From: Mycoplasmatota bacterium
Lineage (GTDB): Bacteria; Bacillota_I; Bacilli_A; Izemoplasmatales; Hujiaoplasmataceae
Direction: 5' to 3'
Assembly: GCA_018622675.1 (NCBI GenBank)
Contig: CP076020.1
Location: 62,001 to 126,000 of the forward strand
Length of the DNA: 64,000 nt
Part shown: positions 1 to 64,000 of the stretch, in pieces
How the letters are laid out: each line of letters starts with the position of its first letter
Numbering within the stretch: position 1 is the stretch's first letter
Notes under the pieces: generated by a model
What the model was told of the DNA's origin: nothing
The model's database searches: none
Seen by the model: only the letters and a program-made list of their open reading frames with translations
Program-made: the position numbers and the translations under genes

Positions 1-1203
1 GAAAATATTACCAATATTCATACCAATTATCTGAATGGCGGTGTGGCTAAAGTTATTAGCCAAGGGCATTTAGTTGGTCAATTGATTATGAATACACATG
101 GTGGAAGAGCGAGAGTTATTGAAAGTGGTGATTTAGGTATAGATGTTGCTTTTATAGCTTGCCCAAGTGTAGATAAGTTTGGTAATGGTAGTGGCGCAAT
201 AGGAAAAAATGCTTGTGGTAGTTTAGGTTATGCCATCCCTGATTTAGAATATGCGAAAAAGGTTGTCTTAGTGACTGATCATCTAGTTGAAGAATTAAAA
301 GAATATCAGTTAAGTAGTGAATATGTTGATGCAGTTTTGGTCGTTGATAGTATAGGTGATGCTAAGGGCATTGTTTCTGGTACGACAGAAATCACCAAAG
401 ATCCTATTGGTCTAAAAATCGCTAAAGATTGTTCTATTTTACTGGATAAATTAGGTTTAATAAAAGAGGGTTTTTCTATGCAAACTGGCGCTGGAAAAAC
501 ATCTTTAGCAGTTGTTTCTTATGTGGAAAAAATAATGAAAGAAAGAAATATAGTTGGAAGATTTGCTTCTGGAGGTATTACAAAAGCCTATGTTGATATG
601 CTTGAAGGCGGACTCTTTAAAAAACTGTATGATGTTCAGTGTTTTGACTTAGACGCTGTTAAATCTTTCAATAAAAATACAAATCATTTACCTATGTCTT
701 CATCTGAGTATGGGAATCCTTTTGAAAAAGATATCATCGCAAATGATCTCGATTTTGTTGTTTTAGGTGCTACGGAAATAGATTTAGATTTTAACGTCAA
801 TGTAACGACAGATATTTTAGGCAACCTCATTGGAGGGTCAGGTGGACATTCTGATATTGCACATGGTGCAGATGTGACTATAGTTATTTCTCCACTCATT
901 AAGTCTAGAATTCCTATTATTAAAGAAAATGTTACTGCAATCACTACACCAGGACAAGATGTTGATATTTTTATAACTGAAAGAGGAATTGCCATTAATC
1001 CGATGAGAAAAGACTTGATTCATAAATTAAAAGATTCAAATATAAACATATTTACCATGGAAGAATTGCTTAATAAAACACATTCAATAACTGGTATTCC
1101 AGCTAAGATTAAAAAAGATGATCGAATCATAGGACATATCGAATATAGAGATGGCACAGTTATTGATGTATTGAGAAAAGTTCATGATGACTATATCAGA
1201 TGA
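1..1203 (+). CDS. citF: Citrate lyase alpha subunit (citrate CoA-transferase), 5' truncated by window edge
   Basis: This is the alpha subunit of citrate lyase, which moves the acyl carrier protein thioester from acetyl to citryl during anaerobic citrate cleavage to acetate and oxaloacetate. The frame is open from the first base, so the true start lies upstream. About 400 residues are present of a family length near 500. The CoA-transferase signature region is recognisable in stretches such as GDLGIDVAFIACPSVDKFGN and GNLIGGSGGHSDIAHGADVT. The 3' end overlaps the start of the citXG gene by about 20 bases, indicating one operon. The beta and gamma subunits (citE, citD) and the ligase (citC) are presumably just upstream, outside the window. 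Identity is confident from sequence resemblance; activity is inferred. Confidence 0.93.
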   Translation, partial: ENITNIHTNYLNGGVAKVISQGHLVGQLIMNTHGGRARVIESGDLGIDVAFIACPSVDKFGNGSGAIGKNACGSLGYAIPDLEYAKKVVLVTDHLVEELKEYQLSSEYVDAVLVVDSIGDAKGIVSGTTEITKDPIGLKIAKDCSILLDKLGLIKEGFSMQTGAGKTSLAVVSYVEKIMKERNIVGRFASGGITKAYVDMLEGGLFKKLYDVQCFDLDAVKSFNKNTNHLPMSSSEYGNPFEKDIIANDLDFVVLGATEIDLDFNVNVTTDILGNLIGGSGGHSDIAHGADVTIVISPLIKSRIPIIKENVTAITTPGQDVDIFITERGIAINPMRKDLIHKLKDSNINIFTMEELLNKTHSITGIPAKIKKDDRIIGHIEYRDGTVIDVLRKVHDDYIR

Positions 1204-2440
1204 AATTTTAGATGCTAGAGAAAATAGATATTTAAGGATATTAAAACTGCATGTAAGATTTGATACCCTAGTATCTTTAAAAGTAAATTATCCTGGTAGT
1301 GATAAAAATGAAAGTTTGGTTTATCTCATTTTAAATGCTTTTAATCATGAATGCTTACCTTTTTCATATGAAAAAGTATATAGTTATGAATCTCTAGATG
1401 GTCCCTACTATCTTTTCGGTGTTAACGAGGATGCAAAATCGGTGAAAAAAAAGACTATCGAACTTGAGGAAACCCATGAATTAGGCCGTTTCATAGATGT
1501 TGATGTATATAATAAAAAAGAATGCTTATCTAGAAGTGTTAAGCGAAAGTGCTATCTATGTGGTCGAATTGCCCATGAGTGTGTACGCTTAAAAAAACAC
1601 TCTTTTGAAGAACTTAATGACTATATAAACGAAACAGTAATCAATTTTTATCTGAAACATTTATATGATTATATTGATCAAGCAATGATGGTAGAATTAG
1701 ATTTAGATCCTAAGTTTGGTTTAGTGACAAAATCTACTTGTGGCTCACACGAAGATATGGATTATTCTTTGATGATTAAAACAAAAAAAGAAATTATTCC
1801 ATATTTTTTAGATATGTTTAAACTCAGTGTTAAAATAGATAAATATGAAGATTTTGTTGATGACTTTAGAAAGCTTGGTTTACAAGCTGAACAGGCCATG
1901 TATAAAGTTACAAATCATGTTAATACCTATAAGGGATTAATATTTCATATGGGTTTAATGATTTCAACTTATGGATACATGATTTCAAGAGAAAATAAAT
2001 TATCTTTTACAGAAATGATTCAAAGAAATGCTCAATTATTTTTAAAACCATCTCATGTTAAGAACTCTACTTTTGGAGATGTGGCTCAACAAAAATATAA
2101 TATAAAAGGCGCAAAAGGAGAAGCATTAGAAGCTTATCCACATGTTAGAGAGGCTTTAAAACTTTATAATAATCAGGCAGATGCTTTGAAAGTTTTGGTA
2201 TACTTAATATATAATATTGAGGATACTAATTTACTTAAACGATCAAAAAGTTTAGATTTCTATAAAAAAGTAAAAAAATTATTCAAAGAATTGAATATTA
2301 ATCATCAAAATCAAGTCAATCAATTATCTGAATATTGTATTGAACATCGCCTTAGTTTTGGCGGTAGTGCGGATTTACTTATTGTAACTATTTTTATAAA
2401 AAAACTTATGGAAAATCACAAGAAAATATCATTCCTTTAA
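1184..2440 (+). CDS. citXG: Fused CitX-CitG: citrate lyase prosthetic-group transferase and synthase
   Basis: The protein makes and attaches the 2'-(5''-triphosphoribosyl)-3'-dephospho-CoA group of the citrate lyase carrier subunit. Residues about 1-165 look like CitX (apo-citrate lyase phosphoribosyl-dephospho-CoA transferase), including the RSVKRKCYLCGRIAHEC segment typical of its C-terminal part. Residues about 165-415 look like CitG (triphosphoribosyl-dephospho-CoA synthase), with THVNTYKG-like (here NHVNTYKGLIFHMG) and a C-terminal HRLSFGGSADLL motif. At 418 residues it matches the sum of both families, so it is a fusion and not a truncated gene. It overlaps citF and ends the citrate operon. 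Two adjacent ATG codons (1184, 1187) are possible starts, with only a weak ribosome site inside citF. Promoter and tRNA genes follow immediately. Confidence 0.88.
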   Translation: MMTISDEILDARENRYLRILKLHVRFDTLVSLKVNYPGSDKNESLVYLILNAFNHECLPFSYEKVYSYESLDGPYYLFGVNEDAKSVKKKTIELEETHELGRFIDVDVYNKKECLSRSVKRKCYLCGRIAHECVRLKKHSFEELNDYINETVINFYLKHLYDYIDQAMMVELDLDPKFGLVTKSTCGSHEDMDYSLMIKTKKEIIPYFLDMFKLSVKIDKYEDFVDDFRKLGLQAEQAMYKVTNHVNTYKGLIFHMGLMISTYGYMISRENKLSFTEMIQRNAQLFLKPSHVKNSTFGDVAQQKYNIKGAKGEALEAYPHVREALKLYNNQADALKVLVYLIYNIEDTNLLKRSKSLDFYKKVKKLFKELNINHQNQVNQLSEYCIEHRLSFGGSADLLIVTIFIKKLMENHKKISFL

Positions 2441-2466
2441 AATTTTAGATTTTCACTATTTTTCTC

Positions 2467-2495
2467 TTGACATAATGAATAATAAATAGTAAAAT
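2467..2495 (+). promoter_or_regulatory. Promoter of the tRNA-Val/tRNA-Thr unit
   Basis: TTGACA at 2467-2472 and TAAAAT at 2490-2495 are separated by 17 bases, a near-consensus housekeeping sigma promoter. The tRNA-Val gene begins 19 bases downstream of the -10 box. Confidence 0.8.
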
Positions 2496-2514
2496 CTTTA
2501 TGCGAGTGACTTTT

Positions 2515-2590
2515 GGAGGATTAGCTCAGCTGGGAGAGCATCTGCCTTACAAGCAGAGGGTCGGCGGTTCGAGCCCGTCATCCTCCACCA
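2515..2590 (+). tRNA. tRNA-Val (anticodon TAC)
   Basis: A full cloverleaf is seen: acceptor GGAGGAT pairs with ATCCTCC, the anticodon loop CTTACAA sits on stem TCTGC/GCAGA, and a GGTTCGAGCC T arm is present. The CCA tail is encoded. TAC reads GTN valine codons. Confidence 0.95.
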
Positions 2591-2591
2591 T

Positions 2592-2668
<77 letters not shown>

Positions 2669-2698
2669 TAATGATTTTTATGCAATTGCTTGCATTAT

Positions 2699-2728
2699 GC
2701 GCACTGAAAAGTGCGCTATTTTTTTTGA
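2699..2728 (+). terminator. Rho-independent terminator after the tRNA pair
   Basis: GCGCACT-GAAA-AGTGCGC forms a 7-bp GC-rich hairpin with a tetraloop, followed by TATTTTTTTT. It lies just before the ribosome site of the MATE gene, so expression of that gene needs either read-through or a promoter that I cannot identify. Confidence 0.85.
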
Positions 2729-2741
2729 AATGAGGTTTCAT

Positions 2742-4148
2742 ATGACTAAAACAATTGATAAAAAAACAGATCTTATATTAAATCAAAAACCAATTTGGAA
2801 AGGGCTTTTATATTTAAGCTTTCCTGTGTTTTTAGTCAATATTTTAAAAACTTTGCACGATATTGTGGATGGGATATTTCTTGGAAGATTTCCTGGGGAT
2901 TATATAAATGAATCGGGTGAACTAGTCTCGATAGCGACAGCGATGCAAAGTGCTGTATCATTAACTTGGCCAATCTTTTTTGTTTTTATTTCATTTGGTA
3001 TGGGTTTAAGTGTAGCTGGTAATGCATTGGTTGGACAATATGTTGGAAAAGGAGATCTTGTTAACGCTAAGAAGTTTGCTAATAATACTTTATTTATTGC
3101 TATAGCCTTGGGTGTTATTTTCAATGTCTTTGTTTTTATTTTTGCACCTCAAATTTTAAGTACAGTTGCTGATAATGATACAGTATATGGTTATGCCATT
3201 ACTTATCTTAGAATAAGAAGTTTTGAACTACCTATTTTGTTCTTAAGTTTTGCCTTCCAAGCGATTAGAAGAGCCACTGGGGACACTTTAACTCCAGTGA
3301 TTATTAGTGCTGGTGGATTACTATTAAATATCGTTTTAACACCGATTTTAGTTTTACATTATGAAATGGGGATTCAAGGTGCTGCGATAGCGACTGTAGT
3401 TGCACAAGTTATTTTGATACCAGCCATGATATATTATTTAATTAAGCCAAAGACTGGTATCAGTGTTAAGTTTAAAATAAATCAACTAAACATGATTGTT
3501 GTAAAAGATATTTTTCATATTGGAATACCTGCTTCTTTAGGTCAATCAATTCAAGCCATAGGGTTTGTTATCTTAAACTTTTTAATTTTCTCTTATGGTC
3601 AAGAAGTTTCAGCTGCTTTTTATATTGGTAATAGGATTAATTCTTTAATCATGTTTCCGGTGTCTGCAGTATCAACTATTGTAGCTATTTATATCGCACA
3701 AAATGTTGGTGCAGGTAATGTTCAAAGAGCAAAAAGTACAGTGAGACAAGGAATGACTTTAGGTGTGATTATGATGGCTATCGGAGTTGCAATTATCTTG
3801 CCTTTTAGAGAACCCATTGTTAGAATATTTAGTGAAGACCAAGATGCAATTAAACATGCCGCTACATATACTTTATATGTTGGCTTAGGTTTACCTTTAA
3901 TGGCTTTATTCCAAACCTATTTAAATACATTCCAAGGAAGTGGAGAGACCAAATATTCTTTTGTCTTAGCTATTGTTAGGTTATGGTTATTTAGATTGCC
4001 ATTCGTTTTATTTGCAATGTATGTTCTTAAATCTGGACCAGAGGGCATATGGTATTCTATGTTATTAAGTAATGTCTTAGCTGCATTCTTAGGTGCATAT
4101 TTATATTCTAAAGTTAAATTCATTCCAAAAACCAGGGAGGTTATCTAG
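2742..4148 (+). CDS. MATE family multidrug/cation efflux transporter
   Basis: This is a membrane antiporter of the multidrug and toxic compound extrusion family, expected to export organic cations or drugs using a sodium or proton gradient. The 468-residue product has about 12 hydrophobic helices in two halves, typical of the family, with the early segment PIWKGLLYLSFPVFLVNIL and the conserved DGIFLGRF region after helix 1. I place the start at the ATG of MTKTIDKK, preceded by GAGG. An in-frame ATG 45 bases upstream lies inside the tRNA terminator hairpin and is rejected. The stop codon overlaps the GTG of the next gene by one base, so the two are translationally coupled. Substrate cannot be told from sequence. 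Confidence 0.9.
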   Translation: MTKTIDKKTDLILNQKPIWKGLLYLSFPVFLVNILKTLHDIVDGIFLGRFPGDYINESGELVSIATAMQSAVSLTWPIFFVFISFGMGLSVAGNALVGQYVGKGDLVNAKKFANNTLFIAIALGVIFNVFVFIFAPQILSTVADNDTVYGYAITYLRIRSFELPILFLSFAFQAIRRATGDTLTPVIISAGGLLLNIVLTPILVLHYEMGIQGAAIATVVAQVILIPAMIYYLIKPKTGISVKFKINQLNMIVVKDIFHIGIPASLGQSIQAIGFVILNFLIFSYGQEVSAAFYIGNRINSLIMFPVSAVSTIVAIYIAQNVGAGNVQRAKSTVRQGMTLGVIMMAIGVAIILPFREPIVRIFSEDQDAIKHAATYTLYVGLGLPLMALFQTYLNTFQGSGETKYSFVLAIVRLWLFRLPFVLFAMYVLKSGPEGIWYSMLLSNVLAAFLGAYLYSKVKFIPKTREVI

Positions 4149-5257
4149 TGAAAAGTAATTTAGTTTATCCTGATTATGATCATTCTTTATTGAGTATTTC
4201 TTCATCTATTTTAAAACATTATGGCATTAATTTAGGTTATAAGACGATTGATTTATTAGATAAAGAATTACAAAATGGACCAAGAAACGTTGTTTTTATT
4301 TTAGTTGATGCTTTAGGTTCTGAAATATTAAAAAAACATCGTGAGAAAAGTGAGTTTTTAATAAACCACCAAAAAGACGTTTTAACCACAATTTTTCCAT
4401 CAACAACAACTGCGGCAACAACATCAGCCTTAACTGGGTTACCCCCTGTTAAAACAGCATGGGTAGGTTGGCAACAATTTGTTAAAGAAGAAAAAAGACA
4501 TGTTGTTTTTTTTCAAAACAAAGATTATTATGATGATTCTTTTGAATTTTCTTATAATGTCTCAGATAAATTTGTTAAAACAACAACAATATATGATTTA
4601 ATTGAGAAGCATAATAAAGATGTATCAGTTCATGAAATATTTCCACAATTTAAACAAGAACAGCATAAAGTGTTTAAAGATCAAGTAGACACATGTCTAG
4701 ATATTATGAACGATAATAAAAAACATTTTGTTTATATGTATTGGGACCAAGTTGATAGTAAACTCCATGATTTTGGAACAAAATCTAAGGAAGTAAATGA
4801 TGAAATAGATCAAGTGAATCAAGCAATTAATCACTTGTTTAATTCAGTTGATGATGATACATTAATCGTTCTTACTGCTGATCACGGGCAAATTGATATT
4901 GAACCTGTACCAATATTAGAATTTAATGAAATTGCAGAAATGTTAGAAGAAAAACCAGCCATTGAAGCTAGAGCAACTGCTTTTTATGTTAAAGATGAAT
5001 ATATGGATAAATTCCCTGAAGTATTTAATCATTTTTTCAGAGATAAGTTTGTTTTATACAATAGTAATGATTTAATTGAAATGAATTTATTTGGTATGGG
5101 AAAACCGCATCCAAAATTTAGAGAATATTTAGGAGATTATTTTTCAATAGCCATTGATAAATATGCCTTTCATTTATCTGATAGGCCAGCACACAAAGCT
5201 ACACATGCTGGATTAACAAAAGATGAGATGTTAATTCCATTGATTATGAACAGATAA
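4148..5257 (+). CDS. Alkaline phosphatase superfamily phosphodiesterase/pyrophosphatase
   Basis: The 369-residue protein resembles type I phosphodiesterase/nucleotide pyrophosphatases. An aspartate in FILVDALG and the nucleophile region FPSTTTAATTSALTGLPP near residue 80 are the expected metal-site and catalytic threonine elements. The second metal site is represented by YWDQVDSKLHDFG and TADHGQ. There is no signal peptide, so it is probably cytoplasmic. It starts with GTG overlapping the MATE stop by one base, implying an operon. The substrate is unknown; nucleotide phosphodiesters, phosphonates or sugar-phosphate diesters are all possible for this family. Confidence 0.82.
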   Translation: MKSNLVYPDYDHSLLSISSSILKHYGINLGYKTIDLLDKELQNGPRNVVFILVDALGSEILKKHREKSEFLINHQKDVLTTIFPSTTTAATTSALTGLPPVKTAWVGWQQFVKEEKRHVVFFQNKDYYDDSFEFSYNVSDKFVKTTTIYDLIEKHNKDVSVHEIFPQFKQEQHKVFKDQVDTCLDIMNDNKKHFVYMYWDQVDSKLHDFGTKSKEVNDEIDQVNQAINHLFNSVDDDTLIVLTADHGQIDIEPVPILEFNEIAEMLEEKPAIEARATAFYVKDEYMDKFPEVFNHFFRDKFVLYNSNDLIEMNLFGMGKPHPKFREYLGDYFSIAIDKYAFHLSDRPAHKATHAGLTKDEMLIPLIMNR

Positions 5258-5288
5258 ACTAGGTCAATTTGATCTAGTTTCTTTTTTA
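5257..5288 (+). terminator. Terminator after the phosphodiesterase gene
   Basis: AACTAGGTC and GATCTAGTT form a stem around a short AATTT loop, followed by TCTTTTTT. It closes the MATE-phosphodiesterase operon. Confidence 0.75.
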
Positions 5289-5343
5289 AAAAAACTGTAG
5301 TATAATAATTTTATAAAAAAATACAAATTAGCGTTTTTTTGTC

Positions 5344-5372
5344 TTGCTTTTTAATTTTTGTTTTGTTATAAT
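5344..5372 (+). promoter_or_regulatory. Promoter of tRNA-Tyr
   Basis: TTGCTT (5344-5349) and TATAAT (5367-5372) are spaced by 17 bases and sit just upstream of the tRNA. Confidence 0.8.
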
Positions 5373-5390
5373 GTAATAGCGTAAAAATAT

Positions 5391-5475
5391 GGAGGGGTAG
5401 CGAAGAGGCTAAACGCGGCAGACTGTAAATCTGCTCCCATCGGGTTCGGCGGTTCGAAACCGTCCCCCTCCACCA
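5391..5475 (+). tRNA. tRNA-Tyr (anticodon GTA)
   Basis: An 85-base class II tRNA with a long variable arm. The anticodon loop CTGTAAA lies on stem GCAGA/TCTGC, and the T arm is GGTTCGAAACC. The acceptor GGAGGGG pairs with the 3' CCCCTCC, and CCA is encoded. Confidence 0.94.
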
Positions 5476-5485
5476 TTTCTTATTT

Positions 5486-5510
5486 ATCAGCTTATGGCTG
5501 ATTTTTTTTT
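5486..5510 (+). terminator. Terminator after tRNA-Tyr
   Basis: ATCAGC and GCTGAT form a stem around TTATG, followed by a run of nine or more T. Confidence 0.8.
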
Positions 5511-5577
5511 ATTAATAATTCATTATGTCAGCCAATTCATTGTTGTATAGATATTTGCCTTTCTTTCTGCTATTAAA

Positions 5578-5606
5578 TTGACAGTATATTTTTAAAGTAT
5601 TATAAT
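5578..5606 (+). promoter_or_regulatory. Promoter of the HMA-domain gene
   Basis: TTGACA (5578-5583) and TATAAT (5601-5606) are separated by 17 bases, an exact consensus promoter, 33 bases before the start codon. Confidence 0.85.
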
Positions 5607-5638
5607 ATATATATAATTTTCATAAGGATGGGGTAAAT

Positions 5639-5854
5639 ATGAAAAAGGTATATATTAAGGGTATTTGTTGCAAAGGCTGTAAAAAACAATTAGAAAATAT
5701 TTTTAATAATATATATGGTATAAAAAATGCAGTTGTCTCTCAAGATGATTGCTCTATTACATATGATGGTTATGTTTCAGAGAGAGTCATTGAGCAAGCT
5801 TTAAAAGGAACTGATTATGAAATTGAAAAATTTGATATTGAGCATAAAAAATAA
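5639..5854 (+). CDS. Small heavy-metal-associated (HMA) domain protein, copper-chaperone-like
   Basis: This 71-residue protein is a single ferredoxin-like HMA domain with the metal-binding loop GICCKGC near the N terminus, giving the CxxC pair of copper chaperones and P-type ATPase metal domains plus one extra cysteine. The rest (KNAVVSQDDCSITYDGY) follows the usual beta-alpha-beta pattern. It has its own consensus promoter, a GGATGGGG ribosome site and its own terminator, so it is monocistronic. No copper ATPase lies nearby. The metal is likely Cu(I) or Zn(II) by family, but that is an inference. Confidence 0.8.
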   Translation: MKKVYIKGICCKGCKKQLENIFNNIYGIKNAVVSQDDCSITYDGYVSERVIEQALKGTDYEIEKFDIEHKK

Positions 5855-5876
5855 GGCCCAATAAGGGCTTTTTTTT
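5855..5876 (+). terminator. Terminator after the HMA-domain gene
   Basis: GCCC-AATAA-GGGC hairpin followed by eight T residues, directly after the stop codon. Confidence 0.8.
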
Positions 5877-5904
5877 GTGAAATTAGAATACTTTTAAAAT
5901 TTAC

Positions 5905-5932
5905 TTGAAAAAAAAATTACAAGCGTTATAAT
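5905..5932 (+). promoter_or_regulatory. Promoter of the V-type ATPase operon
   Basis: TTGAAA (5905-5910) and TATAAT (5927-5932) are 16 bases apart. Transcription would start near 5939, which decides the start codon of the first gene: the ATG at 5946 would have almost no leader. A weak cre-like word (TACAAGCGTTATAA, 5918-5931) overlaps the -10. Confidence 0.75.
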
Positions 5933-5966
5933 AAAATAGGCAATAATGGGTAAAGAGGGTGATTTT

Positions 5967-6293
5967 TTGGAAAATTTAATTCGTGATGTTATTGAACTTG
6001 ACAAGAAAAAGAGGAACGAGATAGAAGCATTAGAAAACGAGAAGAGTAAAATAGGTTCTTTTGTTCGTGAAAAACGTCAAGAAATTGAAAAAAAATATAA
6101 AGCAGAAGCTGATGAAATATATGCTAGAAGAAAAGAAGAAATTGATAAAGCTATTTCTGAAGCTGAAGAAAAAGCCAAAGAGCGATACGACATTTCTATT
6201 AAAGAGATAGAAATGGTTTTTGAAAAACATCGTCAAGAATGGTTGGATTCGCTTTACGAATATTGTGTTAATTTTGATATAAAGGATGAGTAA
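5967..6293 (+). CDS. V-type ATPase G/H-like stalk subunit
   Basis: A short, highly charged, wholly coiled-coil protein (about 108 residues) rich in Glu and Lys, as expected for the peripheral-stalk subunit G (also called H or NtpF) that pairs with subunit E. It is the first gene of the V-ATPase operon, the usual place for this subunit. I favour the TTG at 5967 (LENLIRDV) because GAGGGTGAT lies 6-8 bases upstream of it. The ATG at 5946 has no ribosome site and lies only about 7 bases from the predicted transcription start. Naming rests on position and coiled-coil character, since sequence conservation in this subunit is poor. Confidence 0.75.
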   Translation: MENLIRDVIELDKKKRNEIEALENEKSKIGSFVREKRQEIEKKYKAEADEIYARRKEEIDKAISEAEEKAKERYDISIKEIEMVFEKHRQEWLDSLYEYCVNFDIKDE

Positions 6294-6295
6294 GG

Positions 6296-7330
6296 GTGAA
6301 TTTCGCAGGGAATGCAATCATATCTAAAGCTAAATCGATGTATTCGCATCGTTTAAAAGCTGAAGATTATGAAGAATTATTAAAATTTAATCAAATTTCT
6401 GATATTGTTGGGTATTTAAAAAAGAACGATAAATATTCCAATACCTTAGATCAAGTATTTGATCATTCTTTACATAGAGGGCAATTAGAAGATTTAATTA
6501 GAAAAAGTTATTTTTTTAATGTGGCAAAAATTGTGAGCTTTGTTAGTACAAAGGACCGCAAATTCTATGAATTAGATATGATTAAAAGAGAGATAGAAAT
6601 TGTTTTAGCTAGTTTAAGAGCTATTATATCCGGAGATATGAAATCTTCAGTTAGAGACTTACCACTTTTTTTTAAACAACACGCTAGCTTTAATATCGAA
6701 GAGGTCACTAAATCTCTCACTTTTCGTGATTTATTATTCAATTTAAGAAATACTAGATATTATGATATTTTACAACCGTTTTATCATGATGATCCAATGA
6801 TGATTAAATATGCCGATATAGAACATGAAATGATGGCTAAGTACCATACGATAGTCATAGAACGGATAAATAAATATTTTAAAGGTAAGGTTAAAAGACA
6901 ATTATTAGATATTTATCAAACTAAAGTAGAAATTGATAATGTTATTAAAATTTATCGTTTGAAAAAGTTTTATGATGCTGATGAAGAAGAAATTTGGAAA
7001 GCGATGATTACTGAAGATATTCGAATGAGCAAATCGCAATTACAAGAATTAATCGATCTTGAAAATCCAAATGACGTTTTGTTAACGATAGAAAAATCAC
7101 AATATGCTGATTTCATAGATGAAGATGACTATGTATACATTGAGTATCAGGCAGAAAGAATTAAATATCATTTAGCAAAAAGATATATGTATTTTTCTTC
7201 TGTACCAGCAATAGTTTATACCGTGTTCATTTTCTTAAATGAAATAGAACAAGCGAATATATTTAATATTATTGAAGGTATAAGATACGATATCAGTAAA
7301 TCTGATATAAAACGTATGCTTATATATTGA
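6296..7330 (+). CDS. V-type ATPase subunit C (d-type, rotor cap)
   Basis: Subunit C couples the central shaft to the membrane rotor ring. The 344-residue, mostly helical sequence fits the V-ATPase subunit C/d family, with the N-terminal NAIISKAKSMYSHRL and an ED-rich middle (LLDIYQTKVEIDNVIKIYRLKKF) characteristic of it. It starts with GTG just after the upstream stop, with GGATGAG as ribosome site inside the previous gene. Its placement before subunit I, and not between E and F, differs from the common bacterial order. Confidence 0.88.
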   Translation: MNFAGNAIISKAKSMYSHRLKAEDYEELLKFNQISDIVGYLKKNDKYSNTLDQVFDHSLHRGQLEDLIRKSYFFNVAKIVSFVSTKDRKFYELDMIKREIEIVLASLRAIISGDMKSSVRDLPLFFKQHASFNIEEVTKSLTFRDLLFNLRNTRYYDILQPFYHDDPMMIKYADIEHEMMAKYHTIVIERINKYFKGKVKRQLLDIYQTKVEIDNVIKIYRLKKFYDADEEEIWKAMITEDIRMSKSQLQELIDLENPNDVLLTIEKSQYADFIDEDDYVYIEYQAERIKYHLAKRYMYFSSVPAIVYTVFIFLNEIEQANIFNIIEGIRYDISKSDIKRMLIY

Positions 7331-7339
7331 GGTGGACTT

Positions 7340-9259
7340 ATGGCGATTGCAAAATTAAATTTATTTAATATTACATCTAATAATAAAAATTTAGATAAGG
7401 TATTGGAAAAATTCGTGTTGGTGGATTATATTCATCCAGTTATCGCAAGTGAAATTGTGGATAAAGTACATGGATTAACTTCTTATTCAACTGAGAACCC
7501 TTGTAATATTATTTTAAAAGAATTAGAAGATATAGAAAAAGAAAATGATATTGAATTACCGACAATAGCTGTTAATTCAATAGAGTATACTTTGGATAAC
7601 ATGAGGGAATATATTCATACAACTCATGATAAAATTCAAAAGCTATATAACCAAAGAAAAGATGCAGAAACACTAATAAAAAAATATAGTGATGCGATGA
7701 ATCAAATTAAGGATATTGAAAATCTTGATATTTCTTTGGATGATTTATTTTCTACTGACTATTTAAATGCAAGAGTTGGTAGAATCCCAGTTGATAGTTT
7801 AGAAAAATTAAATTTTTATAGTTCTAAATCATTTATATTTCAATCATTAAGGGTTGATAAAGGTTATTGTTGGTGTATTTATGTTACAACCAATGATAAT
7901 GAAAGAGAAATTGATAATATTTTCTCATCATTATTCTTTGATAGAATTCATATACCTGATTTTGTTCATGGAACCCCAATATCTGCTTATGAAACTTTAA
8001 AAATGGAATTGGATGTTGCTGAAGCGAATTTGAAAAATGTTAAAGAAGAAACTGATTTGATTTTAAAAGAGAACCTTAATCAACTAAAAGAAATGAAAAG
8101 TGAATTATTATTTCTTGAACGTATATACGAAGCGAAAAAATATGTTGTTGGTTTAGGTGATAAATTTAATATTAATGGTTTTGTAGAAAAAGAAAATGTA
8201 GATAAATTACAAGAACATTTTTCACGAATTGAAGATGTGAATATTGAAATCAGACCAGCTGATTCTGATAAGCGTTTATCACCACCAACAAAATTAAAAA
8301 ATAATTGGTTTACAAAACCTTTTGGAATGTTCGTTGAAATGTATGGCGTTCCAAGTTATAAAGATATGGATCCAACTTCAATTGTAGCCATCACATATAG
8401 TTTATTGTTTGGAATTATGTTTGGAGATGTAGGACAAGGATTGTTATTGGCTTTACTAAGTTTTGGCTTACTGAAGTGGAAGGGTATGAAACTAGCAGGT
8501 GTTGGTATTAGAATTGGTATTAGTTCAGCATTTTTTGGTTTATTATTTGATTCCGTTTTTGGTGAACATGGCTTAATAGCACCTATATATGAATCCTTAG
8601 GTATATCTTTCTTGCCTTTCCATGTAATGGACGCCGATTTTACAATGACCTTATTGATAGGTACTGTTGTGTTAGGATCAATTATTATATTAACTACAAT
8701 GTTATTGAATATAAAAACAGCCTTAAATAGAAAACATTATGGACAAGCTTTCTTTTCACCAAACGGTGTAGCTGGATTTGTATTATACGGATTTGTATTA
8801 ACAGCTGTAGGTTTTATGTTCTTGACAGAAATTAGTTTGTTGCAGCCATTATTTATGATACCTTTTGTTGTTTTACCGTTATTATTAATCTTATTTAAAG
8901 AACCTTTAGAAAGATTAATAGAAGGTCATAAATTATTCCCGGATGGATTTGGTGGTTTCTTTGTAGAGGCCTTCTTTGAAACTTTCGAGACTGTTCTATC
9001 TTATATTACAAATACAATGTCGTTCTTACGTGTTGGTGGCTTTGTTTTATCACATGCGGGAATGATGTTGGTTGTCTTCTCTCTAATGGGGATGATGGAT
9101 GGAGCATTTGCAACAACATTAGTATTTATTTTAGGTAATTTATTTGTAATGGGACTTGAAGGTTTAATTGTTGGTATTCAAGTGTTAAGATTAGAGTTTT
9201 ATGAAATGTTTTCAAGGTACTTTGAAGGAAATGGTATTCCTTTCAAATATAATGAGTAA
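7340..9259 (+). CDS. V-type ATPase subunit I (a-type stator)
   Basis: This is the large membrane stator subunit that forms the ion half-channels beside the rotor ring. Residues 1 to about 330 are soluble and contain coiled coils. Residues about 340-639 hold seven to eight membrane helices. Family landmarks visible are GIMFGDVGQGLLLALLSFG, and the late SYITNTMSFLRVGGFVLSHA segment with the conserved arginine near the channel, then GLEGLIVGIQVLRLEFYEMF and a C-terminal FSRYFEGNGIPFKY. Length (639) is normal. A GAGG ribosome site precedes ATG. Whether it moves protons or sodium cannot be read securely. Confidence 0.95.
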   Translation: MAIAKLNLFNITSNNKNLDKVLEKFVLVDYIHPVIASEIVDKVHGLTSYSTENPCNIILKELEDIEKENDIELPTIAVNSIEYTLDNMREYIHTTHDKIQKLYNQRKDAETLIKKYSDAMNQIKDIENLDISLDDLFSTDYLNARVGRIPVDSLEKLNFYSSKSFIFQSLRVDKGYCWCIYVTTNDNEREIDNIFSSLFFDRIHIPDFVHGTPISAYETLKMELDVAEANLKNVKEETDLILKENLNQLKEMKSELLFLERIYEAKKYVVGLGDKFNINGFVEKENVDKLQEHFSRIEDVNIEIRPADSDKRLSPPTKLKNNWFTKPFGMFVEMYGVPSYKDMDPTSIVAITYSLLFGIMFGDVGQGLLLALLSFGLLKWKGMKLAGVGIRIGISSAFFGLLFDSVFGEHGLIAPIYESLGISFLPFHVMDADFTMTLLIGTVVLGSIIILTTMLLNIKTALNRKHYGQAFFSPNGVAGFVLYGFVLTAVGFMFLTEISLLQPLFMIPFVVLPLLLILFKEPLERLIEGHKLFPDGFGGFFVEAFFETFETVLSYITNTMSFLRVGGFVLSHAGMMLVVFSLMGMMDGAFATTLVFILGNLFVMGLEGLIVGIQVLRLEFYEMFSRYFEGNGIPFKYNE

Positions 9260-9277
9260 TTTTAGGAGGATTTGACA

Positions 9278-9727
9278 ATGTTAAGTATTTTAGAAATTAT
9301 AGTACCATTAGTATTAGTGGTATTAATTGTATTACCTTTAGTTAAAGTGTTTGCAGGACAAACATCTTTAAAATCAACGAAAAAGAGATTATATACGCAT
9401 ATTTCATTATTTTTTGCGTTAATTTTATTTGTTTTCGTTTGGCAATTAAGTGGAACAAGTTTATTCGCTGCAGAAACAACAGAAACAGCAGCTGGTGAAT
9501 TTGCTGGTTCAATTGCTCAAGGATTAGGGTTCTTAGGTGCAGCTTTAACAACTGGTTTAGGATCTATCGGTGCAGGTATTGCCGTTGCAGCAGCAGCTCC
9601 AGCAGCAATTGGTGCTTTCTCTGAAAATGAGAAAAACTTCGGTAAATCATTGATCTTTGTTGCCTTAGGTGAAGGTGTTGCAATCTATGGTCTTTTAATT
9701 TCAATTTTAATTATCAATAAATTATAG
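9278..9727 (+). CDS. V-type ATPase subunit K (proteolipid rotor ring)
   Basis: This is the membrane rotor subunit. From the ATG at 9278 it has 149 residues and four hydrophobic segments. The C-terminal pair (about 76-149) is the proteolipid hairpin, Gly/Ala-rich (GLGSIGAGIAVAAAAPAAIG), with a single buried glutamate, E132, in VALGEGVAIYG as the ion-binding site. The N-terminal pair (about 3-25 and 41-64, ending FAAETTE) has no such acid residue and is not an obvious duplicate of the hairpin. The ATG is chosen because AGGAGG lies 8 bases before it; an in-frame TTG at 9272 touches that site. No Gln/Glu sodium signature is obvious. Confidence 0.92.
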   Translation: MLSILEIIVPLVLVVLIVLPLVKVFAGQTSLKSTKKRLYTHISLFFALILFVFVWQLSGTSLFAAETTETAAGEFAGSIAQGLGFLGAALTTGLGSIGAGIAVAAAAPAAIGAFSENEKNFGKSLIFVALGEGVAIYGLLISILIINKL

Positions 9728-9744
9728 TCAGTAAGAGTGATAAA

Positions 9745-10053
9745 ATGAAATTCTTCTTAATAACAGATAACGTGGATACATTAATGGGAATGCGCCTTGT
9801 AGGAATAGAAGGCGTTATTGTTCATGACCGAAAAAAAGTTTTGCAAGAAATTGAAAAAGTTTTACATGATGAAAGTATCGGTATTCTGTTAATAACAACT
9901 GATTTGGTTGATTTATGTCCAGAAGTAATTTCTGAATTAAAATTAAAAAGAACAAGACCTTTAATCGTTGAGATACCTGATCGTCATGGCGGAAAAAAAA
10001 TTGGTGTATCAATTGATGAATACGTAAGTGATGCCATTGGCGTCAAACTGTGA
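9745..10053 (+). CDS. V-type ATPase subunit F (central shaft)
   Basis: A 102-residue Rossmann-like small subunit that sits on the central stalk with subunit D. The pattern FFLITDNVDTLMGMRLVGIEG at the start and PLIVEIPDRHG late in the protein are typical of V-ATPase subunit F. It ends in TGA, one of the clear proofs that TGA is a stop in this genome. The ribosome site of the next gene, AGGTGA, overlaps this stop. Confidence 0.9.
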   Translation: MKFFLITDNVDTLMGMRLVGIEGVIVHDRKKVLQEIEKVLHDESIGILLITTDLVDLCPEVISELKLKRTRPLIVEIPDRHGGKKIGVSIDEYVSDAIGVKL

Positions 10054-10062
10054 GGTGAGATA

Positions 10063-10668
10063 ATGCCGTATTATAATAATGACGATCTTTTTAGATATTT
10101 TTCAAAATATATTAATGAAAAAGCTGATCAAAAGATTAATCAATTAAAAGAAGAGATCGAACAAGAAAAGAAGCGCTCTATTGAAAGAGTGGATAAAGAA
10201 CTTCATAATAAGATTTTTAGAGGTTTGGATATCGAACTTAGTGAATTAAATTCTGATTTTGCATCTAAAATGAACTTGGTTAAAACAGAATACTCAAAAG
10301 ATATTATGGAAAAAAGAAGTCAGTTATTAAGTTCGATTATTCATGAGGTCCAAGAAAAACTGGTTGGATTTCATAAGACTAAGCCTTATGAAAGTTTAAT
10401 GAAAAAACAGATTCAAAAGATTGCTTCTGATTTTTGTACAGAAGAAGTAGAATTTAGAATCATGAAAAATGATCATACAATGAAGAAAATCATTGAAGAA
10501 AACTATAAAGGAACTTATACAATCAAGGAAATTTCTGAATTAGAAATAGGCGGTTTTTCTGTCCTATGTTTTAAACTTGGTGTAATGACTGATCAAACAA
10601 TTGACACCAGATTAGAACAAAAGAAACAATGGTTATATGAGCATTCAAAATTAGCAGCAAGTCAATAA
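10063..10668 (+). CDS. V-type ATPase subunit E (peripheral stalk)
   Basis: A 201-residue protein with a long N-terminal coiled coil (residues about 15-60, Lys/Glu-rich) and a globular C-terminal domain carrying EEVEFRIMKND and the conserved ELEIGGFSVLC region. This is the E subunit, partner of the small G/H subunit. It lies between F and A, whereas E precedes C and F in many bacterial operons. Spacing to neighbours is about 10 bases on each side. Confidence 0.85.
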   Translation: MPYYNNDDLFRYFSKYINEKADQKINQLKEEIEQEKKRSIERVDKELHNKIFRGLDIELSELNSDFASKMNLVKTEYSKDIMEKRSQLLSSIIHEVQEKLVGFHKTKPYESLMKKQIQKIASDFCTEEVEFRIMKNDHTMKKIIEENYKGTYTIKEISELEIGGFSVLCFKLGVMTDQTIDTRLEQKKQWLYEHSKLAASQ

Positions 10669-10679
10669 GAGGTGTTTTT

Positions 10680-12425
10680 ATGAATAAAGTTTATTCAATT
10701 AATGGTCCAGTTATAAAAGTTAAGAACGCAACCAATTTTCAAATCATGGAAATGGTTTTTGTTGGTGAAGATAAATTGCTTGGTGAAGTAATTTCTATCA
10801 GTGAAGATTTTACAGTTATTCAAGTTTATGAATCAACTGTAGGCCTAAAACCTGGTGAAGAAATTATTTCTACCGGAGAAGCTATTTCAGTAACCTTAGG
10901 GCCTGGATTGTTAACAAATATCTTTGATGGTATTCAAAGACCATTAAATAAAATCTATGAAAAAGATGGACAGTTTATTAAAGCTGGAACTAATGTTGAA
11001 ATTTTAGATTATAATAAAGAATGGGAAGCACATCTTTTGGTTAAAAAAGGTGATCATGTTTCTTTTGGTCAAATTTTTGGTGAAGTTGAAGAAACAAGTT
11101 TAATCACTCACCGTCTTTTAATCCCTAAAGGTATTGAGGGTGTCGTAAAAGATGTCAAAAAAGATGGCAAATATAAAATAAAAGATACATTGGTTGTTGT
11201 TGAAGATAGATATGGTAATGAGCATGAACTAAATATGATACAACGTTGGCCTATTAAAAAGCCAAGACCTTCAAAACAAAGATTGCCTTTATCTATTCCT
11301 TTGGTAAGTGGTCAAAGAGTTATTGATACTCTATTCCCGATTGCTAAGGGTGGAACAGCAGGTGTTCCAGGTGGATTTGGTACTGGAAAAACGATGATGC
11401 AACATCAATTTGCAAAATGGTGTGATGCAGATATTATCGTTTATGTAGGATGTGGTGAACGTGGTAATGAGATGACTCAAACATTGGAGGAATTCTCAGA
11501 ATTAATTGATCCTAAATCGAATAGACCTTTAATTGAGAGAACTGTTTTGGTAGCAAATACTTCAAACATGCCAGTAGCAGCAAGAGAGGCTAGCATTTAT
11601 ACAGGTGTAGCTATTGCTGAATATTATAGAGACATGGGGTATCATGTTGCTGTAATGGCCGATTCAACAAGTCGTTGGGCTGAGGCCTTAAGAGAAATAA
11701 GTGGTCGTCTTGAAGAGATGCCTGCTGAGGAAGGTTTTCCAGCATATCTACCGAGTAGAATTGCACAATTTTATGAACGTGCTGGCTATATGAATACAAT
11801 GAGTGATAGAAAAGGTTCTGTTTCTATCATTGGAGCAATTTCTCCGCAAGGTGCTGATTTCTCTGAACCTGTGACACAAAATACAAAACGTTTTGTGCGT
11901 TGTTTTTGGGCTCTTGATAAAGAACTTGCTTACGCAAGACATTATGCTGCAATTAACTGGAATTTATCTTATTCTGAATATATTAATGATTTATCAAAAT
12001 GGTACAATAAAAATGTTGGAGTCGAATTCTTAGAAGAGAGACAAGAGTTTATCAAAATATTGGCTGAAGAAAATAAACTTATGGAAATTGTTAAGTTGAT
12101 CGGTAAAGATGTTTTACCAGATAATCAGAAACTTATCTTAGAAATTGCTCGTGTGATTCGAGTTGGTTTCTTACAGCAAAATGCCTTCCATAAAGATGAT
12201 ACATTCGTGCCATTAGAAAAACAATTAATGATGATGAACTTAATTCTTTATTTACAAAAAGAAGCAACTAGAGTTATTAGACAAGGTAAAGCGTTTAGTT
12301 TGTTATTGAAATCAAATGTTTTTGAAAAAGTGATTAAGGTAAAATATGATATACCAAATGACCAATTGGTATTATTTGATAATTACTACAAAATGATTGA
12401 TGAAGCTCTTCATTCAATCAAGTAG
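10680..12425 (+). CDS. V-type ATPase catalytic subunit A
   Basis: The catalytic nucleotide-binding subunit. At 581 residues it is of normal length. The Walker A motif GGFGTGKT lies near residue 230, followed by CGERGNEMTQTLEEF and the Walker B region DMGYHVAVMADSTSRWAEAL. The non-homologous region specific to A subunits (about residues 110-190) is present, which separates it from F-type beta. The GIQRPL motif of the N-terminal barrel is seen. AAGAGGTG precedes ATG. It acts with subunit B in the A3B3 head. Confidence 0.97.
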   Translation: MNKVYSINGPVIKVKNATNFQIMEMVFVGEDKLLGEVISISEDFTVIQVYESTVGLKPGEEIISTGEAISVTLGPGLLTNIFDGIQRPLNKIYEKDGQFIKAGTNVEILDYNKEWEAHLLVKKGDHVSFGQIFGEVEETSLITHRLLIPKGIEGVVKDVKKDGKYKIKDTLVVVEDRYGNEHELNMIQRWPIKKPRPSKQRLPLSIPLVSGQRVIDTLFPIAKGGTAGVPGGFGTGKTMMQHQFAKWCDADIIVYVGCGERGNEMTQTLEEFSELIDPKSNRPLIERTVLVANTSNMPVAAREASIYTGVAIAEYYRDMGYHVAVMADSTSRWAEALREISGRLEEMPAEEGFPAYLPSRIAQFYERAGYMNTMSDRKGSVSIIGAISPQGADFSEPVTQNTKRFVRCFWALDKELAYARHYAAINWNLSYSEYINDLSKWYNKNVGVEFLEERQEFIKILAEENKLMEIVKLIGKDVLPDNQKLILEIARVIRVGFLQQNAFHKDDTFVPLEKQLMMMNLILYLQKEATRVIRQGKAFSLLLKSNVFEKVIKVKYDIPNDQLVLFDNYYKMIDEALHSIK

Positions 12426-12437
12426 AGGAGGTCACTT

Positions 12438-13877
12438 GTGAATTTACAATATATAGGTTTAAAAGAAATCAACGGACCTTTAATATTCTTAAATCATGTT
12501 AAAGGTATTTCGTATGAAGAAATGGTTGAAATCAAATTGGATAATGGTACGACTAGACATGGTCGAGTGGTTGAAATCAATGGAGATTTAGTCGCCATTC
12601 TTGTCTTTGAAGGTACACAAAATCTTTCATTGAGAAATACGACAATAAAGTTTTCTGGAAAAGCTATGGAAATAGGTTTATCAGAAAATATTTTGGGTAG
12701 GGTTTTTAACGGATTAGCTGAGCCTATTGATGACTTAGGACCCGTTTATGTAGATCGATATTTTGATATTAATGGATCAGCATTAAATCCTGTTGCTAGG
12801 GTATATCCACGTGATTACATTAATACAGGTATATCAAGTATAGATGGTTTAACCACTTTAATTCGCGGACAAAAATTACCGATTTTTTCTGGCTCTGGTA
12901 TGCCTCATAATGATTTAGCTGTTCAAATAGTCAAACAGGCAAAATTATCTGATCAAAGAAAAGAAAAATTTGCTATTGTATTTGCAGCGATGGGTGTGAC
13001 TAATGATGTAGCTAATTACTTTAAAAAATCTTTTGAAGAAGCAGGTGTTTCTGATAAAGTGGCTATGTATTTAAACCTTGCAGACGATCCAATTATTGAG
13101 AGAATTTTAACACCAAGATGTGCTTTAACGGCTGCTGAATATTTAGCTTATGAAAAAGATACTCATGTTTTAGTTGTCATGACTGATATGACAGCTTATT
13201 GTGAAGCGTTAAGAGAATTTTCTTCAAGTAAAGGTGAAATTCCTGGTCGTAAAGGATATCCAGGGTATTTATATTCTGATTTAGCATCTTTGTTTGAAAG
13301 AGCTGGGATTATTAAATCTGCAAAAGGTTCTATTACACAAATTCCTATTTTATCAATGCCAAATGATGATATTACGCATCCAATCCCTGACTTAACTGGT
13401 TATATTACAGAAGGCCAAATTGTTTTAGATAGAGAGTTACAACAAAGAGGTATTTATCCACCTATTGGTGTCTTGCCTTCTTTATCTCGTCTAATGAAAG
13501 ATGGTATTGGTTCTGGTTATACAAGAGAAGATCATCAACCACTAATGAACCAATTATTTGCTTCTTATGCTAGAGTTATGGATGCAAGAAGTTTAGCATC
13601 TGTTATTGGAGAAGACGAATTGAGCCCTATAGATAAACAATACATGCAATTCGGTCGTTTGTTTGAAGATCATTTTATTTCTCAAGGTCATAAGAACAGA
13701 ACCATTACAGATACTCTAGATTTGGGTTGGCGTTTATTATCTAGTCTTCCTAAGGAAGAATTAGATAGGACTGACGAAATGGTCTTAAATAGATTCTATG
13801 ATCACGAGGATGCAGTTAATTTCTTTAATATAGAAGATCAAATTATCATCAATGAGTTAAAAAAAGAGGGCAAGTAA
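12438..13877 (+). CDS. V-type ATPase non-catalytic subunit B
   Basis: 479 residues, closely matching the V-type B family. The hallmarks are [11 protein letters not shown] in place of a P-loop, [15 protein letters not shown], and [20 protein letters not shown]. The N-terminal barrel has [13 protein letters not shown]. There is no Walker A lysine motif, as expected for the regulatory subunit. It starts with GTG, with GGAGGTCACTT as a strong ribosome site 12 bases after subunit A. The following gene D begins one base after its stop. Confidence 0.97.
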
Positions 13878-13878
13878 A

Positions 13879-14493
13879 ATGGCTAATAAACAAGTCTTTC
13901 CAACAAAAGGAAACTTATTAGCGCTTAGTAAGTCAATCAAACTAGCACAACTGGGTTTTGAATTGATGGATAAAAAAAGAAATATTTTAATTCGCGAAAT
14001 GATGGAACAAATCGATAAAGTTCGCTCTTTAAGAGATGAAATAGCAGATATTTATAAGAAAGCATATTTTACTCTACAAGAGGCAAATATTACACTTGGT
14101 GTCATTGATGATATTGCTAAAGCAATTCCAATAGATAATCACTTAGAAATTACTTATCGGTCTGTTATGGGAGTTGAAATACCTAAAGTATTATATGATG
14201 AAGAGAAAGTTTCTTTAAAATATGGTATTTCAAATACTAATACTAAATTTGACTACGCTTATAGAAGTTTCTTAGAAGTAAGAAATTTAATTATTATCTT
14301 AGCAGAGGTTGATAATGCTTTATATCGATTAGCAGACGCTATCCGAAAATCAAGAAAAAGAGCTAATGCTTTAAAGAATATAGTCATACCAGACTATGAA
14401 ACAAAAATAAAATATATAAGAGATACGCTTGAAGAAAGAGAAAGAGAAGAGTTTACAAGAAGAAAAATTATTAAGTCAAAACAAGAAAACTGA
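13879..14493 (+). CDS. V-type ATPase subunit D (central shaft)
   Basis: 204 residues, almost entirely helical with two long coiled-coil helices (about 10-75 and 125-195), as in the rotating axle of V/A-type ATPases. The N-terminal FPTKGNLLALSKSIKLAQLG and the RRKIIKSK tail fit the family. It is the last gene of the operon and ends in TGA; the promoter of tRNA-Trp begins right after it. No obvious terminator separates the operon from the tRNA, so the operon may read into the tRNA and stop at its terminator. Confidence 0.93.
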   Translation: MANKQVFPTKGNLLALSKSIKLAQLGFELMDKKRNILIREMMEQIDKVRSLRDEIADIYKKAYFTLQEANITLGVIDDIAKAIPIDNHLEITYRSVMGVEIPKVLYDEEKVSLKYGISNTNTKFDYAYRSFLEVRNLIIILAEVDNALYRLADAIRKSRKRANALKNIVIPDYETKIKYIRDTLEEREREEFTRRKIIKSKQEN

Positions 14494-14502
14494 TAAAAAA
14501 AC

Positions 14503-14531
14503 TTGACTATTTAGCCAAAATATTAGATAAT
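14503..14531 (+). promoter_or_regulatory. Promoter of tRNA-Trp
   Basis: TTGACT (14503-14508) and GATAAT (14526-14531) with a 17-base spacer, 16 bases before the tRNA. Confidence 0.75.
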
Positions 14532-14547
14532 GTTACTTGGCTAATTT

Positions 14548-14622
14548 AGGGGTGTGGTGTTAACGGTAGCACAGCGGTCTCCAAAACCGTTAGTACGGGT
14601 TCGAATCCTGTCACCCCTGCCA
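14548..14622 (+). tRNA. tRNA-Trp (anticodon CCA)
   Basis: Acceptor AGGGGTG pairs with CACCCCT, with G as discriminator and an encoded CCA. The anticodon loop CTCCAAA is on stem GCGGT/ACCGT. CCA reads only TGG; with TGA serving as a stop throughout the window, this supports the standard code. Confidence 0.94.
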
Positions 14623-14638
14623 CTATAGAATGAAGTAA

Positions 14639-14670
14639 CAACCAAACTATTTTTGTTTGGTTGTTTTTAT
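14639..14670 (+). terminator. Terminator after tRNA-Trp / V-ATPase operon
   Basis: CAACCAAAC and GTTTGGTTG form a perfect 9-bp stem with a short T-rich loop, followed by TTTTTATTTG. Confidence 0.88.
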
Positions 14671-14770
14671 TTGTTTTGCTGAATATTTGGAAGTTATTCT
14701 AGGTAAAATATAAGTAATTATTTTATCGATCATTTTTGAAAATCCATGGAGTTTAAAATATTATATAATA

Positions 14771-14799
14771 TTGTTTAAATAATAGTTCAAGTGTATAAT
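14771..14799 (+). promoter_or_regulatory. Probable promoter of the GNAT-DUF1905 genes
   Basis: TTGTTT (14771-14776) and TATAAT (14794-14799) with 17 bases between. The leader of about 85 bases contains a small inverted repeat, AAGAAG (14815-14820) with CTTCTT (14846-14851). The rest of the stretch between the tRNA-Trp terminator and this gene shows nothing else recognisable. Confidence 0.65.
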
Positions 14800-14894
14800 G
14801 AAAATAAGTTTAGCAAGAAGTGTTGGTATTTATAAAAATATAGTTCTTCTTTAGTTTAGACTTTATAAAATGTTTTGAAGATAGAGGTGAATGT

Positions 14895-15311
14895 GTGAAA
14901 GTATTAGTCGCAAAAAATCAAAAAGAAATAACTGATAATTTCTATGTAAGGGGTATGGTTTTTGTTGTAGAACAGGAAATTGATTATGAAATGGAATTTG
15001 ATGGTTTAGATGGGGAGTCTATACTTTTTGTAGCTTATATTAACAATCAACCTGTTGGTGCAGCTCGTTTATACAAAAATAAAATTGGTCGAGTTGCTAC
15101 TTTAAAAGAATACAGACGTAAAGGTGTTGCTTCGGCGATTATGGATAAAATTGAAGCATATGCTTTAGAGAATAAAATCAATAAATTGGTTCTCCATGCA
15201 CAACTTTATATAAAAGATTTTTATTCCCACAGAGGTTATGTGAGTGAAGGTAATATTTTTCAAGAAGCAGATATTGATCACATAAAAATGACCAAAAGAG
15301 AGGATGGATAG
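14895..15311 (+). CDS. GNAT family N-acetyltransferase
   Basis: A 138-residue acetyltransferase of the GCN5-related fold, close in form to the ElaA/YjcF group: N-terminal YVRGMVFVVEQEIDYEMEFD, then the acetyl-CoA loop YRRKGVASAIMDKIE (R/Q-x-x-G-x-G/A type) near residues 75-90, and the late YIKDFYSHRGYVSEG. The start is GTG preceded by GAGGTGA. The substrate is unknown; a small amine is usual. It is followed after 6 bases by a DUF1905 protein, probably co-transcribed. Confidence 0.85.
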   Translation: MKVLVAKNQKEITDNFYVRGMVFVVEQEIDYEMEFDGLDGESILFVAYINNQPVGAARLYKNKIGRVATLKEYRRKGVASAIMDKIEAYALENKINKLVLHAQLYIKDFYSHRGYVSEGNIFQEADIDHIKMTKREDG

Positions 15312-15317
15312 ATTATA

Positions 15318-15599
15318 ATGATGACATTAATAGAAAATAAAAAATTAGTATTACAATATAAAGAGGGTTTTGGTGCATGGACTTATCATTTGAGAATCCC
15401 TAATACTGAAAGTATAAAAGGTAAGTGGGGTTCTTTAAAGGTATCAGGTTTTATAGATGATTATGAAATAAAAAATTTAAACTTAGCACCTAGAAAAAAT
15501 GAGGATAAAATTATTTCTATAAATAAAACCATTAGAGATGCTTTAGGAAAAGGTGCAGGTGACTATGTGAATGTCACTTTATATTTAACAATACTATAA
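15318..15599 (+). CDS. DUF1905 domain protein
   Basis: A 93-residue small beta-barrel-like protein. The stretch GKWGSLKVSGFIDDYEIKNL and the terminal GKGAGDYVNVTLYL are characteristic of the DUF1905 family, whose molecular function is not established. Two adjacent ATG codons are possible starts. It follows the GNAT gene closely. A 120-base AT-rich gap without recognisable terminator separates it from the next gene. Confidence 0.75.
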   Translation: MMTLIENKKLVLQYKEGFGAWTYHLRIPNTESIKGKWGSLKVSGFIDDYEIKNLNLAPRKNEDKIISINKTIRDALGKGAGDYVNVTLYLTIL

Positions 15600-15731
15600 A
15601 ATTAGGTTAGATTATATTAATTTTTCTTAGTATTTGTATAATTTTATTTACATATAATAAGTTCTGATTAATGAGTCTTTATTGAGAATGTTAAGATAAA
15701 ATTATTTTTATAGAGTTAGGAGATGTTTTTA

Positions 15732-16370
15732 ATGATCCTTTTAAAATTATTATCAGTTTTAACTTTTATACTGATGATTTTTATGAATTATCTTGCAAAT
15801 GCATTACCGCTTGGAGGAAATACAACCGGCGATATATCAGGTAAGTATCCTACATTATTTACCCCTGCAGGATACACGTTTTCAATATGGGGATTGATTT
15901 ATCTTTTAATAACTATATTTGTTGTCATGATTTTTGTCAATGTAGATCAAACCATTACTAAAAATGCAAATTTGATTTTGATATTATTTAGTGTTGTGAA
16001 TATATTCAATATATTATGGTTATGGTCTTGGCACCATGATAAAATATTACTTTCTACCATACTTATGTTGGCTTTATTATTATCTTTATTGTTTTTATTA
16101 ACACAAGTCCCAAAAGACAATATGTTAACATACGCAACATTTAGTATTTACGCAGCTTGGATTTGTGTTGCGACAATTGCTAATTTGGCTATATTGATTA
16201 GTAAATATGATATTTTATTCTTTATGAACAATGAATATGTGTGGTTCTATATAGTATTAGCTTTTTCTTTTGTTCTTGCTTTATTTATGGTAATTAAAGA
16301 AAAAAATTTATATTTTGGTGCTGTATTTCTTTGGGCATATATTGGAATATTGTCTAAATTCATAAAATAA
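15732..16370 (+). CDS. TspO-related tryptophan-rich membrane protein
   Basis: About 212 residues with six to seven hydrophobic segments. The N-terminal part LPLGGNTTGDISGKYPTLF followed by TPAGYTFSIWGLIYLL is the pattern of a group usually annotated as tryptophan-rich sensory protein (TspO/MBR-like). Function in bacteria is unclear; related proteins bind porphyrins or influence stress responses. The ATG at 15732 is preferred, as TTAGGAG lies 9 bases before it; the in-frame ATG at 15723 abuts the ribosome site. Short spacing to the following hydrolase gene suggests one transcript. Confidence 0.7.
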   Translation: MILLKLLSVLTFILMIFMNYLANALPLGGNTTGDISGKYPTLFTPAGYTFSIWGLIYLLITIFVVMIFVNVDQTITKNANLILILFSVVNIFNILWLWSWHHDKILLSTILMLALLLSLLFLLTQVPKDNMLTYATFSIYAAWICVATIANLAILISKYDILFFMNNEYVWFYIVLAFSFVLALFMVIKEKNLYFGAVFLWAYIGILSKFIK

Positions 16371-16388
16371 AGTTAGGAAGGTGTTTGT

Positions 16389-17216
16389 ATGAAAATAGTT
16401 ACATTAGTTGAAGATAATAAGAAAATAGATGGGATAGAAGCAGAGCATGGTGTAAGCTTTTTTATTGAAACACAAAAACATAAACTATTATTTGACTTAG
16501 GACAAGGTGATTTATTTTCTCTTAATGCTAAAAAGTTAAATATTGATTTAACAGATGTTGATACCGTCATTATTTCACATGGTCACTATGATCATGGAGG
16601 TGGACTTAAAACTTTTTTAAATATTAACAGTCATGCAAAAATATATATACAAGCATCAGCAATTGGAGAATTTTATTCAGAAAGAGAAAAAGACCAATAC
16701 ACATATATTGGTCTAGATAAAACATTAGATAGGTCAAGATTCGTTTTTTTAGAAGGTGACTCTGATATTGATGAAGAATTAAGTCTGATTAGCCAAATAG
16801 AAGGAATGGATTATTTTCCTAATAGTAATCATACTTTATATAAAAAAGAAAATAATAAGTTAATCTTAGATGATTTTAAACATGAACAGAGTTTGCTTGT
16901 TCAATCTAATCAATCTACTATACTTTTTGCAGGATGTGCTCATCAAGGTATAGTTAATATCATAAATCAGGTTGAAAAAAAATTGGATGGTAAAAGAATT
17001 AACATTGTTTTGGGAGGCTTTCATTTAAAGTCTAGGTATAAAGAATATGAAGAATCAACAGCTAATGTTAAACTAATTGGTGAAATATTAAAGGATAAAA
17101 AAATCGATAAATATTATACTGGTCATTGTACAGGCCAACAATCATTTCTTACTTTAAAAGATATATTAAATAACCGGCTGTTTGCTTTTTATCCAGGTTT
17201 AATTATAGAAAAATAA
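16389..17216 (+). CDS. MBL-fold metallo-hydrolase
   Basis: A 275-residue metallo-beta-lactamase-fold enzyme. The metal motif is ISHGHYDHGGGL (HxHxDH) near residue 60, with further likely ligands in FAGCAHQGIVNI and GGFHLK and a final TGHCTG. This arrangement resembles the subgroup of dihydropterin-like (RibF-AB-phosphate synthase-like) MBL hydrolases found in archaea and anaerobic bacteria. The true substrate is unknown. AGGAAGGTG precedes the ATG. Confidence 0.85.
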   Translation: MKIVTLVEDNKKIDGIEAEHGVSFFIETQKHKLLFDLGQGDLFSLNAKKLNIDLTDVDTVIISHGHYDHGGGLKTFLNINSHAKIYIQASAIGEFYSEREKDQYTYIGLDKTLDRSRFVFLEGDSDIDEELSLISQIEGMDYFPNSNHTLYKKENNKLILDDFKHEQSLLVQSNQSTILFAGCAHQGIVNIINQVEKKLDGKRINIVLGGFHLKSRYKEYEESTANVKLIGEILKDKKIDKYYTGHCTGQQSFLTLKDILNNRLFAFYPGLIIEK

Positions 17217-17258
17217 TAGAGTTTTTATATAAACTTATTTAAATTTGCTAAGGAGAAG

Positions 17259-17912
17259 ATGATGACTAAAAAACAATTGATAAATCATTTTATGATTTTA
17301 TGTTTATTCGTGACTCAATCTATCATTGTCTATATCGTTTTGGGGCAAGGGTTACATATCATGTTGGCTTGGAATGCTTTTTTAGCCTTTATCCCGCTTG
17401 TTTTTATTTTTTTATATCATTTATATGGTAAAAATAAATATTATAAATGGGGACTTTTTATATTGTGGTTACTTTTTTATCCTAATAGTATTTACTTAAT
17501 TACTGATTTAATTTATATCAATCAAGAATCTTTTATGCAAGATCAAGGCATGTATCAGGGTTTCATATATTTAAAGGATTTTAAGGTTTATTTAGGCTTT
17601 TTGCATATATTTTTAGGCGCTATGTATGGTGTTTTGACAGCTTTAGTGTCTTTTAAATATTTTTATCATCACTTTGACAAGAGAATGATTAGGATTTCAT
17701 TTTTTATAGGTATACCCATACTTGTTTCTATTGCAGTTTATATAGGTAGATTTTTACGGTTTAATAGTTGGGATATATTGAGTCCAGTTAAAGTAGTTGT
17801 TGGGTTATTAAATGATTTAAGTGTTTTTAGCATATATTATGTAATCTTGTTTTCATTGATTCAATACATTATCTTTGGAGTATTTATGTTGTTTTCTAAA
17901 AAGCTCATATAA
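17259..17912 (+). CDS. DUF1361 integral membrane protein
   Basis: 217 residues with about six or seven membrane helices. The segment WLLFYPNSIYLITDLIYI is the hallmark of the DUF1361 family, and the residues RFLRFNSWDIL late in the protein agree. Function is unknown. AAGGAG lies before two adjacent ATG codons. No terminator is evident between this gene and the downstream phosphodiesterase, which has its own -10 box. Confidence 0.78.
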   Translation: MMTKKQLINHFMILCLFVTQSIIVYIVLGQGLHIMLAWNAFLAFIPLVFIFLYHLYGKNKYYKWGLFILWLLFYPNSIYLITDLIYINQESFMQDQGMYQGFIYLKDFKVYLGFLHIFLGAMYGVLTALVSFKYFYHHFDKRMIRISFFIGIPILVSIAVYIGRFLRFNSWDILSPVKVVVGLLNDLSVFSIYYVILFSLIQYIIFGVFMLFSKKLI

Positions 17913-17976
17913 TTTTCCTTTTAGCAGCTAGTAACTTATGATACAATGTAATAAAAATAAACAAAGGATGTATGAT

Positions 17977-18945
17977 ATGAAATTTCTAAAAAAATTGCTT
18001 GTTGCTATTCTTATATTATTGGTTTTATCGTTAACATTATTATTTGTACCCAAACCTAAATATACAAAAACAAATCCTTTTTTATCAACAGATGGTGTGC
18101 CTTTGGTAATGGCCCATGCTGGTGGTAAAGGTGTTTATCCTGATAATACCATGGCAGCTTATCTATATTCATATCAGTTAGGTGTTGATGTTTTAGAAAT
18201 GGATGTCCAGTTAACAAAAGATAAGATTCCGGTTTTATTACATGGTCAAAACTTAACTGGTAATACCATTCAACATTCTAATTGTGATAAAGTAGTATGG
18301 GAAGAAGATTATGAAGATCTTTATAATCAATGTAATTTTGGATATACTTACCAAGAAGACAATGGTGATTTTTTATATAAGGATATGTCTGTTCAAGAAT
18401 GGCAAGATGCTAAGGTATATTTACCAACATTAGAAGAAGTTTTTCAAACTTTTGGTAATGAAATCTTGTATAATATTGAAATAAAAGCTGATGCGGATGC
18501 GCCAAGAAATGAAACAGCAGATGCAGTCATTGCATTAATTGAAAACTATCAATTAGAAGATCATGTGTTACTTGCAACTGCCTTTGATGATATTAGTGAG
18601 TATATACTTGAAGAGTATCCTGATATCATGTTATCAATGAGCTATGGTAGTGCTATAGATACTGTTGTAAATATATATACCTTGACAACAGTCTTTAGAG
18701 GAAAACCTAAATTCGCGGCTATGCAAGTGCCTCTTTCTTATGATTTGCCTGTAATTGGTGATTTTAATGTTAATAGGTGGGGGATTATTCATGGACTTGA
18801 TCAACAAGATGTAGCTATTCATTTTTGGACAATCAATGACGAAGATACAATGAGGAAACTTATAAAACAAGGTGTAGATGGTATTATTACTGATGATCCC
18901 GAATTACTCATGAGTATCATAGATGAGTATCAAACAACTGATTAA
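17977..18945 (+). CDS. Membrane-anchored glycerophosphodiester phosphodiesterase
   Basis: A 322-residue enzyme of the GDPD family, hydrolysing glycerophosphodiesters from phospholipid turnover to glycerol-3-phosphate and an alcohol. An N-terminal membrane helix (residues about 5-25) anchors it. The active-site stretch MAHAGGKGVYPDNT, then VLEMDVQLTKD and LLHGQNL give the catalytic His pair and metal-binding Glu/Asp. The C-terminal WTINDEDTMRKLIKQGVDGI is typical. The ATG at 17977 follows AAAGGATG. An in-frame ATG 39 bases upstream lies at the likely -10 box (TACAAT, 17942-17947) and is rejected. Confidence 0.9.
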   Translation: MKFLKKLLVAILILLVLSLTLLFVPKPKYTKTNPFLSTDGVPLVMAHAGGKGVYPDNTMAAYLYSYQLGVDVLEMDVQLTKDKIPVLLHGQNLTGNTIQHSNCDKVVWEEDYEDLYNQCNFGYTYQEDNGDFLYKDMSVQEWQDAKVYLPTLEEVFQTFGNEILYNIEIKADADAPRNETADAVIALIENYQLEDHVLLATAFDDISEYILEEYPDIMLSMSYGSAIDTVVNIYTLTTVFRGKPKFAAMQVPLSYDLPVIGDFNVNRWGIIHGLDQQDVAIHFWTINDEDTMRKLIKQGVDGIITDDPELLMSIIDEYQTTD

Positions 18946-18946
18946 T

Positions 18947-18986
18947 AAAATCACCTTATTCTTTAAGCGAATAAGGTGATTTTTTA
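18947..18986. terminator. Bidirectional terminator between converging genes
   Basis: AATCACCTTATTC and GAATAAGGTGATT form a 13-bp perfect stem with a 7-base loop and A/T tracts on both sides, so it can serve both the phosphodiesterase (plus) and the SRPBCC gene (minus). Confidence 0.88.
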
Positions 18987-19418
18987 ATTATTTTCTTTTT
19001 CAATCATTTCTTTAAATGCGGATAAAGAATGATCCCATCCCATTTTGTTTTCAACAAAAACGGTTTTTCCATCAGGGAGTTTTTCAAATCCTGATTGTAT
19101 GATTCTGAGTTCCGTTTTATTTTTTATTTCAGTTAACTTGTAGCTTACCTCTAACTGAAATTTGGAGTGATAATGCCTATGGGGATTGAATGTTTTAATT
19201 TTAAGAATCTCGTTTGTTTTATTTTCAATAATCTCACCATATAAGAGTACTTGATCGAAATCATGAATTGTTTTATACCATTCCAAGTGATTATCATCTT
19301 TTTTCCTAAGCATACAACCCATATATTTTTTTACATATTCATTATCAAATAAAGCTTTCCAAACAATGTCCTTAGACGTAGGTAATAGTATCTTTTTATC
19401 TATAATCATTTTGACCAT
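18984..19418 (-). CDS. SRPBCC (AHSA1-like) domain protein
   Basis: A 144-residue protein of the START/Bet v 1 superfamily, closest to the AHSA1 (activator of Hsp90 ATPase homologue) group by its start KILLPTSKDIVWKALFD and its end MGWDHSLSAFKEMIEK. Members bind hydrophobic ligands; physiological roles are mostly unknown. AAGGAG lies 10 bases before the ATG on the minus strand. It stands alone between a bidirectional terminator and a divergently transcribed EF-G gene. Confidence 0.8.
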   Translation of the reverse strand: MVKMIIDKKILLPTSKDIVWKALFDNEYVKKYMGCMLRKKDDNHLEWYKTIHDFDQVLLYGEIIENKTNEILKIKTFNPHRHYHSKFQLEVSYKLTEIKNKTELRIIQSGFEKLPDGKTVFVENKMGWDHSLSAFKEMIEKENN

Positions 19419-19586
19419 TAATTTTTAACTCCTTTTTATCTTTACCTTAACTATATAACATAAGAATAATAAAGTCTAATGTTGTGTAAATTGAAGATGC
19501 TTATATATATGAGATTATTGTATTCATTAAATAGAGATAAAAAGAGTTTTTTTTACCTTTTATATTCTTTTATTTTTATGACTTTA

Positions 19587-19618
19587 TGATATAATGAAAT
19601 AGATTGAAAGCGTTTTTA
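19587..19618 (+). promoter_or_regulatory. Extended -10 promoter with cre-like site before the EF-G paralogue
   Basis: TGATATAAT (19587-19595) is an extended -10 element. Just downstream, TGAAAGCGTTTTTA (19605-19618) matches the catabolite response element consensus closely and would overlap the first transcribed bases, a position where CcpA blocks initiation. Promoter is well supported; the cre role is inferred. Confidence 0.6.
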
Positions 19619-19636
19619 AGTGAAAGGAGAAATTAT

Positions 19637-21715
19637 ATGAAAGAGTATAAAGCAAATGCTTTAAGAAACGTTGTCTTATTGGGACATTTAGGAAGCGGTA
19701 AAACATCTTTGGCAGAGTCCCTAGCTTATATTTCAGGTGGGATTGACAAAAAAGGTAGTATCGAGAAGAAAACAACCATTTCAGATTACACTCCAGAGGA
19801 ACACGCGAAACAAAGTTCTTTGACAACTGGATTGGTTCCTGTTGAATTCAAAGATACAAAAATCAACTTTTTAGATGCTCCTGGAGCTGACGAAATGATT
19901 GGTGACATTACTTATGCAATGTCAGCAGCTAACGCAGCAGTATTGGTAGTAGATGCATCAAGTGGTATCCAAGTTGGTACAGAAAAAATGTGGTTGGAGA
20001 TTAAGAAAAGAAATCTACCAGCAATGATTTTTGTAAACAAAATGGATAAAGAAAACATTAAGTTCGAAGAATTACTAGAAGAAATTAGAACTAAATTAGG
20101 TAAGCAAGCAGTACCTTTTGCTTTACCATTAGGTAAAAGTGATAGTTTTGATGGTTTTGCTGATATCGTTGAATTGAAAGCAAGAATCTATGATGGAAAT
20201 GCTTGTATTGATGGAGAAATCCATGATGACAAAAAGGAAAGAGTTGAAAATTTAAGACAAGATTTAGTAGAAACTGTTGCTGGATCTGATGAAGAATTAT
20301 TAGAAAAATATTTCAATGGTGAAGAATTGACCATGGAAGAAATTAAACGAGGATTGCATTTAAGTGTTTTAAATGGGGAAGCAGTCCCGGTATTAGTTGG
20401 TTCTGCAACTAAGGACATTGGTACTTTAACAATGTTGCATATGATAAGAGCTTATTTCCCTTCAATGGCTGAATTAGAAGGAAATACTGGTTTGATGGTA
20501 GAGACTGATGAAGAAGTTTCTAGAAAATATGATGAAAACGAGCCTTTTTCTGCGACAGTTTTTAAAACCATCATTGACCCATTTATCGGAACAATCAATT
20601 ATGTTCAAATTAAATCGGGATCACTAGAAAAAGATCAAGAAATTTACGTATCAAATTCTGAAAATGTTGAAAAAGCGACACAACCATTTACATTGATGGG
20701 TAAAGAACAAATCACTATGGATAAATTCTTTGCTGGAGATATTTGCGCTATGGCAAAAGTTCCACATGTTAAAACTGGAACGACTTTATCTGATAAGAAA
20801 AGTAAAATTGTTTATCCAGAAGTTAAAACTCCAACACCAACAATGTATTTAGCTGTTAAAGTTGAAAATAAAAAAGATGAAGACAAATTATCAAGTGCAT
20901 TGGCTAAATTGCAATTAGAAGACAATACATTTGAAACGAGAAGAAATAAAGAAACTGCACAATTATTGATTGGTGGCCAAGGTATGATTCATATCGGTTA
21001 CATCATTGATAAAATGAAAAATGCATACAAAGTTGCATTAGAAACTGAAGATCAAAGAATTGTTTATCGTGAAACGATTAAACAAACAGCTGAAGCTGAA
21101 GGCCGTTACATTAAACAATCTGGTGGCTCTGGTTATTATGGTGTCGTTGTTATGAGATTTGAGCCTTACGCTGAAGAAGAGTATTTATTTGAGGAAGAAG
21201 TATTTGGTGGAGCTGTTCCAAAAGGATATTTCCCTGCAGTAGATAAAGGTTTACAAGAAGCCTTAGAACATGGTGTTTTAGCTGGGTTCCCAGTAATTAA
21301 CATTAAAGGTGTTTTAACAGATGGTAAATATCATGCAGTAGATTCTAATGAATTAGCATTTAAAAAAGCCGCTGGTATGGCATTTAAAGCTGCTTGTAAA
21401 TCAGCTAAACCAGTTATTTTAGAGCCTATTTATAAATTAGAAGTCATGATTAAAGATGAATATTTAGGTGATGTACTAGGTGATATTAATAAACGTAGAG
21501 GTCGTGTGCTTGGTATGGAACCTGCAGTAGAAGGTTACCAAAAAGTTATTGCTGAAACACCTGAATCAGAAATCACAAAATATACAATTGATTTAAAAGC
21601 GATGACACAAGGATCAGGGACATTCACTCGTGAGTTTGTTAAGTACGAAGAAGTGCCTCACAATTTAGTGGATAAAATTGTTGAAGAACACAAACAATTT
21701 GAAGAAGAACATTAA
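19637..21715 (+). CDS. Elongation factor G-like GTPase (EF-G paralogue)
   Basis: A 692-residue translational GTPase. The P-loop GHLGSGKTSLAE and the G4 motif NKMDKE are intact, but the switch II motif reads DAPGADEM in place of the canonical DTPGHVDF. This, together with the divergent effector region, marks it as an EF-G paralogue of the FusA2 type, not the housekeeping translocase. The C-terminal domains IV and V are present (GSGYYGVVVMRFEP, YLGDVLGDINKRRGRV). It stands alone, away from ribosomal protein genes. The ATG at 19637 is preceded by AAAGGAG. Paralogues of this kind have been tied to ribosome recycling or stress; the role here is unknown. Confidence 0.88.
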   Translation: MKEYKANALRNVVLLGHLGSGKTSLAESLAYISGGIDKKGSIEKKTTISDYTPEEHAKQSSLTTGLVPVEFKDTKINFLDAPGADEMIGDITYAMSAANAAVLVVDASSGIQVGTEKMWLEIKKRNLPAMIFVNKMDKENIKFEELLEEIRTKLGKQAVPFALPLGKSDSFDGFADIVELKARIYDGNACIDGEIHDDKKERVENLRQDLVETVAGSDEELLEKYFNGEELTMEEIKRGLHLSVLNGEAVPVLVGSATKDIGTLTMLHMIRAYFPSMAELEGNTGLMVETDEEVSRKYDENEPFSATVFKTIIDPFIGTINYVQIKSGSLEKDQEIYVSNSENVEKATQPFTLMGKEQITMDKFFAGDICAMAKVPHVKTGTTLSDKKSKIVYPEVKTPTPTMYLAVKVENKKDEDKLSSALAKLQLEDNTFETRRNKETAQLLIGGQGMIHIGYIIDKMKNAYKVALETEDQRIVYRETIKQTAEAEGRYIKQSGGSGYYGVVVMRFEPYAEEEYLFEEEVFGGAVPKGYFPAVDKGLQEALEHGVLAGFPVINIKGVLTDGKYHAVDSNELAFKKAAGMAFKAACKSAKPVILEPIYKLEVMIKDEYLGDVLGDINKRRGRVLGMEPAVEGYQKVIAETPESEITKYTIDLKAMTQGSGTFTREFVKYEEVPHNLVDKIVEEHKQFEEEH

Positions 21716-21723
21716 TTTAACTT

Positions 21724-21750
21724 AAGCGGCAAATTTAAATTGCCGCTTTC
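21724..21750 (+). terminator. Terminator after the EF-G paralogue
   Basis: AAGCGGCAA and TTGCCGCTT pair around ATTTAAA, followed by a short T-rich run. Confidence 0.82.
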
Positions 21751-21830
21751 CTATTATATATTTTGCTTGACTAGAAAAATAAATAATGCTAAAGTATTAT
21801 GTGAGACATAGTAATAAAGGTGGTTAAATA

Positions 21831-22679
21831 ATGGATAAAATTGGATTATTAATTGATAGTACAACGCATACTAGCGAAGAGTTAACATCATACGATTTTA
21901 TAAAATCAGTGTATTTAAAAGTTGTTATAGATGATGAAGAGTATTTAGAAAAAGATTTATCAAAAGAACAAATGGAGTCTTATATTCAGAATTCAACAAA
22001 AATGTTAACTTCTCAACCAGCACCAACAGATTTTGTTGATGCAATTAATGAATTTCATAAAGAGGGTTATACACATGTCATTGTAGTTGTTTTATCTGAT
22101 AAAATCTCTGGAACGTTTCAATCTGCTCTATTAGCTAAAAACCTTGTAGAAGTTGATATAGAGGTTAGTGTTCATTCTCCCCAAGCAGCTTCATTTGGTG
22201 TAGCGAATGGATTAAGAATCTTAGCTAAGGAAATAAAAGCTGGACTTAATTTCGAACAAGTAATGAAACTTTATTATAAATTGTTTGAAGAGCCTTTTAT
22301 TGCCTTTACCTTATCTAATCTTAAGCACTTATTTAAAGGTGGAAGATTAAATAGAGTACAAGCTTTAATCGGTACAGTTTTAAGAATTAAACCCATCGTT
22401 CAAATGGTTGATGGTAAGTTAAAAATGGTTCAAAAAGAGAGAACCAATATAGCTTGTCAAGAATTCTTTATGGATAAGATTGATTATTATGTTAATAAAT
22501 ATGAAAATGTTTATTTAGATATTATAAATTTAAATATGGAAAAATGGGGCCAAAGTCTAAAAGATGCTGTAGAAGCAAAATATAGTAATGTACACATTCA
22601 TACGACTGATTATGTGAGTCCGGTATTTTATGTACACTTAGGGAATAAAGGTTTTGGTATTTCAATCATTGCATATTAA
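21831..22679 (+). CDS. DegV family fatty-acid-binding protein (FakB-like)
   Basis: A 282-residue DegV protein, which binds a fatty acid and presents it to fatty acid kinase FakA for phosphorylation and use in phospholipid synthesis. The N-terminal IGLLIDSTTHTS, the middle VVLSDKISGTFQSA and the motif LKHLFKGGRLNRVQA are typical. A second DegV domain lies far downstream (gene at 52927), fused to a DAK2 domain, which could be the kinase partner for this protein. It has its own terminator. A weak promoter with TTGACT at 21767 is possible. Confidence 0.9.
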   Translation: MDKIGLLIDSTTHTSEELTSYDFIKSVYLKVVIDDEEYLEKDLSKEQMESYIQNSTKMLTSQPAPTDFVDAINEFHKEGYTHVIVVVLSDKISGTFQSALLAKNLVEVDIEVSVHSPQAASFGVANGLRILAKEIKAGLNFEQVMKLYYKLFEEPFIAFTLSNLKHLFKGGRLNRVQALIGTVLRIKPIVQMVDGKLKMVQKERTNIACQEFFMDKIDYYVNKYENVYLDIINLNMEKWGQSLKDAVEAKYSNVHIHTTDYVSPVFYVHLGNKGFGISIIAY

Positions 22680-22686
22680 AATACAA

Positions 22687-22716
22687 TAGATTTCTGTTTT
22701 TACAGAAATCTATTTT
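22687..22716 (+). terminator. Terminator after the DegV gene
   Basis: ATAGATTTCTG and CAGAAATCTAT form an 11-bp stem with a T-rich loop, followed by TTTT. Confidence 0.85.
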
Positions 22717-22844
22717 TGATAAAAAAAATTTATTGAATGGATGATAGAATTACGATTTTAAAGAAAAAGTTTCAATAATAATTTGTGCCATCCTTTGTAA
22801 GAAACTTATATTATAGTATTTTACAAAATAAACAAAGTTTATTC

Positions 22845-22873
22845 TTGACAAATAATCATTCATTTAGTAAACT
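22845..22873 (+). promoter_or_regulatory. Promoter of the four-tRNA operon
   Basis: TTGACA (22845-22850) and TAAACT (22868-22873), 17-base spacer, 23 bases ahead of tRNA-His. Confidence 0.75.
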
Positions 22874-22896
22874 AATATGTGCGTAAAAACTTAAAC

Positions 22897-22973
22897 GGCG
22901 GTTGTGGCGAAGTGGTTAACGCATCGGATTGTGGCTCCGACATTCGTGGGTTCGATTCCCATCAGTCGCCCCA
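22897..22973 (+). tRNA. tRNA-His (anticodon GTG)
   Basis: The anticodon loop TTGTGGC carries GTG. The extra 5' G (22897) pairs with C73, the hallmark of tRNA-His. The acceptor stem GCGGTTG pairs with CAGTCGC using G-T pairs. CCA is encoded. Confidence 0.93.
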
Positions 22974-22999
22974 ATTTGTTTTTTTACGTAAAAAAAGAA

Positions 23000-23074
23000 T
23001 GGGCTATGGCCAAGCGGTTAAGGCATCGGACTTTGACTCCGAGATCGGAGGTTCAAATCCTCCTAGCCCAGCCA
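23000..23074 (+). tRNA. tRNA-Gln (anticodon TTG)
   Basis: Acceptor TGGGCTA pairs with TAGCCCA, discriminator G, encoded CCA. The anticodon loop CTTTGAC carries TTG. Confidence 0.93.
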
Positions 23075-23082
23075 TTTTTTTT

Positions 23083-23158
23083 GACCCGCTAGCTCAGTTG
23101 GTAGAGCATTTGACTTTTAATCAAAGGGTCAGGCGTTCGAATCGCCTGCGGGTCACCA
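23083..23158 (+). tRNA. tRNA-Lys (anticodon TTT)
   Basis: Acceptor GACCCGC pairs with GCGGGTC, discriminator A, encoded CCA. The anticodon loop CTTTTAA sits on stem TTTGA/TCAAA. Confidence 0.94.
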
Positions 23159-23167
23159 TTATTATGG

Positions 23168-23250
23168 GCGGGTATGGCGGAATTGGCAGACGCGCTAGAC
23201 TTAGGATCTAGTTCTTCGGAGTGCAGGTTCAACTCCTGTTACCCGCACCA
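23168..23250 (+). tRNA. tRNA-Leu (anticodon TAG)
   Basis: Class II tRNA with a long variable arm. The acceptor GCGGGTA pairs with TACCCGC, and CCA is encoded. The anticodon loop CTTAGGA sits on stem CTAGA/TCTAG. Confidence 0.93.
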
Positions 23251-23265
23251 GCATGGATTGAAGTA

Positions 23266-23294
23266 GACTTTCATTATTGAAAGTCTTTTTTTTT
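23266..23294 (+). terminator. Terminator of the tRNA operon
   Basis: GACTTTCA-TTAT-TGAAAGTC followed by nine T. Confidence 0.88.
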
Positions 23295-23297
23295 ATG

Positions 23298-23326
23298 AAA
23301 AAAGTCAGGATATTATCCTGACTTAT
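23298..23326 (-). terminator. Terminator of the yidD operon (minus strand)
   Basis: On the minus strand, AAGTCAGGATA and TATCCTGACTT form an 11-bp stem followed by TTTTC, right after the stop codon of the DUF3137-like gene. Confidence 0.85.
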
Positions 23327-23328
23327 AT

Positions 23329-24159
23329 TTATTCTAAGCTTTTGTAAATTGATCTTCCTAAGGAAACCAGTGAACTGATCTGCTTTTTTAATTCATTTAA
23401 TTGATCTTCATTAAGTTCTTTGGGTGCTAAATCATTATATAATTCATCAATGGCTATATGAATTTCTTTTCTAGCACCACTGATATAAATATGTTTATTG
23501 TATTGGTTGATTAAATCGTTGAATATTTTATTTGCATAATGAGGAAGTGGGTTATCATCCGCACGATATACTTCATATCTCTCGTTCGATTCGATTTTTT
23601 TTAATTGGTCGTTGATATATTTTAACTTACCTTTAGTTCTAATTTCGAATGAAGATTGATTATTACAATGAAGAACCATGTAAATACCATTGAAAACAGG
23701 TTTGTTAGATTTTTCAGTTTTTGAATACGCATAAAAACTATAAATATCTATTCGGTTGTTCAAGTAATAGTAACTTAGTCTATATCTAACAACCTCAGAA
23801 TGGGCTTTTGAAAATAACTTTCCTTTTTCTATGAACTCAATAGTGAGCGGGAAACTTTCGTACTCATAATGAGTTGGATCATCTTCAAATACTTGGTCAA
23901 TCACCTTTTTATACAAGAACTCATACATTGGTCTCTCACTAACATAAAAAGATAAGGCTAAAAATACAAGTAATATAATAAAAATGATAGATGCGAAAAT
24001 CCAAAATAGAGTCTTTAAAAATGGTCCGCTTTGGTTAAAGTATATAGCCAAAGGAATGAATGGAGCTACAAAAACAAATAATAAGAAACTGAGTTTAAAG
24101 TATAGGTTATTCTTATAGCTTCTATATTCTTTATTGTATTCTTCAATGAGATTCTTCAT
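23329..24159 (-). CDS. DUF3137-like membrane protein
   Basis: A 276-residue protein with two membrane helices near the N terminus (about residues 22-42 and 48-72) and a large cytoplasmic domain. The layout and the start [17 protein letters not shown] suggest the DUF3137 family, but I recognise it only by general resemblance. It overlaps the yidD gene by 17 bases, with AAGGAG in the correct place for the ATG, so both are made from one message. Function is unknown. Confidence 0.6.
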
Positions 24160-24415
24160 TTTGAGGCTCCTTTTCCTTGATGTTTATATGAATATCACGC
24201 TTTTTAAATTTAGGGATAGGATCATATCCGCCTCTAGAGAATGGGTTACATCTTAGTATTCTCCATATAGACAAGATGCTTGCATAAAAAAAGTTATAGT
24301 TTTTGTAAGCATCAATAGCGTAATTAGAACATGACGGATGATACCTGCATGTTGGGTTTTTGTTTTCAGTTGCTTTTTGATAATTTCTTATTAATTTTAT
24401 AAAGAATTTTTTCAT
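24143..24415 (-). CDS. yidD: YidD membrane protein insertion efficiency factor
   Basis: A 90-residue protein of the YidD/UPF0161 family, which helps membrane protein insertion at the inner face of the membrane. It has the family signature [19 protein letters not shown] followed by [17 protein letters not shown], with three conserved cysteines. I choose the ATG at minus-strand position 24415, with GGTGAT 4 bases upstream, over two upstream in-frame GTG codons that form part of that ribosome site. Its usual neighbours (rpmH, rnpA, yidC) are not in the window. Confidence 0.93.
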
Positions 24416-24431
24416 CTTAATCACCACTATA

Positions 24432-24460
24432 ATTATACTAATATTTATGCTTTATTGCAA
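24432..24460 (-). promoter_or_regulatory. Promoter of the yidD operon
   Basis: On the minus strand TTGCAA (24460-24455) and TATAAT (24437-24432) are separated by 17 bases, just upstream of the yidD start. Confidence 0.78.
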
Positions 24461-24496
24461 TTTTTTAAATTAAGCAAGTAATATAAAATCTTATCC

Positions 24497-24526
24497 TTGA
24501 TTAAAAGTGCAATTATCTATTATAAT
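24497..24526 (+). promoter_or_regulatory. Promoter of the endonuclease lipoprotein gene
   Basis: TTGATT (24497-24502) and TATAAT (24521-24526), 18-base spacer, followed 33 bases later by the chosen ATG. Confidence 0.72.
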
Positions 24527-24558
24527 AGATGGGTAACATTATGAAGGAGGCAAGACAA

Positions 24559-26142
24559 ATGATGAAAAAAAGTATAGGAATAATAATGTTAGTTTTAGTA
24601 TTTGTTGGTTTTATTGGATGTAGTCAAACACCAACTACTTCAACAGATGGGCTAACAACTGATATTCCAACAACAGAAGAATCAACGACAACGGAAGAAC
24701 CTATTACAACGGAGGAACCTACTACAACAGAGGAACCAACGACTGAAGAATTAAATCCAATCAATGAGTTGTTTTTTAGTGAATATGGAGAAGGATCATC
24801 AAACAATAAATGGTTGGAAATTTATAATGGTACGGGCGATATAATTGATTTATCTAATTATACTGTAAAAATTTATTATAATGGAAGCGCCACTGCAAGT
24901 GGAAGTATAAATTTAGAAGGTACCATTGATAACTATGATGTTTTTGTCTTAGCCAACTCAGCATCTACTCAAGCTATATTAGACCACGCTGATATGCTAA
25001 GTGGAAGTTTAGAATTTAATGGTAACGATGCAATTGCTTTAGAAAAGAATGGAATAGTACTTGATGTAATCGGTTATATTGGAAGCGATGCTAACTTTGC
25101 AATTAATCAAACTATTGTTAGAAGTGCAGATAGTATAAACCCTTCAGTTGAATGGGAAGAAGCAATGTGGAATTTCTATTCTGAAGATACATTTGAATAT
25201 ATAGGTTCTCATTTAGACTTACGTCCAGATGATTCAATTTTACTACAACAAGATGTTGATGCGTTAAAAGATGAATTATATTTGTATGGCTATTATGATT
25301 TTGGTACAGGAGTAAATGGTTCAACTTATAGTATTCTTTCAGTTTCTGGAGAAGCTGCTAATTATGTGTCTTTCATTGAAGGCGATAATTATATAGAATC
25401 AACACTGACAACGGACAATCAATATACTGGGATTTTATCAATAGAAGTTAATTATGAGGGATTAGACCCTGTTATAAAAACTATTTCTCTAAATGTTCAA
25501 TTATATGACTATGATTTAGATACCAATCCTGCATATTATAGTTCGATAACTGAAGGTTTAATTGGAGAAGATTTAATAACAGAACTTAATGTTTTATTAA
25601 ATCAAACTTATACTTTTATCAGTTATGATCAAGCACAATATATCTTAGATGAATCTGATGCTGATCCGAATAACCCAGATAATATTATTCTTGTTTATAC
25701 AAGAGAATCAATTAGTGGTGTGTGGGATGGAGCGGCATGGAATAAAGAACATGTATGGCCACAGTCCCTATTAAATAATGATACACAAAAAATTTCGGAT
25801 TTACATAATCTTAAACCAGCACAGCAATCTGAAAATTCTTCTAGGGGCAACAAGTATTATGATAATGTCGGTTCATCTGAAGCATACGAGCCTCATGATG
25901 ATGTTAAAGGAGATGTGGCTAGAATATTATTTTATATGATGGTTATGTATGAAGAATTAAACTTAGTTAATACAACGCCAACAACTTATGAAATGGCATT
26001 ATTAGACGTATTATTATCATGGCATATCCAAGATCCAGTAGATGATTTTGAATTAAATAGAAATAATATTATTTTTGACTATCAAGGTAATAGAAATCCA
26101 TTTATTGATAACCCGGAATATGTAGATTTAATTTGGGGATAA
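24559..26142 (+). CDS. Secreted lipoprotein nuclease: lamin-tail domain plus endonuclease I domain
   Basis: About 527 residues. A lipoprotein signal ends in FIGC (Cys21), placing the enzyme on the outer face of the membrane. A Thr/Glu/Pro linker of TTEEP-type repeats (about residues 30-65) acts as a flexible spacer. A lamin-tail domain follows (about 67-195, with NELFFSEYGEGSSNNKWLE and LSNYTVKIYYNG). The C-terminal part (about 330-520) is an endonuclease I/EndA-type DNase with WNKEHVWPQSLLN (catalytic His) and DLHNLKPA. It likely cuts extracellular DNA or RNA. AAGGAGG lies 8 bases before the ATG. The next genes import nucleosides, which supports a feeding role. The far upstream in-frame ATG at 24529 lacks a leader. 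Confidence 0.9.
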   Translation: MMKKSIGIIMLVLVFVGFIGCSQTPTTSTDGLTTDIPTTEESTTTEEPITTEEPTTTEEPTTEELNPINELFFSEYGEGSSNNKWLEIYNGTGDIIDLSNYTVKIYYNGSATASGSINLEGTIDNYDVFVLANSASTQAILDHADMLSGSLEFNGNDAIALEKNGIVLDVIGYIGSDANFAINQTIVRSADSINPSVEWEEAMWNFYSEDTFEYIGSHLDLRPDDSILLQQDVDALKDELYLYGYYDFGTGVNGSTYSILSVSGEAANYVSFIEGDNYIESTLTTDNQYTGILSIEVNYEGLDPVIKTISLNVQLYDYDLDTNPAYYSSITEGLIGEDLITELNVLLNQTYTFISYDQAQYILDESDADPNNPDNIILVYTRESISGVWDGAAWNKEHVWPQSLLNNDTQKISDLHNLKPAQQSENSSRGNKYYDNVGSSEAYEPHDDVKGDVARILFYMMVMYEELNLVNTTPTTYEMALLDVLLSWHIQDPVDDFELNRNNIIFDYQGNRNPFIDNPEYVDLIWG

Positions 26143-26251
26143 ATAGATTAGATATTTGCTTATAATAGACAAGAGTTTATTAAGGAATAATAAATAGGAT
26201 TATAATGAATATATATTAATTTAAATATGCATTTTAAATTATGTTTAATAA

Positions 26252-26280
26252 TTGCTAGAAATAAACATTCGTGGTAAAAT
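26252..26280 (+). promoter_or_regulatory. Promoter of the nucleoside importer operon
   Basis: TTGCTA (26252-26257) and TAAAAT (26275-26280), 17-base spacer. The 150 bases upstream between the nuclease stop and this promoter are AT-rich without a clear terminator. Confidence 0.68.
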
Positions 26281-26315
26281 ATAATATAGATTACGAGTCT
26301 TAGGAGGAGAAAAGA

Positions 26316-27440
26316 ATGAAAAAAGTTTTAGGTATTTTTGTTTTAGCTTTTATGGTATTTGGTTTCGCTGCATGTAATGGCGATTCAGGTGCTGAAGAAA
26401 AAGATTGGAATATTGTAATGATTACAGATGTTGGTACAATTACTGACAAATCATTTAACCAAGGGACATGGGAAGGTGTCCAACAATTTGCAGAAGATAA
26501 TGATATTCCTGCAATGTATTTTAGACCAAATGATGGTACGCAAGCTGAGTATGAAGCTGCCATTGATTTAGTTGTTGAAAATGGTGCAAACGTGGTTGTA
26601 ACACCTGGTTTCTTATTTGAAACTGCTATTTACAACAAACAGTTTGAATATCCTGATGTAAGATTTATCTTAATTGATGGAGAACCACATACACCAGATT
26701 ATTCAACTTATGAAACAGCTGATAATACAACGAATATTTTGTTCCAAGAAGAACAAGCTGGATTCTTAGCTGGATATGCTGCTGTTGCAGATGGATTTAC
26801 TAAATTAGGATTTATGGGTGGTATGGAAGTTCCTGCTGTTCAAAGATTCGGTATTGGTTATGTTGCTGGAGCATTCTATGCTGCAAATGAATTAGATTTT
26901 TCTATTACATTCCCAGCAAATAGATATACATATTTAGGAGATTTCGACGCTAGTCCTGCACATATTACTGCTGCAACTGGATGGTATAGCTCTGGAACTC
27001 AAATTATCTTTGCTGCTGCTGGTGGAGCTGGACAATCTGTCATGGCTGCTGCTGAAGCTGAAACTGGATTTGATGCAAAAGTTATTGGTGTTGACGTTGA
27101 CCAAGCTGCAGATTCAGAAACTGTTATTTCTTCAGCTATGAAACGTTTAGCTGTTGCTGTTCAACAAGAGTTAACTGCTATTATTATTGATGGTGAAGGT
27201 AACGGGGGAACTACATTAGTAAAAGGTGCTGACGAAGATGCAATCGGTTTACCATTAGGAGATTCTTTTAAATGGGATACATTTACTGAAGCAGAATATG
27301 AAACAGTTTATGCTTTAATTGAAGATGGCTCAATTGTTGTGCCTGCTACTGAAGACGAACTAGAAACCTTCTTAGAAGCACACGCTGGAAACCCAGATGT
27401 GGCTGACTTAGTTGAAGCGACTATGAGTGAAGCTGAATAG
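26316..27440 (+). CDS. BMP-family nucleoside-binding lipoprotein of ABC importer
   Basis: The substrate-binding protein of a nucleoside ABC transporter (BmpA/PnrA/Med family). The signal peptide ends in FAAC (Cys20), a lipobox. Then come MITDVGTITDKSFNQGTWEG, FLAGYAAV, the GMEVPAVQRFGIGYVAGA region and IGVDVDQA, all typical of BMP proteins that bind purine nucleosides. 374 residues is normal. A strong AGGAGGAG precedes the ATG. The Ala-rich, neat codon choice suggests high expression. It is followed by an attenuating terminator before the ATPase gene, a usual arrangement that gives excess binding protein. Confidence 0.95.
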   Translation: MKKVLGIFVLAFMVFGFAACNGDSGAEEKDWNIVMITDVGTITDKSFNQGTWEGVQQFAEDNDIPAMYFRPNDGTQAEYEAAIDLVVENGANVVVTPGFLFETAIYNKQFEYPDVRFILIDGEPHTPDYSTYETADNTTNILFQEEQAGFLAGYAAVADGFTKLGFMGGMEVPAVQRFGIGYVAGAFYAANELDFSITFPANRYTYLGDFDASPAHITAATGWYSSGTQIIFAAAGGAGQSVMAAAEAETGFDAKVIGVDVDQAADSETVISSAMKRLAVAVQQELTAIIIDGEGNGGTTLVKGADEDAIGLPLGDSFKWDTFTEAEYETVYALIEDGSIVVPATEDELETFLEAHAGNPDVADLVEATMSEAE

Positions 27441-27459
27441 TTGATTTAAATTAAAATGA

Positions 27460-27488
27460 GAGGGATGCACGTCATCTCTCTTTTTTAT
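27460..27488 (+). terminator. Intra-operon terminator between binding protein and ATPase genes
   Basis: GAGGGATG and CATCTCTC pair (one G-T) around CACGT, followed by TTTTTTATT. It would let the binding-protein transcript accumulate with partial read-through to the transporter genes. Confidence 0.78.
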
Positions 27489-27509
27489 TAAAATAGGAGG
27501 AAATTTTTT

Positions 27510-29066
27510 ATGGATTATGCAATTGAAATGTTAAATATAACAAAATCGTTTGGTCCTCTTGTTGCTAATGATAATATTGATTTGAAAGTAAAACATGGTG
27601 AAATTCATGCAATTCTTGGTGAAAACGGTGCCGGCAAATCAACTTTAATGTCAATCTTATTTGGTTTATATAAAGCAGATAAAGGGACAATAAAGATAAA
27701 TGGTGAAACTGTAAACATTGATAGTCCTAATGACGCCAATGATTTGAATATCGGTATGGTTCATCAGCATTTTAAACTTGTTGAAGTTTTCACGGTTTTA
27801 GAGAATATTGTTTTAGGACTAGAAGATAAGAAAAAAGGTTATTTAGATTTAGAGACACCAAGAGAAAAAATTCAAAAATTAATCGATCGCTATAATTTAA
27901 AAGTAGATTTAAATGCTTTGATTAAAGATATTTCAGTGGGTGCCCAACAAAGAGTTGAAATTTTAAAAATGTTGTATAGAGATGCTGAAACGTTAATATT
28001 TGATGAGCCAACAGCAGTACTAACACCTCAAGAAATTGATGGCCTTTTTGAAATTATTAGAGAATTTGCAAAAGAGGGTAAATCAATTATCATCATTACT
28101 CATAAACTTAATGAGATTAAAGCTATAGCGGATAATTGTACAATTTTACGTAAAGGAAAACATGTTGGTACAGTTGATGTTAAAGATACATCGGTAAATA
28201 GATTAGCGAAATTAATGGTGGGTAGAGATGTAGATTTTTCTGTAGAAAAAGCATTGTCTAAACCTAAGGATAGCGTGCTATCAGTTAAAAACTTAAATTA
28301 TTATAATAAAGATAAAACAAAAAAACTATTAAATAATATAAATTTCGATGTAAGAGAAGGAGAAATTGTTTGTATTGCCGGTATTGAGGGCAATGGACAA
28401 ACAGAACTTGTAAATTTAATCACTGGTTTAGATCCAGTGACTGAAGAAGGATCTCTTATAAGTCTTAATAAAGAAGATATAACAAAAGCAAGTATTAGAG
28501 AAAGATTTGAAGCTGGTATGTCTCATATCCCAGAAGATAGGCATAAGCATGGGTTAATTTTAGATTATAATTTAGCTGAAAATTTTATTTCTAATACATA
28601 CTATAAACCTAAGTTTCAAGAACACCATATTTTGAATTTTGAAAATATATATCATTATGCTGAAGAATTAATTGAAAAATATGATGTGCGTTCAAGTTTA
28701 GGATCAAAATCTAAAGCAAGATCTATGTCTGGCGGTAATCAACAAAAGGCAATTATTGCTAGAGAAACTTCAAGAAAACATAATTTCTTAGTTGCTGCTC
28801 AACCGACAAGAGGTTTAGATGTTGGTGCGATAGAATATGTTCATAAAACCCTCGTAGAAGAGAGAGATAGAGGTAATGCCATATTGGTTATTTCGCTTGA
28901 GTTGGATGAAGTTATGAACATTGCTGATAGGATACTTGTTATATATGAAGGTCAAATCATGGCTGAATTAGATCCTAAGAAAACAAATGTTGAAGAGATT
29001 GGTTTATATATGTCTGGATCAAAAAAACAAAAAGTGAATGGAGGTAGCAAAGATGGAGAAAATTAA
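27510..29066 (+). CDS. Nucleoside ABC transporter ATP-binding protein (two ABC domains)
   Basis: A 518-residue duplicated ABC ATPase of the YufO/NupO/RbsA-like type. The first domain has Walker A GENGAGKST, signature SVGAQQR and Walker B TLIFDEPTAVL. The second has a degenerate Walker A GIEGNGQTE and signature MSGGNQQKA with AAQPTRGLD. These are standard for importers of nucleosides and sugars in which only one site is canonical. AGGAGG precedes ATG. It overlaps the following permease gene by 14 bases. Confidence 0.95.
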   Translation: MDYAIEMLNITKSFGPLVANDNIDLKVKHGEIHAILGENGAGKSTLMSILFGLYKADKGTIKINGETVNIDSPNDANDLNIGMVHQHFKLVEVFTVLENIVLGLEDKKKGYLDLETPREKIQKLIDRYNLKVDLNALIKDISVGAQQRVEILKMLYRDAETLIFDEPTAVLTPQEIDGLFEIIREFAKEGKSIIIITHKLNEIKAIADNCTILRKGKHVGTVDVKDTSVNRLAKLMVGRDVDFSVEKALSKPKDSVLSVKNLNYYNKDKTKKLLNNINFDVREGEIVCIAGIEGNGQTELVNLITGLDPVTEEGSLISLNKEDITKASIRERFEAGMSHIPEDRHKHGLILDYNLAENFISNTYYKPKFQEHHILNFENIYHYAEELIEKYDVRSSLGSKSKARSMSGGNQQKAIIARETSRKHNFLVAAQPTRGLDVGAIEYVHKTLVEERDRGNAILVISLELDEVMNIADRILVIYEGQIMAELDPKKTNVEEIGLYMSGSKKQKVNGGSKDGEN

Positions 29067-30291
29067 GCAATTCTTCTCGAAATTGTGGGTATCAATTAAA
29101 GATTTCTTTGTGAACTTCAATTATAAGAAAGTGTTAAAAATATTTACAAATACTAAAGTTTTAAATTCTTTTGCAGCCATATTTGTTGGTTTGTTAATAG
29201 GATTTATTGTCATGATATTTGTTGCAAAGAATCCATTTACTGGTGAATGGTCTTTCAATACAGCTTTGGATGGATTGGAAAGATTATTTGGCGGTGGATC
29301 TAGATCTTTAAAAAATTTTGGAGATGTGTTATTTAAAGCAGCGCCACTTATACTAGTCGGTTTGTCGGTTGGCTTTGCATTTAAAACAGGTTTATTTAAT
29401 ATTGGTGCTTCAGGACAATTTATGGTTGGTGGAGTTGCGGCTTTATATGCTGCTAACTTATTAACCTTACCAACAGGTTTACACTTTGTAGTTGCTGCTT
29501 TAGCAGGTATTGCGGCTGGTGCAATTTGGGGGTTTGTTCCTGGTATTTTAAAGGCTATTTATAATGTTAATGAGGTTATTACAACAATAATGATGAACTA
29601 TATTGCAATGTATCTTACTGTGATGATGGTTACTTATCCAAAAGTTTATGATGGAGGCTTAACTGCTATTAACACGAATTTCCCAACAGCTCATACACCC
29701 GTTTTGGGACTAGATAAATTATTCCCTGGTTCTAATATTGATATATCCATTATTATTGCTATTTTGGTTGCTGTATTGATATGGTTTGTTTTAGAAAAGA
29801 CAACTTTGGGTTACCAGTTAAAAGCCGTTGGTCATTCAAAAGATGCTTCTAAATATGCTGGAATCAATTATAAAAAAAGTGTAGCTGTATCTATGATGAT
29901 TGCTGGTGGTTTAGCAGGGTTAGCTGCTGCATTGTATTATTTGCCTATTAAACCAGCATATTTTAGACCTATTGAGGTGATCAGCCCTATTGGGTTTGAA
30001 GGTATCTCTATTGCTTTGATTGGTCAGAGCCATCCATTAGCTATTATATTCTCGGGTACCTTGATTTCTTATATTAAAGAAGGTGCTTCTCAAATGCAGT
30101 TATTTGGTTTTAACAAAGAAATTACCAACATTGTAATTTCAGTTATTATTTATATGATTGCAATATCATCTTATCTTGGAATGGTTATTAATAAGAGAAA
30201 AGAGAGAAAAAGAGAGTTAGCTAAGGAAGAAGAAACAGATGAAGAAAATAAAGAGGAACCTCAAGTAAAAGGCGGTGAAATCAATGGCTAG
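29053..30291 (+). CDS. Nucleoside ABC transporter permease 1
   Basis: A membrane permease of the BPD_transp_2 type (YufP/NupP-like), about 412 residues with a 45-residue N-terminal cytoplasmic part, eight to ten helices, and a charged C-terminal tail rich in Glu and Lys. The conserved GLFNIGASGQFMVGGVAALY and AIWGFVPGILKAIYNVNEVI are clear. The chosen ATG at 29053 has GGAGG 8 bases upstream, which lies inside the ATPase gene; the in-frame ATG at 29038 overlaps that ribosome site. Confidence 0.95.
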   Translation: MEKIKQFFSKLWVSIKDFFVNFNYKKVLKIFTNTKVLNSFAAIFVGLLIGFIVMIFVAKNPFTGEWSFNTALDGLERLFGGGSRSLKNFGDVLFKAAPLILVGLSVGFAFKTGLFNIGASGQFMVGGVAALYAANLLTLPTGLHFVVAALAGIAAGAIWGFVPGILKAIYNVNEVITTIMMNYIAMYLTVMMVTYPKVYDGGLTAINTNFPTAHTPVLGLDKLFPGSNIDISIIIAILVAVLIWFVLEKTTLGYQLKAVGHSKDASKYAGINYKKSVAVSMMIAGGLAGLAAALYYLPIKPAYFRPIEVISPIGFEGISIALIGQSHPLAIIFSGTLISYIKEGASQMQLFGFNKEITNIVISVIIYMIAISSYLGMVINKRKERKRELAKEEETDEENKEEPQVKGGEING

Positions 30292-31288
30292 TTTTTATGA
30301 TTATTTTTCATTAGTATTATTTTTTGCTATTCCATTAATTATGACTGCGCTTGGTGCTTTATTTAGTGAGCGAAGTGGTGTTGTAAACATTGCTATGGAA
30401 GGTATTATGATTGTTGGTGCTTTTGTTGGTATTCTATTTATTAATGGAAAACTGATTCCAGGTATCGATAGTGCTGTGGAATTTACTGAGGCTATTGGTG
30501 GTGTACCGGTTTATTTGCTTGGGATGATAATAGCAATTATTGCTGGTATCTTAGTAAGTTATCTTCATGCTTTAGCTTCAATTAAAATGAATGCGGATCA
30601 AATTATATCAGCCACTGCTATTAATACGTTAACACCTGCATTGGCTTTATTCCTTACAATGTCTCTTGCCTTAGGTGAATCAGCGGGTACAGATAAATTG
30701 CCTGTAGCTAGAAGCTTGTACTTAATTGATGAAGTTCCTTTATTATCTAAGATTCCTTTCTTTGGTGAATTATTTTTCCAAAATGTATATCCTGGTTTTT
30801 ATGTTGGTATAATTGCAATTATACTTACCTATATCGTGATATATAAAACAAAATTTGGGCTTAGATTAAGAGCTTGTGGTGAAAATCCACATGCCGCAGA
30901 TGCTGCAGGGATTAATATTTATAAGATTAGATATTTAGGTGTCTTAATTTCAGGAGCTATGGCTGGAGCGAGTGGGTTTATTTTTGTGATAGGATTCACT
31001 ATAGAGTTTAATGCTTCTGTAGTTGGTTATGGTTTCTTAGCAATCGCTGTTATGATTTTCGGTAACTGGCAACCTCTTAAAATTGTTGGTGCAGCTTTCT
31101 TGTTTGCTGGTTTATTAACCTTATCGGATGGAATTTCATTTTTCCCTGCCCTTGATAATTTAGATATACCAGAAGGTATTATTTCTATGCTTCCTTACCT
31201 AATTACCATTGTTGTATTGGTATTAACATCCAAAAATTCTCGAGCGCCAAAAGCTGCTGGACAAATTTTTGATAAAGGTGAAAGGTAA
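30284..31288 (+). CDS. Nucleoside ABC transporter permease 2
   Basis: A second permease of the same family (YufQ/NupQ-like), 334 residues, about eight to nine helices. The motifs FSERSGVVNIAMEGIMIVGA and FGLRLRACGENPHAADAAG are diagnostic. Start at 30284, as AGGCGGTG lies 6-8 bases before it, overlapping the previous gene by 8 bases. With the other permease, the duplicated ATPase and the BMP lipoprotein it makes a complete importer. Confidence 0.95.
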   Translation: MASFYDYFSLVLFFAIPLIMTALGALFSERSGVVNIAMEGIMIVGAFVGILFINGKLIPGIDSAVEFTEAIGGVPVYLLGMIIAIIAGILVSYLHALASIKMNADQIISATAINTLTPALALFLTMSLALGESAGTDKLPVARSLYLIDEVPLLSKIPFFGELFFQNVYPGFYVGIIAIILTYIVIYKTKFGLRLRACGENPHAADAAGINIYKIRYLGVLISGAMAGASGFIFVIGFTIEFNASVVGYGFLAIAVMIFGNWQPLKIVGAAFLFAGLLTLSDGISFFPALDNLDIPEGIISMLPYLITIVVLVLTSKNSRAPKAAGQIFDKGER

Positions 31289-31308
31289 TATATTATAATG
31301 TCATATAG

Positions 31309-31338
31309 AAGATGGTGTTTTTCAAATGCCATCTTTTG
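31309..31338 (+). terminator. Terminator of the nucleoside importer operon
   Basis: AAGATGG and CCATCTT pair around a T/A-rich loop, followed by TTGTTATT. The T tract is short, so efficiency may be modest. Confidence 0.65.
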
Positions 31339-31409
31339 TTATTATAGATAGGCTTGGTTTAAAAATATGAATATTTATTCATAAATTACTTTTTAAATAT
31401 CCAAAATAT

Positions 31410-31418
31410 TGTTATAAT
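31410..31418 (+). promoter_or_regulatory. Extended -10 promoter of the ytxK-pepA-ackA region
   Basis: TGTTATAAT (31410-31418) is an extended -10 motif; no good -35 is seen. The first gene begins 38 bases downstream. Confidence 0.55.
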
Positions 31419-31455
31419 GATGATAGTATGATAAAATATCTAATTGGTGATATAG

Positions 31456-32385
31456 ATGGTTAAAGAAAAAAATATTGAAATTTTATATGATGTTTTAGAT
31501 GAGTCTTCTCTTATTCTCTTCAATGAGTTTAAGATGCCTTATTTAAAGGCATTAGTAAGAACTGTTGAAAATATTTTAGCGCATTCAGTTGAAACAGACA
31601 ATGATGAAATTAATGAAGTTTTAAAGGATAAAATACTTTCTATTTCTAACATTAACTTTCATAAAGAAGAAATAAGAAAAGCTTTTCAATATGCTGTTTT
31701 GAAAGGTTTAAAACATGAGAAAATTTCTAATCAAATGATGACTCCTGAAAGTATAGGGATGTTAATGAGTTATTTGATTCAAAAACTATATGATAAGAAA
31801 TCTTTGAAAATATATGATCCACTGATTGGAACAGGGAATTTAATAGCTTCTATTGCAAACCAATTAGAAATTGATGTAGACTTATTTGGTGTAGATAATT
31901 TCCCATTAAGTTATGAGTTATCACAAGCTCTTTTTGGCTTATTAGGTTATGGTGAAAACATTTTTTTCCAAGATACTAAAACATCAAATAATATTGGCGC
32001 AGATGTAATTGTATCTGATTTTAGTGCTGTACAGCAATCTGAAATTTATGAGATTATCAATCATCAATCAAAAAATATAAAGAATAATGGTTATTTTATT
32101 TTTATGGTAGATAATATGTTTTTTGAAGCCTTAAATGTAAAAGAATTTATTAAAGAAATCAATAAATCATGGTATATGTTTGGGATGATGATTTTACCAC
32201 AAGAGATTTTTAAAACTCAAGAAAAGACATTGATCATTTTACAAGATAAGGGCGATAAATTTATTCAACCAGATAGTTTTATGATGGTTGAAATACCAGG
32301 TTTTAAAGATGTGAATGCGTTAAACAATGTTATCGGCCAGCTTAATGAATGGTTTAAGAAAACAAAATTTTATAAATATAGATAA
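31456..32385 (+). CDS. YtxK-like class I SAM-dependent methyltransferase
   Basis: A 309-residue protein of the N6-adenine DNA methylase fold, of the YtxK group that lies next to ackA in bacilli, as it does here. The SAM-binding region is IYDPLIGTGNLIASI. The catalytic tetrapeptide region is altered: VIVSDFSAV replaces the NPP[YF] motif (YtxK itself has a related SDLP-type sequence). GGTGAT precedes ATG. Whether it methylates nucleic acid is unknown; the altered motif argues for a different substrate or a structural role. Confidence 0.78.
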   Translation: MVKEKNIEILYDVLDESSLILFNEFKMPYLKALVRTVENILAHSVETDNDEINEVLKDKILSISNINFHKEEIRKAFQYAVLKGLKHEKISNQMMTPESIGMLMSYLIQKLYDKKSLKIYDPLIGTGNLIASIANQLEIDVDLFGVDNFPLSYELSQALFGLLGYGENIFFQDTKTSNNIGADVIVSDFSAVQQSEIYEIINHQSKNIKNNGYFIFMVDNMFFEALNVKEFIKEINKSWYMFGMMILPQEIFKTQEKTLIILQDKGDKFIQPDSFMMVEIPGFKDVNALNNVIGQLNEWFKKTKFYKYR

Positions 32386-32408
32386 ATGATGAGTGAAGGA
32401 GAGAATAG

Positions 32409-33791
32409 ATGATTAGAATTCAAGAAAAATTAGACTTAAAGAATGAAGTTAAAGATCTTGTGATAGTTGCTAATGACAATGAGCAAACTGATTTTTTTTA
32501 TGATGTGTTTAATCAAAAATTAGAACAATTTAATGATGAATTATTTACAACTATTCATACTTTAGGGAAATTAAAGGCTAAGAGATTACATATCATTGGT
32601 AAAAATAAGTTGGCTAATGATGAAAATCTCAAAAAAGTGATTGCGAATATCATTCATTTAAAAGATGAATGTATTGTTTTGACGGATAGCTTTACCCAAG
32701 ATGAATTAGGTTTTTTACCCTTGCTAGTAGAAAAAATGGTTGTTCAAAGTTATAAAATGGATACTTTCAAATCAAAAAAAGCTGATAAAAAATCAGACGT
32801 ATCTTTTTATGGACAAAGTGACATTAATTCTAAGATAGAAGAAGGTATGATTCTTGGTGAGAGTATTAATAAAGCCAAAGATTTAGTGAATACACCTTAT
32901 AATTATATGAATGCAAAAGATTTGGCAGATTACGCAAAAACTTTAGAAAAATATGATGGAATATCTGTTAAAATTTATGAAAAGACAGAAATAGAAGAAA
33001 TGAATATGGGATCTTTTTTAGGAGTAAATAAGGGGTCTAGTGATGAACCTTATTTAATATTCATAGAGTATAAAAGTGAAGGAAATTCAGATGAGCCTCT
33101 TGCGCTTGTTGGTAAGGGAGTTATGTATGATACCGGGGGTTATTCTTTAAAAACACCACAAAGTATGCCTGGAATGAAAGTTGATATGGCAGGTGCAGCG
33201 GCGGTTGTTTCTGCTATCGAAGGAATAGCGAGATTGAAGTTAGATTGTCATGTTTATTCTATCGTAGCCGCAACTGATAATCGTATAGGCGATGGTGCAA
33301 TTGTCCCTGATGATATCTTAACTGCAGCTAATGGCAAAACAATTGAAATAGTATCAACAGATGCGGAAGGTAGATTAACTTTAGCTGATGCCGTATGGTT
33401 TGCACAAGAAAAAGGTGCCAAAAAAGTGATTGATGTTGCCACTTTAACGGGTGCGATATTAGTAAGTCTGGCTCAGTACTATACAGGCGCTTTTACTAAT
33501 GATCAAAAATTCTATGATGAATTTAAAAAAGTAACAGAGGAAAGCAAAGAAGACATTTGGTTAATGCCTGTTTCTAAAGCTTTTCATGATGAATTGAAGA
33601 GTAATGTAGCTGATATCTCAAATAAAGGCGGCCGCTTCGGTGGGTCAAGTATTGCAGCTGCTTTTATAGAAGAATTTATTAATGAAGATACTTCTTGGAT
33701 TCATTTAGATGTTGCTGGTACAGCTAGTAATAAAAAAGATGGCGCTACTGGAGTAATGGTTAAGTCTTTTATTAAATTATTTCAAAAATAA
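32409..33791 (+). CDS. pepA: Leucyl aminopeptidase (M17 family)
   Basis: A 460-residue cytosolic M17 aminopeptidase releasing N-terminal residues from peptides with two metal ions. The catalytic domain is clear: GKGVMYDTGGYSLK, MKVDMAGAAAV and the signature STDAEGRLTLADA (family NTDAEGRL). The first about 150 residues are a variable N-terminal domain. AAGGAG precedes ATG. Amino acids freed here could feed the fermentations encoded elsewhere in the window. It sits between ytxK and ackA, likely in one transcript. Confidence 0.95.
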   Translation: MIRIQEKLDLKNEVKDLVIVANDNEQTDFFYDVFNQKLEQFNDELFTTIHTLGKLKAKRLHIIGKNKLANDENLKKVIANIIHLKDECIVLTDSFTQDELGFLPLLVEKMVVQSYKMDTFKSKKADKKSDVSFYGQSDINSKIEEGMILGESINKAKDLVNTPYNYMNAKDLADYAKTLEKYDGISVKIYEKTEIEEMNMGSFLGVNKGSSDEPYLIFIEYKSEGNSDEPLALVGKGVMYDTGGYSLKTPQSMPGMKVDMAGAAAVVSAIEGIARLKLDCHVYSIVAATDNRIGDGAIVPDDILTAANGKTIEIVSTDAEGRLTLADAVWFAQEKGAKKVIDVATLTGAILVSLAQYYTGAFTNDQKFYDEFKKVTEESKEDIWLMPVSKAFHDELKSNVADISNKGGRFGGSSIAAAFIEEFINEDTSWIHLDVAGTASNKKDGATGVMVKSFIKLFQK

Positions 33792-33810
33792 AAAATAATT
33801 ACAAAATAGA

Positions 33811-33846
33811 AAGGAGATGTATGGGTTAATCCATACATAATAAATG
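33811..33846 (+). promoter_or_regulatory. Ribosome site separated from ackA start by a hairpin
   Basis: AAGGAG (33811-33816) lies 27 bases before the ATG, too far for normal use. Between them ATGTATGG (33817-33824) and CCATACAT (33831-33838) form an 8-bp perfect hairpin with a 6-base loop. Folding it leaves 5 bases between ribosome site and start. tnaA has the same layout with the same 27-base linear distance. Confidence 0.7.
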
Positions 33847-35031
33847 ATGAGTAAAATAATGGCGGTAAATGCTGGTAGTTCTTCATTGAAATTTCAGTTA
33901 CTTGAAATGCCAAGTGAAAAACTAATTACCAGTGGAATAGTAGAAAGAATTGGTATGAGTAAATCAGTTTTTATGATTAAGGTAGATGGTGAAAAGAATG
34001 AAGAAATTTTAGATATACCTAATCATGGAGACGCTGTTAATTTATTGTTAAATAAATTAATAGAACATAACATCATTTCAAGTTTTGATGAAATAGCTGG
34101 TGTTGGACATAGAGTTGTTCATGGTGGAGATCAAATCTCTAAATCAGTTGTTTTAGATGATGCTAAAATTAAATATTTAGAAGAAATCATTGATTTAGCA
34201 CCTTTACATTTAGGACCTAATTTAACGGGTATTAAAGCTTTTAAAGAAGTATTACCAAATGTGAATCATGTTGGTGTATTTGATACAGCTTTCCATCAAA
34301 CAATGCCTGAGGAGTCATATTTATATGCTGTTCCTTATGATTGGTATACAAAATATAAAGTAAGAAAATATGGTTTCCATGGAACAAGTCATAAATATAT
34401 TACACAAAGATATGCTGAAATGATGAATAAAGATGTTAAAGATGTGAATATCATTATTGCTCATATTGGTAATGGCGCTTCTATATGCGCGGTTAAAAAT
34501 GGTCGTTCAATTGATACTTCTATGGGATTCACACCTTTAGAAGGTATTCCTATGGGAACACGTTCTGGAAACATTGACCCTGCAGTAGTTGAATATATGG
34601 CTAATGTAAAGAAAAAACCTGTTAAAGAGATATTAAACATTTTAAATAAACAATCAGGTTATTTAGGTGTTTCTGATATTTCGTCTGATTCAAGAGATCT
34701 TGTATCTGCTGCAGAAAAAGGTAACCATCAAGCTGCTTTGGCAATAGCTATCCAGTCAAAAAGAATAGCTGATTATATAGCGTCATATCATAATTATGTT
34801 GGCGGGGCGGAAGCTATTATTTTTACCGCAGGAATTGGCGAAAACGCTAAACCAACAAGAGCTGATATTGGTGGACGTTTAGAAACTATTGGTGTGAAAA
34901 TTGATGAAGAAAGAAATGACACGAGAGGTGTTGAACAATTAATTTCTACTGATGATTCTAAAATCGCGGTATATGTAATACCAACAAATGAAGAAGTGAT
35001 GATTGCTAGGGATACTTTGGCTTTATTATAA
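33844..35031 (+). CDS. ackA: Acetate kinase
   Basis: A 395-residue acetate kinase making ATP and acetate from acetyl phosphate, the energy-yielding last step of acetate fermentation. Visible motifs: MAVNAGSSSLKFQ, GHRVVHGGDQ, VFDTAFHQTMP, the phosphate-binding GFHGTSHKY, AHIGNGASICA and FTAGIGENA. Start is one of two adjacent ATG codons (33844 or 33847). No phosphotransacetylase gene is in the window. Its translation start has an unusual structured spacer (separate entry). Confidence 0.97.
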   Translation: MMSKIMAVNAGSSSLKFQLLEMPSEKLITSGIVERIGMSKSVFMIKVDGEKNEEILDIPNHGDAVNLLLNKLIEHNIISSFDEIAGVGHRVVHGGDQISKSVVLDDAKIKYLEEIIDLAPLHLGPNLTGIKAFKEVLPNVNHVGVFDTAFHQTMPEESYLYAVPYDWYTKYKVRKYGFHGTSHKYITQRYAEMMNKDVKDVNIIIAHIGNGASICAVKNGRSIDTSMGFTPLEGIPMGTRSGNIDPAVVEYMANVKKKPVKEILNILNKQSGYLGVSDISSDSRDLVSAAEKGNHQAALAIAIQSKRIADYIASYHNYVGGAEAIIFTAGIGENAKPTRADIGGRLETIGVKIDEERNDTRGVEQLISTDDSKIAVYVIPTNEEVMIARDTLALL

Positions 35032-35040
35032 TGAACATTT

Positions 35041-35073
35041 AAGTGGAATGGATAAACCATTCCACTTTTTTTA
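35041..35073 (+). terminator. Terminator after ackA
   Basis: AAGTGGAATGG and CCATTCCACTT form an 11-bp perfect stem around ATAAA, followed by TTTTT. Confidence 0.92.
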
Positions 35074-35121
35074 TAGTATATTAGTGTTTTTTATTATATA
35101 ATGAATTTAAAGGAGGATTAT

Positions 35122-35694
35122 ATGGTAAGTAAGGATTTTAGAAAAAAGGCATGGGAACAATTAAGGACATTTTATTGGAATCTTTTAGTGGTTGGACTTG
35201 TTTTAGCTGCGATTATGGGGAGTTCAGCTGCTCTTGTTGGACTGATTTTATCTGGACCTGCTCTCATAGGTGTCATTGCTTATAGGCTTAATATTATAAG
35301 AACTGATACAAATGATACAGATGTCTTGCTTGCAGGGTTCAAAGGACAAATAATAAATTATATTATTGCTTTTATATTAAGGGGACTATTTATTTTCTTA
35401 TGGACCTTATTATTAGTGATACCAGGAATTATCAAATCATTTAGTTATGCAATGACATTTTATATTTTAACAGATCATCCCGAATTAGAACCAACACAAG
35501 CTATTAAAGAAAGTCAAGAAATGATGCGTGGCCATAAGTGGAGATTATTTAAGTTGTATTTTTCATTTATAGGCTGGTATATATTAGCTGCTCTAACTTT
35601 TGGTGTAGGTTTCATTTTCTTAGAACCATATATTCAAATGAGTGTTGCTAATTTTTATGAAGATTTAAAAACTAGAAAAGTAGAAATTATTTAA
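35122..35694 (+). CDS. DUF975 family membrane protein
   Basis: A 190-residue protein with four to five hydrophobic segments. LLLVIPGIIKSFSYAMTFYIL, then TQAIKESQEMMRGHKWRLFKLYFSF (given in part: ESQEMMRGHKWRLF) are the DUF975 hallmarks. Function is unknown; such proteins are common in Firmicutes and Mollicutes. AAAGGAGG lies just before the ATG at 35122. An in-frame ATG at 35101 falls within the TATAAT box (35097-35102) and is rejected. Confidence 0.82.
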   Translation: MVSKDFRKKAWEQLRTFYWNLLVVGLVLAAIMGSSAALVGLILSGPALIGVIAYRLNIIRTDTNDTDVLLAGFKGQIINYIIAFILRGLFIFLWTLLLVIPGIIKSFSYAMTFYILTDHPELEPTQAIKESQEMMRGHKWRLFKLYFSFIGWYILAALTFGVGFIFLEPYIQMSVANFYEDLKTRKVEII

Positions 35695-35707
35695 TTTTTA
35701 AAGAATG

Positions 35708-35745
35708 ACCTTCTATAACAAGTAATATTTTGTTATAGGAGGTTT
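35708..35745 (+). terminator. Terminator-like hairpin whose 3' arm holds the next gene's ribosome site
   Basis: ACCTTCTATAACA (35708-35720) pairs with TGTTATAGGAGGT (35731-35743) and is followed by a run of T. AGGAGG (35737-35742) inside the 3' arm is at the correct 7-base distance from the ATG of the downstream surface protein. Thus the hairpin both ends upstream transcripts and would hide the ribosome site of any read-through message. Confidence 0.7.
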
Positions 35746-35749
35746 TTTT

Positions 35750-37024
35750 ATGAAGATAAGGTTCCTTGTTTTGATCATGCAATTGCTTGGGCAATATACT
35801 CTCGCTCATTGTCAAGAGTTCAATTTATCGAATATAAATATAACATATGGCACTTACTTAGAAAATGCATATATGATGATAAGAGATAATGATACTGAAG
35901 AAATATATAATGAAATGATCTTTGATGAAGGATTTAATGAATCTTTTATATATTTGGCCGTAGTGAGTGAAGATCAGTTCATCTTGATGATGGAAAAACA
36001 GAATATAAGTAGTGGTGAGCAAAGTTATAGCTTGTTATTATTTAATATTTACGGAGAACTCTTGAATAGAAAAGATATTGATACAAAGCCAGAAAATTTT
36101 TATAATCACCATTATTTGCTTATTTTAAGTAATGATGGTGATAGGGTTTATATTGATAAAGATTTAGAAGTGCATGATGATTATCATTTCAAAAGCCAAA
36201 AAGATAATATCTATCAAATACAATATCAGGGTCAAGCTTATATAAATGAAGAGGCAGTGGAAAAAATATTGATTGATGAGCCTGGTATATATCATATAGA
36301 AATTGTCATGGGTGAATATAAATATTCTGAAGATTTTACTTTAGAAGCTGATATAGAAATCATTGGTGAATCTTATAAAGATGGGTATAAAGGGTCAGTA
36401 AAGGTTATATCTAATGGTCAGTTAGTATTGAATGGCAATGATTATCGTTCTGGCCAAGTGATTAACCAAATTGGTGAAATTAAATTAGAATTGCATGGTG
36501 TAAATCATTACTACCAAACCATTGATTTTAAAATTTATCCTTGGATACATTATTTTGATGGTTACGATCACTTTGATCTTAAAGATGGAATGGTATTTGA
36601 CTATCCAATCAGTATTTATTCGAATATTGGTTCTATAATTAGTAACGATTGTTTGTACGACGGTAACTTTATATCAGAAACTGGTGCTTATTTACTTGAA
36701 TTTCAAGAAAATGGTCATATCATTGAGACACTAAATATATCCATTACTTCCAGAGTTGATGGCGTTATAAATAATGAAGTCTATAAGCAAGTAAATCTTT
36801 ATGCTTTTGGTGATGTATGGTTAAATGGTCAACCTATAACAGGAACAAATCTTATAAAACAACCAGGTACCTATCATCTGAAAATTAAAAATATGGACGA
36901 TACATATAAGGAAATGATATTTTTTATTTTAGAAGAAACAAGTCAAGAAAAAAAGTCAATCTTGCCTTATGGTTTATTAGTTATTTCTGTTGTAGGGGTC
37001 ATTATAACTTTAACCAAAAAATAG
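35750..37024 (+). CDS. Hypothetical cell-surface protein with repeated beta modules and C-terminal anchor
   Basis: 424 residues, not a family I recognise. A hydrophobic N terminus (residues about 3-19, then LAHCQEF) looks like a signal peptide. A C-terminal helix ILPYGLLVISVVGVIITL ends in KK, so the bulk should be outside the cell. The ectodomain from about residue 155 contains four loosely repeated beta units, each with a G-x-Y-x-[LI]-x-[IF] core: GIYHIEIV near 179, GEIKLELH near 242, GAYLLEFQ near 312 and GTYHLKIK near 373. Two repeats also carry LNG turns. This fits small Ig-like or Ig-related folds. Ribosome site AGGAGG lies in a terminator hairpin. Confidence 0.6.
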   Translation: MKIRFLVLIMQLLGQYTLAHCQEFNLSNINITYGTYLENAYMMIRDNDTEEIYNEMIFDEGFNESFIYLAVVSEDQFILMMEKQNISSGEQSYSLLLFNIYGELLNRKDIDTKPENFYNHHYLLILSNDGDRVYIDKDLEVHDDYHFKSQKDNIYQIQYQGQAYINEEAVEKILIDEPGIYHIEIVMGEYKYSEDFTLEADIEIIGESYKDGYKGSVKVISNGQLVLNGNDYRSGQVINQIGEIKLELHGVNHYYQTIDFKIYPWIHYFDGYDHFDLKDGMVFDYPISIYSNIGSIISNDCLYDGNFISETGAYLLEFQENGHIIETLNISITSRVDGVINNEVYKQVNLYAFGDVWLNGQPITGTNLIKQPGTYHLKIKNMDDTYKEMIFFILEETSQEKKSILPYGLLVISVVGVIITLTKK

Positions 37025-37066
37025 TTATATTTCCTCATATATGATATAATATTTTTGAGGAATAAT

Positions 37067-40000
37067 ATGATAGATTTTAGTCTGTATTTGCAAAGTTCAT
37101 ATTCTTTTAATGGTAGTGTTTTGGATATTGAAACAGCCGTTAAAAGGGCCAAAGAATTAGGTTATCATACATTAGGTTTAACTGATTCAAACAAGACTCA
37201 TGGACTATTAAAGTTCTATAAATCTTGTTTAAATCATGGCATTAAACCTCTTTTAGGTTTGGAAGTTATTATCAAATCAGAAAAATATCCTGATATGATT
37301 GCTTTGTTATATGTGAAGAATAACAAAGGATACCATAATCTTTTGAAGATTAGCTCTCAAATAGCAACAAGAGATGGTTATTTAGAATTACATCAGATTC
37401 GAGATTTTAATGAAGGTCTTATTTTTGTGCCGGTTTTGGATCGTGGTGGCTTATATTTAGTGATTAGAAATAAACAGTTTGATATTTTAAATGGGTTAAT
37501 CACTGATTTAGAAAGAAGTGTTAATGATTATTATCTAGGTTTTGGTTCTAATATATTTTCTGATAATCAATTGTACGAAGAATTATCAGTTAATTATCAG
37601 CTTGTTATCGTGAACCCGGTTTTATATTTAGATGAATTTGATAAAGAAGCATCTATAGTTTTAAAAAAAATATTAAGGAATGACCAACAAGAAAAAGGTA
37701 TTTTTGAAGAAAGTGAAAAAACTTTTTCTTTGTTGGATATGGATAGACTTAAGAATATCTTTAGTCAATTTCCTGATGCAATTAAAAATACAAATAAATT
37801 AATAGAGTCAACAGATATTAAAATAGATTTTAAACAAAGGTATCTTCCTAATTATCCCCTAGAACAAGGAACTTCATTAGAGAAGTTAAAGCAGTTGACA
37901 TTCAAAGGCTTAGAAAGAAGGCTTTACCAAAAGGGTATTTATGATAGAGCTATTCAAGATTATAAAGAAAGATTAATCCATGAATTAAATATTATAGAAG
38001 AAATGCATTATGAGGATTATTTTCTAATAGTATGGGACTTTGTTTTGTATGCAAAAAAACAGGGTATATTAGTGGGGCCAGGTAGAGGGTCTGCGGCAGG
38101 ATCGTTAATATCTTATGTCTTGGGTATTACAGAAGTTGATCCATTGGAATTTGATTTATACTTTGAAAGATTTTTAAATCCTGAGAGGATTACCATGCCA
38201 GATATTGATATGGATTTTCCAGATAATAAAAGAGATGATATCATACGTTACGTGGTTGATAAATATGGGATTGATAAAGTTGCTTCTATTATTACATTTG
38301 GAACTTTTCAAGGTAAATCAGCCATTAGAGATGTTGGTAGGATTTTGGAAACAAGTTCAACAATTATAGATGACTTAACAAAAAAAATATCTTTATCAAA
38401 TAATTCAATAGAAACATTTGAAAAAGAACATCCAAAAGATTATAAGTATTACATGAATAATCCTGAGATCAATCGTTTGATGACGATTGCAAAAAAAATA
38501 TCAGGATTAGTAAGGCATGTGTCTACACATGCAGCAGGTATTATTATTTCTAATAAATCCATGACAGAATATAGCGCTATTCAACCAGGCTTGCTAGATA
38601 TGCATCAAACTCAATTTGAAGCAAGTGATTTAGAAAGTTTAGGTTTGTTAAAAATTGATTTTTTAGGAATAAGAAATTTAACCATTATAGAGGATGTCTT
38701 GTCCTTAATAGAAAAAAATGAAAGAAAAAAAATCAATGTATACAAACTGCCTTTAGATGATAAAAAAACCTTTCAGTTGCTTAAAGATGTGAAAACATTA
38801 GGCATTTTTCAATTAGAATCTGAAGGTATGATGAATCTCATGAGGCAAATGAAACTAGATAACTTTGAAGATATAGCGACATGTATATCTTTACATAGAC
38901 CTGGACCGATGGAGAACATTCCTCTCTATATTAGAAGAAGAAACAAAGAAGAGGGGATTGACTATTTGGATAAAGACTTGATTCCTATTTTAAAACCTAC
39001 CAATGGTATTATTATCTATCAAGAACAAATTATGAAAATTGCTAATAAATTTGCTGGATATTCTTTGGGTGAAGCAGATGTTTTAAGAAGAGCTGTGAGT
39101 AAAAAAAGTAAATCTATTCTTGTAAAAGAACGCAAAAAATTTGTGAGTAGGGTAAAAAAACAAGGTTATTCTGAAGTTTTTGGTGAAAAAATATATGACT
39201 ATATTGTTAAGTTTGCCAACTATGGGTTTAATAAAAGTCACGCCGTGGCTTATTCTTATGTGGCATATTGGATGGCTTATTTAAAAGCGAATTATCCTTC
39301 TTATTTTTTAGCTGTGTTATTAGATTTTCAAATAGGATCTATTACAGGAACTAAGAAATATATCAGAGAAGCCAATTCTATGGGAATTGACGTTTTACCA
39401 CCTAAAATTAATCGTTCAGGCGTATCGTATATCTATGAAGATAAGGGTCTTAGATATCCATATATGGCAATTAAAGGTATTGGTCATATTATGGCAGAAA
39501 AGATTGTTGAAATTCAAGACGAAAGTGAAGTTACAAGTTTTATTGATTTTTACTCACGGGGTAATCATTTGCCTAAGAATGTAATAGAGTCATTGATACA
39601 CGCCAATGTTTTTTCTGATTTTGGTGTCAACAAACAGACCTTAATAGAAAATCTTGATCGAGTTGAAGCTTTTATTAGTTTTCATTATAATGATGAATCA
39701 TTTCATTATATTGAATATGATGAATATGATTATCAAAAAATGGAATATAAAGAAAGAGATTTATTAGGGATTAACTTTGAGTATCACTTAATTCATAGTT
39801 ATGATAAAATGATAAAAAATAATCATTTACAAGTCCTTTCGGATATTATAGGTAAGAGATTAGGATATGTAAAATTTGTTGCCCTTATATCAAAAGTAAG
39901 AGTGATTAAAACAAAGAATAATGATCAAATGGCATTTGTTACATTGGAAGATGAATTTACTGAAGTTGATGGTGTCTTATTTCCAGGTCAATATGAGAAG

Positions 40001-40111
40001 TTAGAACACCTTTTAAAAGAAAATCAAGTATATTTCTTTGATGGTAAAACGGATATAAGGCATGATCATCTACAAGTTATTGTGGATAATATTAAAATAT
40101 TAAAGAGGTGA
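37067..40111 (+). CDS. dnaE: DNA polymerase III alpha subunit (DnaE type)
   Basis: A replicative polymerase of family C, about 1014 residues, at the short end for DnaE. There is no inserted exonuclease domain, so it is not PolC. Catalytic acidic residues are in MPDIDMDFPDNKRDD, with GPGRGSAAGSLISYVLGIT upstream, and a helix-hairpin-helix/OB region at the C terminus (KTKNNDQMAFVTLEDEF). The N-terminal PHP domain begins FSLYLQSSYSFNG where active PHP domains read HLHxHSxYSLLDG, so metal-binding histidines are lost. The ATG at 37067 follows GAGGAATAAT; TATAAT at 37045-37050 implies a leader of only about ten bases. Overlapping layout with pfkA indicates an operon. Confidence 0.93.
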   Translation: MIDFSLYLQSSYSFNGSVLDIETAVKRAKELGYHTLGLTDSNKTHGLLKFYKSCLNHGIKPLLGLEVIIKSEKYPDMIALLYVKNNKGYHNLLKISSQIATRDGYLELHQIRDFNEGLIFVPVLDRGGLYLVIRNKQFDILNGLITDLERSVNDYYLGFGSNIFSDNQLYEELSVNYQLVIVNPVLYLDEFDKEASIVLKKILRNDQQEKGIFEESEKTFSLLDMDRLKNIFSQFPDAIKNTNKLIESTDIKIDFKQRYLPNYPLEQGTSLEKLKQLTFKGLERRLYQKGIYDRAIQDYKERLIHELNIIEEMHYEDYFLIVWDFVLYAKKQGILVGPGRGSAAGSLISYVLGITEVDPLEFDLYFERFLNPERITMPDIDMDFPDNKRDDIIRYVVDKYGIDKVASIITFGTFQGKSAIRDVGRILETSSTIIDDLTKKISLSNNSIETFEKEHPKDYKYYMNNPEINRLMTIAKKISGLVRHVSTHAAGIIISNKSMTEYSAIQPGLLDMHQTQFEASDLESLGLLKIDFLGIRNLTIIEDVLSLIEKNERKKINVYKLPLDDKKTFQLLKDVKTLGIFQLESEGMMNLMRQMKLDNFEDIATCISLHRPGPMENIPLYIRRRNKEEGIDYLDKDLIPILKPTNGIIIYQEQIMKIANKFAGYSLGEADVLRRAVSKKSKSILVKERKKFVSRVKKQGYSEVFGEKIYDYIVKFANYGFNKSHAVAYSYVAYWMAYLKANYPSYFLAVLLDFQIGSITGTKKYIREANSMGIDVLPPKINRSGVSYIYEDKGLRYPYMAIKGIGHIMAEKIVEIQDESEVTSFIDFYSRGNHLPKNVIESLIHANVFSDFGVNKQTLIENLDRVEAFISFHYNDESFHYIEYDEYDYQKMEYKERDLLGINFEYHLIHSYDKMIKNNHLQVLSDIIGKRLGYVKFVALISKVRVIKTKNNDQMAFVTLEDEFTEVDGVLFPGQYEKLEHLLKENQVYFFDGKTDIRHDHLQVIVDNIKILKR

Positions 40112-40116
40112 TGGAT

Positions 40117-41067
40117 ATGAAAATAGCATTATTAACATCCGGTGGAGATGCACCAGGGATGAACGCAGCGATTCGTGCTGTTGTAAGAACATGTATATAT
40201 CATGATATAGAAGTATATGGTGTTAGAGATGGGTATCGAGGTTTAGTTGACGGAGATATCAAGCAATTGTATAGTTTTGATGTTGGTCAAATGATTGATA
40301 GAGGTGGAACGATTTTAGGGTCTGCTAGATTAGATAGTTTTAAAGAAGAGAAAGTTGTTGCTAAAGCAGTCAAAAATCTTAGAGAAAGAAATATTGATGC
40401 TTTAATCACTATTGGTGGGGACGGAACATTTAAAGGAGCGATGGCTTTAGAAAAACAAGGATTTAAAACCATTGGCATTCCTGCAACCATTGATAATGAT
40501 ATTAATGGTTCAGAATATACGATTGGCTTTTTCTCGGCTCTTGATACATCAATGGAGGCTATAGATAAACTTAGAGATACCTCTTTTTCACATCAACGTT
40601 GTACAGTTGTTGAAGTTATGGGGCGAGATTGTGGAGACCTATCCATTTATTCAGGTATTGCATGTGGTGCTGAAATTGTTGTTACAAGTGAAACTGGCTA
40701 TAATGAAAGTGCGATATTAAAGCGTGTTCAAAAAGCTAAAAATCAAGGCAAAAGACATTTGATTATTGTTGTTGCTGAACATATTACAGATGTAAAAGAA
40801 TTAGCAGGTAAAATTCAAGAAAACACTGGGTATGATGCAAGAGCTACAGTTTTAGGTTATATTCAAAGAGGTGGATCACCTAGTGCTTTTGATAGAGTTT
40901 TAGCAAGTAAAATGGGTATTAGAGCGGTTGAGTTATTAAAAGAGGGACATCACGGATTGGCTACAGTATCTAGAGGGTTGCATGTTGATTCTATGACGCT
41001 TTCTGATGTATTAACTAAAGAAATTAATAAACCAGACTTGTATGAGTCACTACAAAAACTTAGATAA
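40117..41067 (+). CDS. pfkA: ATP-dependent 6-phosphofructokinase
   Basis: The committed enzyme of glycolysis. 316 residues, the usual bacterial length. The start MKIALLTSGGDAPGMNA, GGDGTFKGA, GIPATIDNDI and the late YIQRGGSPSAFDRVLA are diagnostic; ATP-type use is suggested by GGDGT (not the PPi-type GGDDT). AGAGGTGAT lies just before the ATG at 40117. It follows dnaE by 5 bases, an order also seen in many Firmicutes and Mollicutes. A bidirectional terminator follows. Confidence 0.97.
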   Translation: MKIALLTSGGDAPGMNAAIRAVVRTCIYHDIEVYGVRDGYRGLVDGDIKQLYSFDVGQMIDRGGTILGSARLDSFKEEKVVAKAVKNLRERNIDALITIGGDGTFKGAMALEKQGFKTIGIPATIDNDINGSEYTIGFFSALDTSMEAIDKLRDTSFSHQRCTVVEVMGRDCGDLSIYSGIACGAEIVVTSETGYNESAILKRVQKAKNQGKRHLIIVVAEHITDVKELAGKIQENTGYDARATVLGYIQRGGSPSAFDRVLASKMGIRAVELLKEGHHGLATVSRGLHVDSMTLSDVLTKEINKPDLYESLQKLR

Positions 41068-41071
41068 AAAT

Positions 41072-41100
41072 AAAGGACTAAACTTTGGTTTAGTCCTTAT
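41072..41100. terminator. Bidirectional terminator between pfkA and the radical SAM gene
   Basis: AAGGACTAAAC-TTTG-GTTTAGTCCTT, an 11-bp perfect stem with a tetraloop. It includes the stop codon of the minus-strand gene and follows the pfkA stop. Confidence 0.88.
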
Positions 41101-42724
41101 TAAATATATAATATCTCTTGTTTTTATGTTGATACATCATGATGAGATAACCATCCAGGTAATCTGTAACAACCGCATACTTATATAAGTCATCTATGTG
41201 AATATCTTGGTGTGATTTATGGAAGGCTCTTATAATATCGTTTTTATTGATATGACTATTATCCCAATATAATTTTGGTTTTATTGGGTGATGGTTTAGA
41301 TAATCAAACTTAAGGTAACTCTTGATTGTGTGGTCCCACATATTATTTTCTTTTAAAAAACCAATAAGGTTAGTGAAAAGATGATCATAAGCGTATCTTA
41401 GTGTTGATAAAGATAATTGATCATAATACCGGTAAAGATTATGAAAAAAAGAAAAAGCATCAATATCTTTTGTCAAATATTGAATTGATTGGTTCATGAA
41501 ATTCTTGTTCCAATAGATATTAAGCATAGTTTCAACTTTATGAATTGTATTAAGCTCATTTTTTGTGATATATTGATTATCAATGATTTCATAAGGAGCC
41601 TGGTCTTGGTAGTTGATTTGATGTTTGTCTGTCTTATAGTATATATCAGTTCCTTTTAATACCTTTAAAAATCCAAGTTGAAGTTCATCTGAAAATAATT
41701 GATAGATCGTATTAAAAGTGTTTTTAAAACTATCTAAGTCTTCGTAAGGAAGGCCAGCAATTAAATCAAGATGCAATGTTACATTTGATTTTTGTAGTAA
41801 TTTTATATTGTCTATCAGTCTCTTAGTATTTTGATAACGGTTGACTTCTTGATTGACTATGTCATTTGTTGATTGAATACCCAGTTCAAACCTTATTAAG
41901 TTTTTGGGTGCCTTGTGAAAAAGAAATTCAATGAATTCTTTCTTTAAGACATCACCATTAATTTCAAATTGAAATACAACATCATCATAATTTTGTTCAA
42001 TGATAAACTCTAAAAAAGCTTGAGCGATTTTTGGTTTAGCATTAAAGGAGCGGTCTAAAAATTTGAAAGTTTTTGCGCCTTTTTTTACTAAGGAATGGAT
42101 GGTTTCTTTAACTCTGTCGAGTGAAAAGAATCTTAAACCTTTTTCTAATGAAGCCAAACAGTAACTACACTTATATGGACAGCCTCTTGATAATTCAACA
42201 TATTGGATTTTATGGTCCATATCTTTTTCTTGAATCGTATCATAAGGATCTTTTAGTTTGTTTAGGTCTTTGATTAAAGAGGTTTGATTTTTTATAAGCA
42301 TTCCGTTTTTCTTATACATAAGATTAGGCACAGAGGAAAGGTCTTCTTTATTTTTAAGTGCGTGAAGTAGTTTATTGAAAGATTCTTCACCTTCATTAAT
42401 AATGATGTAGTCACACAGGTTTTCTTCAAAGTAATTTTCATTCACATATGAAACTTCCGGACCACCTAATATAATTTTTATATCCTTATTTAGATTTCTG
42501 ATTTTTTTTATTAATGATTTAACAATTTCAACGTTCCATATATAAACACTAAAACCAATGATTTTAGGATTATCATCTAAAATTTGCTTTATCATTGTTT
42601 CTTCTTTATCTTTTATATTAAATTCTAAGATATCTACTAAAAAATCAGTATTTGCTTTTAAATACCGTATGGCTAAATTAGGATGAATATATTTTGAATT
42701 AATTCCAACCAATATTGTTTTCAT
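41090..42724 (-). CDS. B12-binding-domain radical SAM protein (DUF4080-like)
   Basis: 544 residues. Residues about 1-135 form a cobalamin-binding-like Rossmann domain (ILVGINSKYIHPNLAIRYLK, then GFSVYIWNVE and IILGGPEVSY). The radical SAM core follows with the cluster motif SRGCPYKCSYC (CxxxCxxC) near residue 180. The C-terminal about 180 residues look like the DUF4080 region (YYDQLSLSTLRYAYDHLF). Proteins of this build perform unknown radical chemistry in anaerobes, some being methyltransferases. It stands alone on the minus strand and is divergent from uvrB with only about 80 bases between start codons. Confidence 0.85.
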   Translation of the reverse strand: MKTILVGINSKYIHPNLAIRYLKANTDFLVDILEFNIKDKEETMIKQILDDNPKIIGFSVYIWNVEIVKSLIKKIRNLNKDIKIILGGPEVSYVNENYFEENLCDYIIINEGEESFNKLLHALKNKEDLSSVPNLMYKKNGMLIKNQTSLIKDLNKLKDPYDTIQEKDMDHKIQYVELSRGCPYKCSYCLASLEKGLRFFSLDRVKETIHSLVKKGAKTFKFLDRSFNAKPKIAQAFLEFIIEQNYDDVVFQFEINGDVLKKEFIEFLFHKAPKNLIRFELGIQSTNDIVNQEVNRYQNTKRLIDNIKLLQKSNVTLHLDLIAGLPYEDLDSFKNTFNTIYQLFSDELQLGFLKVLKGTDIYYKTDKHQINYQDQAPYEIIDNQYITKNELNTIHKVETMLNIYWNKNFMNQSIQYLTKDIDAFSFFHNLYRYYDQLSLSTLRYAYDHLFTNLIGFLKENNMWDHTIKSYLKFDYLNHHPIKPKLYWDNSHINKNDIIRAFHKSHQDIHIDDLYKYAVVTDYLDGYLIMMYQHKNKRYYIFNKD

Positions 42725-42785
42725 TTAATCACCTACTCTATTGTAACAAATAAATCAATAAAATTATATTATTATTAAAATATGT

Positions 42786-42791
42786 TATACT
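42786..42791 (+). promoter_or_regulatory. -10 element of uvrB
   Basis: TATACT at 42786-42791 would start transcription near 42798, leaving about ten bases of leader that consist of little more than the ribosome site GGTGAT (42798-42803). The -35 is poor. No LexA-type operator was recognised. Confidence 0.5.
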
Positions 42792-42807
42792 AAAAATGGT
42801 GATAAAT

Positions 42808-44778
42808 ATGAGTAAATATAATTTAATTTCTGAATATAAACCTACAGGTGATCAACCAACAGCTATCAAATCCTTGGTTGAAAATTTAAATAATCACATG
42901 AAAGAACAAGTCTTACTTGGTGCTACTGGGACTGGGAAGACTTATACGATAGCCAATGTAATTAAAGAAATTGAGAAGCCTATATTGGTCTTGGCTCACA
43001 ATAAAACGCTTGCTGGTCAACTTTATTCTGAGTTTAAAACATTGTTTCCTGATAATAGAGTAGAATATTTTATTTCTTACTATGATTATTATCAACCTGA
43101 GGCTTATGTGCCAGGGGCGGATTTATATATCGAAAAAGATGCTAAAATTAATGATGAGATTGATGAATTGAGACATGCAGCTACATCGTCTCTTTTAGAA
43201 CGCAATGATGTAATTATCGTGGCTAGTGTATCTTGTATCTATGGTATCGGTGATCCTGAAACTTATAAAAGAGGAATGGTTACTTTAAGAAAAGGGGATA
43301 TGACTAGAGATGAATTAATGGAAAGGCTTGTAGATATTTTATACGTTCGTAATGATGTTGATTTTGTTCGTGGTAGTTTTAGAGTTAGAGGAGATGTTGT
43401 TGAAATATTACCTCCTTATAATAAAACTAAGGGTATTAGAGTGGAATTTGATTTTGATGAACTGAGTAGAATTAGAGAGTTTAATATTGTCTCAGGTGAA
43501 ATTTATAAAGACTATGAAATGTTATCTTTATTTCCTGCGTCTCACTTCTTAACAGACAAGGATAAACTAGATGAAGCTTTAAGAAGAATAGAAAGAGAAT
43601 TAGAAGAAAGGTTAAAATATTTTAAAGATAATAATATGCCTTTGGAAGCAGAAAGAATCGAGCAAAGAACAAATTATGATTTAGAGATGTTAAGAGAAAT
43701 GGGAACAGTTTCTGGAGTGGAGAATTATTCTAGGCATTTAGCTTTAAGAGAAGAAGGCGAAACACCATCGACGTTAATTGATTTTTTCCCTGATGATTTT
43801 GTATTAATTGTTGATGAATCTCATGTAACTTTACCACAAGTTAGAGGGATGTATAATGGAGATAGGTCTAGAAAACAAACATTGGTTGATTATGGCTTTA
43901 GATTGCCTAGTGCATTAGATAATAGGCCACTTAATTTTGATGAATTCAATGATAAGATTAATCAGGTGATTTATGTTTCTGCAACTCCAGGTGATTATGA
44001 ATTAGAGAGATCAGGCGCAGTGATAGAACAAATTATTAGGCCAACAGGATTGGTTGATCCTGTAGTTGAAGTAAGGCCATCTGAAAACCAGATTGATGAC
44101 TTACTGATTGAAATAGATAAGACAATTAAAAGAAATGAAAGAACTTTAATAACGACTTTAACGATAAAAATGAGTGAGGACTTAACGGGTTACCTTAAAG
44201 GTTTAGGATATAAAGTTGAGTATTTACATTCTAAAATTAAATCTTTGGAAAGAATGGAACTTATTAGAAAATTAAGACAAGGTGACTTTGATATCTTAGT
44301 AGGAATTAACTTATTAAGAGAAGGTTTGGATTTGCCTGAAGTTTCATTTATAGCGATATTAGATGCGGATAAAGAAGGTTTCCTTAGAAGTGAGAAGTCT
44401 TTAATTCAAACAACGGGCCGTGCAGCAAGAAATGTTAATGGACACGTGGTGATGTATGCAGATCGTATTACAGACTCAATGCGAAAAGCCATTGATGAAA
44501 CTGAGCGTAGAAGAGAAATACAAATTCAACATAATATAGATAATCATATTACTCCAAAAACGATTCTTAAAAATATACCAAAAGCAATTTCTATTAAAAC
44601 TAATGCTGATCAAGTTGTAGATGATATTGATAAACTATCTAAAGCAGAAATCGAAAGAAATATTGATATGCTAGAAGATCAAATGATGGTCTATGCAAAA
44701 GAATTAGATTTTGAACAAGCTGCTCGTATCAGAGATTTAATATTTGAAATGAAGAAAATGAGCAAAAATAAAAGGTAA
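42808..44778 (+). CDS. uvrB: Excinuclease ABC subunit B
   Basis: UvrB of nucleotide excision repair, which verifies damage and recruits UvrC. 656 residues. Walker [15 protein letters not shown], the beta-hairpin region [21 protein letters not shown] (in part), [12 protein letters not shown], and a C-terminal UVR motif with [17 protein letters not shown] are present. ATG at 42808 follows GGTGAT; the upstream in-frame ATG at 42796 would be at the transcription start. uvrA and uvrC are not in the window. A terminator follows directly. Confidence 0.97.
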
Positions 44779-44795
44779 AATTAATAAAATTAATA

Positions 44796-44825
44796 AAAAA
44801 AGTCAATTTTTTGACTTTTTTTAAT
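44796..44825 (+). terminator. Terminator after uvrB
   Basis: AAAAAGTCAA and TTGACTTTTT pair around TTTT, followed by more T. Confidence 0.82.
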
Positions 44826-44855
44826 TTATTTATTAAAATATTTTATATTTTTTAC

Positions 44856-44883
44856 TTGACAATTGATTTTTACTTGATATAAT
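44856..44883 (+). promoter_or_regulatory. Promoter of the microprotein-VanZ-DUF2089 operon
   Basis: TTGACA (44856-44861) and TATAAT (44878-44883) are 16 bases apart. The leader of about 75 bases before the first small gene is extremely A/T-rich, with no obvious hairpin. Confidence 0.82.
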
Positions 44884-44965
44884 GAAGGTGAGCTTAAGAA
44901 AAATTAACTTTTAATCAATAAAAAATTAATAATATTAAACAATTAATTTAATGGAGGATAAAAAA

Positions 44966-45067
44966 ATGAAATTAAGAAATGCAAAACCAAGAAATACATT
45001 ATTACTAGGTGGTATGTGTACTAGTGAATATTGGCAACAGTTTACAAATGATAAAAAAAGGAAATAG
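44966..45067 (+). CDS. Microprotein 1 (33 residues), paralogue of the next gene
   Basis: ATG with GGAGG 8-10 bases upstream opens a 33-residue frame ending in TAG. The product is basic and has a core MCTSEYWQQFTND. The following small gene has LCPNEYWKQLQDN at the same relative place, so the two share a C-x-x-E-Y-W-[QK]-Q-[FL] motif and a basic tail. No signal peptide. I know of no family for it. The good ribosome site, the strong promoter in front and the match to the next small gene argue that it is a real gene and not noise. Confidence 0.65.
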   Translation: MKLRNAKPRNTLLLGGMCTSEYWQQFTNDKKRK

Positions 45068-45086
45068 GGAAAAGTTAGGGGGATAT

Positions 45087-45215
45087 ATGATGAAAAATAA
45101 TAACTACAAAATGATAGTGGTCCATCATTTGTGTTCATTATGTCCAAATGAATATTGGAAGCAATTACAAGATAATAACGAAAACCGATATCACAATCAT
45201 CAAAAAAGGAGATAA
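45087..45215 (+). CDS. Microprotein 2 (42 residues), paralogue of the previous gene
   Basis: A 42-residue product starting at one of two adjacent ATG codons (45087, 45090) after AGGGGG, ending one base before the VanZ start. It has CSLC (a CxxC pair) followed by PNEYWKQLQDN and a tail rich in Asn, His, Lys and Arg. The EYW core matches microprotein 1 in both residues and codons (TGT..GAATATTGG), suggesting an old tandem duplication. The ribosome site of the VanZ gene lies in its last codons, so their translation is coupled. Function unknown; metal binding, signalling or a peptide precursor are all open. Confidence 0.68.
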   Translation: MMKNNNYKMIVVHHLCSLCPNEYWKQLQDNNENRYHNHQKRR

Positions 45216-45216
45216 T

Positions 45217-45996
45217 ATGAAGTATAAGCATATAAGTTTAGCTATCACCATATTGATTACTTTAATCATTTTCTCTATGTCATTAACTACAGGTAGTGAT
45301 TCGGGAAATTTAAGTTCTGGATTTACATTGTTTATTAAAGATATCTTGGATGTAATTTTTGTAAACAATCAAATATCAATGGAATCATTACATATTTTTG
45401 TTAGAAAATCTGCTCATGTGTTTGAATATTTTGTCTTAGGTATATCATATTATTTTACAGCTAAAGCATATCAATTATCAATTTTGAAAATATCTATGAT
45501 TGGTTTAATAACTGCTGGTGTAGATGAATGGATTCAATATTTTGTGCCCGATAGGGCTGCAAGAATGCTAGATGTATTCATCTTTGACTTTGGAGGGTTT
45601 GTACTAGGTTTATCATTCATGTTATTGTTGTTTAATCGGCGTATAAAGATGAATGAAGAACAAGTGCTATATCAAATAGCACATAATGAAATATCTTATA
45701 AAAAGGGTTATAAATATTTATATCAGAATAGGAATCACTTGAATTTTACTAATAAAGCACATTTTGCTAAGTTATCAATTCAAATACCCGGAGAAGAAGG
45801 TGTTAACAAGTTTTTGAGAGTTTTGTTTAAAATACCAATACCGCTTGGTATCTTAAGATTTGCATTATTGTTTGTTAAGGAAAATTTTGGAGAGGATATA
45901 AACATTAAAGAAATTAAAAAATTGATCAATAGTAAAGGCATACAAGTGAAAGTAGATGCTGCATCAGGAGAACATATTGTTATAAAAACATTTTAA
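45217..45996 (+). CDS. VanZ-like membrane protein with C-terminal SHOCT-like region
   Basis: 259 residues. Residues 1 to about 145 form a VanZ-like four-helix membrane domain (FVRKSAHVFEYFVLGISYYF, then TAGVDEWIQYFVPDRAARMLD). VanZ relatives are linked to glycopeptide or other envelope stress. The C-terminal about 110 residues are soluble, with NEISYKKGYKYLYQNRN and a terminal GIQVKVDAASGEHIVIKTF that resembles the end of the SHOCT-like protein two genes on (KSADGDIVKIVVE). AAAGGAG lies 8 bases before ATG. Sharing of this domain ties the three downstream genes together. Confidence 0.85.
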   Translation: MKYKHISLAITILITLIIFSMSLTTGSDSGNLSSGFTLFIKDILDVIFVNNQISMESLHIFVRKSAHVFEYFVLGISYYFTAKAYQLSILKISMIGLITAGVDEWIQYFVPDRAARMLDVFIFDFGGFVLGLSFMLLLFNRRIKMNEEQVLYQIAHNEISYKKGYKYLYQNRNHLNFTNKAHFAKLSIQIPGEEGVNKFLRVLFKIPIPLGILRFALLFVKENFGEDINIKEIKKLINSKGIQVKVDAASGEHIVIKTF

Positions 45997-46010
45997 AGGA
46001 GGAAAGAATA

Positions 46011-46469
46011 ATGAAATTTAATATTGAAAAAGAAATCGAAAAAGCAATAGGTCAAAAGTTGGGTGGGAAAACAAAAAAATATCCAGTTATGTCAGAATGT
46101 CCAGTGTGTCAACATGATTTAGAAGTTACTAGATTATCTTGTGGTAATTGTGGAACTGAAATACAAGGCAACTACACTTTGTCAAAATTTAATTATTTAG
46201 ATACAGAAAAACTATATTTTATTGAAATATTTGTAAAAAATAGAGGAAATATTAAAGCAATAGAAAAAGAAATGGGTTACTCATATCCGACGATAAAAAA
46301 AATGTTGGATGAAGTTATTACTGAGTTAGGTTATAAAGTGGATGGAAAAGATAATGAAACAGAAGAAGTCGATGAACCTAAGATGTCAAAAATAGATATT
46401 TTAAATAAAATAGATAGTGGTGAGCTTTCAGTTGAAGAGGCTTCAAAACTACTAGCGAAAATCAAATAA
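46011..46469 (+). CDS. DUF2089 zinc-ribbon/HTH regulator
   Basis: 152 residues. A zinc ribbon CPVCQHDL...CGNC near residues 30-55, then a helix-turn-helix region NRGNIKAIEKEMGYSYPTIKKMLDEV as in the DUF2089 family. The C-terminal tail SKIDILNKIDSGELSVEEASKLL is a short SHOCT-like segment also seen in the next protein. Likely a DNA-binding regulator of this operon, by its build. AAGGAGG precedes ATG. Confidence 0.82.
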   Translation: MKFNIEKEIEKAIGQKLGGKTKKYPVMSECPVCQHDLEVTRLSCGNCGTEIQGNYTLSKFNYLDTEKLYFIEIFVKNRGNIKAIEKEMGYSYPTIKKMLDEVITELGYKVDGKDNETEEVDEPKMSKIDILNKIDSGELSVEEASKLLAKIK

Positions 46470-46482
46470 GGAGGTCAATGAG

Positions 46483-46863
46483 ATGAAAAGTAGCGAATTA
46501 AAAGAAGAGAGAATGAAAATATTAGAATTACTATCAAAGAAAGTCATTAATGCTGAGGAAGCTGAAAAATTATTATCTTCTCTTGGTGTTGAAGAAGAAG
46601 ATGGTCCTAGTTTCATTGAAAAAAAGAATCAATTTAGAATGTTAAAAATAATTGTTAATTCAGCCGACGGTGATGATGTGAATATTCAAATTCCTATTGA
46701 GTTTGCTAAACTGTTAAAAAGTAATAAGTTTGGAAATATTAATACCGGAGACATTGATTTGGATGTTGATGAGTTAATTGAAATGATTCAAGCAGGAGCT
46801 AGTGGAGAGTTAGTTAATATTAAATCCGCAGATGGCGACATTGTGAAAATCGTTGTTGAATAG
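46483..46863 (+). CDS. SHOCT-like domain protein
   Basis: 126 residues, acidic, no membrane segment. The N-terminal ERMKILELLSKKVINAEEAEKLLSSL is the SHOCT-like helix pair that precedes DUF4097-type adhesin domains (YvlB, LiaX relatives). The rest holds LKIIVNSADGDDVNIQIPIEF and ends LVNIKSADGDIVKIVVE, two related beta units. DUF2089 and SHOCT-like genes are often neighbours in Firmicutes, where similar modules respond to cell-envelope stress. AGGAGG precedes ATG. Confidence 0.75.
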   Translation: MKSSELKEERMKILELLSKKVINAEEAEKLLSSLGVEEEDGPSFIEKKNQFRMLKIIVNSADGDDVNIQIPIEFAKLLKSNKFGNINTGDIDLDVDELIEMIQAGASGELVNIKSADGDIVKIVVE

Positions 46864-46898
46864 TAAAGAATAATATTTTTCGTTTGGTATAAAGATTG

Positions 46899-46928
46899 AA
46901 AACACCTTTTCGGAGGTGTTTTTATTTT
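46899..46928 (+). terminator. Terminator of the VanZ-DUF2089 operon
   Basis: AACACC and GGTGTT pair around TTTTCGGA, followed by TTTTATTTTATTT. Confidence 0.8.
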
Positions 46929-46953
46929 ATTTACTCAAAATTAGACACTTTTG

Positions 46954-46962
46954 TGGTATAAT
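46954..46962 (+). promoter_or_regulatory. Extended -10 promoter of rlmD
   Basis: TGGTATAAT (46954-46962); the -35 region is weak, as is usual with extended -10 promoters. Confidence 0.65.
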
Positions 46963-47008
46963 ATTTATGAGATATTTGTTTTTTTGTATGTATCTGAGAG
47001 GGGTAAAT

Positions 47009-48358
47009 ATGTCTGAAGAATTAAAAGAAAAATACGTTGTTGAAGCGATTGATTTAACACATGATGGCTTAGCAGTTACGAGATTAGATGATGGTTACAC
47101 TGTTTTTGTAGAAGATCTATTAAAAGGTGAAGCTGCTGAAATTGAAATCACACATAGACGAAAAAATTTCGGTTTTGGTAAGGTAGTAACAAGAATTAAT
47201 AGAAGTCCGTATCGTCAAGCACCAAAGTGTAAACATTTTTTTGAATGCGGCGGATGCCAACTTATGCATATGGATTATGATGTTCAAATCGCTTTTAAAA
47301 GATACCGTATTGAATTGATATTAAAAAAATTAGGAGTTGAAGATATTGAAGTTGAAGAAATCACTTCAATGGTAAACCCTTATTATTATCGTAATAAAGT
47401 AGATATTAAATTTTCTAATGGTGAAGATGGTATTGAAGCTGGCTTTTATAAAACAAAATCACATCAAGTTGTTGATATAGAAGAATGCTTTATCATGCCT
47501 AAAAAATCTTTTCAATTGTTAACTTTATTGAAAAATTTATTAAACCAATATGATATAAAAGCATATGATGAAAAATCAAAAACAGGTTTAATCAAATCAG
47601 CTATTTTAAGAGAATCTAGTAAACATAAAGAAATATTATTATTGTTGAATTTATCTGCTAGTAAATTACCTAATGAAAGAAAGTTTATTAAACGTTTAGC
47701 TGAGCAGCAACAAGAGTTAGTTGGGGTAGGGATTATAAAAAGTGAAGATGATGCGTATCATTTGAATAAACCTATTCGCTTAGTATATGGAAAAAGATTT
47801 ATCTACGATAGCATCTTAGATATTAAATACCGTATTGGTTTTAAATCGTTTTTCCAAGTAAATCCAGTTCAAACAGAAAGATTATATTCAAAAGCAATCG
47901 AATTTGCTAATTTGAGCCCTAAAGATAAAGTCATTGATGCTTATTGTGGCATTGGGACTATTGCTTTAACGGTTGCTAAAGATGCTTATAAAGTGTTTGG
48001 TATAGAACAATTAAGAGCAGCGGCTTATGATGCAAAAAGAAATGCTAAAATGAATAAGATCAAAAATGCATTTTTTGAAGTAGGAGATGCAGTAGATGTT
48101 ATCAATAAATGGAAAAAATATTCCTTTGATGCTATATTTGTTGATCCACCAAGAAAAGGCTGTAAGAAACAATTCTTAAAAACAGTTGTAGATATGAACA
48201 TACCAAAGATGATATACATATCATGTAACCCTGCAACATTAGGAAGAGATTTGGAATATTTATTAGAAGAAGGGTATAAGATCAAGAAAATTGCGCCAGT
48301 AGATATGTTTCCACAAACTGCGCATGTTGAATCTGTAGTATTGTTAGTAAAGTCATAG
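47009..48358 (+). CDS. 23S rRNA (uracil-C5)-methyltransferase, RlmD/RlmC (RumA) family
   Basis: 449 residues. An N-terminal TRAM domain (VEAIDLTHDGLAVTRLDDGY), an iron-sulfur cluster motif CKHFFECGGCQ, a SAM-binding region VIDAYCGIGTIALTVA, FVDPPRKGC and the catalytic SCNPATLGRDL are all in order, as in RumA-type enzymes that make m5U in 23S rRNA. Which uracil is modified cannot be decided. ATG at 47009 follows GAGAGGGG. A far upstream in-frame ATG would begin in the previous terminator and is rejected. Confidence 0.92.
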   Translation: MSEELKEKYVVEAIDLTHDGLAVTRLDDGYTVFVEDLLKGEAAEIEITHRRKNFGFGKVVTRINRSPYRQAPKCKHFFECGGCQLMHMDYDVQIAFKRYRIELILKKLGVEDIEVEEITSMVNPYYYRNKVDIKFSNGEDGIEAGFYKTKSHQVVDIEECFIMPKKSFQLLTLLKNLLNQYDIKAYDEKSKTGLIKSAILRESSKHKEILLLLNLSASKLPNERKFIKRLAEQQQELVGVGIIKSEDDAYHLNKPIRLVYGKRFIYDSILDIKYRIGFKSFFQVNPVQTERLYSKAIEFANLSPKDKVIDAYCGIGTIALTVAKDAYKVFGIEQLRAAAYDAKRNAKMNKIKNAFFEVGDAVDVINKWKKYSFDAIFVDPPRKGCKKQFLKTVVDMNIPKMIYISCNPATLGRDLEYLLEEGYKIKKIAPVDMFPQTAHVESVVLLVKS

Positions 48359-48383
48359 ACTTTATATAAATTATTTAATCTGA

Positions 48384-48418
48384 AAATAACCTCCCATAGC
48401 ATCATGGGAGGTTATTTT
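48384..48418. terminator. Strong terminator after the RlmD-family gene
   Basis: AAATAACCTCCCAT and ATGGGAGGTTATTT form a 14-bp perfect stem with loop AGCATC. A/T runs are on both sides. Confidence 0.9.
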
Positions 48419-48459
48419 CGATATTATATCATTTTGATTTTTAGATTTTTAAAATTATT

Positions 48460-48528
48460 TATGGTTTGTATTCAAATTTTTTGATTGATAGGTTTAAGCT
48501 ATAGAGATAAATAAGTGAACAAACCATA
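48460..48528. repeat. Inverted repeat in the gap before the GrpB-like gene
   Basis: TATGGTTTGT (48460-48469) and ACAAACCATA (48519-48528) are perfect 10-base complements about 49 bases apart, with a smaller internal complement ATAG/CTAT. Otherwise the roughly 280-base gap is A/T-rich with no gene seen. The repeat could be a structured leader or chance in AT-rich DNA. Confidence 0.4.
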
Positions 48529-48641
48529 CCTTTTATTAGAAAAAGAAGATTAAAAAAAAGTAATTTTATAAAACTTATTGAAATAAGAAATAAAAATAAA
48601 TATAATATGTACATATTTTAATTGAGAGGTGGTTTTATTAA

Positions 48642-49232
48642 GTGGATTTAAAAACGATGAAAAAAGATGATTTATGGAGACTGTTTCCTATTATATTAAA
48701 ACCTCATAATCCTGAATATATTAATTGGTATAGACAAGAGAAAAAGATATTAACAAAAATAATAGGTGATCATTTAATAAAAAGAATGTCCCATATAGGT
48801 AGTACAAGTGTTCATAATCTAATTGCAAAACCAACAATCGATATTTTGTTAGAGGTTGAAAATGAAGTAGCATTAATAGAGATCAAGAATAAATTGGAAA
48901 AAGAAAGTTATATTTGTCATAAGCAAAAAGACATGTTTAAAAATAATTCTTTAATGTGTTTAAAAGGCTATTCAGAAAAAGGCTTTGAAGAAAAGGTCTT
49001 CCATATTCATATTAAAGTTTTAAATAATCATAAAGAGTTATATTTTAGAGATTACTTAAAAGAACATCCTGAAATTGCTAGAGCTTATGGAGAATTGAAG
49101 CTAGAATTAATGAAAAAATATAAGCATCATAGAGATCATTATACAGATAGTAAAAGTGATTTTATTAATCGTTATACTGAAGCAGCTAAAAATATGTATA
49201 AGGATCGTTATAATATCAAGAAAAAGCAATGA
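48642..49232 (+). CDS. GrpB/UPF0157 family nucleotidyltransferase-like protein
   Basis: 196 residues of the GrpB (UPF0157) family, which has a nucleotidyltransferase fold. RMSHIGSTSVHNLIAKPTIDILLEVE carries the GS and DxL features (DILLEVE), and the C-terminal RDYLKEHPEIARAYGELK is typical. Biochemical role is unknown. The start is GTG after GAGGTGG; an ATG at 48657 is possible. It ends at its own terminator. Confidence 0.85.
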   Translation: MDLKTMKKDDLWRLFPIILKPHNPEYINWYRQEKKILTKIIGDHLIKRMSHIGSTSVHNLIAKPTIDILLEVENEVALIEIKNKLEKESYICHKQKDMFKNNSLMCLKGYSEKGFEEKVFHIHIKVLNNHKELYFRDYLKEHPEIARAYGELKLELMKKYKHHRDHYTDSKSDFINRYTEAAKNMYKDRYNIKKKQ

Positions 49233-49250
49233 TTGAATTGCTTTTTTTAA
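49223..49250 (+). terminator. Terminator after the GrpB-like gene
   Basis: AAAAAGCAAT and ATTGCTTTTT pair around GATTGA with T tract; the stem includes the stop codon. Confidence 0.82.
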
Positions 49251-49275
49251 TCTAAATAGTCGTTTCTATTTTATA

Positions 49276-49284
49276 TGATATAAT
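49276..49284 (+). promoter_or_regulatory. Extended -10 promoter of the antiporter operon
   Basis: TGATATAAT at 49276-49284, 26 bases before the start codon. Confidence 0.6.
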
Positions 49285-49309
49285 ATACTTAGATAGTTAG
49301 GAGATATAT

Positions 49310-50515
49310 ATGTCATTATTTACACAAATTGCGATTGCATTTTTAGCTTTGGCTATTGCTGGTTTTATTTCTAAATTTTTAAAAAGTTTTAATCCACCAT
49401 TTTATATTGTTGCTGGAATATTACTAGGACCAGCAGTTTTTTCCATTGTTAATAATGAAGAAGTTTTTTCTTTGCTAGGAGATATTGGTCTTATATTTCT
49501 ATTGTTTTATCTTGGTTATGAATTTTCTTTAAATAAATTAGTGGATAAGAAAAAAGTTTTAGGTTTGGCTGGTTTGATTGATTTTATCGTTAATTTTTCT
49601 ATTGCATTTTTATTAGGGATGCTTCTAGATTTGTCCTGGTTTTACACTTTTGTATTTGCCGGTATGATTTATATGAGCAGTTCTAGCATCATTACTAAAT
49701 CTCTTATTCAGCTAGGCGCAGTAAAAAAAGAAGAAGGTCAAGTTGTCATGGGCATTATGATATTTGAAGATATTGTAATGATTGGGTTTTTAGTGATTAT
49801 TCAATCTATTGTTAACCATGATGGATTTGAATTGCTTAGTATTTCAAAAGACATTGGATTAGCTGTATTATTTGCTTTTATTGTTATTTTCTTAGGAAGA
49901 AAATACTCATCCTATATTGATAAATTAATTAATTTAAAAAATCACGAACTTGCACATATTGGTTTTATTGCATTTATATTTATAGGAGTAGTCATCGGGG
50001 TTTTATTTGGAGTCTCGGAAGCATTGAGTGCATTTTTATTAGGTTTAGTTGTGAGTGAGTTAAAGCATAAAGATAGAATGGAAGAAGTTATTTTAAAGTT
50101 TAGAGATATTTTTGGTGCTGTGTTTTTCTTTTATTTTGGGATGACTTTTGCTTTTGAAAGTATCACTGTACCATTTTATATTTTATTAATTATCTCTTTC
50201 GTGGCGATAATAGGAAAATTAGTGAGTGGATATTTGATGCAGATGATAGAAAAATGTAATAAGGATGGAGGTCTATTTATTGGGATTGTTACAATTCCAA
50301 GGGGTGAGTTTTCATTGATTATTGCTGGTATTGTTGCTGCAGCTGAACCACAATTTGCTAATGTAGCTGTGGTGGTTATATTAGTTACATCATTCATGAC
50401 CACTATCATTTTCTATATCATCAATAAATTATGTAAACATAAAGAAATTTGTGTTTTGTCAAAACAATTTCTCAATGATGATCATAAAGGAGAAGCAAAT
50501 GAAGCATTATCGTAA
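49310..50515 (+). CDS. CPA2-family cation:proton antiporter
   Basis: 401 residues with about 12 membrane helices, of the KefB/GerN/NapA-like CPA2 family that exchanges K+ or Na+ for protons. Conserved features: [55 protein letters not shown], and [14 protein letters not shown]. No regulatory NAD domain is attached, but the potassium channel gene two positions on carries one. Its 3' end overlaps the next gene by 17 bases. Confidence 0.9.
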
Positions 50516-50915
50516 AGAATTACGGTTTAATACAAGTCAAAGACGGCAACTTATTAATATTACTAGAGACATAGAAAACTCTATAAAAGAAAGTAAAATA
50601 ATGAATGGATTTGTTTTGGTGAATGCCATGCATATCACTGCTAGTGTATTCATTAATGATGATGAATCTGGTTTGCATCATGATTTCGAAGTGTTCTTAG
50701 AGAAATTAGCACCAGAGAAGCCCTATCATCAGTACCAACACAATACATATGAAGACAATGCTGATGCACATTTAAAAAGAACAATTATGGGAAGAGAAGT
50801 TATTTGCGCGATTACAGATGGTCGATTAGACTTTGGACCATGGGAACAAATTTTCTATGGCGAGTTTGATGGTATGAGAAAGAAAAGAGTATTGGTGAAA
50901 ATCATTGGTGAATAG
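50499..50915 (+). CDS. yjbQ: YjbQ (UPF0047) family protein
   Basis: 138 residues of the YjbQ family, sometimes called secondary thiamine-phosphate synthase. Hallmarks: [39 protein letters not shown] and the final [19 protein letters not shown] (each given in part within limits here). The ATG at 50499 has AAAGGAG 6-8 bases upstream inside the antiporter gene. Real function is not settled. Its place between two ion transporters is probably just operon packing. Confidence 0.9.
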
Positions 50916-50926
50916 TAGGTGTAATA

Positions 50927-51928
50927 ATGAATATTAAAAAAATAATGACCTGGATATCAATTATGTTAGGTATTGTTATATTTGCGACAGTGGGTTATAT
51001 ACTTATATTGGATATATCTTTCATTGATGCGCTATATATGACTATTATTACTATGTCGACAGTGGGTTATAAAGAAATTGTTGATTTAAATACTATTGGA
51101 AAAGTATTTACTATTTTTATTATATTAATTAGCGTTGGTATGGTAGGTTTCTTATTAAAAGTGATCTTTGATTTCTTTAGTCAAGGGGATATTAAATCGG
51201 TATGGAGGAAAAATAAGATGGATAAAATAATTGAAGCATTAGAAAATCATTATATTATATGCGGTGCTGGAGATACTGGCATTAATGTCATTAACCAGTT
51301 TAAAAGAAGAGATATTCCTTTTGTTGTGATTGAAAAAGATGAGGAAGTTATTAAAGAACTCGTAGAATTAGAAGTTCTTTATATCCTTGGTGATGCCAAT
51401 AAGGAAGAAATATTATCAAAAGCTAAGATAGAGAAAGGCAAAGGTTTAATTACTACTTTATCAAGCGATGCTGAAAATGTGTTTATTGTTTTAACAACAA
51501 GAGAAATGAATCGTGATATACATATTATTTCTAGATTTCACGATCGATCTGCTAGAAAAAAACTCTTGCATGCTGGAGCTAACAGAGTTGTTTCACCTGA
51601 TGAAATTGGCGGAAAGAAGATGGCTCAGTTAATGATTTCTCCCCATGTTCAATTTTTTGTTGATAATATTATTGATGCAAAAAATATGTCCATTAATATG
51701 GAAGAAGTTATTGTTAATAAGGGCTCTCAATTGGTGGGTAAATCATTGAGGGAAGCTGATATATCAAACAAAATAGGATTAATTATTTTGGCTATTCGAA
51801 GAGAGGATGAAAAAATAATATTTAATCCTAAAGCCAATGAAATTCTTAGTGTTGATGACAGAATGATAGTGGTTGGTTCAAAGGACCAAATTGAACAAAT
51901 TAGTGGAATTGCTTTAGACAATCAATAA
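50927..51928 (+). CDS. Two-helix potassium channel with RCK (TrkA-N/TrkA-C) domains
   Basis: 333 residues. Two membrane helices (about 10-28 and 60-85) flank the selectivity filter MSTVGYKEI. A cytoplasmic RCK domain follows (HYIICGAGDTGINVI, then VIEKDEEVIKEL and GDANKEE) and a TrkA-C domain ends the protein (VNKGSQLVGKSLREADI). This is the classic MthK-like ligand-gated K+ channel layout. It follows yjbQ by 11 bases with AGGTG as ribosome site. With the antiporter it probably regulates K+ and pH. Confidence 0.93.
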   Translation: MNIKKIMTWISIMLGIVIFATVGYILILDISFIDALYMTIITMSTVGYKEIVDLNTIGKVFTIFIILISVGMVGFLLKVIFDFFSQGDIKSVWRKNKMDKIIEALENHYIICGAGDTGINVINQFKRRDIPFVVIEKDEEVIKELVELEVLYILGDANKEEILSKAKIEKGKGLITTLSSDAENVFIVLTTREMNRDIHIISRFHDRSARKKLLHAGANRVVSPDEIGGKKMAQLMISPHVQFFVDNIIDAKNMSINMEEVIVNKGSQLVGKSLREADISNKIGLIILAIRREDEKIIFNPKANEILSVDDRMIVVGSKDQIEQISGIALDNQ

Positions 51929-51958
51929 AAAAACGGAACGATTTTTCGTTCCGTTTTC
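51928..51958. terminator. Bidirectional terminator between K+ channel and heliorhodopsin genes
   Basis: AACGGAACGA and TCGTTCCGTT pair around TTT, with A and T tracts on each side. Confidence 0.88.
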
Positions 51959-51972
51959 ATTATCTGAAATGT

Positions 51973-52767
51973 TTATTGAGGTTGCATTGTCCCAAAGAAT
52001 ACTAACCAAGCAAGAAGTGTTTTACCTACTAGGCTAAGTATAATATAAACGCGTTCTCCGTATAAATAGTTTTTCCATTTTCCAATACCAAGATATTGTA
52101 ATACCATATTTACTGGGAATGTATTAAATGTTATAAAATATGCAATTACAATTGCCCAAACAAACCCAGGAACTTGGTCGATTGCAGGTGTAGCAACCAT
52201 TTGAGTTAAAATAACAATCCATGGAATAATACCAGCAATTGAGCCGAATATGAATGCTAACCAAGAGACTTCATTTTTTTCTTTTCCGCTATTCATTTTT
52301 TCCATTAATAATCCAAATAAATTCATTGAAGCATTAATGAAGAAGATAAGTAACAATGTTGATATGTCGTATACACCGAAAAGAGTTGAAATTAAGACGA
52401 TCATAATAGATGAACTAATTGCGTATTCATACCATCTAAATTGATTAATGCCTTTTTCTAAATCTTGATTGTAAATAGTATTGGTTTTTTTAGGAAGAGA
52501 AATAATTGCATGTGCAATTGCTGATATAAATAAGAATGAAGCTACTAATACAGCAAATGGTAAATCAAATAACTCTCTACTTCCTTGAACTAAACCACCT
52601 ATTGCAGGATCGTAATCTAAAAATGATACTGTGATTGTTGGGGCATATACTCCAGCTGCTTCGATGACTGTAAATGCTAAAATTAACATAACAATTCCTT
52701 GAATCAGATGAAGGATACCCATTTTAATATTGAAATTTTTTAAACTTTGTAAAGATGTTTTTTCCAT
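51973..52767 (-). CDS. Heliorhodopsin
   Basis: 264 residues with seven membrane helices. The retinal lysine is K249 in the last helix (ILSLVGKTLLAWLVFFGT), matching the SL-x-x-K-x-LLAW signature of heliorhodopsins. The counterion position is E114 in RWYEYAISSSIMI, corresponding to the RWxEY motif of known members. Histidines H20 (MGILHLIQG) and H86 (AIAHAII) match conserved cavity histidines. NMVLQYLGIGKWKNYLYGE is also typical. Heliorhodopsins lie inverted in the membrane (N terminus inside), have long photocycles and do not pump ions by known data. A G-rich ribosome site (GGGGGG) precedes ATG. It is transcribed opposite to its neighbours. No retinal-forming gene is in the window. Confidence 0.95.
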   Translation of the reverse strand: MEKTSLQSLKNFNIKMGILHLIQGIVMLILAFTVIEAAGVYAPTITVSFLDYDPAIGGLVQGSRELFDLPFAVLVASFLFISAIAHAIISLPKKTNTIYNQDLEKGINQFRWYEYAISSSIMIVLISTLFGVYDISTLLLIFFINASMNLFGLLMEKMNSGKEKNEVSWLAFIFGSIAGIIPWIVILTQMVATPAIDQVPGFVWAIVIAYFITFNTFPVNMVLQYLGIGKWKNYLYGERVYIILSLVGKTLLAWLVFFGTMQPQ

Positions 52768-52881
52768 ATTTCCCCCCTTTTGTTTTCTTATTTTAAATAT
52801 ATCATATAATCATTCTTTTTGATATAAACAAGCAATAATTTTTTTTAATTAGAGCAATTCATTTAATACAATTTTTGTTTA

Positions 52882-52890
52882 TGGTATAAT
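52882..52890 (+). promoter_or_regulatory. Extended -10 promoter of the DAK2-DegV gene
   Basis: TGGTATAAT ending at 52890, 37 bases upstream of the ATG. The intervening 160 bases to the heliorhodopsin start hold the divergent control region; no operator is recognised. Confidence 0.6.
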
Positions 52891-52926
52891 AAAGCAACAA
52901 AAAAACAATATTTTTGAGGTGAGATA

Positions 52927-54708
52927 ATGGATTATATTACTGGTAAAGACTTATATCAAATGTTTAATTATGGCACGAATTTTGTAATTCAAAAGAGAAA
53001 ATTACTGAATGATATTAATGTTTTTCCCGTTCCAGACGGAGACACTGGTAACAATCTAGTGCATACAATGCAAACCATTTCAAGAGAGTCAAAAGTAAGT
53101 GATTCTTTTATTGAAACACTTGAATCTATTAGTGATTCTGCTTTAATTGGTGCAAGAGGTAATAGTGGGATTATATTTGCTCAGTTCGTCAATGGTTTAA
53201 GAAAATCATCAGTGAATAAGGACCAGGTTTCTATAGAAGAATTTACACAAATGGCCTTAGATAGTGTCAGCCATGTTTATGGTTCTTTAAGTAATCCTGT
53301 AGAAGGTACTATGCTTTCAGTTATTAAGGATTGGGCAGATGGTCTTAAACACATTTTATCTAAAGTTAAAAATGTACAAGATTACTTTAAACATGCTTTT
53401 GCTAAGGCGGAGTTATCCCTGGAAAAAACTAAAGAACAATTAGCAGTTTTAAAGAAAAATAATGTTGTTGATAGTGGAGCTATGGGCTTTGTTTTGTTTT
53501 TACAAGGTATTAATAGTTACTTTAATAATGAAGAAATTGAACAAATTGATTTTGAGGAATTAGATCTTAATGTCAACCATGATTTTGAAGAAGATATTAC
53601 TTATCGATATTGTACAGAAGGTTTAGTTGAGTATAAACATTTGCTTGAGAAAGTCGATATTAATGAAGATTTAATTAAGGAAACTTTAAGACCATATGGT
53701 GATAGTTTAGTTGTCGTTATGGGTTCTCATATGTTTAGGATACATATTCATACAAATACACCTGAATTGGTTTTTAAAGAATTAAAAGCCTTTGGTTTGA
53801 TTGTATCACAAAAGGTCGATGATATGATACAAGATATTGCCTTTAAGAAAAGTAAAAAAGATACAGTCATAGTCACTGATTCAATCGCGGATATAAATCC
53901 ATCATATTTAAAAGAACATGATGTAGCTACAATACCTTTGAATATTCAAGTAGACAGTGTTACCTATTATGATAAACTAACTATTAATAATGAAATTTTA
54001 TTTGATATGATTGAAGCAGGATTAGAATATCCAACCACTTCAACACCAACAATTAAGTATGTTAATGATTTATTTTCTAAGTTATTATTGCACTATAAAA
54101 ATATCATTGTTATTTTAGTGGCTCAAGAATTAAGTGCCACATTTAGGGCTGTAAATACAGAAGCAGAAAAACTAATAGAAAAAGGGAAAAATATCTATGT
54201 GATTGATTCATATAATAATAGTGTATCCCAAGGTTTACTTGTGAAAAAAGCTGTAGAAATGTTAGAAGCAGGGAAAAAACCTGAAGTTATTGTTGAAAAA
54301 ATAGAAGAAATGAAGAAAAAAACAGAAATACTTGTTTGTCTAGAAACATTTAAATATGCAACTATGTCAGGTAGGCTGCCTAAAGCGGTAGGAAAAATTG
54401 GTATGTTTTTTAAGATAAGACCTATTATGACTTTAGGAGATAAAGGTAAAGGTTCTGCATTTGGGTTCGCTTTATCACAAAAAAGTATTACGAAAAAAAT
54501 TGTGAAGTATGTAAAAAAAGATATGGAAAAAAATGAAATTGATTCATATGCGCTCATACATTGTCTGAATCCAGATTTATTAAAAGAATATGAAGAAATT
54601 TTTACTGATTTAATTGGTAAAAAACCTGAATATATTTCAGAGGTCTCAAGCGCAACTGCTATTCATAGTGGAAAAGGTTCTGTTGCTATAGGATATATTA
54701 GAAAATAA
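52927..54708 (+). CDS. DAK2-DegV fusion: fatty acid kinase (FakA-like) fused to fatty-acid-binding (FakB-like) domain
   Basis: 593 residues. Residues 1 to about 190 are a DhaL/DAK2 nucleotide-binding domain with NVFPVPDGDTGNNL and ARGNSGIIFAQF, as in FakA. A middle region (about 215-310) corresponds to the FakA linker domain. From about residue 315 to the end is a DegV fold: VIVTDSIADINPSYL, YPTTSTPT, AQELSATFRAVN, and FKYATMSGRLPKAVGKIG. In most Firmicutes these are separate proteins, with FakB handing an acyl group to FakA. The fusion would hold both in one chain. It begins the operon that includes the photolyase. A GAGGTGAGA ribosome site precedes ATG. Confidence 0.88.
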   Translation: MDYITGKDLYQMFNYGTNFVIQKRKLLNDINVFPVPDGDTGNNLVHTMQTISRESKVSDSFIETLESISDSALIGARGNSGIIFAQFVNGLRKSSVNKDQVSIEEFTQMALDSVSHVYGSLSNPVEGTMLSVIKDWADGLKHILSKVKNVQDYFKHAFAKAELSLEKTKEQLAVLKKNNVVDSGAMGFVLFLQGINSYFNNEEIEQIDFEELDLNVNHDFEEDITYRYCTEGLVEYKHLLEKVDINEDLIKETLRPYGDSLVVVMGSHMFRIHIHTNTPELVFKELKAFGLIVSQKVDDMIQDIAFKKSKKDTVIVTDSIADINPSYLKEHDVATIPLNIQVDSVTYYDKLTINNEILFDMIEAGLEYPTTSTPTIKYVNDLFSKLLLHYKNIIVILVAQELSATFRAVNTEAEKLIEKGKNIYVIDSYNNSVSQGLLVKKAVEMLEAGKKPEVIVEKIEEMKKKTEILVCLETFKYATMSGRLPKAVGKIGMFFKIRPIMTLGDKGKGSAFGFALSQKSITKKIVKYVKKDMEKNEIDSYALIHCLNPDLLKEYEEIFTDLIGKKPEYISEVSSATAIHSGKGSVAIGYIRK

Positions 54709-54723
54709 ATTGGGGGTATAGAA

Positions 54724-55524
54724 ATGTTTGATTTTGTGTTATCGGATTTGTTTGTTGTACCAGCGATATTAATGATTCTTGCATATTTTTTCATCTTTTT
54801 TGTGGTAGCAACAATAATTAAGAACAATAGTATTGTTGATATCGGTTGGGGCTTAGGTTTTGTAGTAGTTGCTTGGTCACTATTCTTTATTGGTGATATA
54901 GGTGTGAATACTATTGAAAAGTTGATAGTTAATATCATGGTTAGTTTTTGGGGGCTTAGGCTTTTCTACCATATTTTAAAGAGAAATGCTTTCCAAGAAG
55001 AAGACTTTAGATATAAAAAGTGGCGTGAAGAATGGGGAAAATGGGTGGTTCCTAGAGCCTTTCTACAAGTTTTTATGTTACAAGGTTTATTTATGTATAT
55101 CGTTGGAATTGGCGTATTTTATATAAATATGATAGAAAAAGAAGTTAATCTTATCCTATGGTTATTCATCATAGGTATTGTTATTTGGTTAATAGGTTAC
55201 TTATTTGAGGTTATTGGTGATAAACAACTTAAAGACTTTATCGCAAAGAAAAATAAAGACAAAAAACTTATGACAGAAGGTCTATGGAAATACACGAGAC
55301 ATCCAAATTATTTCGGAGAAGCTTTATTGTGGTGGGGAATACTAGTTGCTGTTATTGCCTTTAATGCACCGATCGTTTTCCTTATATCTCCTATAACGAT
55401 TTCTCTATTACTTCGTTTTGTAAGCGGGGTTCCTATGTTGGAAAAACGTATGAGTCAAAGAGAAGGTTGGGATGAATACGCATCAAAGACAAATGCCTTT
55501 ATTCCGTGGTTTCCTAAGCAATGA
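54724..55524 (+). CDS. DUF1295 membrane protein (steroid 5-alpha-reductase-like/ICMT-like fold)
   Basis: 266 residues with about seven hydrophobic helices. NNSIVDIGWGLGFVVVAWSL, then TEGLWKYTRHPNYFGEALLW are the DUF1295 hallmarks; the latter is the NADPH- or SAM-binding region of the steroid reductase/isoprenylcysteine methyltransferase superfamily. The substrate is unknown, probably a lipid. It overlaps the photolyase start by 4 bases (ATGA), so the two are tightly coupled. In alphaproteobacteria, DUF1295 genes are found with photolyase and DUF2177 in photo-oxidative-stress clusters (from memory). Confidence 0.88.
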   Translation: MFDFVLSDLFVVPAILMILAYFFIFFVVATIIKNNSIVDIGWGLGFVVVAWSLFFIGDIGVNTIEKLIVNIMVSFWGLRLFYHILKRNAFQEEDFRYKKWREEWGKWVVPRAFLQVFMLQGLFMYIVGIGVFYINMIEKEVNLILWLFIIGIVIWLIGYLFEVIGDKQLKDFIAKKNKDKKLMTEGLWKYTRHPNYFGEALLWWGILVAVIAFNAPIVFLISPITISLLLRFVSGVPMLEKRMSQREGWDEYASKTNAFIPWFPKQ

Positions 55525-56771
55525 TTCAAATGAGTAATAGAAATATAGTTGTCTTAGATAATCATAATGATAAGGATAAAGTTATTTATTTAATGAATAA
55601 ATCTTTTCGTGTTAATAATAATTATACACTCTATCAAGCGATGAAGTATTGTGAAGAATTTCATAAAGACTTGTGGATAGTTATGGTTGAACCCTATGAA
55701 ATAAATTCAAGGAACTTAGATTATTTTTATCAATATAGTGAAGATCTTTATGAGAAGCTTCATCAGTTCACCGACCAAGTAAAAATTATAAAAAGAGATT
55801 ATGATTATAATAAACTGTTAGAGGATACCCATGCAGTGTTTATTGATAAAAGTTATTTGAAATTTGATTTATCAATATTAAATCAAATTAAAAAAATAGC
55901 CATTAAAAAAGAGGTTTTAATCATTGAAGTTGAATCAAATGTTTTTGTCCCTATAACAGTAGCTTCAGATAAAGAAGAGTACGCTGCTAGAACCATCAGA
56001 AGGAAAATTAATGATAAACTTAGTAGTTATAAGGATGAAGTTTTAAATGAATACCTAAGTTCAAAAGCAGAAAAAGAAGCAATAGATTGTTTAAAAGATT
56101 TCATTGATCATAAATTAAGCAGATATGATGAACATAATGATCCTAGTAAAAATTTAACATCTGGCTTAAGTCCTTTTTTGAAGTATGGGTTCATTTCGCC
56201 TGTGACGATTTATAATATGATGGAAACAATAAATGATAATAACAAAGAAGATTTTTTAGAGGAGTTAATTGTTAGGAGAGAGCTCGCTTATAATTTTGTT
56301 TATTATAATCAATCATATGATGAATTTGAAGGTATGACTGATCAATGGGCTTATCAAACGATGAAAAATCATATGGATGATCAACGTGACTATATATATT
56401 CAATGGATGATTATATTCATTTTAGAACTCATGATCCGTATTTTAATGCTTGCATGATTGAAATGGTTTATTTAGGTAAAATGCATTCATATATGAGAAT
56501 GTATTGGGCTAAGAAAATTATTGAATGGTCAAAGACATACGAAGAAGCTTATAAAATCACTTTAGATTTAAACAACCGATATTTTTATGATGGGTTAACA
56601 CCTAATGGTTATACTGGAGTTGCTTGGTGTTATGGCAAGCACGACCGTGCTTGGTTTGAAAGAGATATCTTTGGTAAATTAAGGTATATGAATGATAATG
56701 GTTTAAAAAGAAAATTTAATATCGATACTTATGTTGAAGATATGAATAATATAAAAGGAGGTAGTGAATAA
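55521..56771 (+). CDS. Class II CPD photolyase
   Basis: 416 residues. A light-driven flavoenzyme that repairs cyclobutane pyrimidine dimers. Class II identity rests on its C-terminal FAD domain: VRRELAYNFVYYN, FRTHDPYFNACMIEMVYLGK, MRMYWAKKIIEWS, NNRYFYDGLTPNGYTGVAWC, KHDRAWFERDIFGKLRYM. The N-terminal alpha/beta domain is diverged. The ATG overlaps the DUF1295 stop; a second in-frame ATG is at 55530. The 3' stop touches the next ATG. Sits in the same operon as DUF1295 and DUF2177 and close to heliorhodopsin. Confidence 0.94.
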   Translation: MIQMSNRNIVVLDNHNDKDKVIYLMNKSFRVNNNYTLYQAMKYCEEFHKDLWIVMVEPYEINSRNLDYFYQYSEDLYEKLHQFTDQVKIIKRDYDYNKLLEDTHAVFIDKSYLKFDLSILNQIKKIAIKKEVLIIEVESNVFVPITVASDKEEYAARTIRRKINDKLSSYKDEVLNEYLSSKAEKEAIDCLKDFIDHKLSRYDEHNDPSKNLTSGLSPFLKYGFISPVTIYNMMETINDNNKEDFLEELIVRRELAYNFVYYNQSYDEFEGMTDQWAYQTMKNHMDDQRDYIYSMDDYIHFRTHDPYFNACMIEMVYLGKMHSYMRMYWAKKIIEWSKTYEEAYKITLDLNNRYFYDGLTPNGYTGVAWCYGKHDRAWFERDIFGKLRYMNDNGLKRKFNIDTYVEDMNNIKGGSE

Positions 56772-57175
56772 TGGATTTTGGTAATTTTATGAAAATGTAT
56801 CTTATTGCTTTAATTGTCTTTTTAGCAATAGATGCGGTATGGTTAGGATTGATAGCCACAAAGTTTTACAAGAATAATATTGGCCACTTAATGGCTGATA
56901 AACCAAACTTTATTGCTGCAGGAGTATTCTATTTGCTATTTATTATTGGTGTTGTGTTCTTTACTTATCATGGTATCGCTGAACAAAACTTTGGCAAAGC
57001 ATTATTAGCAGGAGCTGTATTTGGTTTTATGACTTATGCAACTTACGATTTAACTAATCTTGCAACATTGAAAGAATGGCCAATTAATGTAACGATTGTT
57101 GATTTAATTTGGGGAACATTTTTATCAAGTGCTATGACGACAGCTACATATTTTATTTATCATGCTTTATTTTAA
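56771..57175 (+). CDS. DUF2177 membrane protein
   Basis: 134 residues with four membrane helices. The patterns AIDAVWLGLIATKFYKNNIG, AVFGFMTYATYDLTNLATLK and TIVDLIWGTFLSSAM are diagnostic for DUF2177. Function is unknown. It overlaps the photolyase stop by one base and has AAAGGAGG at the right place within that gene. It closes the DUF1295-photolyase operon; a weak hairpin with TTTTTTT follows (57180-57217). Confidence 0.88.
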   Translation: MDFGNFMKMYLIALIVFLAIDAVWLGLIATKFYKNNIGHLMADKPNFIAAGVFYLLFIIGVVFFTYHGIAEQNFGKALLAGAVFGFMTYATYDLTNLATLKEWPINVTIVDLIWGTFLSSAMTTATYFIYHALF

Positions 57176-57179
57176 AAAT

Positions 57180-57217
57180 GATGGTTTAACCAATTTTGGT
57201 TAAACCTTTTTTTTGTA
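57180..57217 (+). terminator. Probable terminator after the photolyase operon
   Basis: GGTTTAACCAATTTTGGTTAAACC forms a stem of GGTTTAACC with GGTTAAACC around AATTTT, followed by TTTTTTTTG. Confidence 0.82.
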
Positions 57218-57238
57218 AAAATCTTCTCAGATAGACCA

Positions 57239-57267
57239 TTTACGAAAGCGCTTTTATGTTGTATAAT
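57239..57267 (+). promoter_or_regulatory. Promoter of tnaA-arcA with a cre site in the spacer
   Basis: TATAAT (57262-57267) with a weak -35 (TTTACG, 57239-57244). CGAAAGCGCTTTTA (57243-57256) matches the ideal catabolite response element TGAAAGCGCTTTCA at 12 of 14 bases and fills the spacer, the right place for CcpA repression. Confidence 0.65.
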
Positions 57268-57292
57268 TGAGATAAGAGAATTTTGCTTAAGA

Positions 57293-57328
57293 AAGGAGAT
57301 TTGTAGTTTATCTACAAAACAATTTATG
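57293..57328 (+). promoter_or_regulatory. Ribosome site separated from tnaA start by a hairpin
   Basis: AAGGAG (57293-57298) lies 27 bases before the ATG. TTTGTAG (57300-57306) and CTACAAA (57312-57318) form a 7-bp hairpin with loop TTTAT between them. Folding leaves about 8 bases, an ideal spacing. No other ribosome site is present next to the ATG. Confidence 0.7.
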
Positions 57329-58708
57329 AGTCAATATCAATTACCACCATATAAAATTAAAATGGTAGAACCAATCAAATTAATTTCAAAATCACAAAGA
57401 ATCAATAAGTTAAAAGAGGCGGGATATAACCCTTTCCGCTTAAAGAGCGAAGATGTTTTTATTGATTTATTAACGGATTCTGGAACAGGTGCGATGAGTC
57501 ATTTTCAATGGGCAGCATTAATGCAAGGTGATGAGGCTTATGCTGGATCAAGAAGTTTTTATCGTCTTGAAAATGTTGTTAAAGATATTACTGGATATAA
57601 ATATGTTATTCCTGCTCATCAAGGAAGAGGTGCAGAACAAGTTGTTTTGCCTGCATTAATTAAAAGAGAAGGAATGTCTGTCATTTCAAATATTCATTTT
57701 GATACGACAAGAGCCCATGTTGAGATTGCAGGAGGAAGAGCAATTGATTGTGCGTGTGAAGAATGTTTTGATTTAGATAATTATCATCCTTTCAAAGGGA
57801 ATTTTGATTTAGATAAGTTAAAAACAATCATCCAAGAAAAAGGTAAAGAAAATATTGCAGCTATTATTATGACCATCACTAATAATTCAGCTGGTGGACA
57901 ACCTGTTTCATTAGAGAATATGAGAGCTGTAAACCATATCGCAAGAGAAAATAATATTCCTATCGTTATTGATGGGGCGAGATATGCTGAAAATAGTTTT
58001 TATATCAAACAAAGAGAAGCTGGGTACGAAAACAAATCCATTAAGGCAATCGCTTTAGAAACTTTTGCTTTGGCTGATATATTCTTGATGAGTGCGAAGA
58101 AAGATGGTTTAGTCAATATTGGTGGCTTAATCGCGATTAAAGATGACTTAGAATTATTCCAACAAGCTAGAGTACGAGTGATTCCTATGGAAGGATTTCC
58201 AACATATGGAGGACTTACAGGAAGAGATATGGATGCTTTAGCTATAGGTTTAGAAGAAGCTTTAGATGAAGACTATTTAAAATATCGAATAGATGAAGTC
58301 AAATATTTAGGTGATTTATTAAGAGAGGGTGGAGTGCCAATTCAATACCCTACGGGTGGGCATGCTGTTTTTGTAGATTGTGGAAGAATTGCGCCACAAA
58401 TACCATTTGATGAATTTCCTGCTCAAGCTGTTTGTAATGAATTATATATTGAAGGCGGTATTCGTGGTGTGGAAATAGGTTCTTTATTATTAGGAAGAGA
58501 TCCTGACACCAAAGAAAACTTGAAAGCTGATAAAGAATTTTTAAGATTGACAATACCAAGAAGAACTTATACATTTGAACATTTAAAATATGTTGCAGAA
58601 TGTTTAATCAAAGTAAATAATAGGGGAAAAAAATTGAAGGGTTTAAAATTTACATATGAGTCTCCTATACTGAGACACTTTACAGCTGAATTTGAACCGT
58701 GTGAATAG
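57326..58708 (+). CDS. tnaA: Tryptophanase (tryptophan indole-lyase)
   Basis: 460 residues. A PLP enzyme splitting tryptophan to indole, pyruvate and ammonia. Motifs: [38 protein letters not shown]-like (here AHQGRGAEQ), [13 protein letters not shown] and the PLP lysine in [13 protein letters not shown]. Tyrosine phenol-lyase is the close alternative, but it reads MSGKKD and TVNLAGGQ, so tryptophanase is preferred. It is first in an operon with arginine deiminase. Indole may also act as a signal. No TnaC-like leader peptide is seen. Confidence 0.88.
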
Positions 58709-58723
58709 AAAGAGGATATATTT

Positions 58724-59944
58724 ATGAGTTTATTAAAGGTAAAATCTGAGATAGGTGAATTAAAAAAAGTATTGTTACATAGGCCAGGCGGCGAATTGGA
58801 AAATTTAACACCAAGATGGTTAAAACAACTATTGTTCGATGATATACCTTGGTTAGATAAAGCCATAGAAGAACATGATGCATTTGCTGATATTTTTAGA
58901 AAAGCTGGCGTTGAAGTTTTATATTTAGTTGATCTTGTACAAGAAACCTTAGATCATGATCCAGATTTAAAAGTGAAATTTATTAATCAATTTATTGCTG
59001 AAGCAAATGTAACTAGTGAAACAATGAAGAAGGTTATTTATAAATATTTATTTGATATGGATTCAACAAAACAAATGATTGAGACAACTATGGCAGGTAT
59101 TAGAAAGACTGACGTTCCGAATTTTACTAAAAGAACTTTATCTGACTACATTAGAGATTATCCTTTTATAACTGACCCAATGCCTAACTTGTATTTTACA
59201 AGAGATCCTTTTGCTATTATCGGTAAAGGAGTGAGTTTATCAAAAATGTATTCAATAACTCGTTCTAGAGAAACTATTTATGGGGAATATATTTTTAAAT
59301 ATCACCCAAAATATGGTAACGAAACTGAATTATATTACGATCGCAATTTAAAAGCTACTATTGAGGGCGGAGATATTTTAGTCTTATCTGATGATGTTAT
59401 TGCTGTAGGAGTTTCTCAAAGAACGCATCCAGCTGCAATCGAAAGACTAGCAAAAAACTTGTTTTATCAATATGATACAGGCTTTAAAACTTTATTAGCC
59501 TTTGATATTCCTAAAAAAAGAGCTTTTATGCATTTAGATACTGTATTTACTCAAGTAGATTATGATAAGTTTTTAGTGCATAATGAACTAGAAAACACTG
59601 TTAAAGCCTATGCTGTCACTAAAGCAACTAAAGGTTCACATAAGTTGAAAGTGACTCCTATTGAAGATAAGTTAGACAAGATCCTCACAAAATATTTAGG
59701 TAAAACTATTACACTTATCCCTTGTGGTGGTGATGATTCTGTTGCTGGAGATAGAGAACAATGGAATGATGGCGCCAATACAATAGTGATTAGACCAGGA
59801 GAAGTCATTGTGTATGAAAGAAATCATATCACCAATGATATTTTAGAATCATTGGGTGTGAAAATACATAAAATGCCATCAAGTGAATTATCAAGGGGAC
59901 GTGGCGGACCACGATGCATGTCTATGCCTTTTTATAGAGAATAA
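58724..59944 (+). CDS. arcA: Arginine deiminase
   Basis: 406 residues, the normal length. It turns arginine into citrulline and ammonia, first step of the ATP-yielding arginine deiminase pathway. Motifs: FTRDPFAIIG, EGGDILVLSDD, MHLDTVFTQVD and the catalytic Cys in RGRGGPRCMSMPFYRE at the C terminus. AGAGGATA precedes ATG, 15 bases after tnaA. Ornithine carbamoyltransferase, carbamate kinase and the arginine/ornithine exchanger do not follow; a terminator does, so they must be elsewhere or absent. Confidence 0.97.
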   Translation: MSLLKVKSEIGELKKVLLHRPGGELENLTPRWLKQLLFDDIPWLDKAIEEHDAFADIFRKAGVEVLYLVDLVQETLDHDPDLKVKFINQFIAEANVTSETMKKVIYKYLFDMDSTKQMIETTMAGIRKTDVPNFTKRTLSDYIRDYPFITDPMPNLYFTRDPFAIIGKGVSLSKMYSITRSRETIYGEYIFKYHPKYGNETELYYDRNLKATIEGGDILVLSDDVIAVGVSQRTHPAAIERLAKNLFYQYDTGFKTLLAFDIPKKRAFMHLDTVFTQVDYDKFLVHNELENTVKAYAVTKATKGSHKLKVTPIEDKLDKILTKYLGKTITLIPCGGDDSVAGDREQWNDGANTIVIRPGEVIVYERNHITNDILESLGVKIHKMPSSELSRGRGGPRCMSMPFYRE

Positions 59945-59950
59945 TAAATT

Positions 59951-59993
59951 AAAAGATGTTTGTAGATTTTATTCTGCAAACATCTTTTATTTT
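59951..59993 (+). terminator. Terminator of the tnaA-arcA operon
   Basis: AAAAGATGTTTG and CAAACATCTTTT form a 12-bp perfect stem, followed by ATTTTG. Confidence 0.88.
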
Positions 59994-59996
59994 GTC

Positions 59997-60024
59997 TTGA
60001 CAAGAAAAATAATAGTGCTATAAT
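59997..60024 (+). promoter_or_regulatory. Promoter of the orange-protein-like operon
   Basis: TTGACA (59997-60002) and TATAAT (60019-60024) with 16-base spacer. The -35 lies in a small palindrome TTGTC-TT-GACAA (59992-60003). Confidence 0.78.
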
Positions 60025-60037
60025 AAAAATATAATTA

Positions 60038-60051
60038 TTGACATATGTCAA
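60038..60051. promoter_or_regulatory. Palindromic operator candidate, TTGACATATGTCAA
   Basis: A perfect 14-base palindrome lies about 7 bases after the likely transcription start and before the ribosome site. Its TTGAC-N4-GTCAA form resembles CRP/FNR-family sites. A related half-site palindrome overlaps the -35. Regulator identity is inferred and unproven. Confidence 0.5.
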
Positions 60052-60070
60052 GAAAAAAGGAGGGATAAAA

Positions 60071-60292
60071 ATGCCAAGAAGAAACGAAACTGGCCCTATG
60101 GGCAATGGACCAATGACAGGTAGAGGTATGGGACCATGTAATCAAAATCAAGCCTTTTATGGGCGTGGTCTTAGAAGAGGTTTAGGCAGAGGCTTTGGGT
60201 ATTACAATGCTCCAATGACTAAAGAAGATCTTGAAGAAGAAAAATCATTGTTAAAACAAAGACTTGATGAAATAGAAAAAGAACTTAAATAA
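60071..60292 (+). CDS. DUF5320 small protein
   Basis: 73 residues. The start MPRRNETGPMGNGPMTGRG, followed by GPCNQNQAFYGRGLRRGLGRG, is typical of small Gly/Met/Arg-rich DUF5320 proteins that occur beside NifX-like and MinD-like genes in anaerobes. The C-terminal 25 residues form a charged helix. Function unknown. AAGGAGGG precedes the ATG. An in-frame TTG at 60038 falls in the palindrome and is rejected. Confidence 0.82.
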   Translation: MPRRNETGPMGNGPMTGRGMGPCNQNQAFYGRGLRRGLGRGFGYYNAPMTKEDLEEEKSLLKQRLDEIEKELK

Positions 60293-60312
60293 TTAATCTT
60301 GGAGGATGTTTT

Positions 60313-60645
60313 ATGATTATTGTATTACCTATAAAAGAAGAAAGTGAAAAATCTATTGTATCAGATCAGTTAGGAAGAGCAAACTATTTTTATGTTTATC
60401 ATAGTGAAAATGATGAGGGAGTGATATTCAAAAATACTTTCTTAAATGAAAATCATGGTGCAGGTGTTAAGACAGCTGAGTTTTTACTAAAACAAAACGC
60501 TGATGTTCTTATTACACCGAGAATTGGTGAAAAAGCCCTAGAAATCTTGCTTGAAACTAAGGTAAAAATCTTTAAGTCAAATGCAAAAATAGTCAAAGAA
60601 AATATTAAAGACTATTTAAATGGAGATTTAGAGGAATTATACTAA
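60313..60645 (+). CDS. NifX/NifB-like (dinitrogenase iron-molybdenum cofactor family) protein
   Basis: 110 residues of the dinitrogenase iron-molybdenum cofactor superfamily (NifX, NafY, and the Mo-Cu orange protein). The beginning IIVLPIKEESEKSIVSDQLG, then NENHGAGVKTAEFLLKQNAD and VLITPRIGEKALEIL fit. No nitrogenase genes are near, so it is more likely of the orange-protein type that binds a metal-sulfur cluster. Its last base overlaps the next gene's ATG (TAATG). Confidence 0.85.
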   Translation: MIIVLPIKEESEKSIVSDQLGRANYFYVYHSENDEGVIFKNTFLNENHGAGVKTAEFLLKQNADVLITPRIGEKALEILLETKVKIFKSNAKIVKENIKDYLNGDLEELY

Positions 60646-61472
60646 TGCAAATTGCAGTTTTGAGTGGTAAAGGTGGCGCAGGAAAAACACTGTTGGCAGT
60701 AAATCTTGCCAATCTAATTGAAGGTTCTACTTTTTTAGATTGTGATGTAGAAGAACCCAATGGTGTTTTTTATTTTGCGGATACCTATAATAAAGAAGAA
60801 GTTTATACCAAAATACCAGTTATTAATGATCATTTATGTAAACATTGTAATAAATGTGTAGATTTTTGTAGATACAATGCTTTAATTGATTTTTTAGGCA
60901 AAGTAAAAGTCTTACCTAGTTTATGTCATTCGTGTGGTGGGTGTCAATTAGTATGTCCACATGGAGCGATTAAAGAAAAGGATGAGTTATTAGGATATAT
61001 TAATTATACAAGTGTTCGTGACCATAAAATATTTGGTGGAGAGTTAAGAATTGGTAAAGAAACGGGTGTTTCTATTATTGAAAAAATATTAGCTAAAGCA
61101 AATACCAATGAAGATTCTGTTATTGATTGCCCACCGGGTAATGGTTGTAGTGTGATGGAAAGTATAAGTGATGCTGATTATTGTGTTTTAGTAAGCGAAC
61201 CCACGGTATTTGGGTTAGAAAACCTAAAAATGGTCTATGATTTAACAAAAATATATAAGAAAAAATCAGGTATTGTTATTAATAAGGCTGTCGAAGATAA
61301 TGGGTTGGTAGAAGCTTATGCGAAAGAAATTCATATTCCAATTTTAGGTTATATTCCATTTGATAAGAATTTGGCGCTATCTAATTCAAAATTAGAAATG
61401 GTTTCTAATGGGGCTTTTAAATCATACTTTGATCATGTATTAAATCGGATTAAAAAAGAGGTCAGCATATGA
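60645..61472 (+). CDS. MinD-superfamily P-loop ATPase with two inserted [4Fe-4S] ferredoxin motifs (1)
   Basis: 275 residues. The deviant Walker A LSGKGGAGKTLLA is at the N terminus, with DCDVEEPNG after. An inserted ferredoxin module has two cluster motifs, CKHCNKCVDFC and CHSCGGCQLVC (near residues 65-110). The C-terminal part holds VIDCPPGNGCSVME. Such ATPases are part of the orange-protein complex operon in anaerobes, thought to build or insert a metal cluster or divide cells. Overlaps both neighbours by 1 and 4 bases. Confidence 0.92.
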   Translation: MQIAVLSGKGGAGKTLLAVNLANLIEGSTFLDCDVEEPNGVFYFADTYNKEEVYTKIPVINDHLCKHCNKCVDFCRYNALIDFLGKVKVLPSLCHSCGGCQLVCPHGAIKEKDELLGYINYTSVRDHKIFGGELRIGKETGVSIIEKILAKANTNEDSVIDCPPGNGCSVMESISDADYCVLVSEPTVFGLENLKMVYDLTKIYKKKSGIVINKAVEDNGLVEAYAKEIHIPILGYIPFDKNLALSNSKLEMVSNGAFKSYFDHVLNRIKKEVSI

Positions 61473-62311
61473 AACAGTTACTAATATTAAGTGGTAAAGG
61501 CGGTACTGGTAAAACCACGATTGCAAGTAGTTTTATCCGATTGGCAAAGAGTAAACAATTTGCTGATTGTGATGTTGAAGCTCCAAACCTCCACTTAATG
61601 TATAAAAAAGGAAGTAAAGATTCAAAACCATACTATGGTTTAAAAAAAGCATTTATTGATCAAGATGTATGTGTAGAATGTGGTCTTTGTAAAGACCATT
61701 GTAGATTTAATGCTATTACAGATGATGATGGTTATAAAGTCAATCCATTTAAATGCGAAGGTTGTGGGGTTTGTGGATATGTGTGTCCTGCGAATGCTAT
61801 CGATTTTCAACAAAGTACGGATGGAAGTATTGATTTATATCAAGATAACTATAGGTTTTCAACTGGTAGTTTGAAAATGGGTAGTGGTAATTCCGGCTTA
61901 TTAGTGAGTGAAGTTAAAAAGCAGTTACAAGATAGTGAAGGTTTAACTATCATTGATGGTCCTCCTGGCATTGGATGTCCTGTCATTGCTTCCATGAGTG
62001 GTGTGGATTTTATTTTGGTTGTTACAGAACCATCTATGTCTGGATTTAGTGATATGAAAAGAATGATAGAGACTATTCGAAAAACTAAAACCCCTTTAGC
62101 AGTTTGTATCAATAAATATGATATTAATAAAGATATCTCAAACAATATAAAAGATTATCTATATGAAAACAATATAAATTTTATTGGTGAATTGCCTTTC
62201 GATAAAGAAGTAAATAATTTAATTAATCAAAGCATTTCTTTAGTAGACACTGATAATCCAGTAGGAGTTGAGATTAAAAATATCTATAAACAAGTCATAG
62301 ATTTAATGTAG
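61469..62311 (+). CDS. MinD-superfamily P-loop ATPase with two inserted [4Fe-4S] ferredoxin motifs (2)
   Basis: 280 residues, a paralogue of the preceding gene. Deviant Walker A LSGKGGTGKTTIA, DCDVEAPNLHL, ferredoxin motifs CVECGLCKDHC and CEGCGVCGYVCP, then IIDGPPGIGCPVIAS. A pair of this kind probably forms a heterodimer. It begins at ATGA overlapping the stop of its partner and ends at a strong terminator. Confidence 0.92.
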   Translation: MKQLLILSGKGGTGKTTIASSFIRLAKSKQFADCDVEAPNLHLMYKKGSKDSKPYYGLKKAFIDQDVCVECGLCKDHCRFNAITDDDGYKVNPFKCEGCGVCGYVCPANAIDFQQSTDGSIDLYQDNYRFSTGSLKMGSGNSGLLVSEVKKQLQDSEGLTIIDGPPGIGCPVIASMSGVDFILVVTEPSMSGFSDMKRMIETIRKTKTPLAVCINKYDINKDISNNIKDYLYENNINFIGELPFDKEVNNLINQSISLVDTDNPVGVEIKNIYKQVIDLM

Positions 62312-62339
62312 AGTGATATCAAGCATATCACTCTTTTTA
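62310..62339 (+). terminator. Terminator of the orange-protein-like operon
   Basis: AGAGTGATAT and ATATCACTCT pair around CAAGC, followed by TTTTTAT. Confidence 0.88.
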
Positions 62340-62351
62340 TATTTATGAATA

Positions 62352-62360
62352 TGTTATAAT
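62352..62360 (+). promoter_or_regulatory. Extended -10 promoter before the membrane-protein gene
   Basis: TGTTATAAT at 62352-62360; start codon 32 bases downstream. Confidence 0.6.
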
Positions 62361-62391
62361 TTTCTTAAATAAGAGTTGCGAGGTGTTGTAC

Positions 62392-62871
62392 ATGTTTAAA
62401 ACAATTTTATTGATGCAAAAGGAAAGAAAATATTTGATTCAAGGTTCTATTGTTTTTGTTGTATTTTTGGGTCTGTATTTTTTATTAGATCAACTCAATA
62501 TAGGTTATGCACAAATGGTGATGGATTATGGCTGGCCATTGGTGATTGGGAATATTCTTTTAAATATTTTGATGGCTTTTATTAGTGCTTTTATGTGGAA
62601 TGTTTCAACTACCTTAGTGAAATTAACTGGAAAAGAAGGTAAAGGAACCTTTATGTCTGGTTTTGCATTCCTATTTGGGATGCTAACATATGGATGCACG
62701 CCGTGTGTTATTGCGTTTTTTTCTACAATAGGTATCACCTTTGCTGTGGCAGCTTTGCCTTTAGCTGGTCTACCATATAAACTCATAGCTCTTTTATTAC
62801 TTGTACTTGGATTCTTTTGGCTCAAGTATGAAACGAATCATGTAAAATGTAAAATAAAAACCAAAGAATAG
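62392..62871 (+). CDS. Hypothetical four-helix membrane protein with GCTPC motif
   Basis: 159 residues with four hydrophobic segments (about 17-36, 45-70, 95-125, 128-148). I do not recognise a named family. A pair of cysteines in TYGCTPCVIAFFSTIGIT at the edge of the third helix recalls vicinal cysteine sites of metal or redox membrane proteins, and a further Cys is near the C terminus (HVKCKIK). AGGTG lies 6 bases before ATG at 62392. The gene has its own promoter and terminator, next to the iron-sulfur ATPase operon. Confidence 0.65.
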   Translation: MFKTILLMQKERKYLIQGSIVFVVFLGLYFLLDQLNIGYAQMVMDYGWPLVIGNILLNILMAFISAFMWNVSTTLVKLTGKEGKGTFMSGFAFLFGMLTYGCTPCVIAFFSTIGITFAVAALPLAGLPYKLIALLLLVLGFFWLKYETNHVKCKIKTKE

Positions 62872-62898
62872 GTAAATATTTACTTATTCTTTTTTTAT
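62863..62898 (+). terminator. Terminator after the GCTPC membrane protein
   Basis: AAGAATAGGTAAA pairs with TTTACTTATTCTT (one G-T), followed by TTTTTATTT. Confidence 0.78.
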
Positions 62899-62953
62899 TT
62901 GATAATTTGAATAAATGATATGTGTTATTCTTTTAAGTTTAAAGAATATGTAA

Positions 62954-62959
62954 TATAAT
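62954..62959 (+). promoter_or_regulatory. -10 element before the final lipoprotein gene
   Basis: TATAAT at 62954-62959, preceded at 17 bases by a poor TTTTAA. An inverted repeat TTCTTT/AAAGAA (62928-62946) overlaps that region. Confidence 0.5.
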
Positions 62960-63030
62960 AGAGATAAGAATGAATGCTTTATGAATGAAATGATTAGTAA
63001 GCAAATTAGATTTTTTTGGGAGGTATTTTA

Positions 63031-64000
63031 ATGAAAAAATTATGGATTATACTGTTAGCCGTATTGACTTCTTTTGTGATTGTGTCATGTAATAATGATG
63101 AAACAACAGAGATTGAATATAATTTAAATGAACAATTAGATGTACCAAATAACTTGAGTGTTGATGAAGACTCAAAAATTTTAACTTGGTCTCCAGTAGA
63201 TAATGCTTTGAGATATAATGTTTATATTGATGGTGAATTGGAAGCTGAAGTTACAAATACATCTTTTGATTTTTCAGCTTTGTCTGCAAGTAGATTATTG
63301 TTTACCATAAAAGCTATGGCGCCAACGGGTATTCAAAATTCTGAAGTTAGTACAACTATTGCATATGTAGCTAACCGTGAGAGTGAAGTTTCTAAAATGA
63401 AATTATCTATTCAGTCTAGTGGTATGAATATTAAGGATGAGGATGCTTTTGCTAGTGAACTTGTTAATAAAGGGATGCTATCTGATGATTTTGAAAGCAT
63501 GATGGATGTAATAGATGATATTCAAATACTAATAGATGCTGTGGAAAAAGATTTGAGTAATATTTATAATGAAATTAATCTTTTTATAGACACAGTAGAT
63601 ATGACTATGGTAGAAGCTTTTGTATCTTCTTTAATAAAAGTAGAATTAAGAGCAATGATAGCATCTGAACTTGAAAATTATCAACCAAGTTCTGGTGTCA
63701 TACAATCTGAAGAGTCAATGGAAGAATTACAGGATCTGCTTGATTTTATTGATGATGAAGGAGATCAAGCTGTTAAATCAGCAATGATTGTTATAGAGTA
63801 TTTAGTTGAAGTAGAGACAAATATGGATAGTGAACTGATTTCTAATATGGAAACTATTGTTGATTCAGAAGATATTTCAAACGCTAATGTTGATGTTTTG
63901 GTTAAAGTTAAAAATGATCTTATAACAAACTTTAAAGACAATCTTCCTGAGTTACAAGATATTATTGTATTAAATTCAACTTTATTGGCTTTTATAAATG
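63031..64000 (+). CDS. FN3-like lipoprotein, 3' truncated by window edge
   Basis: An open frame of at least 323 codons runs off the window. The N terminus MKKLWIILLAVLTSFVIVSC is a lipoprotein signal, with Cys20 as the lipidated residue. Residues about 38-110 look like a fibronectin type III domain (VPNNLSVDEDSKILTWSPV, then RYNVYIDGELEAEV and LFTIKAMAPTG). After that the sequence is acidic and helical, with no recognisable domain so far. GGGAGG precedes ATG. It is expected to be on the cell surface; function unknown. Confidence 0.75.
   Translation, partial: MKKLWIILLAVLTSFVIVSCNNDETTEIEYNLNEQLDVPNNLSVDEDSKILTWSPVDNALRYNVYIDGELEAEVTNTSFDFSALSASRLLFTIKAMAPTGIQNSEVSTTIAYVANRESEVSKMKLSIQSSGMNIKDEDAFASELVNKGMLSDDFESMMDVIDDIQILIDAVEKDLSNIYNEINLFIDTVDMTMVEAFVSSLIKVELRAMIASELENYQPSSGVIQSEESMEELQDLLDFIDDEGDQAVKSAMIVIEYLVEVETNMDSELISNMETIVDSEDISNANVDVLVKVKNDLITNFKDNLPELQDIIVLNSTLLAFIN

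Follow-up and report, generated by a model that had tools for sequence, protein, structure and literature searches.

The gene at 51973-52767 (minus strand) of the window, by which we mean the whole stretch of 64,000 nucleotides analysed here, encodes a heliorhodopsin of 264 amino acids, and the reading that we favour, with a probability of roughly 0.6, is that of a sensory heliorhodopsin which uses scavenged retinal and whose output is tied to photoprotection. The evidence comes from the protein itself, from its distribution among wall-less relatives of the host, from a recurrent neighbourhood with class II CPD photolyase and from the lack of known retinal genes in the family.

Based on family searches and a structural model, it is close to certain that the open reading frame is a full-length, bona fide heliorhodopsin. 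It matches PF18761 with an E-value of 6.6e-95 (317.5 bits against a Pfam cut-off of 26.7), covering the model end to end (positions 1-242 of 242), and the NCBIfam equivalog NF038020 'HeR' with 302.5 bits against a cut-off of 100, and a chance match to the family is excluded. The Pfam scan of the protein returned no other family, the type-1 rhodopsin family PF01036 included. Its sequence relatives in the PDB are heliorhodopsins only (9vfc, 6is6 and 6su3; identity to solved heliorhodopsins is about 42%), the one extra match of the profile search having an E-value of 0.23, as expected by chance. Residues H20, H86, E114, S118, L125, S245 and K249 correspond to H23, H80, E107, S111, L118, S237 and K241 of 48C12, so that the histidine pair (H20/H86), the ESL motif of helix 3 (E114/S118/L125) and the SxxxK motif of helix 7 (S245-K249), the latter two as defined in PMC9601134, are all present. 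Both motifs are invariant in the homologue alignment; K249, E114, S118 and H86 do not vary across the 123 aligned homologues, and H20 is found in 122, with a gap in the remaining one.

An AlphaFold2 model built with a 34-sequence alignment (pLDDT 89.4, pTM 0.86) predicts seven long helices and two strands, 44-53 and 58-68, that would form the beta-strand A-B loop. Foldseek placed TaHeR first (7clj, E-value 2.6e-18; 6is6, E-value 6.1e-18, TM 0.88), followed by 48C12, the TM-scores to these family members spanning 0.83-0.88, whereas type-1 rhodopsins appeared only at E-values of 6.8e-4 or worse. The cytoplasmic loops carry eight lysines and arginines and the outer loops one, a bias expected of the inverted topology, with the N-terminus predicted inside as in 48C12 and TaHeR. 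The sequence-only reading had called the protein a heliorhodopsin and had given its coordinates, strand and the residues H20, H86, E114 and K249 correctly; the HMM and fold searches bear this out, and a better match to another seven-helix family, which we looked for, was found neither in Pfam nor in Foldseek.

The host was also correctly described as Mollicutes-like. It belongs to a wall-less Izemoplasmatales lineage with no known retinal genes, a setting that distinguishes the protein from the solved heliorhodopsins. Its genome is a single contig of 1,648,168 bases, in which family searches, on which all our genome-wide statements about it rest, found no second rhodopsin (PF01036 included), and G006, a second genome from its GTDB genus, is a single contig of 1,808,583 bases. 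Hujiaoplasma nucleasis zrk29, also of the Izemoplasmatales, is a wall-less isolate from cold-seep sediment (PMC10470597). The impression of a heliorhodopsin as the oddity of one genome does not hold, as matches over the family cut-off occur in 24 of the 34 genomes of the family, 58 of the 90 genomes (59 at an E-value of 0.001) and 26 of the 29 genera of the order, and 70 of 395 sampled genomes of the class. Public records named Izimaplasma, Izemoplasmatales, Mollicutes and Acholeplasmataceae, many of them MAGs, carry heliorhodopsins as well, and the Mollicutes setting is thus common in sequence data. Among the papers available to us, our literature search turned up no link between heliorhodopsins and Mollicutes apart from a single passing mention in one of them, and the word rhodopsin is absent from the texts describing zrk29 (PMC10470597) and zrk13 (PMC8397711). 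A genome as small as about 0.6 Mb (G387) encodes an intact heliorhodopsin (L042/L192). In other members of the class and in one member of the family (G170, G386, G376, G235 and G029) there are broken copies, interrupted by stop codons or with the frame split, which likely reflect recent loss or errors of assembly. Heliorhodopsins are also present in MAGs labelled Fusobacteria and Sumerlaeota (L101 and L095); L101 hardly differs from L110, which is on a Bacillota contig, so that mis-binning is likely.

Within the genus, the heliorhodopsins are 77-90% identical as proteins, with synonymous sites close to saturation, and pN/pS, used in place of dN/dS given this saturation, is 0.08-0.22, similar to the neighbouring metabolic genes. 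Sequence comparison thus indicates strong purifying selection, and the gene is retained for a function. In a tree of heliorhodopsins the genus forms one clade with a support of 99; deep branches are unsupported, and at the level of the order the gene may have descended vertically or may have been transferred. Arrival by phage or plasmid was considered and rejected, with no match among phage records, only two among plasmid records and three among viral contigs; together with the matching G+C content (30.7% for the gene, 30.3% for the window), nothing points to recent transfer. One heliorhodopsin lies on a 10.5 kb plasmid of Lactococcus petauri (NZ_CP141705.1, 4149-4913). The window protein groups with cellular members in the tree, and the cellular TfHeR (PMC9769723) and OcHeR (PMC11109279) do not pump, both of which make it very improbable that it is a light-driven or light-gated ion transporter like some viral heliorhodopsins, for which PMC11109279 cites proton transport in marine giant viruses.

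The heliorhodopsin gene is preceded by a Shine-Dalgarno-like AAGGGGGGAA (52770-52779, minus strand), read from the sequence directly upstream of its ATG, and is followed by a strong intrinsic terminator, a 13-bp hairpin with a T-run (51929-51958; -16.9 kcal/mol, z -4.83), that separates it from the convergent gene for a TrkA-type potassium channel with RCK domains (50927-51928, plus strand); with this terminator the heliorhodopsin forms a single-gene unit. On the other side, a 159-bp intergenic region (52768-52926) holds the putative promoters of the heliorhodopsin and of a divergent FakA-like gene, and a TTATACCATAAAC element on its FakA side is common to all five genomes of the genus. The FakA-like gene (52927-54708, plus strand) encodes a FakA-FakB-like fatty-acid kinase in which DAK2 (FakA-like) and DegV (FakB-like) are joined in one protein. 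It opens a run, divergent from the heliorhodopsin, that continues with a DUF1295 membrane protein (54724-55524), a class II CPD photolyase (55521-56771) and a DUF2177 membrane protein (56771-57175), all on the plus strand. The photolyase has a divergent N-terminal domain and a conserved FAD-binding and catalytic C-terminal domain, and its assignment to class II is by the catalytic domain. These last three genes (54724-57175), at 2-4.4 kb from the heliorhodopsin, had been passed over in the sequence-only reading. The window does not hold a photolyase-heliorhodopsin operon, the photolyase being on the opposite strand and 2.8 kb away, with a terminator after the heliorhodopsin.

All five genomes of the genus share this gene order, save that DUF1295 was not found in G006, and DUF1295, photolyase and DUF2177 are also found near the heliorhodopsin in g2 and g10. 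Class II photolyase is the commonest recurrent neighbour of heliorhodopsins across phyla; it lies within 7.5 kb in 27 of 119 loci, in several lineages including Chloroflexota, where about one would be expected, and a binomial p-value for this is only indicative because the loci are related. Directly divergent pairs occur in g11, Peloplasma, other Acholeplasmataceae and one Erysipelothrix MAG, and co-directional ones in Trichococcus and Anaerolineaceae, while in f13 the order DUF1295-DUF2177-heliorhodopsin-photolyase runs in one direction. In family f2, one or two RumA-type RNA methyltransferase genes often flank the heliorhodopsin (L156-L187). Across the order heliorhodopsin and photolyase also co-occur: photolyase was seen in 46 and not in 12 of the 58 heliorhodopsin-positive genomes, against 8 with and 24 without it among the others. 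The Fisher p-values, which ignore shared ancestry, are 9.7e-7 overall, 7.1e-4 when only genomes of at least 90% completeness are counted, and 2.7e-3 when f3 and genus g18, where for the most part neither gene is present, are left out. In another genome of the order (G079; 1,958,905 bases, one heliorhodopsin) a distance of 710 kb separates heliorhodopsin and photolyase.

The closest experimental precedent is TfHeR of Trichococcus flocculiformis, about 61% identical to the window protein (L082), which raises the activity of class II photolyase (PMC9769723). It would suggest that the window heliorhodopsin directly binds its neighbouring photolyase, of the same class, and extends repair into green light, a proposal that the recurrent linkage across phyla also favours. 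Of the two TfHeR residues concerned, R162, reported to affect binding, is replaced by lysine, which keeps the positive charge, but K227, which is needed for binding (PMC9769723), is glycine in the window protein and in all five sequences of the genus. As one residue is charge-kept and the other lost genus-wide, direct binding as in TfHeR is not assumed; and whereas TfHeR and its photolyase form one operon, here the two are encoded on opposite strands and separated by two other genes, and the N-terminal domain of the photolyase is divergent. Judged on these sequence features, direct binding is unlikely.

We regard it as similarly doubtful that the partner is instead DUF2177, DUF1295, the FakA-like lipid kinase or the TrkA channel, through which light would tune membrane composition or ion flow. 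'Photolyase' and 'DUF2177' are both published heliorhodopsin neighbour groups (PMC11109279), and both are found within 4.4 kb in the window genome, although here they occur at once and in a divergent run that is not co-transcribed with the heliorhodopsin. DUF1295-DUF2177 lies immediately upstream of the heliorhodopsin in f13, and in each of the five genus genomes it is the FakA-like gene that neighbours the heliorhodopsin divergently; however, DUF2177 and DUF1295, which lie near 11 and 10 of 120 loci, respectively, mostly in this order, are rare beside heliorhodopsins beyond this genus and a small number of others.

The sequence-only reading had noted that the window holds no retinal gene, and this puzzle extends to the whole window genome, where family searches found no known retinal gene, and to the family. 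Among its 34 genomes none contains phytoene/squalene synthase (positive in 7 of 14 control genomes) or the RPE65 enzyme (positive in 2 of 14), and none has CrtI over the cut-off, the weaker matches being mostly N-terminal FAD-binding stretches; Blh/Brp over the cut-off is absent from these 34 and from all 90 genomes of the order, by a model without a positive among the 14 controls. Two weak BCD (Blh/Brp) matches in relatives were rejected as retinal genes, being below the cut-off, with the open reading frames there assessed by reading only. In the sister family f2, phytoene/squalene synthase is present in 25 of 49 genomes, many also with CrtI-family desaturases. At its loci L196-L202, L208 and L210 the synthase is divergent from the desaturases and two genes from a DUF92 gene, with no Blh over the cut-off. 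Genomes of f2 (G057, G056, G055, G034 and G062) also encode type-1 rhodopsins (L205 1450-2253, L206 9387-10190, L207, L213, L203 and L204) that have the NDQ motif of sodium pumps (RYLNWLIDVPxLLIQ) and whose PDB matches include KR2. In genus g19, with genomes of about 1 Mb, the type-1 rhodopsin is only a few genes away from an Nqr/Rnf-type run, and up to three heliorhodopsins are present in the same genomes.

The missing retinal route in 34 genomes and the deep-sea members could be taken to mean that the protein needs neither light nor retinal and functions as an apo-protein or by binding a different ligand. This we consider rather improbable, a little more so than either partnership above, as K249 and E114 are retained in every aligned copy and as a bacterium without known retinal genes nevertheless contains retinal and a functional rhodopsin (PMC7734400). 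The wall-less members of the family probably take retinal from their surroundings.

In the sensory reading that we favour, the heliorhodopsin would act as a light sensor and not as a pump. The wall-less cell would obtain retinal, or a precursor of it, from the microbial community around it; light would isomerise the retinal and drive a slow photocycle, in which the cytoplasmic face of the protein may act on a cytosolic partner and change its state. Protection against light and UV damage would be the most likely output, because of the recurrent linkage to class II CPD photolyase and, in this genus, to DUF1295 and DUF2177. For the sensory and photoprotective role taken by itself, to which family, context and selection point, we put the chances at about even. 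Against this explanation we count the opposite strands of the two genes, the glycine at K227, the 12 of 58 genomes without photolyase, the distance in G079, and the inclusion in the genus of an isolate from the deep sea, a habitat in which light is doubtful.

The function of heliorhodopsins in general is still largely open, and here the setting is one of small fermentative genomes with cultured relatives (putatively zrk29 and zrk13, and Peloplasma aerotolerans). Taken together, the absence of known home-made retinal in the family, the recurrent photolyase and the cultured relatives give two questions that can be tested in culture: whether a bacterium without known retinal genes loads its heliorhodopsin, and whether the output of the heliorhodopsin is DNA repair.
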